A DNA stretch of 64,000 bases. It comes from an uncultured Alphaproteobacteria bacterium (lineage in GTDB: Bacteria; Pseudomonadota; Alphaproteobacteria; HIMB59; GCA-002718135). The position numbers and the translations under genes are program-made. The stretch lies in the NCBI GenBank assembly GCA_902560725.1, contig CACEMR010000003.1:32403-96402 (forward strand). Direction: 5' to 3'. How positions within the stretch are numbered: position 1 is the first letter of the stretch; every line of letters begins with the position of its first letter. This document shows, piece after piece, positions 1-64,000 of this stretch. The notes below the pieces were generated by a model, which saw only the letters and a list, made by a program, of their open reading frames with translations, was not told where the DNA came from and searched no databases.

Positions 1-516
1 ATATTTATTTATACATTTTGGTTAAAGAGAACTACTTCCCTTAACATTGTAATTGGTGGAGCTGCAGGAGCAATACCACCAATTATTGGTTGGACTGCAG
101 TCAGTCCTGAAATTAGTTTTTTACCTATAAGTATGTTCCTGATTATATTTTTTTGGACACCACCACATTTTTGGGCATTGTCAGTATATAGATATAATGA
201 TTATGAAAATGCAAAAGTTCCTATGTTGCCAAATGTTAAAAGTATTTATGATACAAAAAAACAAATTGTCTATTACACAGCTTTATTAATTATTTTTAGT
301 TATTCACCTTACTTAGATAAAAATATTGGTTTAATTTATTTTATCATTGCAACAATTTTGAATTTTATTTTGTTATCTAGTTCTATAAAATTGAGAAAAA
401 CAAAAGAAAAAAAATCAAAACCTAACAAAGAAGGTTTAAAATTTTTTGCATTATCAATCTTTTACTTGTTTAGTTTATTTTCAGCTTTAGTAATTGATCA
501 TTTAATTAAAATATGA
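1..516 (+). CDS. ctaB: Protoheme IX farnesyltransferase (heme O synthase), 5'-truncated by window edge
   Basis: Frame 1 is open from base 1 (IFIYTFWLKRTTSLNIVIGGAAGAIPPIIGW...), typical UbiA/CtaB motif; the listed ORF begins at an internal Met; next to ctaG/coxC. Confidence 0.93.
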   Translation: MFIYTFWLKRTTSLNIVIGGAAGAIPPIIGWTAVSPEISFLPISMFLIIFFWTPPHFWALSVYRYNDYENAKVPMLPNVKSIYDTKKQIVYYTALLIIFSYSPYLDKNIGLIYFIIATILNFILLSSSIKLRKTKEKKSKPNKEGLKFFALSIFYLFSLFSALVIDHLIKI

Positions 517-620
517 AAAATAGAAGAAAAAAAAATTTAATCACATTGTTAATTTTACTCTGTATAGTAGCCTTCTTCTATATTTGGACTTTATTTAAGG
601 CGAATATTTTTGGAGTATAA
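513..620 (+). CDS. Small single-TM protein, CoxF-like (35 aa), absent from ORF track
   Basis: ATG at 513 overlaps ctaB stop; MKNRRKKNLITLLILLCIVAFFYIWTLFKANIFGV*; sits in the ctaB-ctaG gap where alphaproteobacteria usually carry a tiny coxF gene. Confidence 0.65.
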   Translation: MKNRRKKNLITLLILLCIVAFFYIWTLFKANIFGV

Positions 621-621
621 A

Positions 622-1137
622 ATGTCAAATAATAGAACAGCCATGGGGCTATCAATTATTGTTCTTACAATGATAATATTAGTTGCATTTTCAGTTCCAC
701 TATACAATTTATTTTGCAGAGTTACTGGATATGGTGGTCAAACCAATACATCTGAATTTTTGTCTTCCACAATTCTTGAAAGGGATATTAATTTAAAATT
801 CAGTGCTGATGTTAATGACAGTATTGACTGGTCATTTGAACCACCTGAAAATCTTGAATTTAAGGTTGGTGAAAATATACTCGTTAATTATAAAGCAACA
901 AATCTTTCTGATAAACAAACCTCAGGTACTGCGACATTTAATGTTCTTCCAGTAAAGGTTGGGCCTTATTTTATAAAAACACAGTGTTTTTGTTTTGAAA
1001 AACAAACACTTAATCCAGGAGAATCTGTAGATATGCCAGTGGTATTTTATGTTGATCCTGCAATAAGTGAAGATCCTACAATGCAGGATGTTGAAGAGAT
1101 AACATTGTCATATACATTTTTTAAATATATAGAATAA
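622..1137 (+). CDS. ctaG: Cytochrome c oxidase assembly protein CtaG/Cox11
   Basis: LYNLFCRVTGYGG, IKTQCFCFEKQTLNPGE, PVVFYVDP motifs; start at second Met (622) preferred over 610. Confidence 0.95.
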   Translation: MSNNRTAMGLSIIVLTMIILVAFSVPLYNLFCRVTGYGGQTNTSEFLSSTILERDINLKFSADVNDSIDWSFEPPENLEFKVGENILVNYKATNLSDKQTSGTATFNVLPVKVGPYFIKTQCFCFEKQTLNPGESVDMPVVFYVDPAISEDPTMQDVEEITLSYTFFKYIE

Positions 1138-1142
1138 AAACT

Positions 1143-1991
1143 ATGTCTGATAACTCTTCTTCAACAGGACAAAAACATCCTTATCATTTAGTAGATCCAA
1201 GTCCTTTACCTTTCCTATCTTCAATTGCTGCCTTAGCAATGGCTGCTGGACTGGTTTTCTATATGCACTACGAAACAACTTGGTTGCTAATATTAGGTAC
1301 TATTGGATTATTAACTATCATGTTTATTTGGTGGAGAGATATTATCAATGAGTCAACTTTTCAAAAAGTTCATACACCTGTGGTAGAGTTAGGATTAAGA
1401 TATGGAATGGCTCTATTCATTGCCTCTGAAGTTATGTTCTTTGTTGCATTCTTTTGGGCTTTCTTTGATGCGAGTCTAACTCCAAAACTTCCGATTGAGG
1501 AATATACAGAAATTTTTGATACAGACGGAGCTGTAGGTGTCTGGCCTCCTGAAGGAATAAAAACATTTGATCCACTGGATGTTCCTTTTTTAAATACATT
1601 AATTTTATTAATGTCTGGAACAACATGCACATGGGCACATCATGCAGTACGTGAAGGTCATAGAGATCAAGCAATTCAGGCTTTATGGATCACAGTTGGC
1701 TTGGGAGTGTTTTTTACTTTTATGCAAGGAGTAGAATATTACGAGGCAGCTTTACACTACTTTAGTTTCACTGACGGAATATACCCTTCAGTTTTTTATA
1801 TGGCCACTGGCTTTCATGGCTTTCATGTAATGGTTGGAACAGCATTTTTGGCCGTGTGTTTATTTAGAGTATATAAGAACCATTTTACTCCAGATAGACA
1901 TTTTGGTTTAGAGGCAGCAGCTTGGTATTGGCATTTTGTTGATGTTGTTTGGCTTTTCCTTTTTATATGTGTTTATGTTTGGGGTGCATAA
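1143..1991 (+). CDS. coxC: Cytochrome c oxidase subunit III
   Basis: HPYHLVDPSPLPFLSS..., EVMFFVAFFWAFFDASL, GFHGFHVMVG, WYWHFVDVVWLFLF. Confidence 0.96.
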   Translation: MSDNSSSTGQKHPYHLVDPSPLPFLSSIAALAMAAGLVFYMHYETTWLLILGTIGLLTIMFIWWRDIINESTFQKVHTPVVELGLRYGMALFIASEVMFFVAFFWAFFDASLTPKLPIEEYTEIFDTDGAVGVWPPEGIKTFDPLDVPFLNTLILLMSGTTCTWAHHAVREGHRDQAIQALWITVGLGVFFTFMQGVEYYEAALHYFSFTDGIYPSVFYMATGFHGFHVMVGTAFLAVCLFRVYKNHFTPDRHFGLEAAAWYWHFVDVVWLFLFICVYVWGA

Positions 1992-2681
1992 ATTAAAAAA
2001 TTCCCTTTAAATTTTTTCCTATTTAGCCTTGTTTGTGTAGCCTTGACTTCATATTTAGGATTTTGGCAATTAGAAAGATTAAAATGGAAAGAACAACTAA
2101 TTGATAATTTCAATAACTTACAAGATCAAAAACCCCTTTCATTATCAATGGGAAAAATGAAATATCCAAATATTGAAGAATTTACAAAAATTATTTCTAA
2201 GGGAACTGTTGATAGATCGAAAAAAATTTTTTTACCTGCTAAAACTAATAATGGTAAAAATGGCATCAGATTAGGAAGTCTTTTGACTGACAATCATGGA
2301 AATCATTATTTAATAGATGAAGGATGGTTTCCTGAGAAACAATATGATTATTTTAAAAATAATAATATAATTATTAATACTGAAATTATTGGTTACATTA
2401 GATTTCCAACTCAAAAGAAAATGTTTACTCCAGAAAATTCCATAAAAACTAATGAATGGTACTATTATGATTTGCAACAAATTCAAAACTACTTTGGTGT
2501 TCAAATTAATCAAAAATTTTTTATAAAAAATATGTCAAATTATTCTGAGAATTTTCTAGTTCCATCTTCAATTAAACACAATTTTGCAAATAATCATTTA
2601 CAATATGCTATTACTTGGTTTTTGATGAGTATTTCTTTTTGTGTTATTTTTTCTATATATTTTTTCAGGAATTTTAAATGA
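1992..2681 (+). CDS. SURF1 family protein
   Basis: LGFWQLERLKWKEQLI motif and C-terminal TM; the frame continues upstream of the TTG at 2043 to codon 1992 directly after coxC stop (IKKFPLNFFLFSLVCVALTSYLGFWQ), which restores the first TM helix. Confidence 0.85.
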   Translation: MKKFPLNFFLFSLVCVALTSYLGFWQLERLKWKEQLIDNFNNLQDQKPLSLSMGKMKYPNIEEFTKIISKGTVDRSKKIFLPAKTNNGKNGIRLGSLLTDNHGNHYLIDEGWFPEKQYDYFKNNNIIINTEIIGYIRFPTQKKMFTPENSIKTNEWYYYDLQQIQNYFGVQINQKFFIKNMSNYSENFLVPSSIKHNFANNHLQYAITWFLMSISFCVIFSIYFFRNFK

Positions 2682-4045
2682 AATATTTAAGTACAAGAGA
2701 CAATTCACTAAACCAATCTTTTAATGATATTTTATATCAAGGTCTTTCTAAAGATGGAGGTCTCTACCTGCCAAGAGAATGGCCAACAATTAATTTAGAT
2801 AAATTATTAAATTTGTCCTACCAGGAAGTTGCAACAGAAATAATTCATTCTTTTACTAAAGACGATATTAATAAAGAGGACTTATCTCAGATTATAATGA
2901 ATTCATATGTTGATTTTAAAAATGATAAAATTGCACCTATACTTAAATTAGATAATAATAAATTCTTATTAGAATTATTTTATGGACCAACTTACGCATT
3001 TAAAGATTATGCATTACAGTTTTTAGGAAATTTGTTTTCTTATAGTCTAAAAATTAATCCCAGAAAAATATCAATACTTGGCGCTACCTCTGGGGATACT
3101 GGTTCCGCTGCAATAAATGCTTTTAAATCAAATAAAGACATTAATGTTTTTATGTTACATCCTCATAATAAAGTATCACCAATGCAACAAAAACAAATGA
3201 CTACTGTTGATGAAAAAAATATATTTAATATTGCAATAGAAGGTAATTTTGATGATTGTCAAAAAATCGTCAAAAAGTTATTTTTAGATGATGAAATTCA
3301 AAGTCAAACTTCTTTAACTGCTGTTAATTCAATTAATTGGGCGCGACTAATAGCACAAGTTGTATATTATTTTTGGACTTATTTACAGATTAGAAGAAAA
3401 AATCTAAACTTTATTGTGCCCTCTGGTAATTTTGGAAATATTTTTTCTGCTTATGTTGCAAAAAAAATAGGCCTTCCTATAAATCGCTTACATATAGCTA
3501 CAAATAAAAACGACATTCTTAAATCAATTATCAAAAATGGAGTTATGAAGAAAAAAATAGTTTCTCAAACATTTAGTCCAAGCATGGATATACAAATTTC
3601 AAGTAATTTTGAAAGACAAATGTTTGAAAGTCTTAATAGAGACAGCTCTAAGGTAAGTGAAATTTTTGAAATATTTTATAAAACAGGAAATTATACTTTT
3701 GATAAAAATATTATTGAAGATTTTAAAAAAATATATGATGCATCAAGTATTAATGATGAAGAAACTCTTGAAACAATAAAAAAAGTATATGATTTTTACG
3801 GTTATCTTTCAGACCCTCATACTGCTACAGGTATAAAACTACTATTAGAAAAAAACCAAAACGAAACATGGATTTCTTTAGCTTGTGCACACCCAGCAAA
3901 GTTTCAAGATACTGTTAAAAAAGCAACTAATTTGGACGTAGAAATACCTGAAGAATTGGGTAAAATCTTTGATAAAAAGGAAAAGATGACTATATTAGCA
4001 AATAGTACAAAAGAAGTTAAAAAATTCATTTTAGAAAATATTTAA
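2678..4045 (+). CDS. thrC: Threonine synthase
   Basis: MKYLSTRDNS..., GPTYAFKDYALQFLG (PLP lysine), LGATSGDTGSAA; ATGA overlap with surf1. Confidence 0.95.
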   Translation: MKYLSTRDNSLNQSFNDILYQGLSKDGGLYLPREWPTINLDKLLNLSYQEVATEIIHSFTKDDINKEDLSQIIMNSYVDFKNDKIAPILKLDNNKFLLELFYGPTYAFKDYALQFLGNLFSYSLKINPRKISILGATSGDTGSAAINAFKSNKDINVFMLHPHNKVSPMQQKQMTTVDEKNIFNIAIEGNFDDCQKIVKKLFLDDEIQSQTSLTAVNSINWARLIAQVVYYFWTYLQIRRKNLNFIVPSGNFGNIFSAYVAKKIGLPINRLHIATNKNDILKSIIKNGVMKKKIVSQTFSPSMDIQISSNFERQMFESLNRDSSKVSEIFEIFYKTGNYTFDKNIIEDFKKIYDASSINDEETLETIKKVYDFYGYLSDPHTATGIKLLLEKNQNETWISLACAHPAKFQDTVKKATNLDVEIPEELGKIFDKKEKMTILANSTKEVKKFILENI

Positions 4046-4046
4046 T

Positions 4047-5300
4047 ATGCACAAAATTACAGAACTTGATAATGGACTGAGAATAGTTACTCAAAATATG
4101 CCAGGCCTAGAAACAGTTTCAATGGGAATTTGGAATTTTGTTGGAGGTAGAGATGAATTGAAAGAAGTAAATGGAGTCGCTCATCTTTTAGAACATATGG
4201 CATTTAAAGGAACAACAACAAAAAATGCTCTTCAAATTGCTGAAACAATTGAAAATGTAGGTGGAGATATTAATGCTTATACTTCAAAAGAAATAACTGC
4301 TTACTATGTTAAACTATTAGCTGATGATTTACCTTATGGGATAGATATACTTACAGATATTCTTCAAAATTCAACTTTTGAAGAAGAAGAATTAAATAGA
4401 GAACGAGGGGTTATAATTCAAGAAATTGGTATGTATCTTGATACACCTGATGATATGATTTTTGATTATTGGCAAGAAAAAGCATATCCCAACCAGCCAA
4501 TGGGACGTTCAATTTTAGGAAAAACTGATATTATAAAAAATATCTCTCGAGAACAAGTTAAGGATTTTATGATGCAAAACTATAATCCTAAACGAATGAT
4601 AATTAGTGCTGCTGGTAAAATCAATCATGATGAATTTGTTGAGTCAATTAAAAAAACATGCACGAATTTACCTTTAGGAGAGTCTCACTTAAGAAATAAA
4701 GCTAATTACGAGTCAGGTGAATATAGAGAAGATAAAAAACTAGAGCAGATTCACCTACTTCTTGGTTTTGAAGGTGTTGATTATCATCATGAAGATTTCT
4801 ATTCTCTTTTAGTTTATTCTTCACTACTTGGCGGTGGGATGTCTTCAAGATTATTTCAAGAGATTAGAGAAAAAAGAGGTTTAGTTTATGGAATATCTTC
4901 TTTTAGTTCATCTTATACTGATACAGGAGTGTTTGGAATTTATTGTGGAACAGGTGAAAATCAAATTCAAGAATTAATACCAGTATTATGTGATGAATTA
5001 AACAAAAGTCCAAATTCTATTTCAGAAAAAGAAATCAATAGAGGTAAGGCTCAATTAAAAGCAAGCTTAATGATGGGAAGAGAAAGTGCTTTTAGACGCT
5101 GTGAAAGTGCTGCTAGACAATTATTAGTTTTTGGTCGAATAATTGAACCAACCGAAACAATAAAAAAAATTGATCTAGTGTCAAAAGAAACTGTTGGAAA
5201 TATCGCAAAAAAAATAGTTTCTGGCCCTATAACGATTTCAAGCATCGGACCACTATCAAAGTTAGAAAATTTAGACAAAATACAAGCTCGAATTCAATAA
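4047..5300 (+). CDS. M16 family zinc peptidase (mitochondrial processing peptidase-like)
   Basis: HLLEHMAFKGT (HxxEH), LGGGMSSRLFQEIREKRGLVY. Confidence 0.95.
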   Translation: MHKITELDNGLRIVTQNMPGLETVSMGIWNFVGGRDELKEVNGVAHLLEHMAFKGTTTKNALQIAETIENVGGDINAYTSKEITAYYVKLLADDLPYGIDILTDILQNSTFEEEELNRERGVIIQEIGMYLDTPDDMIFDYWQEKAYPNQPMGRSILGKTDIIKNISREQVKDFMMQNYNPKRMIISAAGKINHDEFVESIKKTCTNLPLGESHLRNKANYESGEYREDKKLEQIHLLLGFEGVDYHHEDFYSLLVYSSLLGGGMSSRLFQEIREKRGLVYGISSFSSSYTDTGVFGIYCGTGENQIQELIPVLCDELNKSPNSISEKEINRGKAQLKASLMMGRESAFRRCESAARQLLVFGRIIEPTETIKKIDLVSKETVGNIAKKIVSGPITISSIGPLSKLENLDKIQARIQ

Positions 5301-5302
5301 AG

Positions 5303-5326
5303 ATAAAATATTATTTTATTTTAATT
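5303..5326 (+). terminator. Possible terminator hairpin between convergent genes
   Basis: ataaaat-att-attttat stem followed by T-rich tract. Confidence 0.35.
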
Positions 5327-5517
5327 TTTTCTTTAACTAAATGCTCTTCTTGAAAATTTTTAATAGATAAATTCATTTCTAATTCAATTTCATCATCTAC
5401 TTTGATTTCTCCATTTTCAAATTTACTTGTTAAAGATGTTTCTATTATTCTCTGAGAAGAAATACCTACCTTCTTTAAAAATTTCCTTACTTCAATATTT
5501 AAATTATCTTTATTCAT
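5311..5517 (-). CDS. DUF6494-like small conserved protein
   Basis: MNKDNLNIEVRKFLKKVGISSQRIIE..., resembles DUF6494; start at internal Met (5517) preferred. Confidence 0.6.
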   Translation of the reverse strand: MNKDNLNIEVRKFLKKVGISSQRIIETSLTSKFENGEIKVDDEIELEMNLSIKNFQEEHLVKEKIKIK

Positions 5518-5571
5518 ATAAATACTATAAATTATTTGATAAGATTCCCACAATAGTGATATTCTTTTTTA

Positions 5572-6018
5572 ATGAATTCTTATAGTTTTAAAACTTCAGT
5601 TGGCTGGATAACTATACAATCTAGTGGATCTAAGCTTGTTTCTGTAAAGTTCGGTAAATCAAAAAAGTATAGCGCTTCTAAATACTTAAAAAATATTTCT
5701 AAACAAATTAAATCATTTACTATTGGTAAATTGCAAAAATTTAAAATAGATTATGAGCTATCTGGTTCTTTACTACAAATTAAAATTTGGAGAGAATTAT
5801 CAAAAATTAAATATGGAAAAATAAAAACATATGGTGAAATAGCAAAAAAATTGAATACTTCACCTCGTTACGTAGGTAATGTTTGTGGTCAAAACAATTT
5901 ATTATTAATTATTCCTTGTCATAGAGTTATAAGAAGTGACGGATCTCTTGGTGGATTTTCAGGTTTAGGTGGTATAAAACTTAAAAAAAAATTACTTAAA
6001 TTAGAATCAAATGTCTAA
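5572..6018 (+). CDS. Methylated-DNA--[protein]-cysteine S-methyltransferase
   Basis: IIPCHRVIRSDGSLGGFSGL active-site motif; YGEIAKKLNTSPRYVG. Confidence 0.92.
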   Translation: MNSYSFKTSVGWITIQSSGSKLVSVKFGKSKKYSASKYLKNISKQIKSFTIGKLQKFKIDYELSGSLLQIKIWRELSKIKYGKIKTYGEIAKKLNTSPRYVGNVCGQNNLLLIIPCHRVIRSDGSLGGFSGLGGIKLKKKLLKLESNV

Positions 6019-6736
6019 AAATATTATTGTTCTTCAACACATACCAATTGAAACACCTGGATATTTATTGGATTTAATGAAGCAAGATAAATTTAATATA
6101 ACAACAATTGAATTGGATCATGGTGAAAAAATACCAGATAATTTGTCTTCATATCACGCGATGTTTTGTATGGGAGGTCCAATGGATACTTGGATGGAAG
6201 ATCAATATCCATGGCTGATTGAAGAGAAAAAGAAAATTAAAGAATTTGTAGTAAATTTAAAAAAACCTTACTTAGGTTTTTGTCTTGGCTGTCAATTACT
6301 CGGAGAAGTTTTAGGTGGAAAAGTTATTAAATCGATACCATCAGAGATAGGAATTTTAAATATAGAAATGTCAAAAGCAAAAGATAATGATAAATTATTC
6401 TCAGAATACTCTGATACAATTAATGCTTTGCAATGGCATAGTTATGAAGTTTCTGAATTAGATAGCAATAAAAATGTAACTATCCTAGGGTCATCCAAAA
6501 CTACAAAATATCAAATTTTTAAATATATGGAGCACGCGTATGGGATACAATTTCATATAGAAATTAAGGATAATACTGTTAACCAGTGGTCTTGTGTTCC
6601 CGAATATGAAAAAGCTCTAGAAGATAGTCTAGGAAGTGGAGCTCTAGAAAATTTTGATAAAAAAGCAAAAATGTATATGAAAGAAATGAACTTAAGTGCT
6701 GAAATTTTGTATAAAAATTTTAAAAAAATAATTTAA
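6011..6736 (+). CDS. Class I glutamine amidotransferase-like protein (GuaA N-domain-like)
   Basis: KPYLGFCLGCQLLGEVLGG nucleophile Cys motif; HAYGIQFHIE. Confidence 0.88.
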   Translation: MSKNIIVLQHIPIETPGYLLDLMKQDKFNITTIELDHGEKIPDNLSSYHAMFCMGGPMDTWMEDQYPWLIEEKKKIKEFVVNLKKPYLGFCLGCQLLGEVLGGKVIKSIPSEIGILNIEMSKAKDNDKLFSEYSDTINALQWHSYEVSELDSNKNVTILGSSKTTKYQIFKYMEHAYGIQFHIEIKDNTVNQWSCVPEYEKALEDSLGSGALENFDKKAKMYMKEMNLSAEILYKNFKKII

Positions 6737-6788
6737 TTATGATGACTGCTTTTTGATTTCATGATTAAATGAATTTTGGAGATAAATT

Positions 6789-7841
6789 ATGAAGAAGATA
6801 AAGGGACCTGCTATTTTTTTGGCACAATTTGCTGATGATAAAGAGCCTTTTAATTCATTAAAGGGAATTTCAAAATGGGCTTCTGATTTAGGTTATAAAG
6901 GTGTGCAAATACCATCTTGGGATAGTCGTTTGTTTGATTTATCTAAAGCTGCAGAGAGTAAAGATTATTGTGATGAAATTAAAGGTGTTTTAAAAAATAA
7001 TAATATTGAATTAACAGAATTATCTACCCACTTACAAGGTCAGTTAGTTGCTGTTCATCCTGCTTACGATATTCCTTTTGATGGTTTTGCTCCTAAGCAA
7101 GTTAAGGGTAACCCAAATAAAAGACAAGAATGGGCATCAAATCAATTAATGATGGCAGCTTCTGCATCAAAAAATCTGGGATTAATAGCACATGCAACTT
7201 TTTCTGGCGCACTTGCTTGGCCTTACTTGTATCCATGGCCCCAAAGACCTACAGGTTTAGTTGATGAAGCATTTGATGAGTTAGCTAAGAGATGGATGCC
7301 CATATTAAATGCTTTTGACGATTCTGGTGTAGACTTATGTTATGAAATACATCCTGGAGAAGATCTACATGATGGTGTTACATTTGAAATGTTTTTAGAA
7401 AAAGTAAAAAACCATAATCGATGTAATATGCTTTATGATCCAAGTCATTTTGTGTTACAACATTTAAATTATCTCGATTATATTGATATATATCACGAAA
7501 AGTTAAAGATGTTTCATGTAAAAGATGCTGAATTGAATCCAACAGGAAAACAGGGAGTATATGGTGGATTTCAATCTTGGATTGATAGAGCAGGTAGATT
7601 TAGATCTCTTGGAGATGGACAAGTAGATTTTAAATCAATTTTTTCAAAACTTTCTGGTTATAATTTTAATGGATGGGCTGTTCTTGAATGGGAATGTTGC
7701 ATAAAGAGTCCGCAACAAGGCGCTCTAGAGGGAGCTAAATTTATAGATCAGCACATAATTGATGTAACAGAAAAAGCTTTTGATGATTTTGCAGACTCAG
7801 GGATGGACAAAGAAACTAACAAAAAACTCCTAGGTATTTAA
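6789..7841 (+). CDS. Sugar phosphate isomerase/epimerase (xylose isomerase-like TIM barrel)
   Basis: CYEIHPGEDLHDG, MLYDPSHFVLQ, MFHVKDAEL, WAVLEWEC. Confidence 0.88.
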   Translation: MKKIKGPAIFLAQFADDKEPFNSLKGISKWASDLGYKGVQIPSWDSRLFDLSKAAESKDYCDEIKGVLKNNNIELTELSTHLQGQLVAVHPAYDIPFDGFAPKQVKGNPNKRQEWASNQLMMAASASKNLGLIAHATFSGALAWPYLYPWPQRPTGLVDEAFDELAKRWMPILNAFDDSGVDLCYEIHPGEDLHDGVTFEMFLEKVKNHNRCNMLYDPSHFVLQHLNYLDYIDIYHEKLKMFHVKDAELNPTGKQGVYGGFQSWIDRAGRFRSLGDGQVDFKSIFSKLSGYNFNGWAVLEWECCIKSPQQGALEGAKFIDQHIIDVTEKAFDDFADSGMDKETNKKLLGI

Positions 7842-7850
7842 GGAAAAAAA

Positions 7851-9002
7851 TTGAAAAAAAGACTCAAACTTGGAATGATTGGTGGGGGACAAGGTGCTTT
7901 TATAGGAGCTGTTCACCGTCTTTGTGCAAGGATGGATGATAAATATGAATTTGTAGCTGGATGTTTGTCTTCTACACCAGAAAGAGCAACCACTTCAGCT
8001 AAAGAGATTGGTTTGGATTTATCTAGAAGTTACCCTGATTTTAAAACTATGGCTGAGCAGGAGTCAAAAAGAGATGATGGAATAGACGTAGTATCAATAG
8101 TTACTCCAAATCATATGCATGCAGAACCTGCAATAGAATTTTTAAATAAAAATATTCATGTAATATGTGACAAGCCTATGACTTCAACAATGGAAGATGC
8201 TCATAGATTAGTTGATGCAGTATCAGCTTCTGGTGCACATTTTTTTTTAACGCACAATTATTCTGGTTATCCAGTAGTAAGAGAAATAAGATCTCTAATA
8301 AAAAATGGTGAGATTGGCACTATTCGAATTATTAAAAGTTCTTACTTACAGGGCTGGCTTGGTTCCAAAGAAGAAGACTCTGGTGAAAATAAGCAGGCTG
8401 AATGGAGAACAGATCCTAAAAGAAGTGGTGTAGCTGGAGCAGTAGGTGACATTGGCAGTCATGCTATGCATTTAATAGAGTTTATTTCAGGCGAAAAATT
8501 AGAATCAGTTGCTGCAGATTTAACAACCTTCGTATCAGGTCGTAAACTTGAAGATGATGCATCTATAATGCTAAGAATGACAAATAATATAAAAGGCAAT
8601 TTATCTATTTCGCAAATAGCAACAGGTGAAGAAAATAATTTTAGATTATCAATATATGGAGATAAAGGATCTGTTCATTGGAAACAAGAAAACCCTAACT
8701 ATGCAACCTTAAGTAAGGTTGGAGTTACAAATCAAATTATAACAAGGGGTGGATCTATTAAACAAGAAGGTTCTTCATCTAACGTAAGAATACCGGCTGG
8801 ACACCCGGAGGGATACTTGGAGGCATTTGCTCAAATATATTCGGATGCTGCTGATGTAATTCAAAATAAAGAAAACAAATCAGAGTTGATAAAAATTCTT
8901 CCAAATATTGATGATGGGTTACAAATAATGAAATTTATTAATGCTAGTGTGGATTCGAGTAAAAATAATTCAGCTTGGGTTGATTTATCAACAATTAAAT
9001 AA
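7851..9002 (+). CDS. Gfo/Idh/MocA family oxidoreductase (TTG start)
   Basis: LKLGMIGGGQGAFIGAVHR Rossmann motif; IHVICDKPMTSTMEDA; VGDIGSHAMHLIEFISG. Confidence 0.92.
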   Translation: MKKRLKLGMIGGGQGAFIGAVHRLCARMDDKYEFVAGCLSSTPERATTSAKEIGLDLSRSYPDFKTMAEQESKRDDGIDVVSIVTPNHMHAEPAIEFLNKNIHVICDKPMTSTMEDAHRLVDAVSASGAHFFLTHNYSGYPVVREIRSLIKNGEIGTIRIIKSSYLQGWLGSKEEDSGENKQAEWRTDPKRSGVAGAVGDIGSHAMHLIEFISGEKLESVAADLTTFVSGRKLEDDASIMLRMTNNIKGNLSISQIATGEENNFRLSIYGDKGSVHWKQENPNYATLSKVGVTNQIITRGGSIKQEGSSSNVRIPAGHPEGYLEAFAQIYSDAADVIQNKENKSELIKILPNIDDGLQIMKFINASVDSSKNNSAWVDLSTIK

Positions 9003-9031
9003 TTAAATTAGCCCATGTTTTATGGGTATTT

Positions 9032-9058
9032 ATTAATATGCATTTTTTGCATATTAAT
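9032..9058 (+). terminator. Perfect 11-bp stem hairpin downstream of oxidoreductase
   Basis: attaatatgca-ttttt-tgcatattaat; preceded by cccat-gtttt-atggg at 9012-9026; no clear U-tract. Confidence 0.4.
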
Positions 9059-9110
9059 CTTTACAATTAAAAACTTACTAATTTTTAATATTAAACTATA
9101 TCAATAATTA

Positions 9111-9159
9111 CGTTCATCGCTTTAAAAAGCGACGGAAGTAAACGAAAGTTGAAGGAACG
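9111..9159 (+). promoter_or_regulatory. glnA-type glutamine riboswitch aptamer 1
   Basis: cgttcatcgctttaaaaagcgacggaagtaaacgaaagttgaaggaacg: P1 cgtt/aacg, P2 cgctt/aagcg, P3 aac-gaaa-gtt, conserved CGGAAGUA and GAAGGAACG. Confidence 0.85.
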
Positions 9160-9177
9160 CATGCAAAGTTATAAAAT

Positions 9178-9226
9178 CGTTCAATCTGCAAAAGCAGATC
9201 GGAAGTAGGTTTTAACCGAAGGAACG
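9178..9226 (+). promoter_or_regulatory. glnA-type glutamine riboswitch aptamer 2 (tandem)
   Basis: cgttcaatctgcaaaagcagatcggaagtaggttttaaccgaaggaacg: P1 cgtt/aacg, P2 atctgc/gcagat, P3 ggtt/aacc, same conserved core. Confidence 0.87.
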
Positions 9227-9313
9227 CGGATCTTATTAATTAATTTCCATAGCTAAGCATGATTTGAGCATGACTCAGGTGAGTCTTGTTGTGAACTTAT
9301 TATGGAGAATTAT

Positions 9314-10591
9314 ATGAAAAAATTTTCTTTTTTGAGTTTAATTTTAGGTTTTACTTTTGTTTCATCAAATGCATTTGCAGCTGTTGATCCTGAAGTATCT
9401 TATATTTTAAACACACTTTTATTTTTGATTGGTGGTTTTTTGGTTATGTGGATGGCAGCTGGTTTTGCAATGTTAGAGTCAGGACTTGTTACATCTAAAA
9501 GTGTTGCAACAATTGCAGCAAAGAATATCGGGCTATATTCCATAGCTGGTTTAATGTTTTGGTTAGTTGGATACAATTTAGCTTATGGTATTCCTGAAGG
9601 TGGTTTTATCGGAACATTTCTTCCTTGGAGTGATGCTAGCTCAATTGATACTGGGTATTCAGATGGCTCTGATTGGTTTTTCCAAATGGTATTTTGTGCA
9701 ACAACTTGTTCAATAGTATCTGGCACAATGGCTGAAAGGATTAAAATTTGGCCGTTCTTTTTATTTTGTGCAATATTAGCTGGCATTATTTACCCAATTG
9801 AAATGGGATGGCAGTGGGGTGGCGGTCACTTAGCAGCAGCTGGTTTTTCTGATTTTGCAGGATCAACACTTGTTCATAGTGCAGGTGGTGCTGCTGCATT
9901 AGCAGGAGCAATCTTACTTGGACCTCGTCTGGGTAGATTTGACTCAGATGGAGCAAAACCAATGGAACCATTTGCTAGTTCATCAATACCACTTGCAACA
10001 TTAGGTGTGTTTATCTTATGGCTAGGATGGTTTGGTTTTAATGGTGGATCACAATTAGCATTAGGTTCTTTTGAGGACTCAACTTCTGTTGCTACTATAT
10101 TCATTAATACTAATTTAGCTGCAGCTGCAGGTGTAATGGTATGTGCAGCTGTATCAAGATTAGTTGGTGGTAAAACAGATGTTGTAATGATGCTTAACGG
10201 TGCATTAGGTGGACTTGTGGCTATTACTGCAGAACCTCTTACACCTTCCCCAATTATGGCAATAATTATTGGCGGTATTGGTGGATTAGTTGTCTATTAT
10301 GGTACTTTATTATTAATAAGACTTAAAATAGATGATGTTGTTGGAGCTATTCCCGTTCATGGTTTTGCTGGTATTTGGGGTACGTTAGCTGTTCCACTTA
10401 CTAATTCAGGTACAAATTTTGGATCTCAAATTTACGGCATCTTATGGATCAATATATTTGTTTTCGTAGTTGCATTTATTGTTTGGTATCTAATGAAAAT
10501 AAGTATTGGAATAAGAATTAGTGAAGAAGCTGAAAAGCTTGGAACTGATAAAGCAGAAGTAGGCGTAATGGCTTACTCAATTCGTGATTAA
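9314..10591 (+). CDS. amtB: Ammonium transporter (Amt/Rh family)
   Basis: SDGSDWFFQMVFCATTCSIVSGTMAER, GGHLAAAGFSDFAGSTLVHSAGGAAALAGAILLGPR, VHGFAGIWGTLAV; signal peptide; GGAG ribosome-binding site before ATG at 9314. Confidence 0.96.
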   Translation: MKKFSFLSLILGFTFVSSNAFAAVDPEVSYILNTLLFLIGGFLVMWMAAGFAMLESGLVTSKSVATIAAKNIGLYSIAGLMFWLVGYNLAYGIPEGGFIGTFLPWSDASSIDTGYSDGSDWFFQMVFCATTCSIVSGTMAERIKIWPFFLFCAILAGIIYPIEMGWQWGGGHLAAAGFSDFAGSTLVHSAGGAAALAGAILLGPRLGRFDSDGAKPMEPFASSSIPLATLGVFILWLGWFGFNGGSQLALGSFEDSTSVATIFINTNLAAAAGVMVCAAVSRLVGGKTDVVMMLNGALGGLVAITAEPLTPSPIMAIIIGGIGGLVVYYGTLLLIRLKIDDVVGAIPVHGFAGIWGTLAVPLTNSGTNFGSQIYGILWINIFVFVVAFIVWYLMKISIGIRISEEAEKLGTDKAEVGVMAYSIRD

Positions 10592-10640
10592 TAATAGTTT
10601 AGTGATCGCTTGTAATTTAACTCCTTATAGTTGGTCGCTA

Positions 10641-10669
10641 AGTATGGAGGGGCATTGCCCCTTCATACT
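10641..10669 (+). terminator. Strong hairpin after amtB
   Basis: agtatggaggggc-att-gccccttcatact, 13-bp stem with one G-U pair; lacks a good U-tract. Confidence 0.55.
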
Positions 10670-10686
10670 ATTAAATGGGGGACGCA

Positions 10687-11058
10687 ATGATTGAAAATAA
10701 TATTATTAAGGAAAAAAAGAGAAATATTTATACTTCATTTTTTTCTGATAACTATTCATCAAGGTTTTTTTTCAAATCAATTCTTCATCATGTAATTTCT
10801 CTTGAAGTATATGAAAATAACAACTTAGACGGTATATCATTTGAAACAATTTGTTCTAATGTTCCAAAATCAATTGGATCCAGATCTTCAATACAGTCAA
10901 TACTAAACGATGCTTTAGATAGAAATATTTTTCTTAAATATCAGAGTGAAAAAGATAAAAGAATTAAAAATTATTATTTAAGTGAGTCATACTCTGATTT
11001 AATAAATAAATGGATTAATAAAGAAAAATCTTATTTCTTAAATGGAAATGGAGGTTAG
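10687..11058 (+). CDS. Hypothetical winged-helix/MarR-like protein
   Basis: GISFETICSNVPKSIGSRSSIQSILNDALDRNIFLKYQSEKDKRIKNYYLSES looks like a wHTH recognition helix plus wing; ATG 10687 has GGGGG upstream. Confidence 0.5.
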   Translation: MIENNIIKEKKRNIYTSFFSDNYSSRFFFKSILHHVISLEVYENNNLDGISFETICSNVPKSIGSRSSIQSILNDALDRNIFLKYQSEKDKRIKNYYLSESYSDLINKWINKEKSYFLNGNGG

Positions 11059-11059
11059 A

Positions 11060-11251
11060 ATGAAAACTATTTTTACAATTTCTGGAAAAAAATATTTATT
11101 AAAGTATGAAAGAAAAATGCCTGAAAAAGAAGTCTTAAAAATGAAATCCTTTGTTACAAATAAAGGCCAAAAGTTAATTAAGACTGATAAATTTAAGATT
11201 AAAAAAATAATTGAGAAAGATAAAGAAAGAATTTATGATATTTCTTTATAA
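11060..11251 (+). CDS. Hypothetical small basic protein
   Basis: Short ORF following the wHTH gene (MKTIFTISGKKYLLKYERKMPEKE...). Confidence 0.5.
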   Translation: MKTIFTISGKKYLLKYERKMPEKEVLKMKSFVTNKGQKLIKTDKFKIKKIIEKDKERIYDISL

Positions 11252-11803
11252 TTAGCAATTACCAGAATTATAAGAGAGTTTATTAGGATCAACACCTAGT
11301 AAATTATAGGCATCATTCCATTTATTAGTTACACTTTCATCAAATATAAAGCTTGTATCTGCTTTAAGTGTCATCCAGCTATTTGATGCTAACTCAAGTT
11401 CAATTTGTCCCGGTTCCCAACCAGCATATCCTAAAGCTAAAATACTATTTTTTGGACCATTTCCTTTTGATAAATCTTCAAAAAACTCAGATGTGCTAGT
11501 CAGTGCTACACCTTTTGCAATTGTAAGGGTTTCTTTTTGAATAACCTCATCTGAATGTAAAACAAATCCTCGTCCACTTTCTACTGGACCACCATACCTT
11601 ATATAAAGTTTTTTATTAGTTAAAGGCTTATCAATTCCAAGTTGTTCTAATAAATCTGGATACAAATCATAGTCAATTTTCTTATTTATTATTATTCCCA
11701 TTGCTCCATCTTTAGAGTGGGCACACATATAAATCACAGTTTTTTCAAATCGTTCATCCTGTAAGGAAGGCATTGAAATTAAGATCTGTCCTGTTAAATT
11801 CAT
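11252..11803 (-). CDS. YqgE/AlgH family (UPF0301) protein
   Basis: LTGQILISMPSLQDERFEKTVIYMCAHSKDGAMGIIINK, RYGGPVESGRGFVLHS, LGYAGWEPGQIELELASNSW. Confidence 0.95.
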   Translation of the reverse strand: MNLTGQILISMPSLQDERFEKTVIYMCAHSKDGAMGIIINKKIDYDLYPDLLEQLGIDKPLTNKKLYIRYGGPVESGRGFVLHSDEVIQKETLTIAKGVALTSTSEFFEDLSKGNGPKNSILALGYAGWEPGQIELELASNSWMTLKADTSFIFDESVTNKWNDAYNLLGVDPNKLSYNSGNC

Positions 11804-11859
11804 ATAATATATATATTCGTTTTATTTATAATAATTCAATGCTTTATTATACTTTTCTT

Positions 11860-13917
11860 ATGAAAAAATTATTAAATATTAGAAAATTACTCTCAATATC
11901 ACTATTAATAATATTTTCTTCCATTTTTAATGACTCATTATTTGCATTATCTACTGATTGGGTAATAAATGACAAATCAAAAGTACGATTGATTTCATCA
12001 AAAACTAGTTCAGACAATATGGAGAGTTTGATTCTTGGATTAGAATATCAGCTAGAGCCTGGTTGGAAAACTTATTGGAAGTCACCAGGTGGAGGAGGCT
12101 TCCCTCAAATGATCGAATGGAATAATTCTACTAATATCAATGAATTAAAAATTGATTGGCCTACTCCTAAGGAGTTTGAAATTCTTGGCCTTACTTCTCT
12201 TGGTTATGAAGATAAAGTGATTTTTCCTTTGAGGATAAATTTAAAAAACAAAAATATTTTGACTGAAATTAATTTACAAATCAATTACCTTGTTTGTAAA
12301 GATATTTGTATTCCTGGAAATGCAAATCTATATCTTAAAATTTTACCAGGTAAAGGTGAATACACTGATTTTTTTTATGACATTGAAAAAACTAAATCAT
12401 CTCTTCCTATAGAAGATATTAATTTAAGTCCAATTTTTAATTTAAACACTAAAGCAATTATAAATTCAAATAAAGTTCAAATTCAAATAATAGCAGAGTC
12501 ACATGAAAACTTTATAAATAACAAAATTTTTATTCATACACCTTTTGGATTACCTGTTGTTCAACAAACAAATAAATATTCTTTCAACTTAAAAAAAATA
12601 GATTCAAAATTTGTCTTTGATGCAGATCAATTTTCAAAAAAAAATTTTCCAATTGAAGTACTTATATCTGATCAAAACCATAATTTTAACTTCATTGAAA
12701 ATATTAGTTTAGAAGAAAATTCGTTTGAAGTTAATATAAACAAATCAATACTTCATATTCTTTTAATTTCTTTTTTAGGAGGTTTTATTTTAAATTTAAT
12801 GCCGTGTGTCTTTCCTGTATTATCGATAAAACTATTGTCAGTATTGAATACAAAATCTGAAAATATTAGGTTAAGTTTTATCTATACAGCAATTGGTATT
12901 ATTACTTCATTTTTATTATTAGCACTATTTTTCTTCATTCTTAAACAAACGCAAATTTCTATTGCTTGGGGTATGCAGTTTCAAGACCAATATTTCTTAA
13001 TATTTATTTTATTGATACTTACTTTTTTTTGTCTAAATACACTAGGTTTATTTGAGATTGAATTACCAATCTTAATTAGACAATCTAAAATTTTTGATAA
13101 AGGAAGTGGTTTTTTTACTAAAAATTTTTTTAATGGATTATTTGCAACTTTATTAGCCACTCCATGCACAGCTCCCTTTGTTGGAACAGCAGTAACAATA
13201 GCTTTTACTCAAACATCTTTTATACTTTTTTCAGTTTTTCTTTTTATGGGATTAGGTATGAGTATTCCATATATTCTTGTTTCAATTTTCCCTAAAACTA
13301 TTTTAATACTTCCTAAATCTGGAAAATGGACTGTTTATACAAAATATTTTTTATCTATCTTGCTTATTGCAACAATTATTTGGGTTTTAAATATTTTATT
13401 AAATTTTTTTAATGAGTTTTTTATAATTTTTTTCTTAATAACATTGTTTTTTTTATTTATAATTTATAGATATAATTATCTTAAATATACGGCAACGATT
13501 ATTTTGATTATTGGTTTATTTTCCATTCCATCATTAAGTTTTTTTGATCAAAATAAAAAAATTATTAATGATGAAAAATGGGTTAATTTTATTGATACTA
13601 ATATACCTGAATTAATTAAAAATAATGAAATTATTTTTATTGATATCACTGCTGATTGGTGTGCCACATGTCAATTTAATAAACTCAATGTTCTTGAAAC
13701 AAAAAAAATTAAAAATATTTTCGATCAAAATAATATTGTACTTGTAAGAGCTGACTGGACCAAGCCTAATAAACTAATTGATGACTATCTTAAAAAATAT
13801 AATAAATTCGGCATACCATTTAATGCATTTTTTTCTTCAAAATATTCCGAAGGTATTATCCTTTCAGAAATATTAAGTGAAAAAGAAATAATAAATACGT
13901 TAGAAATAATAAAATGA
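11860..13917 (+). CDS. DsbD-family protein-disulfide reductase (ScsB/DsbD-like) with C-terminal thioredoxin domain
   Basis: NLMPCVFPVLSIKLLS, LLATPCTAPFVGTA, IDITADWCATCQFNKLNVL; TM-rich; start at 11860 gives a signal peptide. Confidence 0.9.
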   Translation: MKKLLNIRKLLSISLLIIFSSIFNDSLFALSTDWVINDKSKVRLISSKTSSDNMESLILGLEYQLEPGWKTYWKSPGGGGFPQMIEWNNSTNINELKIDWPTPKEFEILGLTSLGYEDKVIFPLRINLKNKNILTEINLQINYLVCKDICIPGNANLYLKILPGKGEYTDFFYDIEKTKSSLPIEDINLSPIFNLNTKAIINSNKVQIQIIAESHENFINNKIFIHTPFGLPVVQQTNKYSFNLKKIDSKFVFDADQFSKKNFPIEVLISDQNHNFNFIENISLEENSFEVNINKSILHILLISFLGGFILNLMPCVFPVLSIKLLSVLNTKSENIRLSFIYTAIGIITSFLLLALFFFILKQTQISIAWGMQFQDQYFLIFILLILTFFCLNTLGLFEIELPILIRQSKIFDKGSGFFTKNFFNGLFATLLATPCTAPFVGTAVTIAFTQTSFILFSVFLFMGLGMSIPYILVSIFPKTILILPKSGKWTVYTKYFLSILLIATIIWVLNILLNFFNEFFIIFFLITLFFLFIIYRYNYLKYTATIILIIGLFSIPSLSFFDQNKKIINDEKWVNFIDTNIPELIKNNEIIFIDITADWCATCQFNKLNVLETKKIKNIFDQNNIVLVRADWTKPNKLIDDYLKKYNKFGIPFNAFFSSKYSEGIILSEILSEKEIINTLEIIK

Positions 13918-14396
13918 AAAAAAATATACCTGATATTAAAGTCCCAATAATTAAAAATGGAATTGATAAAATATCATCATTATTAAATGAGTTTGAAAAT
14001 AAAAAAATTATATTATTTGGTGTTCCTGGTGCATTCACACCAACTTGTTCAGAAAAACATCTTCCAGATTATATTAATTCTTTTAATTTATTACAAAATA
14101 AAGGAATATCAGATATTTATTGTTTATCAGTAAATGACAAGCATGTAATGAAAGCATGGTTAATCAGTCATAACAATTCTAAAAATATAATTGGAATTGC
14201 TGATGGCAATGCTGAAATTACAAATTATTTTGAACTGCAGGAAGATAAATCAAAAAATTATATGGGTTTACGATCTTCACGATTTGCAATGATTGTTTTT
14301 AATAATAATATAAAAAAAATTTTTATTGAAAAGCCAGGTGAATATAAAGTAAGTTCACCTGATAATATTATTAATTATATTGATGAACAAAATTGA
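13914..14396 (+). CDS. Peroxiredoxin (Prx5-like)
   Basis: ILFGVPGAFTPTCSEKHLPDY; VNDKHVMKAW. Confidence 0.93.
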   Translation: MKKNIPDIKVPIIKNGIDKISSLLNEFENKKIILFGVPGAFTPTCSEKHLPDYINSFNLLQNKGISDIYCLSVNDKHVMKAWLISHNNSKNIIGIADGNAEITNYFELQEDKSKNYMGLRSSRFAMIVFNNNIKKIFIEKPGEYKVSSPDNIINYIDEQN

Positions 14397-15120
14397 TTTA
14401 ACAAATAAGACAGCTATTGTGACTGGTGGAGCTCAAGGCTTTGGTCTAGCAATTACAAAAAGATTTATAGACTCTGGATGTAAAGTTGTAATTTGGGATA
14501 AAGATGAAAAACTTTTAGATACTTTAAAATTAAAAAATATTATTAAAATAAAAATAGATGTAACTAAATATGATGAAGTTGAAAATGCTTTTAAAAAAAC
14601 TTTAAAATTATCTAAGAGTGTTGATATTTTAATCAACAATGCAGGAATTGCAGGTCCTAGTTATAAATCCTGGGATTATCCAATTAATGACTGGCAAAAA
14701 GTTTTTGATATAGATGTAACTGGTGTTTTTTATTGTTGTAAAGTAATAGTCCCACACATGATAAAAAATAATTATGGAAGAATTGTAAATATTTCTTCAA
14801 TAGCTGGTAAGGAGGGCAATCCTAATGCAATGCCTTATAGTGCAGCTAAAGCTGCTGTAATAGCACTAACAAAATCACTTGGTAAAGAATTAGCAGATAA
14901 AAATATTGCAGTTAATTCTGTCACTCCAGCAGCTGCAAAAACAAGGATTTTCGATCAAATTAGTCAAGAACATATAGATTATATGCTATCAAAAATACCT
15001 CGAAATAGATTTATACTTGTTGAAGAATTAGCTTCACTAGTTGCATGGATGTCCTCAGAGGAAAACTCATATACAACTGGAGCAGTTTTTGATTTAAGTG
15101 GTGGTAGAGCAACTTATTAA
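14383..15120 (+). CDS. SDR family oxidoreductase
   Basis: TAIVTGGAQGFGLAI, NNAGIAG, YSAAKAAV (YxxxK). Confidence 0.93.
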   Translation: MNKIDLTNKTAIVTGGAQGFGLAITKRFIDSGCKVVIWDKDEKLLDTLKLKNIIKIKIDVTKYDEVENAFKKTLKLSKSVDILINNAGIAGPSYKSWDYPINDWQKVFDIDVTGVFYCCKVIVPHMIKNNYGRIVNISSIAGKEGNPNAMPYSAAKAAVIALTKSLGKELADKNIAVNSVTPAAAKTRIFDQISQEHIDYMLSKIPRNRFILVEELASLVAWMSSEENSYTTGAVFDLSGGRATY

Positions 15121-15128
15121 ATTAATAT

Positions 15129-16862
15129 ATGAATAAAAAAAATAAATTTAGATCATCGGATTGGTATAATTCTAAAAGTAATAGAAGAGATACTTTTGTT
15201 CATCGAGGATGGATGAGAAATCAAGGACATCCAAGTCACTTATTTGATGGTAGGCCGGTAATCGGTATATGCAACACTTGGTCTGAGTTAACCCCTTGTA
15301 ATGGACACTTTAGAGAAATTGCTGATTCAGTTAAAAAAGGCGTCTATGAAGCTGGAGGATTTCCTCTTGAGTTCCCTGTCTTTTCAGCCAGTGAGTCCAA
15401 TTTAAGACCAACTGCAATGTTATTTAGAAATCTTGCAAGCATGGATGTTGAAGAAGCAATTAGAGGCAATCCCATTGACGGTGTAGTTCTATTAATGGGA
15501 TGTGATAAAACCACACCTTCATTATTAATGGGCGCTGGTAGTGTTGATCTCCCCACTATAGGTGTATCTGGCGGCCCAATGTTAAATGGACATCATAAAG
15601 GTGATACAATTGGTTCTGGCACGGGTGTTTGGCAATTAGATGCAGACTTAAATGCAGGATTAATAACAGAAGATGAATTTATTGATGCTGAAATTTCAAT
15701 GAGTCGTTCAAAAGGTAATTGCATGACAATGGGAACTGCTTCAACAATGGGAAGTATGGTAGAAGCTCTTGGCATGTCTTTACCTGGTAATGCAGCAATA
15801 CCTGCGGTAGACGCTAGACGATATGCTTTAGCTCATATGTCGGGTAAAAGAATTGTAGAAATGGTAAAAGATAATTTAAAAATTTCTAAAATTATAACAA
15901 AACAATCTTTTGAAAATGCTATAAAAATAAATGGAGCAATTGGTGGATCAACAAACGCTGTTATCCATTTAGCTGCAATTGCTGGAAGACTAGAAATTGA
16001 TTTAAATTTAAATGATTGGGAAAAATGTGGAAAAAATATTCCAACTTTAGTAAATCTTCAACCATCTGGAAAATATTTAATGGAAGATTTTTATTATGCT
16101 GGAGGCCTACCAGTTGTAATTAAAAGACTTTTAGATCAAAAACTGCTTCATAAAAACTGTATGACAGTTAATGGAAAAACTATTTCCGAAAATAATGAAA
16201 TAGCAAAATGTTGGAATGATGATGTTATAAAAAATTTTAATGATCCATTAGTTGCAGATGGTGGAATTAAAATTCTAAGAGGCAATATTTCCCCAGATGG
16301 TGCTATTATAAAACCTTCAGCCGCAACACCAGAATTAATGAAACATAAAGGTAAGGCTGTAGTTTTTGAGTCTATTGAAGAATTGCACGCTAGAATTGAT
16401 GATCCAAATTTAGATGTAGATGAAAAATCAATACTTGTTTTAAAAAATTGCGGCCCAAAAGGATATCCTGGAATGGCTGAGGTGGGAAATATGAGATTAC
16501 CTCAAAAACTATTGAAGAAGGGAGTTAGAGATATGATTAGAATCTCTGATGCCAGAATGAGCGGAACTGCATTTGGAACTGTTATTTTACATACTGCGCC
16601 TGAAGCAGCTGTTAAAGGCCCATTGGCAGCAGTCCAGAATGGGGATACAATCGAAATAGATGTGGAAAAAGGTTTAATGAATTTGTTGGTTTCAGATGAA
16701 ATTATTAAAAAAAGATTAGAGAAATATGAACCAGTACTTCCTGAGATTAATAGTGGATATCAAAAAATGTATGTAGATCATGTTCTTCAAGCTGATAAAG
16801 GAGCCGATCTTGATTTTTTAATTGGTAAAAGAGGTGATGAAGTAAAAAGACACAGTCATTGA
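15129..16862 (+). CDS. IlvD/Edd family dehydratase (sugar-acid dehydratase, L-arabonate dehydratase-like)
   Basis: GICNTWSELTPCNGHFREIADSVKKGVYEAGGFPLEFPVFS, LLMGCDKTTPSLLMGA, GNCMTMGTASTM, SDARMSGTAFGTVILH. Confidence 0.92.
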   Translation: MNKKNKFRSSDWYNSKSNRRDTFVHRGWMRNQGHPSHLFDGRPVIGICNTWSELTPCNGHFREIADSVKKGVYEAGGFPLEFPVFSASESNLRPTAMLFRNLASMDVEEAIRGNPIDGVVLLMGCDKTTPSLLMGAGSVDLPTIGVSGGPMLNGHHKGDTIGSGTGVWQLDADLNAGLITEDEFIDAEISMSRSKGNCMTMGTASTMGSMVEALGMSLPGNAAIPAVDARRYALAHMSGKRIVEMVKDNLKISKIITKQSFENAIKINGAIGGSTNAVIHLAAIAGRLEIDLNLNDWEKCGKNIPTLVNLQPSGKYLMEDFYYAGGLPVVIKRLLDQKLLHKNCMTVNGKTISENNEIAKCWNDDVIKNFNDPLVADGGIKILRGNISPDGAIIKPSAATPELMKHKGKAVVFESIEELHARIDDPNLDVDEKSILVLKNCGPKGYPGMAEVGNMRLPQKLLKKGVRDMIRISDARMSGTAFGTVILHTAPEAAVKGPLAAVQNGDTIEIDVEKGLMNLLVSDEIIKKRLEKYEPVLPEINSGYQKMYVDHVLQADKGADLDFLIGKRGDEVKRHSH

Positions 16863-16866
16863 ATTT

Positions 16867-18234
16867 TTAGTCAAAGATTTTACCAGGGTTCATTATATTA
16901 TTTGGATCAAAGCTTTTTTTAATTAACTTCATAAGAGGAATATTATCCGGGTGTTGTTTATTCAAGTATTCTTTTTTTTGCAGCCCTATGCCGTGTTCTC
17001 CTGTGATTGTTCCATCCATTTGTAGGGCTTTATCAATTAATTTATTACTAAACTCTCTTATGTAAGCATATTCATTTTCTTTTGTTGGATCATAAACAAT
17101 AGTTACATGAAAATTTCCATCACCAACATGTCCTACCATTGGAGCTTTTAACCCTGTTTCTTGAAGTTCATTTTCTGCAAATTTGATACACTCTACGATG
17201 TTTGAAATAGGAACGCAAACATCAGTAGCATAAACTCTTACATTGTCCCCCTGTGCTTTAACTGAATAATAAACATTATGTCTTGCTTTCCATATTGTAT
17301 TTCTTTCCTCAGTATTTGCTGCCCACTTAAAATCACTTCCATTATTATTTTTTGAAATATCTTGAACAACATTTATTGACTCTTTATTTGATATTTCGCT
17401 ACCATGAAATTCATAGAATAAAGTTGGGAGAATATCCATATTTTTAAGATTAGAATATTTTATACTGATATCCATTTGATCTTTGTTTAATAACTCTACT
17501 CTTGCTATTGGTACTCCATATTGAATTATTTCTTGAGCCGTTAATACAGCTGAGTCAAGATCTGGAAAATGACATACAGCACTCATTATACTTTCTGGAA
17601 TTGGGGACAATCTGAGATGAACTTCTGTTATAATACCTAGTGTTCCTTCTGATCCTACAAAAAGGTTAGTCAAATTGTATCCTGCTGATGTTTTTTTTGC
17701 CCTTGTTCCTGTTTTAATTATATCACCATTTGCTAGTACAACTGTAAGACCAAGAACAGCAGTTCTCATGGTTCCATATCTTACAGCCATAGTTCCTGAT
17801 GCAGAACAAGCTGCCATCCCACCTAATGAAGCATTTGCACCAGGATCAATTGGAAAAAAAACACCTTTATCTTTCAGATTTTCATTTAGTTGTTCACGAG
17901 ATACATTTGCCTGAACTCGACAATCAAAGTCATCCTCATTAATTGCAATAATTTTATTAAAGTTTTCTAGAGATATTGTAAAACCTTTATCATTTCCAAC
18001 AACATGCCCCTCTAAAGAAGTACCAGTGCCATAAGCAGTTACAGGAACTTTATACTCATTACAAATTTTCAAGATTTTTGATAGTTCATCATTATTATTT
18101 GGGAATAAAACAGCTTTTGGTAATACAGGATCGTAGGCATCTTCACCTTTTGCATGATTATTTCTAACACTTTCTGAAAAAGAGATTCTTTCCTTTAAAA
18201 GCTCTTTTAAATTGTCTAATAATCCTCTATCCAT
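16867..18234 (-). CDS. FAD-binding oxidase (GlcD / D-lactate dehydrogenase family)
   Basis: VTAYGTGTSLEGHVVG, GLTVVLANGDIIKTGTRAKKTSAGYNLTNLFVGSEGTLGIITE, GTITGEHGIGLQKK, DPNNIMNPGKIF. Confidence 0.94.
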   Translation of the reverse strand: MDRGLLDNLKELLKERISFSESVRNNHAKGEDAYDPVLPKAVLFPNNNDELSKILKICNEYKVPVTAYGTGTSLEGHVVGNDKGFTISLENFNKIIAINEDDFDCRVQANVSREQLNENLKDKGVFFPIDPGANASLGGMAACSASGTMAVRYGTMRTAVLGLTVVLANGDIIKTGTRAKKTSAGYNLTNLFVGSEGTLGIITEVHLRLSPIPESIMSAVCHFPDLDSAVLTAQEIIQYGVPIARVELLNKDQMDISIKYSNLKNMDILPTLFYEFHGSEISNKESINVVQDISKNNNGSDFKWAANTEERNTIWKARHNVYYSVKAQGDNVRVYATDVCVPISNIVECIKFAENELQETGLKAPMVGHVGDGNFHVTIVYDPTKENEYAYIREFSNKLIDKALQMDGTITGEHGIGLQKKEYLNKQHPDNIPLMKLIKKSFDPNNIMNPGKIFD

Positions 18235-18268
18235 ATTACGAATATTATTTGAAATTTATAAAAAGTAA

Positions 18269-19267
18269 ATGAATACTACACCTCTAGAATTAAATAAAAT
18301 ATATGATTTAGCATACAATGCTCTAAAAAAACATGGGTGTGATGATTTTAATGCTGAGTCTGTTGCAACTACTGTCACTCATGCTGAAAGAGACGGCAGT
18401 GTTTCACATGGTTTATTCAGAATACCAGGCTACATAGCTTCTTTAGAAAGCAAAAAAGTAAATGGAGTATCACGACCATCAAGTACTTACCTCACACAAA
18501 ATGCAATACGTGTTGAGGGTGATTATGGTTTTGCTCCTGTAGCAATAAAAGTTGGTTTACCGGATTTAATCAAAACTACATCTTCACACGGAGTTGGTAT
18601 CTTAACAATCACCAACACTCATCATTTTGCTGCTTTATGGCACGAAACTGAAGCATTAGCAGAAAAAAATTTAATTGGTATCGCGTGTACAGCCTATAAA
18701 CCAAGTGTTGCTCCAGCTGGTGCAAAAAAACCATTGTTTGGAACAAATCCAATTTCATTTGCTTGGCCTAGAAAAAATAATACTCCAGTTGTATATGATA
18801 TGGCAACATCAACTATGGCAATGGGGGAAGTTCAAGTAGCTGCACGAGATGGTCACAAAGTACCTTTTGGAACAGGATTAAATAAAGAAGGAAATAAAAC
18901 TGATGATCCATCTCAAATTGCAAATGGCGGAGTTCTATTAACATTCGGTGATTATAAAGGATCAGCAATAGCTATGATGATTGAATTGCTTTCAGCAGGT
19001 CTAGTAGGGGATTTATTTAGTTTTGAGGCAAAAGAAGAGGATAATAATGATGGGGGTCCTGCTAGAGGTGGTGAATTTATAATGGCTTTATCTCCTGAAT
19101 TGATAGCGGGAAAAGATTGGAACGAACATGCTGAAAAATTTTTTACACAAATGCTATCATTAGATGGCGTGCGTTTGCCGGGTCAAAGAAGGCACAACAA
19201 CAGAAATGACAAAGGTCCTAGAGAAATAAATACTAATTTATTAGAAAAAATAAAAAGTTTAATATAA
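18269..19267 (+). CDS. Ldh family (malate/L-lactate/ureidoglycolate) oxidoreductase
   Basis: VTHAERDGSVSHGLFRIPGY, GVGILTITNTHHFAALWHE, YDMATSTMAMGEV. Confidence 0.92.
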   Translation: MNTTPLELNKIYDLAYNALKKHGCDDFNAESVATTVTHAERDGSVSHGLFRIPGYIASLESKKVNGVSRPSSTYLTQNAIRVEGDYGFAPVAIKVGLPDLIKTTSSHGVGILTITNTHHFAALWHETEALAEKNLIGIACTAYKPSVAPAGAKKPLFGTNPISFAWPRKNNTPVVYDMATSTMAMGEVQVAARDGHKVPFGTGLNKEGNKTDDPSQIANGGVLLTFGDYKGSAIAMMIELLSAGLVGDLFSFEAKEEDNNDGGPARGGEFIMALSPELIAGKDWNEHAEKFFTQMLSLDGVRLPGQRRHNNRNDKGPREINTNLLEKIKSLI

Positions 19268-19278
19268 CTTTTAAAATA

Positions 19279-20478
19279 ATGGATCAGATTAAAGAAATTT
19301 TTCAAAAGCATATAGAGCAAGGACTCTGCAATGGCGCTGAATGGAAAATAAATTTTAAAGAAAAAATATACCATGAGTCTGTGGGCTTTAGGGATTTAGA
19401 AAAAAAAACAGATCTGCCTAAAAATTTACACTATCGTATATGGTCAATGACCAAACCAATAGTTTCATTTGCTACAATGCAGCTTGTTGAAAAAGATTAT
19501 TTATCTTTAAATGATACAATAGATAAGTATTTACCAGAATATAATAAAGTTAAAATTTTAAATAAAAATTCACAAAATATTGATGATACATATTTATCAA
19601 ATAATATACCATCAATTAAACAACTACTTTTACATACAGCAGGATTTACATACAATAGTAGCAATAACATTATTGCCGAAGAATATGATAGAAGAAAAAT
19701 TTTTCAGTCAGGAGAAACATCCTTAGAGGAAGAAGTTAATTCAATTTTAGGATTACCATTATTGTTTGATCCGGGTACTCAATGGCATTACTCTGTTTCA
19801 ATTGATATATTGGCAAGAATATTAGAAATTATTACTAAAGATAAACTTATAAACCTTTTAAGTGAAAATATTTTTTCACAACTTGAAATGAATAAAACTA
19901 ATTTTTATATTAACAAAGAAGAAAATATTAATTTAGCTGATACTTTTGAATTTTCTAAAGAAATTTCCAATATTAAAAACTTAAGTCCTGAAGCTAGAAA
20001 GTTAGTGAATTATTATTATCCATCAAATAATCCATCATATATAAGAGGTGGTCACGGTTTATTTTCTACAGCGGATGATTATATAAAATTTGCTAACATG
20101 TTAATTGATGGAAAAAATATTAAAGGTAAAGAGTTAATTAACATTGAAACATTAAATCAAATGAGAGTAAATGCATTAGATTCTCATTTACTTCCTCTTG
20201 AAATAACTTCAGTAAATACAATTAAAGATGAAAAATATATTAACGACCTCGAAGGTTATGGTTGGGGTTTAGGATTTAGAGTTTTAATTAATAAAACTCA
20301 ACAAAATTTATACGGTAACGTTGGTGAATTTGGATGGTCAGGATATGCATCAACATATTTTATGGTAGACTCTGTAAATAAAATATCAGCAGTTTTAATG
20401 ATGCAAATAATAGATGGAGATAGAATTCTAAAACAAGATTTTTATGATTACATTTATAAAAACTTAAAAACATTTTGA
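19279..20478 (+). CDS. Serine hydrolase, beta-lactamase/class C family
   Basis: YRIWSMTKPIVS (SxxK), WHYSVSIDILA (YxS), LLLHTAGFTY. Confidence 0.92.
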   Translation: MDQIKEIFQKHIEQGLCNGAEWKINFKEKIYHESVGFRDLEKKTDLPKNLHYRIWSMTKPIVSFATMQLVEKDYLSLNDTIDKYLPEYNKVKILNKNSQNIDDTYLSNNIPSIKQLLLHTAGFTYNSSNNIIAEEYDRRKIFQSGETSLEEEVNSILGLPLLFDPGTQWHYSVSIDILARILEIITKDKLINLLSENIFSQLEMNKTNFYINKEENINLADTFEFSKEISNIKNLSPEARKLVNYYYPSNNPSYIRGGHGLFSTADDYIKFANMLIDGKNIKGKELINIETLNQMRVNALDSHLLPLEITSVNTIKDEKYINDLEGYGWGLGFRVLINKTQQNLYGNVGEFGWSGYASTYFMVDSVNKISAVLMMQIIDGDRILKQDFYDYIYKNLKTF

Positions 20479-21335
20479 AACTATCCTCAACATCTATTGG
20501 TATAATTTTCGCCATTTTAGCTTATTTTTCATTTAGCTTATTAGATACAATTCAAAAAACTGCAGTTGTATATCATTCAATTTTTCAAATATTATTTTTA
20601 AAATATATTTTTACACTTTTTTTATCTGTAGCAGAATCATACAGAAAAAAAAATAATAATTTTTTTATATCTAAAAATTTTAAACTTCAAATTACTAGGA
20701 GCATATTGTCAATAATTGAATCTGGTTGTTTTGTTTTATCATTTAAATATTTAACATTAGCCGATGCGCATAGTATAGCTTCACTAACACCGGTAATTGT
20801 TGTAGCTTTGTCAGCAATTATATTAAGAGAAAATGTTAATTTAAAAACTTGGATTGCTATTTTTTTTGGTTTTTTAGGAGTATTAATTATTATGCGTCCA
20901 GGATTATCTATTTTCGACCCAAAATCTTTGATCCCCTTAGTTGCAGCATTTTTTTTAAGTCTTTATCAAATCGTAACGAGAAAAGTATCTGAAAATGATT
21001 CATCTGAAACATCGTTATTTTATACTTCAATCCTTGGAATAATTTTAATGTCATTTATGCTTCCATTTTTTTGGCAACCTATGCAATCATTTTCGTATTT
21101 TATATTTTTAGGTGTTGGGTTTTTTTTCTCTGTAGGTATTTATTTTCAAATAATTGCATTAGGTTATGCAAAGGCCAGTGTTATCCAACCATTTCATTAC
21201 ACACTAGTACTGTGGGCAATAATATTGGGATATATTTTTTATAATGATTTACCTGATATCCCTACATTAATAGGTGCAACCGTAATTACAATATCAGGCA
21301 TTTACGTTTTAAATTCTAGAACTCGATCAAATTAA
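20475..21335 (+). CDS. DMT/EamA family transporter (TTG start overlapping upstream stop)
   Basis: About ten TM segments; LADAHSIASLTPVIVVALSAIILRENVNLKTWIAIFFGFLGVLIIMRPG. Confidence 0.9.
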   Translation: MKLSSTSIGIIFAILAYFSFSLLDTIQKTAVVYHSIFQILFLKYIFTLFLSVAESYRKKNNNFFISKNFKLQITRSILSIIESGCFVLSFKYLTLADAHSIASLTPVIVVALSAIILRENVNLKTWIAIFFGFLGVLIIMRPGLSIFDPKSLIPLVAAFFLSLYQIVTRKVSENDSSETSLFYTSILGIILMSFMLPFFWQPMQSFSYFIFLGVGFFFSVGIYFQIIALGYAKASVIQPFHYTLVLWAIILGYIFYNDLPDIPTLIGATVITISGIYVLNSRTRSN

Positions 21336-21373
21336 ATTTATTAATTGTAATAAAGGTAATTTTTACTAAAATA

Positions 21374-22864
21374 ATGATCATGTTTATTGGAATAGATTTA
21401 GGCACCTCCTCTATAAAAATGATTCTTATAGATTATGAACAAAATATATTAGCAACTTCAAACACAAGTCTTACGGTTCAAGTTTCTAGAGATGGTTATA
21501 GTGAACAAAATCCTGAAGAATGGATTAATGCAACTAATAAATGTTTAGATGCACTCAGAGAAAAAAAACCTAAAGAATTTTCTGAAACAATTTCTATTGG
21601 TATTTCAGGTCATATGCATGGTGCAACCTTAATTGATCATAGTGGAAATTTAATTAGACCTTGTATCCTTTGGAATGACACACGTTCTCATCAAGAGTGT
21701 CTCGAATTTGAAAAGCAAAACTTCGATGTACGATCTATTTCTGGAAATATAACTATGCCTGGATTTACAGCGCCTAAAATTAATTGGATAAAAAAAAATG
21801 AATTAGAAAATTTTAATAAAATTTTTAAAGTCTTACTTCCAAAAGATTATTTACGTTTTTATCTTACAGGTGAATATTACTCAGAAATGTCTGATGCTTC
21901 AGGAACATTGTGGCTAGATATTAAAGAAAGAAAGTGGTCTGATAAATTACTATCCTGTTCTTTTTTAGATTTAAAACATATGCCTCAACTTGTTGAGGGT
22001 AATGATAAAGCAGGTATTTTAAAAAAAAGTATAAAAAATAAATTTAAATTTAATCATGATATTACAGTAGTAGGAGGAGCAGGTGATAATGCAGCTGCTG
22101 CTGCAGGTATGGGTATTACTAAAGAAAATCAATCCTTCATCTCTTTAGGAACATCGGGTGTTTTTTTTACCCCAACGCAAAATTTTTTAAATAATACTAG
22201 TGATGCTGTACATTCTTTTTGTCATTGTTTACCAGATAAATGGCACCTAATGTCTGTAATGTTAAGTGCCAGTAATTGTTTAGATTGGGTATGTTCCATA
22301 ACAAACACTTCCATAAAAGACACTTTAAAAAATGTAGAAAATTACTTCCATGATGAAAAATCTATCATAAATTCATCATATTTTTTACCATATTTATCAG
22401 GAGAGAGAACACCACACAATAACCCGCATATTAGAGGTTCTTTCCATTCTTTAAAGACTATTACTGATGCAACAAATTTACAATATGCTGTTATTGAAGG
22501 TGTTAGCTTTGGAATACTCGATGGTGTCAATTCAATTTTAAAAGTTAATAATAAATTTGAAGATATATTTATGGTAGGAGGAGGTTCTAAAAGTACATTT
22601 TGGATTCAACTATTGTCAAATTTATTAAATAGAAATTTAAAAGTTTGTGATCAAAGTGAATTTGGAGCTGCTCTTGGGGTTGCAAGATTAGCAATGTACC
22701 AAGATCCATGGATTAAAAATACAGAAAAGATAATCAAAGAAATTAAAGTAACTGATACTTATAAACCAAATACAAATAAAATAGACTTACTTCTTAAAAG
22801 ATATGATATTTGGAAAGACCTATATAAAACAAATAGTCAGATTGCAGATAAATTAAATTTATAA
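21374..22864 (+). CDS. xylB: FGGY carbohydrate kinase, xylulokinase
   Basis: GIDLGTSSIKMILID, GHMHGATLID, RPCILWNDTRSHQEC, GGAGDNAAAAAGMG, SLGTSGVFF, YLSGERTPHNNPHIRGSF. Confidence 0.93.
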   Translation: MIMFIGIDLGTSSIKMILIDYEQNILATSNTSLTVQVSRDGYSEQNPEEWINATNKCLDALREKKPKEFSETISIGISGHMHGATLIDHSGNLIRPCILWNDTRSHQECLEFEKQNFDVRSISGNITMPGFTAPKINWIKKNELENFNKIFKVLLPKDYLRFYLTGEYYSEMSDASGTLWLDIKERKWSDKLLSCSFLDLKHMPQLVEGNDKAGILKKSIKNKFKFNHDITVVGGAGDNAAAAAGMGITKENQSFISLGTSGVFFTPTQNFLNNTSDAVHSFCHCLPDKWHLMSVMLSASNCLDWVCSITNTSIKDTLKNVENYFHDEKSIINSSYFLPYLSGERTPHNNPHIRGSFHSLKTITDATNLQYAVIEGVSFGILDGVNSILKVNNKFEDIFMVGGGSKSTFWIQLLSNLLNRNLKVCDQSEFGAALGVARLAMYQDPWIKNTEKIIKEIKVTDTYKPNTNKIDLLLKRYDIWKDLYKTNSQIADKLNL

Positions 22865-22888
22865 ATTTATTAATAAATTATTTAGAAT

Positions 22889-23326
22889 TTAAATTGTTGA
22901 TTTTTCTTCAATATATTTTCTTGCAAGTGAGTCTGCTTTATCATTAAATTCATTATTTGCATGGCCTTTTACCCAATTCCAAGAGATAATATGTTTTGTT
23001 ATTTCTTTATCTAAGATCATCCATAAATCTTTGTTTTTAACAGGTTTTTTATTTGATGTTTTCCAATCATTTGTTTTCCATTTATGAATCCAACTTTCTA
23101 TTCCGTCTTTTAAATACTTACTATCAGTAAAAATTTTTAGTTCCTTTTTTTCTTTAAAATATAAAATAGATTTAATTGCTGCTGTTAATTCCATCCTATT
23201 ATTTGTTGTATTATTTTCACCACCACTTAAGAAAACGGGTTCTTTTGAAGAGTCAATAATTACAACACCCCAGCCACCTATGCCGGGATTACCAGAGCAA
23301 GCACCATCAGTATATATAGTAATCAT
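22889..23326 (-). CDS. rnhA: Ribonuclease HI
   Basis: ITIYTDGACSGNPGIGGWGVV, NNRMELTAAI, FTDSKYLKDGI, WVKGHANNEFNDKADSLA. Confidence 0.97.
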   Translation of the reverse strand: MITIYTDGACSGNPGIGGWGVVIIDSSKEPVFLSGGENNTTNNRMELTAAIKSILYFKEKKELKIFTDSKYLKDGIESWIHKWKTNDWKTSNKKPVKNKDLWMILDKEITKHIISWNWVKGHANNEFNDKADSLARKYIEEKSTI

Positions 23327-23329
23327 ATT

Positions 23330-24277
23330 TTAATAAACTTTATTATTTTGGTGCCATTTTAATATATTAAAATATTCCCTAGGATCTTTTTTAATAACAA
23401 TAGAATCGTTTTGATGAAATATATAATCGTGTATTCTGGTTATCAAAATTCTAACAGCTGCTATTCTTAAAATCAAATTAAATGATTGCAACTCTTCTTT
23501 TTCTAAATTTCTTGATAGATTGTAACCCTCAATTATTGCATTAAAAAATTTGTTATTAAAAGTATTTCCATTTTTTTCAAAACACCAATCATTTATTACT
23601 ATTGAAATATCGTATAATAGGAAATGAAAGCAAGAAAAATAAAAATCAATAACACCAGTAATCTTCTTTTCTTTAAAAAAAATGTTATCTTTAAATAAAT
23701 CTGCGTGCACAATTCCTGATGGTAAGTTTGTAGGTATAGAATTTTCCAAAAAATTTATTTCATTTTTTAGCTCTGAACATATTTCTATAAAATCAGTATT
23801 TTTGTTATTATCACATTTATTTAAAATTCTTTTTAACTCAGTAATATCAAGTCCATTATTTCTTTTTTGATTAAAATTTATTGTAAGATTGTGAAGATTG
23901 CCAATCATTTTACCCACCTCATAGCATTGTATATGATTAGGTGAGTCAATTTTTTTACCTTCAATAAAAGTTATAATTACTGCCTTTTTATTTTTAATTG
24001 AATTTATAATATTTTCTTTTTTATTTTTTAAGGGTTTAGGGCAACTAAAATTTTGATTATTTAAATATAATTTTAAGTCCATAAAGAATGGAAGATCTTC
24101 TTCTTTAACTCTTTTTTCAAATAGAGTAAGTATATAGGGTTTTTTATTACAAATAATTTTGTAATTTGTATTTTCTACTCCTTCAACTATTTCACTATAA
24201 GAATCTAATTTACCAATATTATATCCATCAAGAAAGTTTTCTATTTCTGTTTTTTTTAATTTTGTGAAAACTGCCAT
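23330..24277 (-). CDS. thrB: Homoserine kinase type II (APH-like)
   Basis: EGVENTNYKIICNKKPYILTLFEKRV, SGIVHADLFKDNIFF; ispH-thrB-rnhA order. Confidence 0.92.
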   Translation of the reverse strand: MAVFTKLKKTEIENFLDGYNIGKLDSYSEIVEGVENTNYKIICNKKPYILTLFEKRVKEEDLPFFMDLKLYLNNQNFSCPKPLKNKKENIINSIKNKKAVIITFIEGKKIDSPNHIQCYEVGKMIGNLHNLTINFNQKRNNGLDITELKRILNKCDNNKNTDFIEICSELKNEINFLENSIPTNLPSGIVHADLFKDNIFFKEKKITGVIDFYFSCFHFLLYDISIVINDWCFEKNGNTFNNKFFNAIIEGYNLSRNLEKEELQSFNLILRIAAVRILITRIHDYIFHQNDSIVIKKDPREYFNILKWHQNNKVY

Positions 24278-24280
24278 ATT

Positions 24281-25222
24281 CTAATTTTTTAATTTTTGAG
24301 GTACTTTAAAGTATACATCTTCTCTTTTATAATTTTCTTCATTAATTTTAATATCAAAATTATTTTTTAATTTATCTAATAGTTTTTTAACTAGTATTTC
24401 AGGTGAAGATGCACTTGCAGTGATACCAATATTTTTAATATTTTCAAATATACTAAGATTAAGCGAGTCTACATCTTCAACTAATATAGATTTTTTTGAA
24501 CCATAATTTTTAGCTACTTCAACTAATCTTAAAGAATTTGAAGAATTACTAGCTCCAATTACAAGAAAATAATCACAATTCCCTGCAATATTTTTTACTG
24601 CTTCCTGTCTATTAGTTGTAGCATAACAAATATCATTTTTTTTAGGCTCTAATACATTTTTAAATTTTTTTTTGATTTCTTTAACTATATCTTTTGTATC
24701 ATCAATTGATAAAGTTGTTTGAGTAACGTATGCAATTTCTTTTTCTACATCTAATGGTAACTTTATTACATCTTCTTTTTTTTCTACAAGATATATTTTA
24801 CCTTTTGTTTGTCCCATAGTACCTATTACTTCAGGGTGATTACGATGACCTATTAATATAAGTGGGAGTTCTTTTTTATCAAAATGTTCAACTTCTTTGT
24901 GAATTTTGCTTACAAGAGGACAAGTTGCATCAAAAAAAAGTAAATTTAATTTCGATGCTTCGGCAGGTACTGATTTTGGAACACCATGTGCAGAAAAAAT
25001 AACTGGTCTACTTTTATCTTTAATTTCATTTAATTCCTCAACAAAAATAGCACCCTCTGATTTTAAATTTTCAACAACAAATTTATTATGTACAATTTCA
25101 TGTCTTACATAAACTGGTTGACCATATTTTTTTAATGCTTCCTTAACCATTTCAATTGCTCTATCAACACCAGCACAAAATCCTCTAGGTCCAGCTAAAT
25201 AAATGTTAAGTTTTTTATTCAT
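24281..25222 (-). CDS. ispH: 4-hydroxy-3-methylbut-2-enyl diphosphate reductase
   Basis: YLAGPRGFCAGVDRAIEMV, VYVRHEIVHNKFVVE, FSAHGVPKSV, FDATCPLVSKIHKE. Confidence 0.97.
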   Translation of the reverse strand: MNKKLNIYLAGPRGFCAGVDRAIEMVKEALKKYGQPVYVRHEIVHNKFVVENLKSEGAIFVEELNEIKDKSRPVIFSAHGVPKSVPAEASKLNLLFFDATCPLVSKIHKEVEHFDKKELPLILIGHRNHPEVIGTMGQTKGKIYLVEKKEDVIKLPLDVEKEIAYVTQTTLSIDDTKDIVKEIKKKFKNVLEPKKNDICYATTNRQEAVKNIAGNCDYFLVIGASNSSNSLRLVEVAKNYGSKKSILVEDVDSLNLSIFENIKNIGITASASSPEILVKKLLDKLKNNFDIKINEENYKREDVYFKVPQKLKN

Positions 25223-25273
25223 TTTATTCTACAATATTGTTATTTATGATATGTAAACACTAATACAATAATT

Positions 25274-25768
25274 GTGAAAAAATTTTTATTATTTTTTATA
25301 TTTATTTTGCTTTTTGGCTGTGACACTATAAGCAAAAAGGACAATGAAATTGCATTAATTGATTGTCCTGCGGTATTTTTTTCAACTGAAAATAATATAT
25401 TTGTCCAGGGAGACACAAAAAACCTAGATATGGAAAATATCGATTATAAAGCTTCACTTAATAATTATTATTTTGCAAATAATTGTAATATGAATTTAGA
25501 ATATAAAAATTATTTATTAGATCTATTATTCATTGTTGAACCAATAAATCCAAAAGATAAAAAGATTAATTTACCTGTTTTTGTTATATTGTATGATAAT
25601 AAAGAACGCATAATAGATAGACAATATTTTAGAATTAAAGATAATTTGATTTTTAATAAAGAAACATCAAGCTACGAAACAACTGAAGTTATTACAAACT
25701 TAAAAATTTCTTTGAAGAAAAACAACTATGTAAGTTTTATTACAGTTGGATTTGTTAATATAAATTAA
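25274..25768 (+). CDS. Putative lipoprotein of unknown function (GTG start)
   Basis: Lipobox-like LLFGCDTIS at N-terminus; no recognised domain. Confidence 0.6.
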   Translation: MKKFLLFFIFILLFGCDTISKKDNEIALIDCPAVFFSTENNIFVQGDTKNLDMENIDYKASLNNYYFANNCNMNLEYKNYLLDLLFIVEPINPKDKKINLPVFVILYDNKERIIDRQYFRIKDNLIFNKETSSYETTEVITNLKISLKKNNYVSFITVGFVNIN

Positions 25769-25774
25769 TATAAA

Positions 25775-26260
25775 TTAATTTTTTAAAACGTTATTTAATT
25801 CCTTTATAGAGTCTGTAATTAAATCTGATTTTTTATTTTCTGTAAGGCTATTTTTTAAAATATGAGAAGCTGCTTCAATTGCAGAGTCTGATATGTAATG
25901 CTTTATAGACAAATTTATATCTCTCATTTGTTGTTCAATTTTATTTTCTGCTAAAATTTTACGTTTCTCAATTTGCTCAGATAATTTTTTGGAAGATAAT
26001 TGTTTTAATTCTGAAATTCTTTTTTCTGAATTTATTTTTAATTCTTGAATTTCTGTTTCAACTTTAATCTCTCTTGATTTCAATTCACTCAAAGTTTTTT
26101 GTGCTTCATTCTTAATATTTTCAGTTTCATTTAATTGATTCTTTATTTGTTGAATCTGAGAATCTAAGCTTATAATTAATATTTTTCTAACAGGATTAAA
26201 AATAGCCGCAATGAATAAAACAAAAGATACAGCTACCCAAAACTGAGGATCAGAAAACAT
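25775..26260 (-). CDS. atpF: F0F1 ATP synthase subunit B
   Basis: N-terminal TM then charged helix; operon position after b' and c. Confidence 0.88.
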   Translation of the reverse strand: MFSDPQFWVAVSFVLFIAAIFNPVRKILIISLDSQIQQIKNQLNETENIKNEAQKTLSELKSREIKVETEIQELKINSEKRISELKQLSSKKLSEQIEKRKILAENKIEQQMRDINLSIKHYISDSAIEAASHILKNSLTENKKSDLITDSIKELNNVLKN

Positions 26261-26751
26261 TAATTTAATTTTCCTTTCAAAATTTTTATAGCCTGATTAA
26301 TATCATTATCGGACAATTTTAAGTCTGAAATTTTAGCTACTGTAATTTTTGTTATGTTAGCAATTTCATCATTAATATTTTTCATTTGACTATCTCTATT
26401 TTTTATAATTTGCTTTTCAGAATTTGATATTTTTTCTTCCAATTCTCTATCAATAGTATTCAGTTTTGATGAAACCTCATCCTGTAATGAAGATATTGTT
26501 TTTTTAATTTGTTCATCAGTTTTTTGTTTAGCATTATTTATTTGTAAATTAATATTTTTCTCAATTTCCTTTGCTTGTTCTTGTAGCTCTTTGGCATTTG
26601 ATAAATTTTCATTTATTTTATTGTGTCTTTTCTCTAAGACAGTTGCAATTCTCGGAAGAGAAATTCTCCACAAGAAGATTAAAAGAAAAGAAAAGAACAC
26701 AGCTAACCAAAAGAGCTGTGAAACAAAGAACTCTGGATTTAATTGAGGCAT
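26260..26751 (-). CDS. F0F1 ATP synthase subunit B'
   Basis: MPQLNPEFFVSQLFWLAVFFSFLLIFLWRISLPRI; position in F0 operon. Confidence 0.9.
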   Translation of the reverse strand: MPQLNPEFFVSQLFWLAVFFSFLLIFLWRISLPRIATVLEKRHNKINENLSNAKELQEQAKEIEKNINLQINNAKQKTDEQIKKTISSLQDEVSSKLNTIDRELEEKISNSEKQIIKNRDSQMKNINDEIANITKITVAKISDLKLSDNDINQAIKILKGKLN

Positions 26752-26771
26752 TAATTTATTAAATCAAAATT

Positions 26772-26996
26772 TTATCCAAACAAAATAACCAGCGCTATAA
26801 CTAAAGCAAAAAGTGCTATCGCTTCAACTAATGCGAAACCTAACATAGTCATTGTAAAAACTTCTCCTCGTGCTGCTGGATTTCTTCCAACCGCTTGAAT
26901 AAAAGATGAAAAGATATTGCCAATACCAATACCTGATCCAATAACACCGATAACGGCTAAACCCGCTCCGATAACTTTTGCTGCTTCAATTTCCAT
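26772..26996 (-). CDS. atpE: F0F1 ATP synthase subunit C
   Basis: AAKVIGAGLAVIGVIGSGIGIGNIF...GRNPAARGEVFTMTMLGFALVEAIALFALVIALVILF. Confidence 0.97.
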   Translation of the reverse strand: MEIEAAKVIGAGLAVIGVIGSGIGIGNIFSSFIQAVGRNPAARGEVFTMTMLGFALVEAIALFALVIALVILFG

Positions 26997-27014
26997 AAGT
27001 CCTCCTATTTTAAA

Positions 27015-27749
27015 TTAATGTAAATGATAAGCATCGTTAATATATAAACACGTTAGTATTGCAAACACATATGCCTGCAAAAAAGCAATTAAAATTTCCA
27101 AACCTGTTAAAGCTACAATGAATGCAAGTGGAAATACACCTGTAAAAAATGGCATTGATACAACAAACCCAGCAAAAACTTTTAGTAAAGTATGGCCTGC
27201 AAGCATATTCGCAAATAGTCTAACGGATAGACTAATTGGTCGAGATAAATATGAAATAACTTCGATGGGTATTAATAGTGGATGCATGTAGAACGGAACA
27301 CCGGGGATGTAAAAAAAAGTAAAAAATTTTATTCCGTGATTTACAAATCCAAGAATTGTTACACCTATAAAAACAATTGATGCTAAGGCAAATGTAACGA
27401 TAATATGGCTAGTGAAAGTAAACTGATAAGGTATCATTCCAACCATATTACCTATTAAAACAAACATGAATAAAGAGAATACAAATGGAAAATATTTTTT
27501 TCCATTATCACCAACTGTATCAGAAAGTAATTGCGCAATAAAATTATACATTAACTCAGAAATGAGCTGCATTCTTGATGGAATAATTGATTTTGTGTTA
27601 ACAGTTAATGTTAAAAATAAAGTAATTACTAAAACAGTAATTAGCATTGCGAATGAAGAATTAGTAAATGAAAGATTATAATCCCCAAGTTCAATATTTG
27701 AAATTGGATCTATCTCGAATTGTTTTAGAGGACTATCTTTTGCTGCCAT
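27015..27749 (-). CDS. atpB: F0F1 ATP synthase subunit A
   Basis: SLSVRLFANMLAGHTLLKVFAGFV, LEILIAFLQAYVFAILTCLYINDAYH. Confidence 0.97.
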   Translation of the reverse strand: MAAKDSPLKQFEIDPISNIELGDYNLSFTNSSFAMLITVLVITLFLTLTVNTKSIIPSRMQLISELMYNFIAQLLSDTVGDNGKKYFPFVFSLFMFVLIGNMVGMIPYQFTFTSHIIVTFALASIVFIGVTILGFVNHGIKFFTFFYIPGVPFYMHPLLIPIEVISYLSRPISLSVRLFANMLAGHTLLKVFAGFVVSMPFFTGVFPLAFIVALTGLEILIAFLQAYVFAILTCLYINDAYHLH

Positions 27750-27770
27750 AATAAATTAAGATTATTTAAA

Positions 27771-28058
27771 TTATCGTTGTTTTTCAATGCGACGCATTAC
27801 ACGATAAACGTTCAAAAATCCAGCTAATGCGCCAAATATGAAGAAAATAATTAGCCCTAATGGTTTAGTATTAAAGTAATTATCCACAATAAGTCCGATT
27901 CCCACTCCAACCACTAGTGCTGCAATAATTTCAGTGCTAATTTTAAAACCAAAACTAGCGCCACTGATCTTTTTCTTATTATTAACTTCTTTATTTTGAT
28001 TATTCAAGCTATCGATTTTTTTACTTAATTCTTCTAAATTTTTATTTTTATAATTCAT
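27771..28058 (-). CDS. AtpZ/AtpI-like protein
   Basis: Two TM segments, GFKISTEIIAALVVGVGIGLIVDNYFNTKPLGLIIFFIFGALAGFLNVYR, upstream of atpB. Confidence 0.9.
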   Translation of the reverse strand: MNYKNKNLEELSKKIDSLNNQNKEVNNKKKISGASFGFKISTEIIAALVVGVGIGLIVDNYFNTKPLGLIIFFIFGALAGFLNVYRVMRRIEKQR

Positions 28059-30696
28059 TTATCTTATCTTGTTCTTTTATTTCAATTGCTTTTTCGAGAT
28101 CAACAGAAACTAATTGCGATATTCCTTTTTCAGGCATTGTAACTCCAAATAATCTATTTACCCTAGCCATTGTCATTCTATGGTGAGTTATAACTAAAAA
28201 TTTAGTTGATGATGTTTTAGCAATTTCTTCAACTAGTGAGCAAAATCTATCAACATTTGTATCATCTAAAGGAGCATCAACCTCATCAAGAACACAAATT
28301 GGTGCAGGATTTGATAAAAATACTGCAAATAATAATGATAAAGCCGTAAGTGCTTGTTCACCCCCAGACAGAAGAGTTAAATTTTGTAATTTTTTTCCTG
28401 GAGGACTAGCAAATATTTCTAATCCAGCTTGGAGAGGGTCAGATTCATCAGTAAATTTTAAATAAGCTTTTCCCCCACCAAATAATCTAGTAAATAATTT
28501 TTGAAAATTCTCGTTTACTATTCCATAAGCTGCTAGCAATCTTTGTCTACCTTCAGTATTTAATGAGTCTATCGCTTCTCTTAATTTTGTAATCGCATTT
28601 AATAAATCACTTTGATCTTTTTTAATTGTATCTACTTTTTCTTCTAAATCCTTTGCTTCCTGTTCAGCTAAAAGGTTTACACCACCTAAACGTTCTTGTT
28701 CAGCAATAAGCCTCTCTAATTTTTTCTCTAAATCATCTGAGTCACCCAAAATTTTATTTGGATCTATTTCGCCAATATTATAAAGTTCATTAAGCTCGAT
28801 ACTAAGCCTTTCTTTGACTTGAGTAGAGAGTAATTTAATTGACTCATTAATTGTATTGATTTGACCTTCAGTTCTAATTCTTTCCTCTCTTAGTTCATTT
28901 AATTTAATTTCTTCTAGCTTTAATTTCTTGTTAATTTCATTTGCATTTTGTTCAGTTTGACGAAGTTGTTCAGCTATTTTTTCATAAGACTTCTTATTTT
29001 CATCTATCATTTTTTGAATTTTTAATTTCTCACTTGATACATCATCAGGAACAGATTGGAGATTTGATAATTCACTAACTAATGAATTTTCTCTTGAATT
29101 TAATTCTTCTATTCTTTGATTTGCTTTTATAGAAATATCATTCCATTGCTTTTCTTCAGCACTTAATTGTTTTATTCTTCTATTTTTTAATTGATCTAAT
29201 ATTGCTTTAGTCGAATTATTTTGCTTACCTGTAGAAACGTATCCATCCCATCTCCATATTTCCCCAGATTTGCTTACTATTATTTGTCCTGGCTTTAATT
29301 TTTTTTGAATTTCTAAAATTTTTTCTTTATTTTCAATTAGACCAACAAATTCTAGTTTCTTTTTTAGATTATCAGGGCCTTTTATGAGCGAAGAAAATTT
29401 AGTAATATCTGAGCTAAAATTAGAATCTTCAGGATCTAATTTTCTCCAAAAACTACTTTGCTCTTCATCGATTGATGCAATTAATTCATCTGAAAAAACA
29501 GCAGCAATAGCTTGCTCAAGACCATCTTCAAAATCTATATAATCAATTATTGGATTATTATTATTTTTATTTGAAACTGCTTCATTGTTTAGTTCATCAT
29601 CTGATTGAATGAAAAGGTCACCTTGCTGTTTTAACAATACAGATTTTTCTTCTCTTACTCTTTCTAGATTTTGTTTTGCATCCTCAAATAAAAATTTTTC
29701 TCTATCAATATCATTTTTTATTTGCTCAATACGTACTTTAGTTTCATCTACCGCAATATTAGCTCTTTCAATTTCTTTTTCTTGATTCTCTAAACTAATG
29801 GAATATTTTTGAAGCTCAGCTGCTACCTTGTTTTCTTGTAAGCGAAGGTTAGGAAGACTTTCTTGAACTTTTTCATATTCTACATTTAGTCGTGCAACAA
29901 CTTGTGTTTGATCATTTACAACATTAGTTTCAGATAGAATTTTTTCATTGGCATTTTTTAACTTATCTTTTTCATCTATCCATTTTTTATAAAATAATCG
30001 GGCTCTTGCTTTAGTAATATCTTTTTGAATATATTTATATCTTTCTGCTTGTTTGGACTGTTTTTTTAAAATTGTTAATTGTTCATCTTGTGCCTTTAGA
30101 ACATCTTTAACTCGCTCTAAATTATTTTCTGTAGCATTAAGGCGTAACTCTGCCTCGTGACGTCTTGAATGTAAACCAGTTATTCCAGCTGCTTCCTCAA
30201 GTAAAGTTCTTCTTTGTTCAGGTTTAGCTGCGATAATTGCACCCACTCTTCCTTGACTAACCATAGATGTAGACCGGGCACCAGTGGCTGCATCTGCAAA
30301 CAAAAGTTGAACATCTTTTAATCTTACTTCTTTTCCATTTACTCTGTATTCTGACCCTTCCCCTCTCCAGATCCTTCTTGTTACTTCAATTGAGTCATTT
30401 TCATTAAAAATACTTGGTGCTTTTCGTTGTGAATTATCTAAATCTATTGTAACCTCTGCAATATCCCAAGCAGGTCTATCATCCGTTCCATTAAATATCA
30501 CATCATCTAATTCACTTCCACGCATCTGTTTTGGTGAAAGTTCTCCCATGACAAACCTAAAAGCCTCAACAAGATTAGATTTTCCACAACCATTTGGGCC
30601 CACAATTCCAGTAAGACCTCTTTCTATTTGGATTTCAATAGGCTCAACAAATGACTTAAAGCCTTTGACTTTAAGTGTCTTAAAATTAATCATCAA
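28048..30696 (-). CDS. smc: Chromosome segregation protein SMC, short form (882 aa)
   Basis: LTGIVGPNGCGKSNLVEAFRFVMGE Walker A, LTLLSGGEQALTALSLLFAVF signature, VLDEVDAPLDDTNVDRF Walker B, hinge-like central region. Confidence 0.95.
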   Translation of the reverse strand: MMINFKTLKVKGFKSFVEPIEIQIERGLTGIVGPNGCGKSNLVEAFRFVMGELSPKQMRGSELDDVIFNGTDDRPAWDIAEVTIDLDNSQRKAPSIFNENDSIEVTRRIWRGEGSEYRVNGKEVRLKDVQLLFADAATGARSTSMVSQGRVGAIIAAKPEQRRTLLEEAAGITGLHSRRHEAELRLNATENNLERVKDVLKAQDEQLTILKKQSKQAERYKYIQKDITKARARLFYKKWIDEKDKLKNANEKILSETNVVNDQTQVVARLNVEYEKVQESLPNLRLQENKVAAELQKYSISLENQEKEIERANIAVDETKVRIEQIKNDIDREKFLFEDAKQNLERVREEKSVLLKQQGDLFIQSDDELNNEAVSNKNNNNPIIDYIDFEDGLEQAIAAVFSDELIASIDEEQSSFWRKLDPEDSNFSSDITKFSSLIKGPDNLKKKLEFVGLIENKEKILEIQKKLKPGQIIVSKSGEIWRWDGYVSTGKQNNSTKAILDQLKNRRIKQLSAEEKQWNDISIKANQRIEELNSRENSLVSELSNLQSVPDDVSSEKLKIQKMIDENKKSYEKIAEQLRQTEQNANEINKKLKLEEIKLNELREERIRTEGQINTINESIKLLSTQVKERLSIELNELYNIGEIDPNKILGDSDDLEKKLERLIAEQERLGGVNLLAEQEAKDLEEKVDTIKKDQSDLLNAITKLREAIDSLNTEGRQRLLAAYGIVNENFQKLFTRLFGGGKAYLKFTDESDPLQAGLEIFASPPGKKLQNLTLLSGGEQALTALSLLFAVFLSNPAPICVLDEVDAPLDDTNVDRFCSLVEEIAKTSSTKFLVITHHRMTMARVNRLFGVTMPEKGISQLVSVDLEKAIEIKEQDKINEL

Positions 30697-31311
30697 CTAT
30701 TGTGATAATATTTTATCAATGATTTGTCTAAACTCTTTTATATTTTTGTTACCAGAATAAAGTACCCCATTAATTATAAATGATGGAGTGGATCGTATGT
30801 TAAACTCTTTTTGAGCATTCATAACATCTTCTAATATATCATTTTCCAGGTTAATATCGCTTAAGCAAGCATCAAAATCCTCTTGCTGCATACCTCCGCT
30901 TTGCATAATTTTATATAATTCTTTTTTGGTATCGCTATGTTCTCGTCTAACCCAGTTCTTTTGTAATTTATATAAGGCATTCATATATTGATATCTAGCA
31001 TCATTTGGGACACATCTTAAAATCATACTACCGACTAATGCTGGATAATTAAAAGGAAAATCCCTAAAAACAAACTTTACCTTTCCAGTATCAATATATT
31101 CTGTTTTTAAAGACTCGAGGGTATCATTATGAAAGTCAGCACAATGGCTACATGACATTGATGCATATTCGATTATAGTGATGGGTGATTCAGGTGAACC
31201 CAATACAAAATCAGTATCTTTTATATTTAAAACAGAATGATCAGCAGCTTTTAAACTTGGTGTTATAAGAAACATCAACAAAACTATAAATAAATTGAAA
31301 TTCTTCATCAT
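30697..31311 (-). CDS. DsbA-family thiol:disulfide oxidoreductase
   Basis: SPITIIEYASMSCSHCADFH, FRDFPFNYPA, RSTPSFIINGVLYSG. Confidence 0.93.
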   Translation of the reverse strand: MMKNFNLFIVLLMFLITPSLKAADHSVLNIKDTDFVLGSPESPITIIEYASMSCSHCADFHNDTLESLKTEYIDTGKVKFVFRDFPFNYPALVGSMILRCVPNDARYQYMNALYKLQKNWVRREHSDTKKELYKIMQSGGMQQEDFDACLSDINLENDILEDVMNAQKEFNIRSTPSFIINGVLYSGNKNIKEFRQIIDKILSQ

Positions 31312-31832
31312 TATTTAACCTCCTTAACAATATTTTTTCCTAATTTCATCAATGAATCTTTTAGTTCATTATTTTGTAAACTTTCAATTTCATTTGAAAT
31401 TAATTCTGACTCTTCAAGGCTAACAGGCATCATTTTTGATTTATTTTTATTAAAATCTTCATCTTTAGGTAGGTAATTCTGTTGAATTCTCAAGTCATTA
31501 ATAGCTTTATAACCAAAATAACTATTAATTTTTTCAATAATTGTATCTTTAAAATGTTGAAATTCTAATGCCGCTGCAGGCGCAACATTTACATTCAAAT
31601 GACTTTTGTAAATGGTTTCTCCAAGATCATTTTCGTAATCAGGAAGTCTAGTAATATTTTTTGGTTCGGAATAAATTTTAAAATATGAACCAACAATATC
31701 TGGCCATTTTGAATGAATAATAAATTCTATTTTTCCAAATTTTGATGAAAAATTCCTATTAACTTTTCTTAAGGTATCTCCTATTGATTGTGGAATAAAT
31801 GTTCTTTTGGGCTTTTTATTTTTTTTGTCCAT
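31311..31832 (-). CDS. DUF721 / DciA-like protein
   Basis: RKVNRNFSSKFGKIEFIIHSKWPDIVGSYFKIYSEPKNI; mutY-DUF721-dsbA-smc order. Confidence 0.85.
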   Translation of the reverse strand: MDKKNKKPKRTFIPQSIGDTLRKVNRNFSSKFGKIEFIIHSKWPDIVGSYFKIYSEPKNITRLPDYENDLGETIYKSHLNVNVAPAAALEFQHFKDTIIEKINSYFGYKAINDLRIQQNYLPKDEDFNKNKSKMMPVSLEESELISNEIESLQNNELKDSLMKLGKNIVKEVK

Positions 31833-31871
31833 AAAGATAAATAATCTATAGTACCTAATTATGAAAGCAAT

Positions 31872-32921
31872 ATGTTAAATCTAGAAAAAAAAATTAATTC
31901 ACATTTTCTTAAATGGTATTACCAAAATAAAAGAGAATTGCCATGGCGTAAATCATTTAAATATAATCTGCCCAACCCATACTATATTTTTGTTAGTGAA
32001 TACATGCTCCAACAGACCACTGTGAATACTGTTAAAGAACGTTTCATTGAATTTATTAATAAATGGCCATCTTTGGAAAAATTATCTAGAGCGACTGAAC
32101 CCGAAATATTAAAGTTTTGGTCTGGACTTGGATACTATTCAAGAGCTCGATATTTACTAAAAGCTGCAAAATTAATAAAAAAAAATTATAACAATAATAT
32201 TCCTAAAACTTATGATGAATTAATAGCACTACCTGGCATTGGTGATTACACTGCAAAAGCAATACTTGGTATTGCATATAATAAACCAGTTATGCCAACC
32301 GATGCAAACATTGAAAGAATTATAGTACGATTATTTGCAATTAATAAACCTATTTCAAAAATTAAAGATAAATTAAAAAGTATTGCAAATAAATTTGTAT
32401 CAAAAAAATATTCATCTAACTTGATACAAGCATTTATGGATTATGGATCAATTATATGTGTGCCTAGAAATCCTAAATGTGATGTTTGTATTATAAATTC
32501 TCTTTGTGAGTCACATAAAAAAAATTTACAATCTTTGTTACCTTTAAAATTAAAAAAAATATCAAAAAAACCAATTAAATATACAAGAGCATATGTATTA
32601 ATTAATGAAAAAGATGAAATTCTCGTAAGAAAGCGTCCTTCAAGAGGCATGTTAGCTTCTATGTTAGAAATACCAAATGATACTTGGGTAGAAAGTAAAA
32701 AACATCTTTCGTATGATAAAGTTATAAAAAGTTATAAAAATAAACTTAAGAGAAAAGGATCATTTGAATATTCTTTTAGCCACTTTGATTTACAAGCTGA
32801 AATTTTTTTTACCAATATAAAAAAATCACAAATATCAAAAGGGAACTGGTTAAAAAAGACTCAATATTCTAAATCAGCATTACCCACCGTTATGAAAAAA
32901 ATAGTGCAAATTGTAGTTTAG
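31872..32921 (+). CDS. mutY: A/G-specific adenine glycosylase
   Basis: ELPWRKSFKYNLPNPYYIFVSEYMLQQTTV, LPGIGDYTAKAIL, CDVCIINSLC Fe-S cluster. Confidence 0.96.
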   Translation: MLNLEKKINSHFLKWYYQNKRELPWRKSFKYNLPNPYYIFVSEYMLQQTTVNTVKERFIEFINKWPSLEKLSRATEPEILKFWSGLGYYSRARYLLKAAKLIKKNYNNNIPKTYDELIALPGIGDYTAKAILGIAYNKPVMPTDANIERIIVRLFAINKPISKIKDKLKSIANKFVSKKYSSNLIQAFMDYGSIICVPRNPKCDVCIINSLCESHKKNLQSLLPLKLKKISKKPIKYTRAYVLINEKDEILVRKRPSRGMLASMLEIPNDTWVESKKHLSYDKVIKSYKNKLKRKGSFEYSFSHFDLQAEIFFTNIKKSQISKGNWLKKTQYSKSALPTVMKKIVQIVV

Positions 32922-32926
32922 AAAAA

Positions 32927-33691
32927 TTATTTAAAATATTTTTTTGCATTATTAAAAATTTTGAAACCATCAGCAAATTTTCTATTTTTATTATTTTGCC
33001 ATTCAGGCTCATGATAATAATATAATGCTCTTTCAGGATGAGGCATCATTGCAATTACTTTTCCAGTTTTATTTGTAATTGCAGCAATATCATTATGAGA
33101 ACCATTGGGATTGTCAGGAAATTTTTTGGACGCTAATTGATTTTTTATATTAATATATTGTAATCCTATTAATTTTTTATCTTGTATAATTTTAAATATA
33201 TTTGATGGTATTAAAAATTTTCCTTCTTGATGAGCTACTGGGAGGTGTAATGTATTAATTTTATTTAACCAGGGAGAGTAATCATTACTAACTTTCACAT
33301 TAATCCATCTACATTGATAAACACCATTACTATTTTCTAACATAGCTATTTCAGGGTTGTTAATATTTATTCCAGGTACAATGCCAAGATTTACAAGTAT
33401 TTGGCATCCATTGCAAATACCAATAATTAGCTTATCTTTTGATTCAAAATTTAAAAGTGCATCATAAAGATTATTCATAATTTTTTTTGCCATGGCATTT
33501 CCTGATCCAGTATCATCCCCATAGGAAAAACCACCTGGCAAGGCAAAAACTTGATAATCATTTAATTGTTTTGGGTTGTCTATTAAATCATTTATGTGAA
33601 CAATTTTACCTTTAAAACCTACAACTTCAAATGCGTGCAAGGTTTCAGTTTCACAATTTATACCATATCCAGATAAAACTAAAACTTTCAT
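32927..33691 (-). CDS. purQ: Phosphoribosylformylglycinamidine synthase, glutaminase subunit
   Basis: ALPGGFSYGDDTGSGNAMA, IIGICNGCQILVNLGIVPG, MMPHPERALYYYHEPEW. Confidence 0.93.
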   Translation of the reverse strand: MKVLVLSGYGINCETETLHAFEVVGFKGKIVHINDLIDNPKQLNDYQVFALPGGFSYGDDTGSGNAMAKKIMNNLYDALLNFESKDKLIIGICNGCQILVNLGIVPGININNPEIAMLENSNGVYQCRWINVKVSNDYSPWLNKINTLHLPVAHQEGKFLIPSNIFKIIQDKKLIGLQYINIKNQLASKKFPDNPNGSHNDIAAITNKTGKVIAMMPHPERALYYYHEPEWQNNKNRKFADGFKIFNNAKKYFK

Positions 33692-36618
33692 AAACCTTTT
33701 ATTTTTTGTTTGTAAGATTTTTCAAAATTAATAATTTTTTCACAATAAATTTTATTTTTATTTCTGAATGTAATTAAATTTGAATCATTACATGTCCCTA
33801 TTTTAAATATATTTGAATTTCCAAATAATTTTTTAAATTTTATAACATTGTTCTTTTTGATTGAGACTACAATTCTACTTTGTGTTTCTGAAAATAAAAA
33901 TTGTTCAATAGAAGATATTGATAGCGATGAAAGATCAATTTCTAAACCATTATTTGATGCAATACCCATTTTAATCAGTGTTATTCCAACACCTCCCAGG
34001 TCAACACCTAAAGCAGAATTAAATAGTTTTAATTTGTTAGCTTTCTCAAAATTTTTGTATAATTTTATAGACTCTTTTGCTTCTACATTAGGTAAATTTG
34101 TTTTTTTAAATCCAAATATTTTTTCGTATTCACTATTTTGTAATTGGTTTTTTGTTTTTCCTATTATGAAAATTAAATCACCAACTTCTGGTGTAATTTT
34201 AGTTAAATAAGAAATTTTATCAACAATACCTATAGAAGAAATTAAAAGAGTAGGAGGAATAGAAATTTTAATAGGATGGCCTTTTTTATTATATCCTTTA
34301 AAATCATTAAACATACTATCTTTGCCGGATATAAAAGGAGTTTGGTAAGCAACTGAATAGTCATAACATCCTCTTGCTGCTTCTTTTAATTGATACAATC
34401 TTTCTGGATCATCAGAACTACACCAACAAAAGTTATCTAAAATAGCTATTTTTTTTAAGTTTGCCCCACTTACAATTAAATTTTTAAATGCTGTATCAAT
34501 TGAACAAGCTGCCATCTGATAGGGATTTGTCTCAGCATATTGTGGGAATGCTGCTTGAGAAAGAGCTATAGTTTTTTCATTATCAAACAAAGGTTTAATT
34601 GCAGTTGAATTACCAAAAACCCTTCCTTTTCCTTGAAGAGGTTTGATAATAGACGTGCCTTGCACCTCATGATCGTATTGTGTAGCTATAAATTCTTTAG
34701 ATACAATATTTGGACTAAGAAGTAATTTATGTAATTTATTGATTAAATTTACATTTTTAATTTGTTTTTTTCTAAGTATATTAATTTTTGGTAAGGACGT
34801 TTTTAAATTTAACTTTGGATAACCTTCATGAAGAAAATCCATATTAAGATTTAAAACTTCTATATTATTATACTTAACAATGGCTTTTTTTTCTTTTGTA
34901 AATTTTCCAATTAAAGTAGCATCAACGCCTCTCTTATTAAAAATTTTTATAACTTTTTTTAAATTTTTAGGCTTAACAGCTAAAGTCATTCTTTCTTGAG
35001 ATTCTGATATCCAAATTTCCCAAGGATATAGACCTGGATATTTTAAAGGTACCTTTTCAAGATCAACAACAAACCCACCACTTTCTTTTGCCATTTCGCC
35101 TATAGATGATGATAAACCTCCAGCTCCATTATCAGTTATGCTAGTATAAAGATCTTTATCACGAAGTTCTGTAATAATTACATCTGACAATTTTTTTTGT
35201 GTTATTGGATCACCTATTTGCACTGCTGTTACAGGACTGTTAGGATCAAGTTCTTCAGATGAAAATGTAGCACCGTGTATTCCATCCTTACCAACTTTGC
35301 CACCAACCATTAGTATAAAATCTCCCGAATTAGCTTTTTTCTTGTGTGATAATTTCCCTTTTATTTTTTTTGGTATTAAACCTACAGTACCGCAAAATAC
35401 CAGAGGTTTCCCTGCAAAACGGTCGTCAAAGTAAATATTCCCTTGAGGAGTTGGGATACCAGAACAATTACCACCAACTCGCACACCACTAATAATACCA
35501 TTAGCAATGTAACTTGCTGGCAGCATTGGATCTTTTTTATTTTTTTGTCTGAACAGTTGATAATCTTTATTTGGAAAAGCAAGATAATAAGCGTAGGTAT
35601 TAGCTATTGGTTTAGCACCTTTTCCAAAACCAAGACAATCTCTATTTACACCAACAATTCCAGTTATAGCTCCTCCAAAAGGGTCAAGTGCAGATGGTGT
35701 ATTATGTGTTTCAACTTTATGACAAACTATCCAATCTTTATTAAATTCAATTCCTCCTGCATTATCTGTAAATAATGAAACACAAAAATTATCCTTTCTT
35801 AATTTGATTATATTTTCAGTTGCTCCTCGTATATATTTTTTAAAAATACCTTCTTTTATATTATCAATTTTAGCTGAAAAGATTTTGTGTTTACAATGCT
35901 CCGACCAAGTTTGTGCTAATGTTTCAATTTCTACATCTGAAGGTTTTCTTTTAATTTTATTAAAATAATTTCTAATAGTTTTAAGTGACTCTATATCTAA
36001 GCCTAGTGTTCCTCTTCTTGATTTATTTTTTTCTTCAATTCCAAGTTTGCCAATCATATTAAGTTCATGATCGGAAATATTTAAATCTACTTCTCTTTTG
36101 ATATATTTTTTATTTATTAATTTTACTTCTTGTAGTTCAAATTTATTTTTTTTAAAAAAATCAATATATTTTTTAAATGGATAAATTTTAATTGTTTGAA
36201 TAAGAGGATTAGCTTCTTTTTTTGATATATTATAAATATTTTTTTTATTACCTTTGATTAAGATTATTTTAGTAGATCCTAGATGAAATTTTTTAAAACT
36301 ATTTTTTAAATTATCACTAATGATTTCTTTAGCTGTACTACCTAAGTTATCAGTTACTCCGGGTAAAAAATTTATTTCTACTACCCAATTAAAATTAGAG
36401 TAATTTGATAATACCTTTACCACATTATCTTTAGTTAAGATTTTTTGTGAAACTTGATTAGATAAAATTCTGCTAATCTGTTTAAATTTACGATTATCTA
36501 ATTTTTTAGAGAACAGATAACCATCAATAATTTTAATTGATTTATTTTTATATTCTTCTTGAAGAGAAGCTTCTCTACCTGTCTTCTCAACTGAGAGAAT
36601 TTGAATTGTATTAGTCAT
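33688..36618 (-). CDS. purL: Phosphoribosylformylglycinamidine synthase, large synthetase subunit (976 aa, no C-terminal GATase)
   Basis: AQTWSEHCKHKIFSA, KVETHNTPSALDPFGGAITGIVGVNRD, GGKVGKDGIHGATFSS, ISGKDSMFND. Confidence 0.94.
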   Translation of the reverse strand: MTNTIQILSVEKTGREASLQEEYKNKSIKIIDGYLFSKKLDNRKFKQISRILSNQVSQKILTKDNVVKVLSNYSNFNWVVEINFLPGVTDNLGSTAKEIISDNLKNSFKKFHLGSTKIILIKGNKKNIYNISKKEANPLIQTIKIYPFKKYIDFFKKNKFELQEVKLINKKYIKREVDLNISDHELNMIGKLGIEEKNKSRRGTLGLDIESLKTIRNYFNKIKRKPSDVEIETLAQTWSEHCKHKIFSAKIDNIKEGIFKKYIRGATENIIKLRKDNFCVSLFTDNAGGIEFNKDWIVCHKVETHNTPSALDPFGGAITGIVGVNRDCLGFGKGAKPIANTYAYYLAFPNKDYQLFRQKNKKDPMLPASYIANGIISGVRVGGNCSGIPTPQGNIYFDDRFAGKPLVFCGTVGLIPKKIKGKLSHKKKANSGDFILMVGGKVGKDGIHGATFSSEELDPNSPVTAVQIGDPITQKKLSDVIITELRDKDLYTSITDNGAGGLSSSIGEMAKESGGFVVDLEKVPLKYPGLYPWEIWISESQERMTLAVKPKNLKKVIKIFNKRGVDATLIGKFTKEKKAIVKYNNIEVLNLNMDFLHEGYPKLNLKTSLPKINILRKKQIKNVNLINKLHKLLLSPNIVSKEFIATQYDHEVQGTSIIKPLQGKGRVFGNSTAIKPLFDNEKTIALSQAAFPQYAETNPYQMAACSIDTAFKNLIVSGANLKKIAILDNFCWCSSDDPERLYQLKEAARGCYDYSVAYQTPFISGKDSMFNDFKGYNKKGHPIKISIPPTLLISSIGIVDKISYLTKITPEVGDLIFIIGKTKNQLQNSEYEKIFGFKKTNLPNVEAKESIKLYKNFEKANKLKLFNSALGVDLGGVGITLIKMGIASNNGLEIDLSSLSISSIEQFLFSETQSRIVVSIKKNNVIKFKKLFGNSNIFKIGTCNDSNLITFRNKNKIYCEKIINFEKSYKQKIKGL

Positions 36619-36691
36619 TATGAGTACGAATCAATTTAATTTAATGTATTAATAGTTTACTCAATAACGATTCGTTTAAAACTAATTAAAT

Positions 36692-37726
36692 ATGACAACA
36701 TATAAAGAAGCAGGGGTAGATATTGATTCAACTGATGCCCTAGTCAAAAATATTTCTTCGTTAAGCAAAACGACAAATCGTAAAGGTAATTTTGATGAAA
36801 TAGGAGGATTTGGGGGCATTTTTGACTTAAAAAAATCTGGTTATACTGATCCTTTGTTAGTTTCTGGGACTGATGGAATAGGAACTAAAATACTCTTAGG
36901 TATTGAAACAGATATTTTAGAAGGATTAGGTCATGATCTTGTTGGAATGTGTTTGAATGATATTTTATGCCACGGTGCTGAACCTCTTTTCTTTCTTGAT
37001 TACTATGCATCTTCAAAAGTTGATAAAAATTCTTTTTTAAAAATTATTAAAAGTATCACTGAAGCTTGTAAGATTAATAGTTGTTCCCTTTTAGGTGGTG
37101 AGACTGCTGAAATGCCAGGTCTATATAAAGAAAACGATTTTGATTTTGCGGGTTTTTGTGTAGGTGCAGTAGAAAGAAATAAAATTTTACCTAAGAAAGA
37201 GCTGATGAAGGAAGGCGATTTACTTTATGGGTTAAAGTCCTCTGGTTTTCATTCTAATGGTTATTCACTAATTAGAAAAGTAATCAAAGATAGTAAATTA
37301 GATCTTAGTAAGCCAACTGAGTTTCAATCAAGTTTTAAAACAATTTCTGAAGCCTTGATGACGCCCACATTACTATATTATCCAATGCTAAAAAACATAT
37401 TAAAAAAAAATTACATAACAGGCATATCCCATATAACTGGCGGAGGTTTAACAGGTAACGTTCCACGAATGCTTCCTGATAATTTGTCTGCTACAATAGA
37501 TAAAAAATTTGTGTGCTGTGATGAAATCTTTAAATGGTTTCAAGAATTAGCAAATATGTCTAATGAAGAAATGCTGAAAACTTTTAATTGCGGTCTCGGT
37601 TTAGTTATTACTATTTCAAAGAAAGATTATAAAAATTTTGAATATTTAATTAAAACAGAAAATTTGGATATTTTTGAAATAGGCAGACTAGAAGTTAATG
37701 AAAATTCAAGGTGTTCTATTAGTTGA
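36692..37726 (+). CDS. purM: Phosphoribosylformylglycinamidine cyclo-ligase
   Basis: YKEAGVDIDSTDALV, LVSGTDGIGTKI, LGGETAEMPGLYKENDFDFAGFCVG, HITGGGLTGNVPRMLPD. Confidence 0.97.
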   Translation: MTTYKEAGVDIDSTDALVKNISSLSKTTNRKGNFDEIGGFGGIFDLKKSGYTDPLLVSGTDGIGTKILLGIETDILEGLGHDLVGMCLNDILCHGAEPLFFLDYYASSKVDKNSFLKIIKSITEACKINSCSLLGGETAEMPGLYKENDFDFAGFCVGAVERNKILPKKELMKEGDLLYGLKSSGFHSNGYSLIRKVIKDSKLDLSKPTEFQSSFKTISEALMTPTLLYYPMLKNILKKNYITGISHITGGGLTGNVPRMLPDNLSATIDKKFVCCDEIFKWFQELANMSNEEMLKTFNCGLGLVITISKKDYKNFEYLIKTENLDIFEIGRLEVNENSRCSIS

Positions 37727-38292
37727 AAAAAATACAGGCAGCTATATTTATTTCAGGAAGAGGTTCAAATTTAGAATCATTAATTAAATCATCTCGCAAA
37801 AAACAAAGTTTAGTCAATATACAATTAGTGATTTCAAATAACTCTAAAGCTAAAGGATTGTTAATTGCAAAAAAATATAAAATTCCATTAATTTACTCTT
37901 TTCCAAAAAAAAATTTTGAAAAAAAAATTAGTAAATATTTAAAGAATATAGACATCATTTGTTTAGCAGGTTTTATGCAAGTTTTAGACTCTAGATTTGT
38001 AAAAAAATGGACAAGAAGATTAATAAACATTCACCCATCTTATTTACCGTCATTTAAAGGATTAAACGCCCAAGATCAGGCTATTAGAGCAAAAGCTAAA
38101 TATTCAGGTTGCACTGTTCATTATGTCACCTCCAAAATTGACTCTGGTAAGATAATATTGCAAAAAAAAGTGAAGATTTTAAACAAAGATAATACCGAAT
38201 CACTCTCAAAAAAAATATTGTTAGAGGAGCACATGATTTATCCTAAGGCACTACAAAAAATAGCAAAAAAGATTTTGGAAAAGAAAAGCTAA
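37723..38292 (+). CDS. purN: Phosphoribosylglycinamide formyltransferase (TTG start)
   Basis: AIFISGRGSNLESLI, LAGFMQVL, INIHPSYLPSFKGL, GCTVHYVTSKIDSGKIILQ. Confidence 0.95.
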   Translation: MKKIQAAIFISGRGSNLESLIKSSRKKQSLVNIQLVISNNSKAKGLLIAKKYKIPLIYSFPKKNFEKKISKYLKNIDIICLAGFMQVLDSRFVKKWTRRLINIHPSYLPSFKGLNAQDQAIRAKAKYSGCTVHYVTSKIDSGKIILQKKVKILNKDNTESLSKKILLEEHMIYPKALQKIAKKILEKKS

Positions 38293-38293
38293 A

Positions 38294-39775
38294 ATGAAAA
38301 ATAGTTTATTAGGTAAACTAAAATTTACTCACACACATTTCCCGCGTTTAAATGAAGAATGTGGTATTTTTGGTGTAAGTGGATCTAAAGATGCCGCAAC
38401 TTTAACTGCTTTGGGATTACATGCTTTGCAACACAGGGGTCAAGAGGGCTGTGGAATTGTTACTTATGATGGAAAATCATATCATTCTGAAAGGAAATTT
38501 GGCCTAGTTGGCGATAATTTTACAAAAAAACAATCACTCGAAAAATTAAAAGGAAAAATCGCTATAGGTCATAACAGATATTCAACAACGGGTGGTGAAA
38601 CTATAAGAAATATTCAACCATTTTATGCTGACCTTCATGGAGGTGCGATAAGTATTGCTCATAACGGCAATTTAACAAATGCACTTTTATTAAGAGAGCG
38701 AATGGTTCGTGAAGGAGCAATATTTCAGACAACTTCAGATACAGAAACAATAGTTCAATTAGTTGCTAGATCTAAAAAAACTGAAATTGTTGATAAAATT
38801 ATTGATACCTTATTACAAATTCAAGGTGGTTTTGCACTTTCTATTATTGCAAATGGAATGCTCATTGGTGCAAGAGATCCCCATGGTATTCGTCCACTTG
38901 TATTAGGAAAATTAAAAAATGCCTTTATTCTTGCATCTGAGACATGCGCTTTAGATATAATTGGAGCAAAATTTGTTCGTGAAATTGAAAATGGTGAGGT
39001 GGTAATTATAACAGATGGTAAAGTTAAAAGTAGACGACCATTTCCAAAAAAACAACAACGTCCTTGTGTTTTTGAGTACATTTATTTTTCTCGACCAGAT
39101 AGTATTTTAAAAAATAAAACAGCATATGAATATAGAAAAAACTTAGGAACCCATCTTGCAAAAGAATTAGATATTAAACCAGATGTTGTTGTCCCTGTCC
39201 CTGACTCAGGAGTTCCAGCTGCACTTGGTTTTAGTCAAGAATCTAAAATACCTTTTGAGCTTGGTTTAATTAGAAATCATTATGTGGGAAGGACATTCAT
39301 TGAACCTACACAACAAATAAGAAGTCTAGGTGTAAAATTAAAATTAAATCCAAATCAAAGTTCTATTAAAAATAAAAAGGTTGTTTTGATTGATGACTCT
39401 TTAGTCCGGGGAACGACTTCAACTAAAATAATTAAAATGCTTCATGATTTTGGAGCAAAAGAAGTACACATGAGAATCGCTTCACCAGCAATTAAATATC
39501 CTGATTTTTATGGTGTTGATACGCCCACACAAGAGGAATTACTTGCTGCAAATAAAAACTTAGAAGAGATGTGTGATTACATTGGTGCAAAATCACTTAA
39601 GTTTTTATCATTAGATGGTCTTTATAAAGCTCTGGGATTTGATAAAAGAGATAAAGATAATCCTCAATTTACCGATCATTATTTTACAGGAGAATATCCT
39701 GTTAGACCTTTAGATTATTTGAATGATGAAAACTTAAAAAAACTATCATTTTTAAGTCTTGCTTCAAACAATTAA
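38294..39775 (+). CDS. purF: Amidophosphoribosyltransferase
   Basis: ECGIFGVSGSKDAATLTALGLHALQHRGQEGCGIV, VVLIDDSLVRGTTS. Confidence 0.97.
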   Translation: MKNSLLGKLKFTHTHFPRLNEECGIFGVSGSKDAATLTALGLHALQHRGQEGCGIVTYDGKSYHSERKFGLVGDNFTKKQSLEKLKGKIAIGHNRYSTTGGETIRNIQPFYADLHGGAISIAHNGNLTNALLLRERMVREGAIFQTTSDTETIVQLVARSKKTEIVDKIIDTLLQIQGGFALSIIANGMLIGARDPHGIRPLVLGKLKNAFILASETCALDIIGAKFVREIENGEVVIITDGKVKSRRPFPKKQQRPCVFEYIYFSRPDSILKNKTAYEYRKNLGTHLAKELDIKPDVVVPVPDSGVPAALGFSQESKIPFELGLIRNHYVGRTFIEPTQQIRSLGVKLKLNPNQSSIKNKKVVLIDDSLVRGTTSTKIIKMLHDFGAKEVHMRIASPAIKYPDFYGVDTPTQEELLAANKNLEEMCDYIGAKSLKFLSLDGLYKALGFDKRDKDNPQFTDHYFTGEYPVRPLDYLNDENLKKLSFLSLASNN

Positions 39776-39795
39776 TAAATGAATTATATTTTTTC

Positions 39796-41073
39796 ATGAA
39801 CGTTCTCGTAATTGGTAATGGTGGAAGAGAACACGCACTATGTTATGGTATAAAACAATCTCCAAATTGTTCTAATTTATATTGTATACCAGGTAGTGAT
39901 GCTATTAGTGAAATTGCTTCATCTATTAAGATTGAAGTTGATGATCATGATGCTATCCTGAAATATTGTTTAGAAAGTAAAATAGATCTTGTAGTTATAG
40001 GCCCTGAACTGCCTTTAACTCAAGGTTTGTCAAATCGTTTGATTAATAATTCTATATTAGTCTTTGGCCCTGACCAGATGGGGGCTGAGCTAGAAAAATC
40101 AAAAAAATTTACAAAAGATATTTGTAAAAAATTAAATATTGCAACAGCTGCTTATGATGTATTTGAAAATTATGATGACGCTTTAACTTTTTGTCAAAAC
40201 CAATCCTATCCTTTAGTTATTAAAGCCGATGGTTTAGCTGCTGGAAAAGGGGTTATTATTTGTGAAAAAATTGATGATGCAAAAGATGCACTTATTAAAT
40301 GTTTCAAAGAGAATTCTTTTGGTGATGCTGGTTCAGTTGTTGTTATTGAAGAGTTTTTAGTTGGTGAAGAGGTAAGTTTATTTTCACTTGTCGATAAAAA
40401 TGGATTTGTTTTACCGCTTACAACAGCACAAGATCATAAAAAAATTTTAGAAGGAGAAAAAGGTTTAAATACTGGTGGTATGGGTGCCTACACACCTGTT
40501 CCCTCTATTTCATCAAACAAAATGCATGAATTATCTAAAATATTTATTGAGCCCATTGTTCAATATCTTGCTCAAAAAGGAATAAATTATCAAGGTATGT
40601 TTTATGCAGGATTAATAGTAACAGAAGAAGGTCCAAATTTACTCGAAATCAATGTTCGTTTTGGTGATCCTGAAACCCAGGCAATCATACCACTTTTAGA
40701 AACAGATTTGTTAGAACTGCTTCATGCCTCAGCAACAGGGAGCTTAAATGAAATAGAAAAAATTAAGTGGAAAAATGATTACGCCATGACAATAGTGATG
40801 GCTACTAATGGTTATCCTGAGGATTATAAAAAATTGACACTAATTAGTAATTTGGAAAATCTTTTTTTAAGAAAAGATGACTATCTTTTTCATGCAGGAA
40901 CAACTCTTAGAAAACATAAATGGCTTTCTAATGGTGGTCGGGTATTAAATATCTCTAGTACAGGTAAAGATTTAAAAACTATCAGACAAAATATTCATAA
41001 AGTTATCGATCAAATTACTTGGGATGAAGGATATTATCGAAAAGATATTGGTTGGAGATATATTGATGAATAA
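39796..41073 (+). CDS. purD: Phosphoribosylamine--glycine ligase
   Basis: VLVIGNGGREHALCY, VIKADGLAAGKGV, GMGAYTPVP, LLEINVRFGDPETQ. Confidence 0.97.
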   Translation: MNVLVIGNGGREHALCYGIKQSPNCSNLYCIPGSDAISEIASSIKIEVDDHDAILKYCLESKIDLVVIGPELPLTQGLSNRLINNSILVFGPDQMGAELEKSKKFTKDICKKLNIATAAYDVFENYDDALTFCQNQSYPLVIKADGLAAGKGVIICEKIDDAKDALIKCFKENSFGDAGSVVVIEEFLVGEEVSLFSLVDKNGFVLPLTTAQDHKKILEGEKGLNTGGMGAYTPVPSISSNKMHELSKIFIEPIVQYLAQKGINYQGMFYAGLIVTEEGPNLLEINVRFGDPETQAIIPLLETDLLELLHASATGSLNEIEKIKWKNDYAMTIVMATNGYPEDYKKLTLISNLENLFLRKDDYLFHAGTTLRKHKWLSNGGRVLNISSTGKDLKTIRQNIHKVIDQITWDEGYYRKDIGWRYIDE

Positions 41074-41971
41074 TTCATTATTAGTTGAAGGGAAAACAAA
41101 AATTATTGAGAATACAAATGATCAAAATATTATTCGAATTGTAACAAAAGATTTTTTAACAGGAGGGGATGCAGCGAAGAAAGAGGAAATCAAAGATATT
41201 GGAATGCACAAGACAAAACAAACGAGTAATGTATTTAGTATGCTAACTCATGCAGGTATTGCAACATCATTTATTGAACAAGACTCCCCGAATAGCCTTT
41301 TAAGTTATAACTGTAATATGCTTTCTTTAGAATTTGTAGTTAGACGTTATGCGTGGGGAAGTTATTTAAGTAGAAATAATCAATTTTCAAAAGATATTGT
41401 TAATCCACATCGTTTTGAAAATTTAGTTTGGGAAATATTTCACAAAGCAGCTGTTGTAATGCCTCCTCATGTTCCAGAACCTGTTCAAATGGATGAGAGT
41501 GAAGCTAGAAGACAATTTTTAAAAGATGGAAAATGGGAAGAGGGTGTGTTTACGGATCCTTTTGTAAAAACTGGAGAAGAGTGGGAATTATTTTCTGCAA
41601 AAAAACCTATTACTGGAAATAGTTTAATGAAAACCAAAAAATTATTGTCTGATCAAGAATTAGAAATAGCTATTAATGGAATTATTCTTCCAAGTTTTGA
41701 GCTTATTGAAGACAAATGGAAAAATATAAAGACAATTGATGGTCCTATACATTTAGTTGATATTAAGTTTGAGCTTGGTTTTAAATTATTGGATAATTCT
41801 CTAGTTTTATCTGATGTTGTTGATAATGATAGTTGGCGAATATGGCCTGGAGGCGATCCAACTAAACAATTAGATAAACAATCTTTTCGTGAAGGAGAAG
41901 ACTTAATTAATGTTGCCAATAAATATCAACTCGTAACACAATTAACTGATCAATTTAATATAAGTTTATAA
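41066..41971 (+). CDS. purC: Phosphoribosylaminoimidazole-succinocarboxamide synthase (long form)
   Basis: LLVEGKTKIIENTND, EFVVRRYAWGSYLSRN, VDIKFELGF; ATG 41066 overlaps purD stop (ATGAATAA). Confidence 0.9.
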   Translation: MNNSLLVEGKTKIIENTNDQNIIRIVTKDFLTGGDAAKKEEIKDIGMHKTKQTSNVFSMLTHAGIATSFIEQDSPNSLLSYNCNMLSLEFVVRRYAWGSYLSRNNQFSKDIVNPHRFENLVWEIFHKAAVVMPPHVPEPVQMDESEARRQFLKDGKWEEGVFTDPFVKTGEEWELFSAKKPITGNSLMKTKKLLSDQELEIAINGIILPSFELIEDKWKNIKTIDGPIHLVDIKFELGFKLLDNSLVLSDVVDNDSWRIWPGGDPTKQLDKQSFREGEDLINVANKYQLVTQLTDQFNISL

Positions 41972-41972
41972 A

Positions 41973-43016
41973 TTATTTTTTAATAATTGTTATATGACCC
42001 ATTTTTCTTTTATTTTTAATTTCTGTTTTTAAATAGTCATAAAAAAATTCATTATCATTAAATGTTTTATTTCTATAAGGCGTAATATCATCACCAATTA
42101 AATTAATCATTTTGGCGTTAAATATTTTTTTTGTTTCAATTTTTTCTAAGCCACATACTGCTCGTACATGATTTTCAAATTGACTAATATTATGAGAGTT
42201 CATTGTAAGATGTCCAGAATTATGAACACGAGGAGCAATTTCGTTGGCATATAAATTATCATCTTCATCAATAAAAAATTCTACACATAACGTTCCAATA
42301 TAATCTAGTTTTTCTACAACTTGTTTTGCCCACTCAATTGATTGTGTTCGAATATTATCAGGAATATCACTTGGTATTGTTGAATATTTTAAAATTTGTT
42401 CTTCATGCACATTCTCAATAGGGTCATAGATTTCATAATTATTTTGATTATACCTTGTAATGACGACAGAAATTTCTTTTTTAAGATGAATGAATTTTTC
42501 TAAGATATATTCTTTTGTAAAATCAATCTCGTCAGTAACATCATCTAGAGTGTTTAATTTATACTGACCTTTACCATCGTATCCTAACGTTGTTGTTTTT
42601 AACAAACCAGGAAGCAAGTTTACATTTTCACTTAAATCTTTTTGATTTCTGACAGTCACATATTTTGTTGTTGTTATATTATTTTCATTAAGAAAATTTT
42701 TTTCTGTTTCCCGGTGTTGAATGAGTTTATTAATTTCTGGGTTTGGTAAAACTTTTTTCTTTTTATTAATTTTTTTTAATATTTTAAAGGGAATATTTTC
42801 AAATTCATATGTAACAAGATCAACTTCATTAATAAAATTTTTTATCGTTGTATCATCATCATACTGACCAAAAATAAATTTAGTAGCAAAATGTTTTCCA
42901 GGTGCATCAGGATCATCACTTAATATGACGGTTTGTATATCTATTTTTTTTGCAGCATCTGCTAAGAGACTTCCTAATTGTCCACCACCGATAATGCCAA
43001 GCGTGGGTTTATTCAT
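41973..43016 (-). CDS. purK: N5-carboxyaminoimidazole ribonucleotide synthase
   Basis: LGIIGGGQLGSLLADAAKK, FENIPFKIL, NEIAPRVHNSGHLTMNSHNISQFENHVRAV. Confidence 0.96.
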   Translation of the reverse strand: MNKPTLGIIGGGQLGSLLADAAKKIDIQTVILSDDPDAPGKHFATKFIFGQYDDDTTIKNFINEVDLVTYEFENIPFKILKKINKKKKVLPNPEINKLIQHRETEKNFLNENNITTTKYVTVRNQKDLSENVNLLPGLLKTTTLGYDGKGQYKLNTLDDVTDEIDFTKEYILEKFIHLKKEISVVITRYNQNNYEIYDPIENVHEEQILKYSTIPSDIPDNIRTQSIEWAKQVVEKLDYIGTLCVEFFIDEDDNLYANEIAPRVHNSGHLTMNSHNISQFENHVRAVCGLEKIETKKIFNAKMINLIGDDITPYRNKTFNDNEFFYDYLKTEIKNKRKMGHITIIKK

Positions 43017-43019
43017 GAT

Positions 43020-43511
43020 TTATGGTTTTTGTTTAACAGCTTTTGATTGTTTACTTCGATAATTTTTTAAATTTTTTTTAATATCTTTATTCGTAAGGGC
43101 AATAATGGATGCTGCATATAAACCTGCATTCATTGCTCCGTCCTCACCGATTGCAACACTTCCAACAGGAATTCCTTTTGGCATTTGCACTATTGATAAT
43201 AAACTATCTAATCCTTTTAATTTACGACTTTCTACAGGTACGCCGATTACGGGTATGGTTGTTAAAGATGCAATCATTCCTGGTAAATGTGCAGAACCTC
43301 CTGCACCGGCAATAATGACAGAAATATTATTGTCTTCAGCCGCTTTGGCAAATTTAAACATTCTCTCTGGTGTTCGGTGTGCAGAAACAATTTTGGTTTG
43401 AAACTTAACTTTCAGTAATTTTAAAATTTTTTCACAATTTTTCATGGTAGTGTGATCAGATTTACTACCCATCACAATTACTACCTTATGTTTTGTTGAT
43501 GCTGAAGTCAT
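43020..43511 (-). CDS. purE: N5-carboxyaminoimidazole ribonucleotide mutase
   Basis: [62 protein letters not shown]. Confidence 0.97.
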
Positions 43512-43553
43512 TTTTGTTTTATTGTATCAATTCAATGATGATTCGATACATTA

Positions 43554-44660
43554 TTACATAATGACATCGTGAACATTACTTTCGCGTGCTCCTGCTTTAG
43601 AAATAAACACAAATTTACAATTGCCCTGCATTTTCTTAATCGTTTTATGACCTGTGTAACCCATAGAAGACTTTAAACCACCAACAAGCTGATAAGCTAC
43701 ATCTTCTATTTTACCTTTATATGGAACCATCCCTTCCACACCTTCTGCTACTAATTTTTTTGCATTCTTTGTTTCTTCTTGTGAGTATCGATCAAAAGAT
43801 CCTTTTTGCATTGCTCCTACAGAACCCATACCTCTATATGATTTAAATTTTTTACCTTTGATAGTTAACAATTTGCCTGGTGACTCTTCAGTGCCTGCAA
43901 ATAAAGAGCCTATCATGCAAGCACTTGCGCCACCTGCTATAGCTTTTGCAATATCACCTGATGTTTTTATTCCTCCATCAGCAATCACTGGAATTTTAAA
44001 TTTTTTTGCAACTTGAAATGTATCCATCACAGCTGAGAGTTGAGGAATACCAACACCAGTCACAACCCTTGTTGTACAAATTGATCCTGGTCCAATACCT
44101 ACTTTAATAGCATCAACACCAGCACTAATTAAATCTGATGCAGCTTTTTTAGTAGCAATGTTTCCAACAATAAGAGGCGTTTTTTTTAAAACTTTTTTTG
44201 CTTTTTCAATAAACTTTAAAGTCGTTTTTGTGTGTGCATGAGCAACATCAATAAAGACTATATCAACACCAACTTTTAATAATTCTAATAGTCGTAAGTA
44301 AGCATTATTTTCAACACCTATTGCAGCTCCTACCGCAATCTGTTTGCTAGAATTAATTACAGCATTTTGAAATTTCTTTATATTAACTTTAAAGTTATGA
44401 ACTTTGTTAACTTCATTTGCTTGGTTATCAATCGGCATATTACGGTGAATAACACCTAGACCACCATTAAGTGCTAGATTGATTGCCATCTTGTTCTCTG
44501 TCACAGTATCCATAGCAGCGGAGAGTATTGGAATATGTAATTTGACTTTTCCAATGGTAATCGATGTATCTACGTCTTTTGGTTTTATCTCAGAATACGC
44601 TGGTGAGAGCAGAACATCATCAAAAGTAACGGAATAATTGGTATTTATCTGGTAGGCCAT
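43554..44660 (-). CDS. guaB: IMP dehydrogenase lacking the CBS (Bateman) domain
   Basis: [82 protein letters not shown]; 368 aa. Confidence 0.92.
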
Positions 44661-44763
44661 TTCTGAATTTATAAATTTTTTCTCGATTTGTTAAGCAAAT
44701 AGTGCAAAATTATAAATTAAAAATAATTCTTATTTTTTTTTTTAAATACAGTTATAAATAATT

Positions 44764-45651
44764 GTGCGATTAATAACTCTCCTATTTGTCCTTTTATTTT
44801 CTACAAATTTGTTTGCTGGTGATGAACAAAAAGTAAAACAAGGATTAGTTGAAAGATTTACCTCTGGATTATCTGAAGCTGTAGAAAACATATTAGATGG
44901 TGAAGGCGATACACAAGTTCGTATTGATATGGGTGAGGATTATAAACCTGAATTCTCTATTGTTACAGTAAGACCAATAGCAATACATCACAGTGTAGAT
45001 GCAACATTTATCCAGTTACAATTAAGTGATCACAAAATAAGAGGTGATAGTAGATTAGCGGGAAATATTGGTGTTGGATACAGAAAATTATCAGATAGTA
45101 AAAATTCTATGACAGGTGCAAATTTTTTCTTTGATTATGATGAAAAAGGAAATGCAAGAGCTAGTGTTGGAGTAGAACTAAGATCATCTGCTTTTGATGT
45201 CTTAGGTAATTACTATTCTGGAATTAGTGGTGCCAAAACCGTTGGAGATTATACAGAAAGAACTCTTGATGGATATGATTTAAGTATTGTTGGTCAAGTT
45301 CCATATATTCCATGGGTTAATGTAATTGGCAATTCTTATAATTGGAAAGCTGAAAAGAATTCTAAAGATTCTAAAGGTGAAAAAATTAGTTTAGAAATGG
45401 CACTAACACCAAATTTAATAGCAGAAGTAGGTTTTGACGATAATAATATTTCTGGAACTGATAACTTTGCAAAAATAACTTTTATTTATCCACCAAGACA
45501 AACACCAACTGCGTCAACAGATTTTGTTAGTGAAAAAGCATTTGTCCAATTCGATATGAGTACAGAGTTACTTAGTATTGTTAGAAGGAGTAATAAACAA
45601 ACCATTGAGTCAGAAGGCACTGGCGTAGTAATAACAAGGTTAGTTGAATGA
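44764..45651 (+). CDS. Outer-membrane protein resembling a stand-alone inverse autotransporter (intimin/invasin-type) beta-barrel domain (GTG start)
   Basis: Signal peptide; NIGVGYRKLSDSKNSMTGANFFFDYDEKGNARASVGVELRSSAFDVLGNYYSGIS resembles IAT_beta repeats. Confidence 0.7.
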   Translation: MRLITLLFVLLFSTNLFAGDEQKVKQGLVERFTSGLSEAVENILDGEGDTQVRIDMGEDYKPEFSIVTVRPIAIHHSVDATFIQLQLSDHKIRGDSRLAGNIGVGYRKLSDSKNSMTGANFFFDYDEKGNARASVGVELRSSAFDVLGNYYSGISGAKTVGDYTERTLDGYDLSIVGQVPYIPWVNVIGNSYNWKAEKNSKDSKGEKISLEMALTPNLIAEVGFDDNNISGTDNFAKITFIYPPRQTPTASTDFVSEKAFVQFDMSTELLSIVRRSNKQTIESEGTGVVITRLVE

Positions 45652-46442
45652 AAATTATAATATCACTTATGTCAGTATTATTTTGTCTTAATTTTTCTTT
45701 TCAAGCTTTTGCAGAACTTGGTGAAGCAACAGTTTATAAAGTTACATTAACAAAAATAGAATTGTGCACCGCAGCCCCACTTGCTGATAAAACTGACACA
45801 ACTTGCACAGGTACTGCAACAGTTGGAACTGGGAATAAAACTTTTGATGTTGCTTCTGTAACAGCTGGATCAGAGGTAGGATCATTTGTTTCAACTTCTG
45901 GACTTCCTATTGGCACTACTTTTACCCATGTTAAACCAACTTTATCTAGAGAATTTACAATGAAAGGTTATGTAGAAGCAGACAGTAATTGTTGGTGCAG
46001 AACGGAGTCAGATTCTACTTATAACTCAACGACTGGTAAATATAAGTCTTTGCAGTATGGAGTATGTGAAACTAGTGAAGCAGATGCTGCAGCTAATGCA
46101 GAAGAAAATGTATTTTATTTACAGACAGATACAACTGGAGGTGGAACAACTATTTGTGCAAATGCAGCTTGTGATAGTGGATCGAATCAAACAACTAATT
46201 ATACAAAAGATATATCAAGTTTAAGTGGCAAATACGGGTTAGCAATGGATAACCCTGATGTTAATACTGATACTTTTACCCAAATTTATAATTTAGAATC
46301 TAGTTACACTGTTGGATTAATAGCTCCTAAAATTGATATTGGCTTTGGAACATCCACAAGTCTTTATGCTAGTGAGTGGACGGATGGATCTTGTTATCTT
46401 GATGCGTATTATGTAAAATCAACTACGACTATCACTGAATAA
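45648..46442 (+). CDS. Secreted Cys-rich protein of unknown function, translationally coupled to the barrel gene
   Basis: Signal peptide MKIIISLMSVLFCLNFSFQAFA; ATGA overlap; eight Cys in the mature region; Thr/Ser/Gly-rich. Confidence 0.65.
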   Translation: MKIIISLMSVLFCLNFSFQAFAELGEATVYKVTLTKIELCTAAPLADKTDTTCTGTATVGTGNKTFDVASVTAGSEVGSFVSTSGLPIGTTFTHVKPTLSREFTMKGYVEADSNCWCRTESDSTYNSTTGKYKSLQYGVCETSEADAAANAEENVFYLQTDTTGGGTTICANAACDSGSNQTTNYTKDISSLSGKYGLAMDNPDVNTDTFTQIYNLESSYTVGLIAPKIDIGFGTSTSLYASEWTDGSCYLDAYYVKSTTTITE

Positions 46443-46448
46443 ATTTCT

Positions 46449-46928
46449 CTAAATTTTATATTCAAAATTTTGTGTTGTTGGGTTAATTTTAATTAACCTT
46501 GCGCCATTTCTAATGTGATAGTGTGTTGCAACTGGTGTTAAAGGTGAAATTGTTATTATACTCTCAAACTGCTCTTTTGACTTAATATACTTTTGTAATT
46601 CTTTCATTATTTTTTTACCCGCCCCTTTTTTAAAAGACCATAAGGTATACGCAATGGGAATAGATGCTTTATCTTCATCTGTACTCATAAGATCCATTTC
46701 TTTGATTGTTGCAGGTATTTCATTGGTAAAAGCAAAGCAGGCGATACCTTCAATATTATCTTTATATTTTAAACCAAATATTTTTCTTCCCTTTGATGTA
46801 CGAAACTCACTATCTAGTTCTGGACGTACTGGATCATCATTTGGATTAATACTATCTAGTTCTACTAGTTCAGTTTTTTTGATCCAACTAAAGAAATCAA
46901 ATTCGTATTTGTATTTGCCAATTTGCAT
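46449..46928 (-). CDS. Hypothetical protein, possibly GNAT-like
   Basis: ACFAFTNEIPATIKEMDLMSTDE..., SFKKGAGKKIMKELQKYIKSKEQF resembles an acetyl-CoA binding region. Confidence 0.45.
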   Translation of the reverse strand: MQIGKYKYEFDFFSWIKKTELVELDSINPNDDPVRPELDSEFRTSKGRKIFGLKYKDNIEGIACFAFTNEIPATIKEMDLMSTDEDKASIPIAYTLWSFKKGAGKKIMKELQKYIKSKEQFESIITISPLTPVATHYHIRNGARLIKINPTTQNFEYKI

Positions 46929-47051
46929 TTTTAAGTAGTTGGAGCTTTATAATATTTGTAAAATAAAGATAGTTAATTATTTGATACTTAAGTCTTTTGC
47001 TAAATACTATATTATCAAATTTTAATAATATAAAATCTAACATCATTTAAA

Positions 47052-48365
47052 ATGTCGTCAAAATCGTCCATCCAAAATATTTTTAAATTATCCATCCCTA
47101 TTTTCTTTGCCAACTTAGTCATTCCTTTAGTGGCTATTGTGGATACAGGCTTAATGGGGAACCTTGATAATTCTAGTTATTTGGTTGCAACAAGTATTGC
47201 GGCAAGCGTTTTCTCCATTCTGTTTGGAAGTTTTGGTTTTTTGCGGTCCGGAACAGTTGGTATGGTGGCACAAGCAGATGGTTCTAATGACTATGACGAG
47301 ATTATAAATATTTTTTTACGAAACATTGCGTTTGTTATTATTATTTCTTTTTTATTAATTGTTTTACAAGGATATATCTTCCAATTTTCTTTATCTGTAT
47401 TTGAATTATCATCTGAAACAAAAAAATATTTTAAAGATTATTTTTATTTTCGTATTTATTCCACTTTTGGTGAGCTTACTATTTTTGTTATTACTGGTTT
47501 ATTTATTGGCTTACAAAAAACAAAAACATCGAGCGTTATTGTTGGTTTTTATTCAATTTCAAATATAATCTTTAGTTTAGTTTTTGTTTTATATTTTAAT
47601 TTAAATGTTTTAGGGGTTGCATTAGGTACTCTAGTTGCCTCAACACTGACAACTATTATTTTTTTATTCTATACATTTGTTGCTTTAAGCAAATATACAA
47701 AACTAGAGTTTAGTATCGTTAAAATTTTTAATGTAAATAAAGTAAAAAATATTTTTAATATTAATGTAAATATATTTATTCGATCACTTCTTCTTGCATT
47801 TTCTTTTTTATATTTTACTTATCTTGGTAATTCTATCAGTGAAGAGACAGTAGCTGCAAATACCATTTTGCTAAATTTTATAATGTTATCCGCTTATATT
47901 CTTGATGCTTATGCTTTCTCAACAGAAGGGATTATTGGATATTCTATTGGTTCTAAAAATAAACAATTATTAAGAGATGTTATTAAAAATTCCTTTATCT
48001 TAAGTACAGCATCCGGTTTGGTTATATGTGTAATTTTTTTCTTTAGTAAAAATTATTTCATTATTGCCATGACAGATTTACCTGACATTCGAGAGATCAG
48101 TTTTTTGTTCTCCTACTGGGTGGTCATCATTCCTTTTGCAGCTTCTTTTTGTTTTCAATTTGATGGTATTTTTGTTGGCGCTTCCCAAACAGCAGAACTA
48201 CGGAATGCCATGATCGTCTCTGTTGCAATTTATATTGTTGTTTCTTTCTTTTTAATAGCAAGTTTTGGGAATACTGGATTATGGCTATCTCTCTGCCTTT
48301 TCTTTATTGCAAGAGCACTTACTTTATTTGTCTACATGCCGAAAATTTATCAGCGTGTCACATAA
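47052..48365 (+). CDS. MATE family efflux transporter (DinF-like)
   Basis: About 12 TM; LSIPIFFANLVIPLVAIVDTGLMGNL, GFLRSGTVGMVAQA. Confidence 0.93.
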   Translation: MSSKSSIQNIFKLSIPIFFANLVIPLVAIVDTGLMGNLDNSSYLVATSIAASVFSILFGSFGFLRSGTVGMVAQADGSNDYDEIINIFLRNIAFVIIISFLLIVLQGYIFQFSLSVFELSSETKKYFKDYFYFRIYSTFGELTIFVITGLFIGLQKTKTSSVIVGFYSISNIIFSLVFVLYFNLNVLGVALGTLVASTLTTIIFLFYTFVALSKYTKLEFSIVKIFNVNKVKNIFNINVNIFIRSLLLAFSFLYFTYLGNSISEETVAANTILLNFIMLSAYILDAYAFSTEGIIGYSIGSKNKQLLRDVIKNSFILSTASGLVICVIFFFSKNYFIIAMTDLPDIREISFLFSYWVVIIPFAASFCFQFDGIFVGASQTAELRNAMIVSVAIYIVVSFFLIASFGNTGLWLSLCLFFIARALTLFVYMPKIYQRVT

Positions 48366-48372
48366 AAAAATA

Positions 48373-49443
48373 CTAGTTTAGTTTATCTTTACGGTAATTA
48401 GATCGTATTTCATCTAGTAGGATTGATTTAGATTTATCCTTCACATGCCAAAAATCCCATCCATTGCAACTTGGCAGGCCTTGCATTTTTGCTCCCATTT
48501 GATGAATAGAGCCTGATAAATCTTTTATTTTAAGCGTTCCATCAATGCTAACTGTTGCTTTAAAGCGCTCTTTTTTATCTGTTAATACTGCACCCGGTGG
48601 AATAATTCCTTGCTCCACTAATTCACCAAAAGGAACCTTCGGTAATTCTTTTCTACTTTTTGCAATAGTTACAACATCTTCTTCAAGTACTTTTGTTTTC
48701 TTTAATCGTTCTTTTGAAAGTTTGACGTAATCTTTATCTTTTTCTATACCGATAAAGTTACGCTGTAATTTTTTTGCCACAACTGCTGTTGTCCCACTTC
48801 CTGAAAATGGATCAAGAACAAGATCACCTTTATTAGTAGAAGCAAGTAAAATTCTGTAGAGGAGAGCTTCTGGTTTTTGAGTTGGATGTGATCGTTTATT
48901 ATTATTTTTTCTTAGTCTTTCTTTTCCAGAACAAATAGGAATATACCAATCACTTCTCATTTGTTTTCCTTCATTTAATTCTTTTAAGTTTTGATAATTA
49001 AAAGTGTATTTAGTTTTCCGTGAAGTTGTACACCAAAGTAGTGTTTCATGCGCATTGGTAAATCTTGTACCACGAAAGTTAGGCATCGGATTTGTTTTAT
49101 GCCAGATAATATCATTTAATATCCAAAGACCTTTATTTTGTATCGACGATCCAACACGAAGAATATTATGATAGCTTCCAATTACCCAAAGAGCCCCACC
49201 TTTTTTTAATATTCTAGTACATTGATTAAGCCATTCGTTTGTAAAAGTATCATATTCTTTGTATGTACTAAATTTATCCCAATCTTGTGTCACTGCTTCA
49301 ACTGTTGTCTGATCAGGACGGTATAAAGTATCTTTTAATTGAAGGTTGTAGGGTGGATCAGCAAAAATTAGATCTACAGAATGATCATTAATTTTCTCCA
49401 TCTCCTGAATAGAGTCACCTAAAATAATTTGATTTTTCTTCAT
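48373..49443 (-). CDS. ccrM: CcrM-type adenine-specific DNA methyltransferase (predicted GANTC)
   Basis: [11 protein letters not shown] (DPPY), [28 protein letters not shown]-terminal extension ending [10 protein letters not shown] as in CcrM. Confidence 0.94.
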
Positions 49444-49544
49444 ATGTCCAAAAAAGAATCTTTAAGGACTTATGGAATCAGGTCAATCTAGTTATCAACA
49501 GTCAGAATCTTTTTATAGGGATAAGCCAAATTAATTTGATTAAA

Positions 49545-49570
49545 TAAAAAAAAAGGGGCCCTAAGGCCCC
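49545..49570 (-). terminator. Rho-independent terminator of the slt/moaB/rnhB transcript
   Basis: ggggcc-ctaa-ggcccc flanked on its left by a run of A (T-run on minus strand). Confidence 0.75.
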
Positions 49571-49660
49571 AAAATTATTCATCAGTTGGGAGGAATGATG
49601 AAATTAATTATTTATAAATAATGAATAAAAGTATCCTTTTAAAGCATAATATAATGATAT

Positions 49661-49685
49661 TTAATATGCATTTAATGCATGTTAA
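49661..49685 (-). terminator. Second hairpin directly after rnhB
   Basis: ttaatatgcat-tta-atgcatgttaa, 11-bp stem with one G-U pair. Confidence 0.35.
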
Positions 49686-49687
49686 AA

Positions 49688-50323
49688 TTAATACTTTATA
49701 ATATTATTTTTCAATAAAGATTTTATTGGTTCGAACGATTTTCGATGAAGATTTGTTACCCCATTTTTATTTATAGCATCGATATGTTTTTTAGTTCCAT
49801 AGCCTGCATTTTGTTTCCATCCATAAATTTCGAATTTATTGTTATAAATACTCATTAGTCGATCCCTATATACCTTAGCAATAATAGATGCTGCAGCAAT
49901 TGATATAGATTTTTTATCTCCAGCAATAATAGATCTCTCATTTATATTTTCATATTCTAGTGAAAAATTTCCATCAATGATTATCGAAATATTTTTCTCT
50001 TCAAATTTATCTATTACTCTTTTCATTGATAATTTAGTTGCTTCTAAAATATTTAATTCATCAATTTCCTTAACTGTTGCTAGACCTAAATAGAATTTCA
50101 TTAATTTTTCTTTTTGTAGTTTTGTAAAATATGAAACTAATTCTTTTCTTCGCTTCGCGGATAGTTTTTTTGAGTCTGTAATCGGGATAGGTGAAGATAT
50201 TTTATCATAATCATAAAATATACAACCACAACTTACAACTGGGCCTGCTAGTGGTCCTCTACCTACTTCATCTAAACCTAAAACAAGTCCTTTAAATGAT
50301 TGCTCTATAGAAAAATCAGTCAC
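49688..50323 (-). CDS. rnhB: Ribonuclease HII
   Basis: VLGLDEVGRGPLAGPVVSC, AAASIIAKVYRDRLM. Confidence 0.96.
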   Translation of the reverse strand: MTDFSIEQSFKGLVLGLDEVGRGPLAGPVVSCGCIFYDYDKISSPIPITDSKKLSAKRRKELVSYFTKLQKEKLMKFYLGLATVKEIDELNILEATKLSMKRVIDKFEEKNISIIIDGNFSLEYENINERSIIAGDKKSISIAAASIIAKVYRDRLMSIYNNKFEIYGWKQNAGYGTKKHIDAINKNGVTNLHRKSFEPIKSLLKNNIIKY

Positions 50324-50850
50324 TATTTTTCATTAAGACGTGGCATTATTTCTACAAAATTGCAGGGTTTATGACGAATATCTAATTGGTATTTCAGGAT
50401 CTCATCCCATCCATCTTTACATGCACCTGTAGATCCTGGAAGACAAAAAACATAAGTGCTATTAATTAGTGCTGCTACTGCGCGTGACTGAATTGCCGAA
50501 GTTCCAATTTTATTGAAACTTACTTGACGAAATAGTTCACCAAAACCATCAATATGTTTATTTGCTATTTCTTTAACCGCTTCGGGTGTTGTATCTCTCC
50601 CTGTTAATCCAGTTCCACCAGTTGTGATAATACAATCTATTTCTTTTTGTTTTGACATTGACTCTAATGTTTCTTTAATTTGAGAAACATCATCAGGAAT
50701 AATTGTTCTTTTAATCATATGATGACCAGCTTCATTAATACGCTTTTCCAGAGTATCACCAGACGTATCATTTTCTAGGGTACGAGAATCTGAAATTGTA
50801 ATAACTGCAATGTTAATTGCAACAAAATCTATTGAAGTATCTATTGGCAT
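50323..50850 (-). CDS. moaB: MoaB/MogA-family molybdenum cofactor biosynthesis protein
   Basis: VITISDSRTLENDTSGDTL, CIITTGGTGLTGRDTTPEAV, FCLPGSTGACKDGWDEIL. Confidence 0.94.
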   Translation of the reverse strand: MPIDTSIDFVAINIAVITISDSRTLENDTSGDTLEKRINEAGHHMIKRTIIPDDVSQIKETLESMSKQKEIDCIITTGGTGLTGRDTTPEAVKEIANKHIDGFGELFRQVSFNKIGTSAIQSRAVAALINSTYVFCLPGSTGACKDGWDEILKYQLDIRHKPCNFVEIMPRLNEK

Positions 50851-50856
50851 AACATA

Positions 50857-52599
50857 TTAATAAAGTGGATCATTACCATTAGCTAGCATTTTAAGTGAGC
50901 GCATTTCTTTATTATTTTTGTTTTGGTAAATCCAATATTTTGTTAATATTTTTTCAATGAACCACCTTGTTTCTCTTGATGGTATACTTTCCATGAAAAA
51001 GAGGGGATCACCTAAATAATTTGTTTCTTTCTTCCATTTTTGAAGATTACCTGGTCCTCCATTATATGCTGCTGCTAAAAAAATTAAATTTCTTGAGACT
51101 ACTTCTAGATCAAGAAGATAAGTAATATATTCCTGCCCTACTTCTAAATTTATTTCAGGATTTTTTAAAATATTGCTGTTATTTCTTTTTACATCTTTGC
51201 TTTTAGTAATAAATTTTGCTGTAGATGGTAGAACTTGCATGAGTCCCAAGGCACCATCTTTGCTTTTAGCTTTAATATTAAACATAGATTCTTGATGCAT
51301 GAATGCGTGTAATAATTCTTTTTCTAATTTGAAACCATCACGAGGTTTCCAAACGCTTGTGGGATAATAAAGATGTATAGGTACATCCATACCAAATTGT
51401 TCAAGTTTATTAACAATTTTTAGTTGTGTGTAAGCTAAATCAAAATTTTCAGCGATGCTAATTGACTCTTTTGCAATTTCTTTATTTAAAATAGAGTTTA
51501 GATGAACTATTTCCTTTTCTAATTCATCTGCGAAACCAACTTGAATAAGTGACTGCAATCTTCTACCTGCAGGAAGATTAAGTAATTTACTATTATTCTT
51601 ATTTAGTACTGCTCTTTGATCCCATTCAATTTTATTTTTTACACCTAAAATCTCAAGTGCTAACATACCATAAAAACTGTTAGGATTATTTGATGCTCTT
51701 TTGAGCCAAAAATTAATATCATCATAACGTCCTAATTTTGCATAGGATCTTGCAGTCCAAAAGCTCCCTGATGTCTGATGCCAAGCATCATCCTTTAAAC
51801 TAATAGAAAATAATGAAAAGTAATTTGCTGCATCTTCATATTTTTCTAATCGCCATGAACAAAGGCCTGCTGTCCACGCCGCGTAAGGAACATACTGTGC
51901 TGAATTAACTAGAGCTTCTGAAGCATACTTAATTGCTAATTTATTTTTATCAGCTAGAAAATAACCTTTAGCAATTAATTCTTTTTGTTGATCAATTTCT
52001 ACTTGATCTAATAATAGATTCACATCACGTTGACTAAGTAATTCTAAAGCTCCGGTTGGCCATCCACGATTAACTCTTGATTTAATTCCATTAATTAATT
52101 TCTTTTTTTCAGCTCTTTGGCCACTTGATAGTTTATTTGAACTTTTATATTTATTTTTCTTAACAACATTTACTGTTTCAGACTCTATTCCTAATGGAAG
52201 AACAGGTTTTGTTGGGCTTTTGTAACCAGGGGGCATTCTTCGTATCGCTAATTTATATATTCTTTTAGCTTGTGGATGATCATTATATTTCTTTAACCAA
52301 TAATATAATTCTAAATATTTGGACGTATAACAATTTGGATGAAGAAATTTTTGGGCATAAATATGACCCAGTAAAGTTTTATTTTGTATTTTTAATATAT
52401 ATCTATTTGCACTTTTCCATTTACATTGCTCTTGGAATAAATATGCCTGCTGGTAGTTGTGAACATCTTCTTCACTTAATATTTTTGATGAAAAAATATT
52501 ATTATACTTTTTTGATATATCAATTTGAAAACCAAAAGCTTTAAATGAAAAAAAAAATAAAAAAATAGAAATTAAAGTGTATAAACTAATTCTTTTCAT
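50857..52599 (-). CDS. slt: Soluble lytic murein transglycosylase
   Basis: LLHAFMHQESMFNIKAKSKDGALGLMQVLPSTAK, AAYNGGPGNLQKW. Confidence 0.93.
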   Translation of the reverse strand: MKRISLYTLISIFLFFFSFKAFGFQIDISKKYNNIFSSKILSEEDVHNYQQAYLFQEQCKWKSANRYILKIQNKTLLGHIYAQKFLHPNCYTSKYLELYYWLKKYNDHPQAKRIYKLAIRRMPPGYKSPTKPVLPLGIESETVNVVKKNKYKSSNKLSSGQRAEKKKLINGIKSRVNRGWPTGALELLSQRDVNLLLDQVEIDQQKELIAKGYFLADKNKLAIKYASEALVNSAQYVPYAAWTAGLCSWRLEKYEDAANYFSLFSISLKDDAWHQTSGSFWTARSYAKLGRYDDINFWLKRASNNPNSFYGMLALEILGVKNKIEWDQRAVLNKNNSKLLNLPAGRRLQSLIQVGFADELEKEIVHLNSILNKEIAKESISIAENFDLAYTQLKIVNKLEQFGMDVPIHLYYPTSVWKPRDGFKLEKELLHAFMHQESMFNIKAKSKDGALGLMQVLPSTAKFITKSKDVKRNNSNILKNPEINLEVGQEYITYLLDLEVVSRNLIFLAAAYNGGPGNLQKWKKETNYLGDPLFFMESIPSRETRWFIEKILTKYWIYQNKNNKEMRSLKMLANGNDPLY

Positions 52600-53296
52600 T
52601 CAATTTTTTTTGTAACATTTGCAAATCTTCCCAAGATGCTTTTTTATACTGAGGTGAACGAAGTAAAAAAGCAGGATGGTAAGAAGCAATTGTATAAACC
52701 GTTTTATTTAGTTGTAAAGATTGATATTTATGCCAAGTTCCTCTTAATTTTCCTAATGCTAATGGGGTTGATAATATTGCTTTTGCTGCTACACCTCCTA
52801 ATAAAAAAATATAATCGGGATTTATCACATCTATTTGTTCTTGAAGAAAAGGTAGGAATTGTAAAATTTCATCATCCGTAGGTGTTCTATTATCTGGAGG
52901 TCTCCAATTAACAACATTTGTAATATAAACTTCCTCTCTTTTTAAATTTATTGCTGCTAACATTTTGTTCAATAACTGTCCTGCTTTTCCAACAAATGGA
53001 AGTCCTTGTATATCTTCATCTTTTCCTGGAGCCTCACCAATAAACATTACTTTTGCATCAATACTTCCATCATAAACAACTAGATTTTTTGCTGTATTTT
53101 TGAGCTGAGTGTCTAAAACTTTTATTTTCTCTACAATTTGCTGAATTTTAAGTAATTTGTCATTATTTACATCTTTCAATGATCCAAAAGATGAATTTTG
53201 TTCACTTTCGAACCAATTTCTTGGAGTATCTTGTAAAAAGTAATTTACTCCCGAATTTTTAATAAATTCTAAATGTTTTTTATTTGATTGATTCAT
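52586..53296 (-). CDS. Uracil-DNA glycosylase, family 4
   Basis: [63 protein letters not shown]. Confidence 0.94.
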
Positions 53297-53338
53297 GCAA
53301 AATTACAATTATTTAATAATATGTAACTATTTTTTTAA

Positions 53339-54649
53339 ATGATTAATTTAATAAGAAAACTTCTAATTTTAAATTTTTTGGTATTTTTTTCTTTTCCATT
53401 ATTCGCTTTCAGCAGCTCAAATTTTCTTATATCTCAATTAGCTTTTAAGAATTATGATTATCCTGCAGCACTCTCAAATTTTAGTAACAAACAAATCAAG
53501 CTATCAAGTAGTAATTTGCTTGATAAAGTCATATCAGCTGTAATTATAGAAGATATTGATTTAGCCCACAAAATTGCATCTGAAATGCTGATTGAGGATA
53601 ATGAAAATCAAGAAGCTCTTATTGTAGAGTTAGTATACTTATATTCCAATAAAAAATTAAATAAAATAAAGGAAATTCAACAAACTCTTAAAGATAAAAA
53701 TGATTTAGTTGATTTTATCTTTTTTAATAACAATGAACTTAAAGATAACAAAACAATTAGCAAATCACTTGTTGATATAGTTGTTTCATCTTTTTCAAAC
53801 GCTGAACAAGCTTCATTAAATTATAATTTTCTTTTATTTTACACATCTCTTGCAAAAATAATTGATAATTCAAATGATAGAGCGACACTTATTAAAGGAG
53901 AATTGTTCCAAAATGTTGAGCAATCTAAAGTCGCAGAAGAAATTTTTTTAAAAATAAAACCATCTAGTTCTTATTATCTTGAAGCTCAAAGAAGCTTAGC
54001 AATAAATTATTCAAATTTTCTATCATATGACCAAGCACAAAAGAAAATAATAATATTATTACAAAATAATAATAATAATTATGGATTAAAAAGAATATTG
54101 GCGGATTTTTATCGAGTCGAAAAAAAATTTGAACTTGCAATATCACTTTATGATGAAATGATAAATGAAAGACAAGATGATCTTTGGAATATTTTTTATA
54201 GAAGAGGTATATGTTATGAAAGATTAGGTCAGTGGGATAAAGCAGAAAAAGACTTTCTTACTTCACTTGATATTAAGCCAGACTCTGCAAATGTATTAAA
54301 TTATCTCGCTTATGGATGGGTAGAGCGAGAAATACGAATAGATCAATCCTTACAAATGCTAGAAGCTGCTTATAAAGCTAATCCTGAAAGTTATTATATA
54401 ATAGACAGCTTAGCTTGGGCTCATTTTAAAAAGAATAATTTAAATGAAGCTGCAAGATTAATGGAAATGGTTATAGATATGGCGCCTGGAGAAGCAATAT
54501 CACTAGACCACCTTGGTGATATCTATTATGCTATGAATAGAAAAAGAGAAGCAATTCATTTTTGGCAACAAGCTCTTGAGCTTGCAGAGCCTGAGGATGA
54601 AATTGAAAAAAATGTTCAAAGTAAACTAGATAAATTTAATGCTGGATAA
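53339..54649 (+). CDS. TPR-repeat protein with signal peptide
   Basis: Repeats such as ERLGQWDKAEKDFLTSLDIKPDSANVLNYLAYGWVER, NEAARLMEMVIDMAPGEAISLDHLGDIYYAMNRKREAIHFWQQALEL. Confidence 0.88.
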   Translation: MINLIRKLLILNFLVFFSFPLFAFSSSNFLISQLAFKNYDYPAALSNFSNKQIKLSSSNLLDKVISAVIIEDIDLAHKIASEMLIEDNENQEALIVELVYLYSNKKLNKIKEIQQTLKDKNDLVDFIFFNNNELKDNKTISKSLVDIVVSSFSNAEQASLNYNFLLFYTSLAKIIDNSNDRATLIKGELFQNVEQSKVAEEIFLKIKPSSSYYLEAQRSLAINYSNFLSYDQAQKKIIILLQNNNNNYGLKRILADFYRVEKKFELAISLYDEMINERQDDLWNIFYRRGICYERLGQWDKAEKDFLTSLDIKPDSANVLNYLAYGWVEREIRIDQSLQMLEAAYKANPESYYIIDSLAWAHFKKNNLNEAARLMEMVIDMAPGEAISLDHLGDIYYAMNRKREAIHFWQQALELAEPEDEIEKNVQSKLDKFNAG

Positions 54650-55475
54650 AATAAAGGAAAAGTCTCCTGCTAAAATCAATTTGTTTCTAAAAATTATAAA
54701 TAAACGAGAGGACGGATTTCATAACATTCGAACCGGTGTAACATTTATTGATATCTACGATGAAGTCACAGTGAAACCCCACAATAAATTTGAAGTTGAA
54801 TATGTTGGTCCTTTTGCGCCGAACAAAAAAACATTTGATGACTGTATTATTAAAAAACTTTTCACTTATTTAAATATAGATGCACCAAAACTTCATTTTA
54901 CTATATCGAAGAATTTTCCTTATCAAGCTGGACTAGGTTCTGCTTCATCTAATGCGGCAACTGTGATTAAAATTGTCGAAAATTTAGAAATAATAGAGAA
55001 AAAAAATATATTTGAGTATGTTAATTTGGGTGCCGATATTCCCATTTTCTTACACCAAAAAGATGCTTTAATGCGAGGCAAAGGAGAATTAATCTCTAAC
55101 ATTCTATATCCAAAATACTATTTCTTAATTATTAAACCACCTTTTACATGCCCAACAAAAACAATGTATGATTCATTCCAGCAATCCGATTTTGATTTTA
55201 ACGCAGACTTAGATTTAGAAGAAATAAATGATCAAGATTCAGGTAATGATTTTGAAAAATTACTTAATAAAACAGAACCTCACTTTTCAAAAATCATGAA
55301 TTATTTAAATAATTTAGACGATGTAATTTTTTCTAGGCTTACAGGAAGTGGATCGTGTATCTTTAGTGTTTTTCAAAATAAATCTGAGGCTGAAAAAGCC
55401 CAAATAGAATTTAATCAGGATTTTCCTAATTTATGGTCCCAAGTAGCCGAAAACAATAAGGTAAATTTATTTTAA
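54639..55475 (+). CDS. ispE: 4-diphosphocytidyl-2-C-methyl-D-erythritol kinase
   Basis: SPAKINLFLKIINKREDGFHNI, FPYQAGLGSASSNAATV, SRLTGSGSCIFSVF. Confidence 0.95.
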   Translation: MLDKIKEKSPAKINLFLKIINKREDGFHNIRTGVTFIDIYDEVTVKPHNKFEVEYVGPFAPNKKTFDDCIIKKLFTYLNIDAPKLHFTISKNFPYQAGLGSASSNAATVIKIVENLEIIEKKNIFEYVNLGADIPIFLHQKDALMRGKGELISNILYPKYYFLIIKPPFTCPTKTMYDSFQQSDFDFNADLDLEEINDQDSGNDFEKLLNKTEPHFSKIMNYLNNLDDVIFSRLTGSGSCIFSVFQNKSEAEKAQIEFNQDFPNLWSQVAENNKVNLF

Positions 55476-55476
55476 A

Positions 55477-55492
55477 AAAATACGCGTATTTT
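55477..55492. other. Perfect 16-bp palindrome between ispE and the EF-hand gene
   Basis: aaaatacgcgtatttt. Confidence 0.6.
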
Positions 55493-55555
55493 CTGAGTCT
55501 CGCTCGTTCAACTTACATATAGATAAAAAAATCTATTTTAACAAAGGAGACTACT

Positions 55556-55849
55556 ATGACTATATTTAAGAAAAATGTACTAGCCACGTTAATTGTCTTA
55601 GCTGGACTTGGCACTGCAGTTGGTGCTTATGCCCACAATACATCAGATACATCTTCTAGAGGTACAATGTTTGAAAGCATTGATACAAATAATGATAACA
55701 CCTTATCTTTGGATGAATATATGGAAACGATGCCTCAGTTTGTAGAAAATAGATTCAATCGCATGGATACGAATTCTGATGGAATTATATCTCTTGATGA
55801 ATTTAACCAATGTAAAAAAGGGAAAGGTAAAAGAAAGAGCAAATCATAA
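55556..55849 (+). CDS. Secreted EF-hand protein
   Basis: Signal peptide; DTNNDNTLSLDEYMETM and DTNSDGIISLDEFNQC EF-hand loops. Confidence 0.88.
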   Translation: MTIFKKNVLATLIVLAGLGTAVGAYAHNTSDTSSRGTMFESIDTNNDNTLSLDEYMETMPQFVENRFNRMDTNSDGIISLDEFNQCKKGKGKRKSKS

Positions 55850-55923
55850 ATCTTATTGGTCAATTGTATGACAGGGATTTATTTGGCTATTTAAATTATG
55901 AAGAATGATTTACAAATACCATT

Positions 55924-56472
55924 ATGCTTACCCAATCACCTTCTGATGTTAGTTTGCTCAAAGAAATACAAGGTGGAAATCATTCCGCCTTTAGTATCTT
56001 GGTAAATCGTCATACGACTAGATGTTATAATATGGCTTTTCGCTATCTACACAATCAGCAAGACGCAGAAGATATTGTGCAACAGGCATTTTTAAAATTA
56101 TGGAAAAATCCGCAAGCGTGGAAACCTGGGAAAGCTCAATTTACAACGTGGTTCACGCGTGTCATTATTAATTTATGTCTTGATGATCTAAAAAAACGAA
56201 AACCTCTATCTCTGCCCGATCAATTTGACATAGAAGATAGTTCAAAATTAGCGCTAGAAAATTTACTGGATGAAGAAAGACATCGTCTTGTAATAGCCGC
56301 CATTGATAAACTTCCCGAAAGACAAAAAACGGTCCTCATTCTTTGCTACTTTGAGCAGCACTCCAATAAAGAAGCAGCAAACATATTAGAGACAACGGAG
56401 AGAGCAGTGCAATCGTTATTACTAAGAGCAAAAGAATTTCTAAAGAAACAATTAAATATTTCAAAATTATGA
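55924..56472 (+). CDS. ECF-type RNA polymerase sigma factor
   Basis: AFRYLHNQQDAEDIVQQAFLKLWKN region 2, LPERQKTVLILCYFEQHSNKEAANILETTERAVQSLLLRAKEFLK region 4. Confidence 0.93.
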   Translation: MLTQSPSDVSLLKEIQGGNHSAFSILVNRHTTRCYNMAFRYLHNQQDAEDIVQQAFLKLWKNPQAWKPGKAQFTTWFTRVIINLCLDDLKKRKPLSLPDQFDIEDSSKLALENLLDEERHRLVIAAIDKLPERQKTVLILCYFEQHSNKEAANILETTERAVQSLLLRAKEFLKKQLNISKL

Positions 56473-56488
56473 TAGGAAGTAAGACATA

Positions 56489-56821
56489 ATGAAAAAAGAA
56501 AATGATAATAAAGCTATCAATGATTTGCTAAGCAAACTTGAGGTAAAACCTCACGGTGAAGATTTAGCCAGCTCTATCATTAATCAGGCAAAACAAATAA
56601 AGCAGCAAAAATCATTCATTTATTATCTTCAAGATGTCATCGAAGGACTGAGTGATAATTTTTATTTACCCTCACCTCGTTTTAGTATGGCCATGTTTAT
56701 TCTTGTTGGTTTTTTGAGCGGCGTTATTGTTTCAGATTTATCTATTGAGAGTGAGCAACTATCTATTTTTGATGATAACTTTACCACCGAAGTTTTCTTT
56801 GATGAGGATTTCTCTCTATGA
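56489..56821 (+). CDS. Small single-TM protein, putative anti-sigma factor
   Basis: Directly after ECF sigma; cytosolic N-terminal region plus one TM (FSMAMFILVGFLSGVIVSDL). Confidence 0.6.
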   Translation: MKKENDNKAINDLLSKLEVKPHGEDLASSIINQAKQIKQQKSFIYYLQDVIEGLSDNFYLPSPRFSMAMFILVGFLSGVIVSDLSIESEQLSIFDDNFTTEVFFDEDFSL

Positions 56822-57267
56822 AGTATTCAAAATATATTTTAACTATTTCCGTTGCTCTTAATCTTCTCTTGATTGGGTATCTTGTTGGCACCCAATCTAT
56901 GAATATATTTTCCACCAAAGAAAAGCAGGGTAGTAAAAATCGTATGATCAATATTATTAGTGAGGCAGATTTATCCAATGATCTAAAAGAGGAATTTATT
57001 AACCGTTTCAGTGATTTACAATTCTCTAAACGTCAAAATTCTAAAAATGAAATGAAAACTTGGAATGATGAAATGCGGGACACCCTCACAGCTGATCAGT
57101 TTAATGCTGAGTCTTACCGAATTTTATTAGAAACTCGTTCAATGTTTTTTGCCACTAATCAACAAAAGGCAATTGATACCATGGTTGATTTACTCAGCGT
57201 GCTATCAAAAGAGGATCGAATTAAAATGTCAAAAATTTTACTTAGAAATTTGAAAAAAAAGAAATAA
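56818..57267 (+). CDS. Membrane-anchored periplasmic sensor-like protein (CnrX/CpxP-like)
   Basis: N-terminal TM then helical region with RMINIISEADLSNDLKEEFINRF...ALETRSMFFATNQQKAIDTMVDLLSVLSKEDR-like pattern; ATGA overlap with upstream gene. Confidence 0.55.
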   Translation: MKYSKYILTISVALNLLLIGYLVGTQSMNIFSTKEKQGSKNRMINIISEADLSNDLKEEFINRFSDLQFSKRQNSKNEMKTWNDEMRDTLTADQFNAESYRILLETRSMFFATNQQKAIDTMVDLLSVLSKEDRIKMSKILLRNLKKKK

Positions 57268-57280
57268 TAATTATCCCAAT

Positions 57281-57306
57281 ACTATTAAATTTTAATAGTT
57301 TTTATT
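57281..57306 (+). terminator. Rho-independent terminator after the ECF cluster
   Basis: actattaa-att-ttaatagt followed by TTTTATT. Confidence 0.6.
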
Positions 57307-57348
57307 AACAAAACAATCTTTAGGCTAAAATCTAAATATGGAGATACA

Positions 57349-57969
57349 ATGAATTCAATTAATAAAAAATTTACGAAATTCTTATTTTGCTTAATAATGG
57401 CAACACTATTTATTGTTGCATTACCAACACATAAAGCTTTTGCACAAGCCAGTGTATTACAATGGCACGAAAACATGAGTGTAAATAAAGGTTTTAGTAC
57501 TGCAGGTATATCATTTAACATGAATTTTTCTGGTGGTATGCACGCACAATATAATGATGGTACTGGTGAAGCTGGAATGAACATAACAGGAATGTTTACC
57601 TTTGCTGGAGATTCGCTTAGTATGGCAGTTGATTGTGCAGCAAGCTTCACTGACACGATTAAATTATGTGCTCATTTAACAGAGGGTACGATTAAAGTTG
57701 AAGAAGGAGGGGCAACCAGCCCTGGCTGTGTCTTAGATGCTGCTCTAAATGGTAAAGTAATTCATATAAATGGTAATAATAATGCTGATGTTGGTGCTTC
57801 CCTTTGTGTCCGTATGACACCTAAAAATAATTTTACTAAAATTGAAATGCACGTAAAAGGATATTCTCACCTTGGTTTCCCCGCTAATGGTATTCTTGGT
57901 AATGCTTCTATCAAAGAAAATTTTAGTTTATTTGGACCAAAAACATTCTGTATAATTAATTGTAATTAA
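57349..57969 (+). CDS. Secreted hypothetical protein
   Basis: Signal peptide ...VALPTHKAFAQA; Gly/Asn-rich beta-like body; Cys in mature region. Confidence 0.65.
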   Translation: MNSINKKFTKFLFCLIMATLFIVALPTHKAFAQASVLQWHENMSVNKGFSTAGISFNMNFSGGMHAQYNDGTGEAGMNITGMFTFAGDSLSMAVDCAASFTDTIKLCAHLTEGTIKVEEGGATSPGCVLDAALNGKVIHINGNNNADVGASLCVRMTPKNNFTKIEMHVKGYSHLGFPANGILGNASIKENFSLFGPKTFCIINCN

Positions 57970-57984
57970 TATTGCTGATCTTTT

Positions 57985-58008
57985 AGGCCTTTGGTCATAC
58001 AAAGGCCT
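57985..58008 (+). terminator. Hairpin downstream of secreted hypothetical
   Basis: aggcctttg-gtcata-caaaggcct, 9-bp stem. Confidence 0.45.
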
Positions 58009-58035
58009 TACATTCAATGTGCTAAACTATAATAA

Positions 58036-58155
58036 ATTTTGGTGAAGCTTTTAGTGCGGTAGATTTTACCGTTGATAAACATTAAAGCATATACACAAAT
58101 ACCATAAGTATTAAGTAGTTTTTATAAGACCTTCGTAGCACGAAGGTTTTTTTTA
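58036..58155 (+). ncRNA. Candidate small RNA with own terminator
   Basis: TATAAT at 58028-58033, internal cggta..taccg hairpin, terminator at 58129-58155; no ORF. Confidence 0.3.
58129..58155 (+). terminator. Strong Rho-independent terminator
   Basis: accttcgt-agc-acgaaggt followed by T8. Confidence 0.8.
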
Positions 58156-58172
58156 TTTAAATATTAAAATTA

Positions 58173-59225
58173 TTAATTGATACTTAAACCTGCAGGACAA
58201 TCTGTATTAGTTAAATCATAATACATAATTCTTCCCTTTACCCCTGATCTTTTTTCTGCTTCAAAATACAGTCCATAACAATTTTTATGACAATAAAAAA
58301 TTGATTGTGATTGGTTAATAATTTTTTTAACACTATTATTTTCTTGTAAAATATTTTCCTTTATTAGGGTTCCTTCTAAAGTATGACAAATATCATTCCC
58401 AAAGATTAATTTTTCATATTTTTCTATTGTAAATTTAATAGGCATGCCGACAATTTTTTTCCCATTGGTATCCAATCGCTGAACCCACTTATCTTTACTT
58501 ATTTTATATATTTCGCCTGAAAAACAATTCAGCAAATCCCAGGCAAAGGTGGATTTAACATTATAAAAATAATTATTATTAATATCAAACATGCCTCGGC
58601 ACTCATCGAGTAATGTTTCAATATTATTGTTCTCATCAAACCAACCAATTGCTAAAATTGGATAACCATCTTTTGCATACCCAATCGGTCTTTTTTGATT
58701 TTCAATAAAATCATAGCCAAGGTCTTCAATTAAACAATTAGGTGCAATATGATAATGATAATCATCGCCCCGCCCAGCATGACCACCGCATTCATCAAGT
58801 TCTCCTTGATCTAGTGCCGTTGACCGTTTCCCTGATGCATCTTGGGGGCCTTGAGTTTGGGGATCAAATAGGGGGACGCCGTTTATTGCAATCCCAATTG
58901 CCCCCGGTTCAGTTTGTATTTTTGAAGATGAAAAGTTTTGTTTGAGAGGAATGGTAATTTCATAATTATGTTCAGTGGGAAATTGTTGGTTTGAGCCTTT
59001 TATTCCAACCATTAAGGTATGAGATGGATGAGGTAATCCATTTGATTGAAATTGAACATTTTGATTATTGCATTTTAGGGATGATACTTCTTCGGTATAG
59101 CATGCCTCTTCACAACGACAATCATCAATCGAAATATTGTGCGCAACAAGTGTTGGGGAATAAAAAATACAAAAAAATAAAAGTATTTTTATACACAAAA
59201 GAAATTTGTTAATCTTTAGAAACAT
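58173..59225 (-). CDS. Secreted YHYH-domain protein
   Basis: Signal peptide; GDDYHYHIAPNCLIEDLGYDF, PIGYAKDGYPILAIGWFDE; Cys-rich N-terminus (CRCEEACYTEEVSSLKC). Confidence 0.82.
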   Translation of the reverse strand: MFLKINKFLLCIKILLFFCIFYSPTLVAHNISIDDCRCEEACYTEEVSSLKCNNQNVQFQSNGLPHPSHTLMVGIKGSNQQFPTEHNYEITIPLKQNFSSSKIQTEPGAIGIAINGVPLFDPQTQGPQDASGKRSTALDQGELDECGGHAGRGDDYHYHIAPNCLIEDLGYDFIENQKRPIGYAKDGYPILAIGWFDENNNIETLLDECRGMFDINNNYFYNVKSTFAWDLLNCFSGEIYKISKDKWVQRLDTNGKKIVGMPIKFTIEKYEKLIFGNDICHTLEGTLIKENILQENNSVKKIINQSQSIFYCHKNCYGLYFEAEKRSGVKGRIMYYDLTNTDCPAGLSIN

Positions 59226-59496
59226 TATTATCTCTTTGTTAGAATTAAATCGTGAAAAATATTATAGAATTATTAAATGTAAATGTAAGTTTTAATTAGA
59301 TAATTATATTTACTTCTTTCATTTTTATTACGTAATTTTTACTTCTAAAGAGAAAAAGATTAGTAAAATTCACCAAAAAAATCTGGATGATGTATATTAT
59401 TCAATTACTATTAAATTCTAATAATAATATTAATTAAATTATAATAATTATAATAATATTAATTGACATTCTTTGAGACCATTTTAAGATATTTTA

Positions 59497-60591
59497 ATGT
59501 TTTACAGAATATATCTAACCATTCTTTTTTGTTTCTCTTTATTAATGAGCTCTCCGTCATTTTCCGAAACTTACGAATGTCAAGCATCGGATCCTGAAGG
59601 CAACTACCTTGATTATCTTAATGAATTTGCCGAACTTGTAGATGATTTAACGGACGGGGAAGTAGAATTTGAATTTGTAGCTGCTGGATCATTAGTAAAA
59701 ACAAATCAAATATTAGATGCTGTTCATTCAAATGAAATTCCTTGCGGTGTATCCTATACTCATTATTGGGATAAAGAACATCCAGCCGCAATGTTATTTG
59801 GTTCACCAATAGCAGGAGCTGGATTAGGGATTGATAATATTTCATTTTATTCTTGGTTTATGTATGGAGGTGGTGAAAAACTTTACAACAGGTTGTGGCG
59901 TGAAATGGAAAGAGATGTTGTTGGTTTTTATATAGCCCCTTTTGGTCCTGAAGCTTTGGGATGGTTTACGGAACCAATTGCGTCAATGGATGATTTTCGT
60001 AATAACGTTGAAGCCTATAGAGCGCCTCCTGGTCTTCCAGGAAAAACATATAGTGATGTCGGAGTAAATGCGGTCACTATGGGTGCCAAAGATTTATTAC
60101 CAGCATTGGAACAAGGGATTATTGACGCTGCTGAATGGTGCTGCCCTGCACCTGATAGAGAGTACGGTATTGCAGAGGTGTTGAAACATTATTATTTGCA
60201 AGGTTTGCATCAAGTAGTCGTCAATGGTGATCTTATCATTAACAAAGATGTCTTTAAAGATATGGACAAGCAACATCAACTCGCAATTGAAACCGCAGCT
60301 CAGGCATCTTTAATGAAATTTATTTCAATGCGTATATATGACAATGGTAAAGCATTGCAAAAACTTCAAAAAGATGACGGTATTGAATTGCACGATACCC
60401 CTGATGATTACTTTACCGAATATTCCGCAGCAGCGTATAAAAATATTCAAGAACTAAAAAAAACTAACAATTTCTTTGCTGAGGTTTACGACTCTATGGA
60501 AAAATTTGCAAAAATTGCTGTTCCTTTTTGGAGTAATGCACAGCTATCCAATGCCAAGCTTGGAAAAGCTTACGCTGATACACTCGAATAA
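59497..60591 (+). CDS. TRAP-type solute-binding protein, DctP/TakP-like
   Basis: Signal peptide; AYRAPPGLPGKTYSDVGVNAVTMGAKDLLPALEQGIIDAAEWCCPAPDREYG. Confidence 0.9.
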   Translation: MFYRIYLTILFCFSLLMSSPSFSETYECQASDPEGNYLDYLNEFAELVDDLTDGEVEFEFVAAGSLVKTNQILDAVHSNEIPCGVSYTHYWDKEHPAAMLFGSPIAGAGLGIDNISFYSWFMYGGGEKLYNRLWREMERDVVGFYIAPFGPEALGWFTEPIASMDDFRNNVEAYRAPPGLPGKTYSDVGVNAVTMGAKDLLPALEQGIIDAAEWCCPAPDREYGIAEVLKHYYLQGLHQVVVNGDLIINKDVFKDMDKQHQLAIETAAQASLMKFISMRIYDNGKALQKLQKDDGIELHDTPDDYFTEYSAAAYKNIQELKKTNNFFAEVYDSMEKFAKIAVPFWSNAQLSNAKLGKAYADTLE

Positions 60592-60690
60592 AGAAATATT
60601 TAACAATAATTATCTTGAAGAATTATATGCTTAAGAGAAATAGTATTAATTAATATATTCTATGTTATGATATTCTTCTTATAACAAGAT

Positions 60691-61899
60691 ATGCAAAGAT
60701 TACTTTTTATAATTACATTACTTTTTAGTTTTCACGTTTTTGCTGAATTTACGTTTATTGATAACGTAAGCGAAACAGATGAAAAACAAAATAGATTATA
60801 TAATTTACTCTCAGCGGATCAGTGCGATGAGCTCTATGACACCATCAGTTTTAAAAATAAAGTTATATCGAATACGGAAATAAAATATTTTAAATTTATA
60901 GATTTTATAGAGTTAGATCCTAAGAAACTTCAGTTTTCTGCAAGTTTTGCAGAACAGGCTTTCAAATTTTCTTCTAATGAAGTTACTTCAGCCTTATTTG
61001 ATTTTAAATCATTTGATTTAACAACCTTAAAAATATTCAGAGATATTGATGCTCTGGTTAAATCTGATAATTCTGAAAGAGTTATTTGCTCTTATGATTA
61101 TGGTCAATCAACTCAAAATAAATTTCCAACATTAGGTGTATCCATAAATAATGCACTCCAACTTCCTCAAGCTATATCTAATGATCGTATAAATATTTAT
61201 TCAGATGGATCGATCGAATATCTATTTCTTAATCATAAGTACAATTTGTTAAAATCTGATTTCAATCTAAGAATGTTTCCTTTTGATAGGCATAAAATAA
61301 TTATTAATTTTAAATACAACGTTGGAGAAAATGTAAAATTTACTCCTTCTCAAGAATTTGTTGATACGTGGGTAATAGAGGATGAAAATAACTTTAATAA
61401 TATCACGGTTCCAAATTTTACAATTGAAAAAGCGGAATTTAAAAATATTAACTCTGATTTAAATCAACAAGTAAGACTCGAATTTAATCTTCTTAGAATT
61501 TATAATTCTTTTTTTTATACAACGATATTGCCAATGTTATTAATTATAATTTGTACTTGGTTTATTTATTTAGCTCAGACAGAGCAGTCAAGATTTTCAA
61601 CAACAACTGGAAGTATATTTGCAATTATTGCTATTAATTTAACAGCCTCAAATTCTTTGCCAGAGCTATCTTATAATACACTTTATGATGTATTTTTTTT
61701 AATTTGTATTAGTTCTGTACTATTCACAGTGTCAGCACTAATAATTACCATTAAAATTTCTCAAAGAGGTTATGATATCAATAAAATGCATAACTCATTA
61801 ATTATTATTCACCCATTACTAGTCATAATTATTGGCTTACTTATTATAACGAATATATACCCAGATTTTGTAAATATGCTTTTTGAAATATTAATATAG
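60691..61899 (+). CDS. Prokaryotic pentameric ligand-gated ion channel (Cys-loop receptor family) homologue
   Basis: Signal peptide; NLRMFPFDRHKIIINF (FPFD loop), FYTTILPMLLIIICTWFIYL (M1), STTTGSIFAIIAINLTASNSLPELSYNTLYDVFF (M2 and M2-M3 loop), M3 and C-terminal M4. Confidence 0.87.
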   Translation: MQRLLFIITLLFSFHVFAEFTFIDNVSETDEKQNRLYNLLSADQCDELYDTISFKNKVISNTEIKYFKFIDFIELDPKKLQFSASFAEQAFKFSSNEVTSALFDFKSFDLTTLKIFRDIDALVKSDNSERVICSYDYGQSTQNKFPTLGVSINNALQLPQAISNDRINIYSDGSIEYLFLNHKYNLLKSDFNLRMFPFDRHKIIINFKYNVGENVKFTPSQEFVDTWVIEDENNFNNITVPNFTIEKAEFKNINSDLNQQVRLEFNLLRIYNSFFYTTILPMLLIIICTWFIYLAQTEQSRFSTTTGSIFAIIAINLTASNSLPELSYNTLYDVFFLICISSVLFTVSALIITIKISQRGYDINKMHNSLIIIHPLLVIIIGLLIITNIYPDFVNMLFEILI

Positions 61900-61936
61900 T
61901 TTTGATTTTTTTTGATTAAAATATAGAATTAAATAA

Positions 61937-62872
61937 ATGAAATTTTTTTTAATAATAATTAGCGTCTTTTTTTTCTCAAACGCTTTTGCCGATGGAAATA
62001 AACTCATTGTACTCGGCGCAGCTCCAACTTCAGGATCGTATTGGCCTGTTTCCAATAGTGTATGTAACGCAGTTAATCTTGATAAAATATCACATAAATT
62101 TCGATGCTTACCCTCAGTGACAGGAGGGTCTGTTTATAATATAAATGGTGTTTTACAAGGTGAGCTTGATGTAGCTTTAACAAAAGCTCATATTTTACAT
62201 GAGCAATATAATGAAACTGATGATGGTAAATCTCTTCGCATGATATCTAATCTTTACAAAGAACCTGTTTTTATTGTGGTCAAAAAAAATGGTCCAATAA
62301 AAAGTTTTGATGATATACAAAATACAACTTCCATTAACATTGGAAATTTAGGATCTGGTAAAAGAGTAGTGGCAGATAAAATATTTGACATTATGAATTG
62401 GAACACAGAAGATTTCACAAATACTTTTGACTATACAACAAATGAATCCATGAGAGCTTTTTGTAATAATGAATTAGATGTTATGATAGAGGCAGTTGGT
62501 CTGCCAAATGCTAATTATGATTACTTAGCAACAGAATGTGATGCAACATATATTGATCTAAAACAAAATATAATTGATTCTTTTACTAAAAATCCCTTTT
62601 ACACAGAATATTCTATTCCTACTGAAATTGCTTTCAATAATATCAATCCAGTAAAAACTGTTAATTCTAATATTGTTCTATTTACAAAAAAGGAAAATTC
62701 TAATGAGATGATTTACTCATTAGTTTCTTCATTAATCTCCAATTTTGAAATTTATAAGGGCAGCTTACCTCTTTTATCACACTCTACCCTAGAGTATTAT
62801 AGTCAAGAATCAATATTAACACCTTTACATGAGGGTGCAGATAAATTTTACCGTGAATATTTCTCCAATTAA
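61937..62872 (+). CDS. TAXI family TRAP-type solute-binding protein
   Basis: Signal peptide; VLGAAPTSGSYWPVSNSVCNAVN, RCLPSVTGGSVYNINGVLQGELDVALTKAHILHEQYN. Confidence 0.9.
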   Translation: MKFFLIIISVFFFSNAFADGNKLIVLGAAPTSGSYWPVSNSVCNAVNLDKISHKFRCLPSVTGGSVYNINGVLQGELDVALTKAHILHEQYNETDDGKSLRMISNLYKEPVFIVVKKNGPIKSFDDIQNTTSINIGNLGSGKRVVADKIFDIMNWNTEDFTNTFDYTTNESMRAFCNNELDVMIEAVGLPNANYDYLATECDATYIDLKQNIIDSFTKNPFYTEYSIPTEIAFNNINPVKTVNSNIVLFTKKENSNEMIYSLVSSLISNFEIYKGSLPLLSHSTLEYYSQESILTPLHEGADKFYREYFSN

Positions 62873-62887
62873 CCTTATAATGAAGTT

Positions 62888-64000
62888 ATGAAAATTATTT
62901 TTTCTTTTATTTGTATAAGTATTTTTCTTTTTGGTTGTCAGTCCTCTACATTACAATCAAAAAAAAATACATTAGAGCTTCAAAATAAAAATTTAGTTAA
63001 TAATACATCACAAAATCCTCAAGTTGCCTACTTAATTAAAGAAGGTTTAGAGTTAATTGACAAAAATGATTTAAATAATGCATCTAAAACATTTAACGCA
63101 GCCCTTCAACTGGATATGACTAATTCTCATCTCCAATTTCTAAATGCCAATACTTACCATGTAATGGCTTTACAATATGATTCGTCTTATTTTGATTTAG
63201 CTATTGAGGGATACAAATTATCTATCAATTTAGATAATACTAATTGGTATCCTCGATATTATTTAGGTTTGTTATATTTAGATAAAAAAGACTATTTATC
63301 CGCCCAAGACTATTTAGCAGATGCACTTTTATATAATACGGAAGATCCAGACATTATATATAATTTTATTGTTGCCTCTTATTATGCTCATGATCCCATT
63401 AGTGCTGCTGGTGGTGTAGAACTTCTTCAAACTATAGAACCCAACAGTGAAAGACTGGCTAGAGTGGCATCAATGGTGCATTCTTCTTTAGATAATCAAG
63501 AAGAGGTCAATTATTGGCTGTCCAGTTTTTCTCTTAAACCTGATGATCCCATCTTAGGCAGAAGTCAGGATTGGAAAAATTTTTACCAAAGAATTGAAGA
63601 TAATTTAATTATAAATGCCAGTGATACAATCGAAGAAAGCAACGATAATGGAGACATAGATAATCAAAATGAAACTGTCTCATCGGACTCAAGTGGACTT
63701 TTTGATGAAGAAGACGACATGTTAATTGCTGATGTTGTCATTGTAACTTCGGAGGATAAACAAATTGACTCCACGGGTGTCAATTTACTCAGCGGTCTTA
63801 CTCTTCAACTTGGAGATGGTACATCAGATGCATTTAATCTTGTTGATACAGGTGATGTTAATGCAGATAGCACAACGACAATTACTAGAAGATTAACTAT
63901 TCCTTATATAACTTACACGTTAAATATTATTAATGCGCATACAGAAAGAAGTGAAATTTTAGCACGACCAAGTTTGGTGGCATCGGAGGGAATTCTATCG
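62888..64000 (+). CDS. TPR lipoprotein with secretin-like C-terminal region, truncated by window edge
   Basis: Reading frame open for 371 codons to the window end, absent from ORF track; lipobox FLFGCQSS; TPR-like region; ...RSEILARPSLVASEG typical of secretin domains. Confidence 0.75.
   Translation, partial: MKIIFSFICISIFLFGCQSSTLQSKKNTLELQNKNLVNNTSQNPQVAYLIKEGLELIDKNDLNNASKTFNAALQLDMTNSHLQFLNANTYHVMALQYDSSYFDLAIEGYKLSINLDNTNWYPRYYLGLLYLDKKDYLSAQDYLADALLYNTEDPDIIYNFIVASYYAHDPISAAGGVELLQTIEPNSERLARVASMVHSSLDNQEEVNYWLSSFSLKPDDPILGRSQDWKNFYQRIEDNLIINASDTIEESNDNGDIDNQNETVSSDSSGLFDEEDDMLIADVVIVTSEDKQIDSTGVNLLSGLTLQLGDGTSDAFNLVDTGDVNADSTTTITRRLTIPYITYTLNIINAHTERSEILARPSLVASEGILS

Follow-up and report, generated by a model that had tools for sequence, protein, structure and literature searches.

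Does a gene for a pentameric ligand-gated ion channel (pLGIC) that lies between the genes of two solute-binding proteins (SBPs) mark a system in which these proteins hand their ligands to the channel, or do the SBPs have other partners? The locus that raises this question lies at the right-hand edge of the window, i.e., the whole stretch of 64,000 nucleotides analysed here, and an earlier note on this DNA had proposed the former.

Gene content of the locus and permease complement of the genome

A DctP-family SBP, a pLGIC homologue and a TAXI-family SBP are encoded co-directionally on the plus strand, and the gaps of about 100 and 37 bp given in the earlier note were confirmed as 99 and 37 bp. 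No DctQ or DctM gene adjoins the DctP or the TAXI gene, in agreement with the claim that the SBPs lack a TRAP membrane subunit at this locus. The gene list was correct for these three genes but had missed a fourth co-directional one, which follows TAXI after 15 bp and encodes a TPR-secretin lipoprotein. The order DctP, pLGIC, TAXI and TPR-secretin thus extends up to the end of the contig (C3), which is also the right edge of the window, and comprises the following features:

59497..60591, plus strand: DctP-family (TakP-like, keto-acid type) SBP, permease-less; 364 aa with a signal peptide; PF03480 at 8e-25
60592..60690, plus strand: gap between DctP and pLGIC; 99 bp, wide for the genome, with room for a separate promoter
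60691..61899, plus strand: prokaryotic pLGIC homologue; 402 aa; ELIC-type match, Pro-loop and fold model
61937..62872, plus strand: TAXI-family SBP, permease-less, of a secretin-linked clade; 311 aa; PF16868 at 3e-51, TIGR02122 at 170 bits (cut-off 84)
62888..64000, plus strand: TPR-secretin lipoprotein gene, cut by the contig end; 371 residues present; FGC lipobox

Co-directional gaps in the window have a median of 5 bp, with 71% of them at or below 37 bp and 93% at or below 99 bp, which places the gap between DctP and pLGIC among the wider ones. A promoter-like match (9 of 12) at 60631-60659 within this gap is uninformative in a stretch so AT-rich. The gaps of 37 and 15 bp are compatible with pLGIC, TAXI and secretin being carried on one transcript. 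The remaining window genes that were profiled are chromosomal housekeeping genes, no tRNA was found and there were no Rfam matches, and an origin of the locus from a mobile element or phage was rejected on these grounds.

The source genome (1.43 Mb in 47 contigs) is 90% complete, one tenth being missing from the assembly. The earlier note had suggested searching the whole genome for permease partners, and in the assembled part this search returned DctM at two loci, C14 and C44, both of which encode a DctP of their own; a fused permease of the TAXI type was not found. The window holds the third DctP gene and the single TAXI gene of the assembled genome. Both SBPs are orphans in this 90% complete assembly, a strong but not final result.

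The TAXI protein and the TPR-secretin lipoprotein

For a long time, fused TRAP permeases were regarded as the only partners of TAXI binding proteins. In a class-wide search with the window TAXI, three genomes of one family came out on top (36-38% identity, E-values of 1e-63 to 1e-65 versus about 1e-50 for the rest), and a fourth genome gave a partial match. The four nearest TAXI relatives (G270, G438, G163 and G359; 35-39% identity) are all permease-less, and at each of the four loci the TAXI gene is directly followed by a homologue of the TPR-secretin gene and then by the gene of a secreted pentapeptide-repeat protein. The secretin homologues share 33-47% identity by segment with the window gene. 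In G438 and G163 the TAXI and secretin genes share 4 bp, and in G270 they are separated by 3 bp; the frames of both genes are interrupted in G359, as is that of the secretin in G270. Five TAXI-secretin loci are thus known, including that of the window, the other four belonging to a single family that is not part of the order of the window genome and carrying no pLGIC. Among the flanks of 29 TAXI loci a secretin was present at the three nearest, DctQM at 24 and neither at two, and a TAXI-type fused permease is present in the relatives G036 and G037.

The window TAXI and the three intact secretin-linked TAXIs form a clade with 100/99 support, and they depart from the permease-linked proteins at the ligand site. 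In VcGluP, the binding protein of the TAXI-TRAP system VcGluP-VcGluQM, glutamate binding depends mainly on Q93 and Y45, and mutation of Q93 lowers glutamate affinity 990-fold (PMC11574862). The Q93 column holds glutamine in all 21 permease-linked TAXIs and R, R, R and K in the secretin-linked set (K83 in the window protein), and the D157 column holds lysine in all four secretin-linked TAXIs (K142 in the window protein). The window TAXI belongs to the same fold family as VcGluP and keeps the equivalents of its Tyr45 and Ser75 (Y35 and S65), but differs from it in these two positions and in having no fused permease. These residues indicate that the secretin-linked TAXIs are a coherent subfamily, probably more anion-seeking.

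The window copy of the lipoprotein contains TPR repeats and breaks off at the beginning of the secretin domain (PF00263). It shares 35% identity over 347 residues (9e-61) with the intact TPR-secretin of L186, which matches PF00263 at 1.7e-30. The intact G438 homologue has 641 residues, with TPR repeats at about 129-213, a linker and PF00263 at 399-554; its barrel scores against PilQ and GspD and its TPR part against PilW, in each case far below the cut-offs. The G163 homologue contains a LysM domain. In their PF00263 domain and in these scores the intact homologues resemble the PilQ, GspD and MshL secretins and the TPR pilotins PilW and Tgl. They differ from these in that TPR repeats and secretin are joined in one lipoprotein, that the Pfam N-domains STN and Secretin_N were not found in the intact homologues, and that no pilus, T2SS or companion ATPase or platform genes were recognised at the five TAXI-secretin loci. 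The structure model of the TPR-secretin is usable in the TPR part alone, being poor elsewhere (pLDDT 48); a row from a plasmid record was left out of the alignment used for this prediction. The same TPR-secretin architecture is found in a relative encoded on an Asticcacaulis plasmid, with no TAXI gene alongside, and no TPR-secretin was found in viral contigs. The rest of the window secretin gene is absent from all other contig ends of the genome, indicating that its continuation falls in an assembly gap. By analogy with the four related loci, a pentapeptide-repeat gene would be expected just past the contig end as third gene of the unit.

Taken together, we consider it fairly probable that the locus is composite, with TAXI and TPR-secretin as its core, the TAXI protein working with the secretin, and pLGIC and DctP as accessory neighbours. 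Under this proposal the TAXI protein would have been released from TRAP permease service and would bind an anionic solute in the periplasm. In its liganded or its empty form it could then dock on the TPR part of the outer-membrane secretin, and its ligand state may either open the secretin pore or govern the capture of the traffic of the pore. The pLGIC may merely share a transcript with these two genes; the 37-bp gap between pLGIC and TAXI, which would allow these two genes and the secretin gene to be transcribed together, is a point against a core of two genes.

We found no description of the TAXI-secretin pair in the open-licence literature; the unit looks undescribed in the literature searched, and the gene pair looks new. 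A parallel is TAXI-GltS, in which TAXI proteins are coupled genetically to a sodium/glutamate symporter instead of a TRAP permease (PMC12344293, 2025). As in that system, the window TAXI stands apart from TRAP permeases and is tied genetically to another membrane protein. It differs in that its partner is a TPR-secretin lipoprotein and in the change of the ligand-site glutamine to Lys or Arg within its clade; no GltS gene lies beside it, its neighbours being the pLGIC and the TPR-secretin. If the proposal is correct, the secretin-tied clade would add to TAXI-GltS another, more unexpected switch of partner, in which a soluble SBP works with an outer-membrane pore and a basic residue replaces the glutamine that binds glutamate.

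Probable loss of the permease by the DctP protein

The best PDB relative of the window DctP is a ketoacid-binding protein (7ug8, 6.5e-33). Its nearest ten orthologs examined (52-59% identity), four of them from genus mates and six from other genomes of alphaproteobacteria, are all adjoined by DctM, their neighbours being mostly DctQ-DctM or fused DctQM. Only the window copy and an ortholog in G058, the gene of which is oriented divergently to those of a DUF3047 protein and a hybrid histidine kinase, were without DctQM. These two copies group together in the DctP tree with 98/99 support, a grouping given with the program's long-branch warning, and have branch lengths of 0.86 (window) and 0.80 (G058) versus 0.01-0.18 for the DctQM-linked orthologs. 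The fast evolution of the window DctP suggests that the permease constraint is gone. At the same time, the ligand arginine R175, which is invariant in the alignment, and E213/W214 are retained in the permease-less DctPs, and the simplest reading of the sequences would be that the constraint was lost and the binding site kept. Compared with the TakP-type DctPQM systems of alphaproteobacteria, to which its orthologs and R175 link it, the window DctP lacks DctQ and DctM alongside and evolves several-fold faster. Probably it is a TakP-type protein that has lost its DctQM and now has a sensory or scavenging function. No DctP was found in viral contigs.

Another possibility is that unrelated envelope genes came to lie side by side by chance, with DctP using a DctQM that was not assembled or cross-docking to the C14 or C44 permease. 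The incompleteness of the genome and the end of the contig at this very locus speak for such a juxtaposition, as does the fact that few relatives hold any of these genes; the contrast in GC content between DctP (37.4%, the highest of the four locus genes) and pLGIC (26.0%) is compatible with different histories. However, the C14 and C44 permeases each have a DctP of their own, and the permease with which the orthologs of the window DctP work shares only about 32% identity with C14 DctM. Since the window DctP is just 27% identical to the DctP of C14, sharing of the C14 permease was rejected. The rapid evolution of DctP and the second permease-less copy in G058 also speak against an intact permease partner, and the recurrent linkage of TAXI and secretin means that at least this pair is not a product of chance. 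We therefore regard juxtaposition of the whole locus as unlikely.

The channel and its relation to binding proteins

The channel belongs to a type that is rare in bacteria and akin to the neurotransmitter channels of animals. By phmmer the pLGIC matches ELIC-type channels (8e-13); there was no Pfam family match, and among NCBIfam models only ion-channel models below threshold were hit, with LGIC_1 at 7e-11 being below the cut-off of that model. Foldseek returned sTeLIC, ELIC and DeCLIC (7e-15 to 1e-13) from a model of modest confidence (pLDDT of 57 overall and 76-86 across most of the transmembrane part). The protein has a signal peptide, an N-terminal stretch of about 55 residues of unknown structure, a beta-sandwich ligand-binding domain at about 80-269 and four transmembrane helices at 272-294, 298-320, 331-358 and 363-389. 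The Pro-loop P197-F198-D199 (FPFD), with the proline and aspartate typical of the family, and the pre-M1 arginine R269 are invariant among nine aligned homologues, as are the prolines P281 and P324 (M1/M2-M3). With only the N-terminal stretch of about 55 residues unexplained, a fused binding-protein domain was rejected. The protein probably functions like its relatives, as a prokaryotic homopentamer of the ordinary kind that has a chemosensory role of its own.

An ortholog of this channel was found in none of 37 genus mates (36 searched together and one 96% complete genome), nor in 60 relatives, 387 genomes of the class or 399 of the phylum. Any pLGIC at all was found in three other genomes of the class sample and seven other genomes of the phylum sample. 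Searches with peptide patterns in the genome and viral contigs and with tblastn in plasmids returned no close relatives. The trio of DctP, pLGIC and TAXI was seen once only, at the window locus.

One could imagine that the genes form a single larger system spanning the envelope, with the pLGIC in the inner membrane, one or both SBPs in the periplasm and the TPR-secretin as the outer-membrane component. The co-directional spacing of 37 and 15 bp from pLGIC through secretin fits this picture, and a parallel is seen in G163, where genes for an ABC_sub_bind binding protein, a Cache-HAMP-MFS protein and a Cache membrane protein, joined by 4-bp overlaps, lie upstream of TAXI, secretin and pentapeptide-repeat protein in an order resembling that of the window. 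However, the pLGIC is confined to the window among the five TAXI-secretin loci, and at three of the other four the gene directly upstream is not that of a co-directional membrane protein, making such a system quite unlikely.

The idea that SBPs and pLGICs cooperate is already published, and only the gene pair to which it is applied here is new. Fusions of bacterial ART-LGICs (pLGICs) as well as predicted operons with a stand-alone PBP-II were described by Tasneem et al. (2004; PMC549065), who proposed a role in chemoreception. The window resembles these operons in that a pLGIC gene lies beside that of a permease-less type II binding protein, and the proposal of chemosensing is the same; it differs in that their neighbourhoods are described as conserved, whereas the pairing in the window is unconserved and has a TRAP-type SBP (DctP or TAXI) on each side. 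As for the suggestion of an undescribed SBP-pLGIC system, the general linkage has been known since 2004, and the conserved unit at this locus consists of TAXI and TPR-secretin.

A module in which DctP, TAXI or both present ligand to the pLGIC for periplasmic chemosensory ion flux would fit the gene order and the orphan status of both SBPs, the ligand-site residues of which are kept or consistently changed. An association of binding proteins with pLGICs also recurs in general: in the class of G451, where pLGICs occur in 27 of 48 genomes, 18 of 24 scanned pLGICs carry a fused Peripla_BP_6 domain (N-terminal in the members inspected), and in L076 a PhnD-like orphan binding protein directly follows the pLGIC. 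These fused domains are, however, of type I and neither DctP nor TAXI, and no binding protein was found among the genes profiled near pLGICs of the same order (L056, L057 and L083). An alignment-based pattern scan gave seven pLGIC loci, several of them cyanobacterial, and among the ORFs listed around them none could be recognised as that of a binding protein. Recurrence of SBP neighbours, which the earlier note had named as a test of its idea, is thus found for pLGICs as a whole and not for the specific trio. Together with the wide 99-bp gap between DctP and pLGIC, the service of DctP orthologs to DctQM and the secretin as conserved partner of TAXI, this leaves service by either SBP to the window pLGIC unsupported. 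The earlier interpretation is partly supported, and we consider such a module very unlikely. That solute binding by the SBPs would set secretin gating and pLGIC ion flux together, in one ligand-responsive system of two membranes, is likewise very unlikely.

For the question of what bacterial pLGICs do in nature, the locus offers a concrete, testable case of one encoded among permease-less SBPs. Two observations on other genomes may be added. In G439 a TRAP operon lies about 3 kb from the pLGIC, but it was discounted as a link since unrelated genes intervene, and G011 encodes two distant pLGICs with 29% and 22-23% identity.

Channel genes in other genomes

Genes encoding pLGICs were found in 27 of the 48 genomes of the class to which G451 belongs, probably Magnetococcia (L092-L121), and most of the scanned channels from this class carry a Peripla_BP_6 domain. 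Two pLGIC genes lie side by side in one member, G478, and likewise in a second, G560. In a third, G451, the genes directly after that for the pLGIC encode a PhnD-like orphan binding protein and a hybrid histidine kinase with PAS (L076, contig C20, 4503-10013); as a sensory operon joining a binding protein to a pLGIC, this locus is a better candidate than that of the window. G011, which belongs to the same genus as the organism of the window, also encodes a pLGIC, whose N-terminal region is long (L056, contig C22, 2721-8831); a DUF805 membrane protein gene follows, and a Sel1/caspase-domain protein is encoded a few genes upstream.

Relatives and upstream neighbours of the window DctP

The TRAP operon of window-DctP orthologs adjoins a GMC-type oxidoreductase-like gene (L148, L149, L052, L053, L055 and L151), a likeness judged from its N-terminal sequence; this neighbour may hint at the substrate of the clade. 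Besides the window copy, a permease-less DctP of this clade is encoded in G058 (L051, contig C2, 5320-10428). Its gene is divergent from those for a DUF3047 protein and a hybrid histidine kinase, and close by are genes for SpoIIE-type phosphatase, anti-sigma-like and type IV pilus proteins.

Upstream of the window's DctP gene lie:

55556-57267, EF-hand secreted protein, ECF-type sigma factor, small membrane protein and Metal_resist (CpxP/Spy-like) protein, consecutive genes in that order
58173-59225, YHYH-domain secreted protein (PF14240, 3.5e-18)

The first row looks like a small operon for envelope stress or metal response. The genes for the YHYH-domain protein and DctP are divergently oriented, with 271 bp of AT-rich sequence between them.

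TPR-secretin genes with and without TAXI

In G163 (L187, contig C18), TAXI and TPR-secretin genes belong to an operon of six genes with 4-bp overlaps:

4395-12054, Cache membrane protein, Cache-HAMP-MFS fusion, ABC_sub_bind binding protein, TAXI, TPR-LysM-secretin and pentapeptide-repeat protein, in that order

The TPR-secretin reading frame is broken in G270 (L185, 8289-10128), and both the TAXI and TPR-secretin frames are broken in G359 (L188, about 7140-10020), reflecting either decay or assembly error. A member of the TPR-secretin family without TAXI is carried on plasmid NZ_CP084912.1 of Asticcacaulis sp. AND118 (L194, 8827-10476), surrounded by genes for secreted proteins of unknown family.
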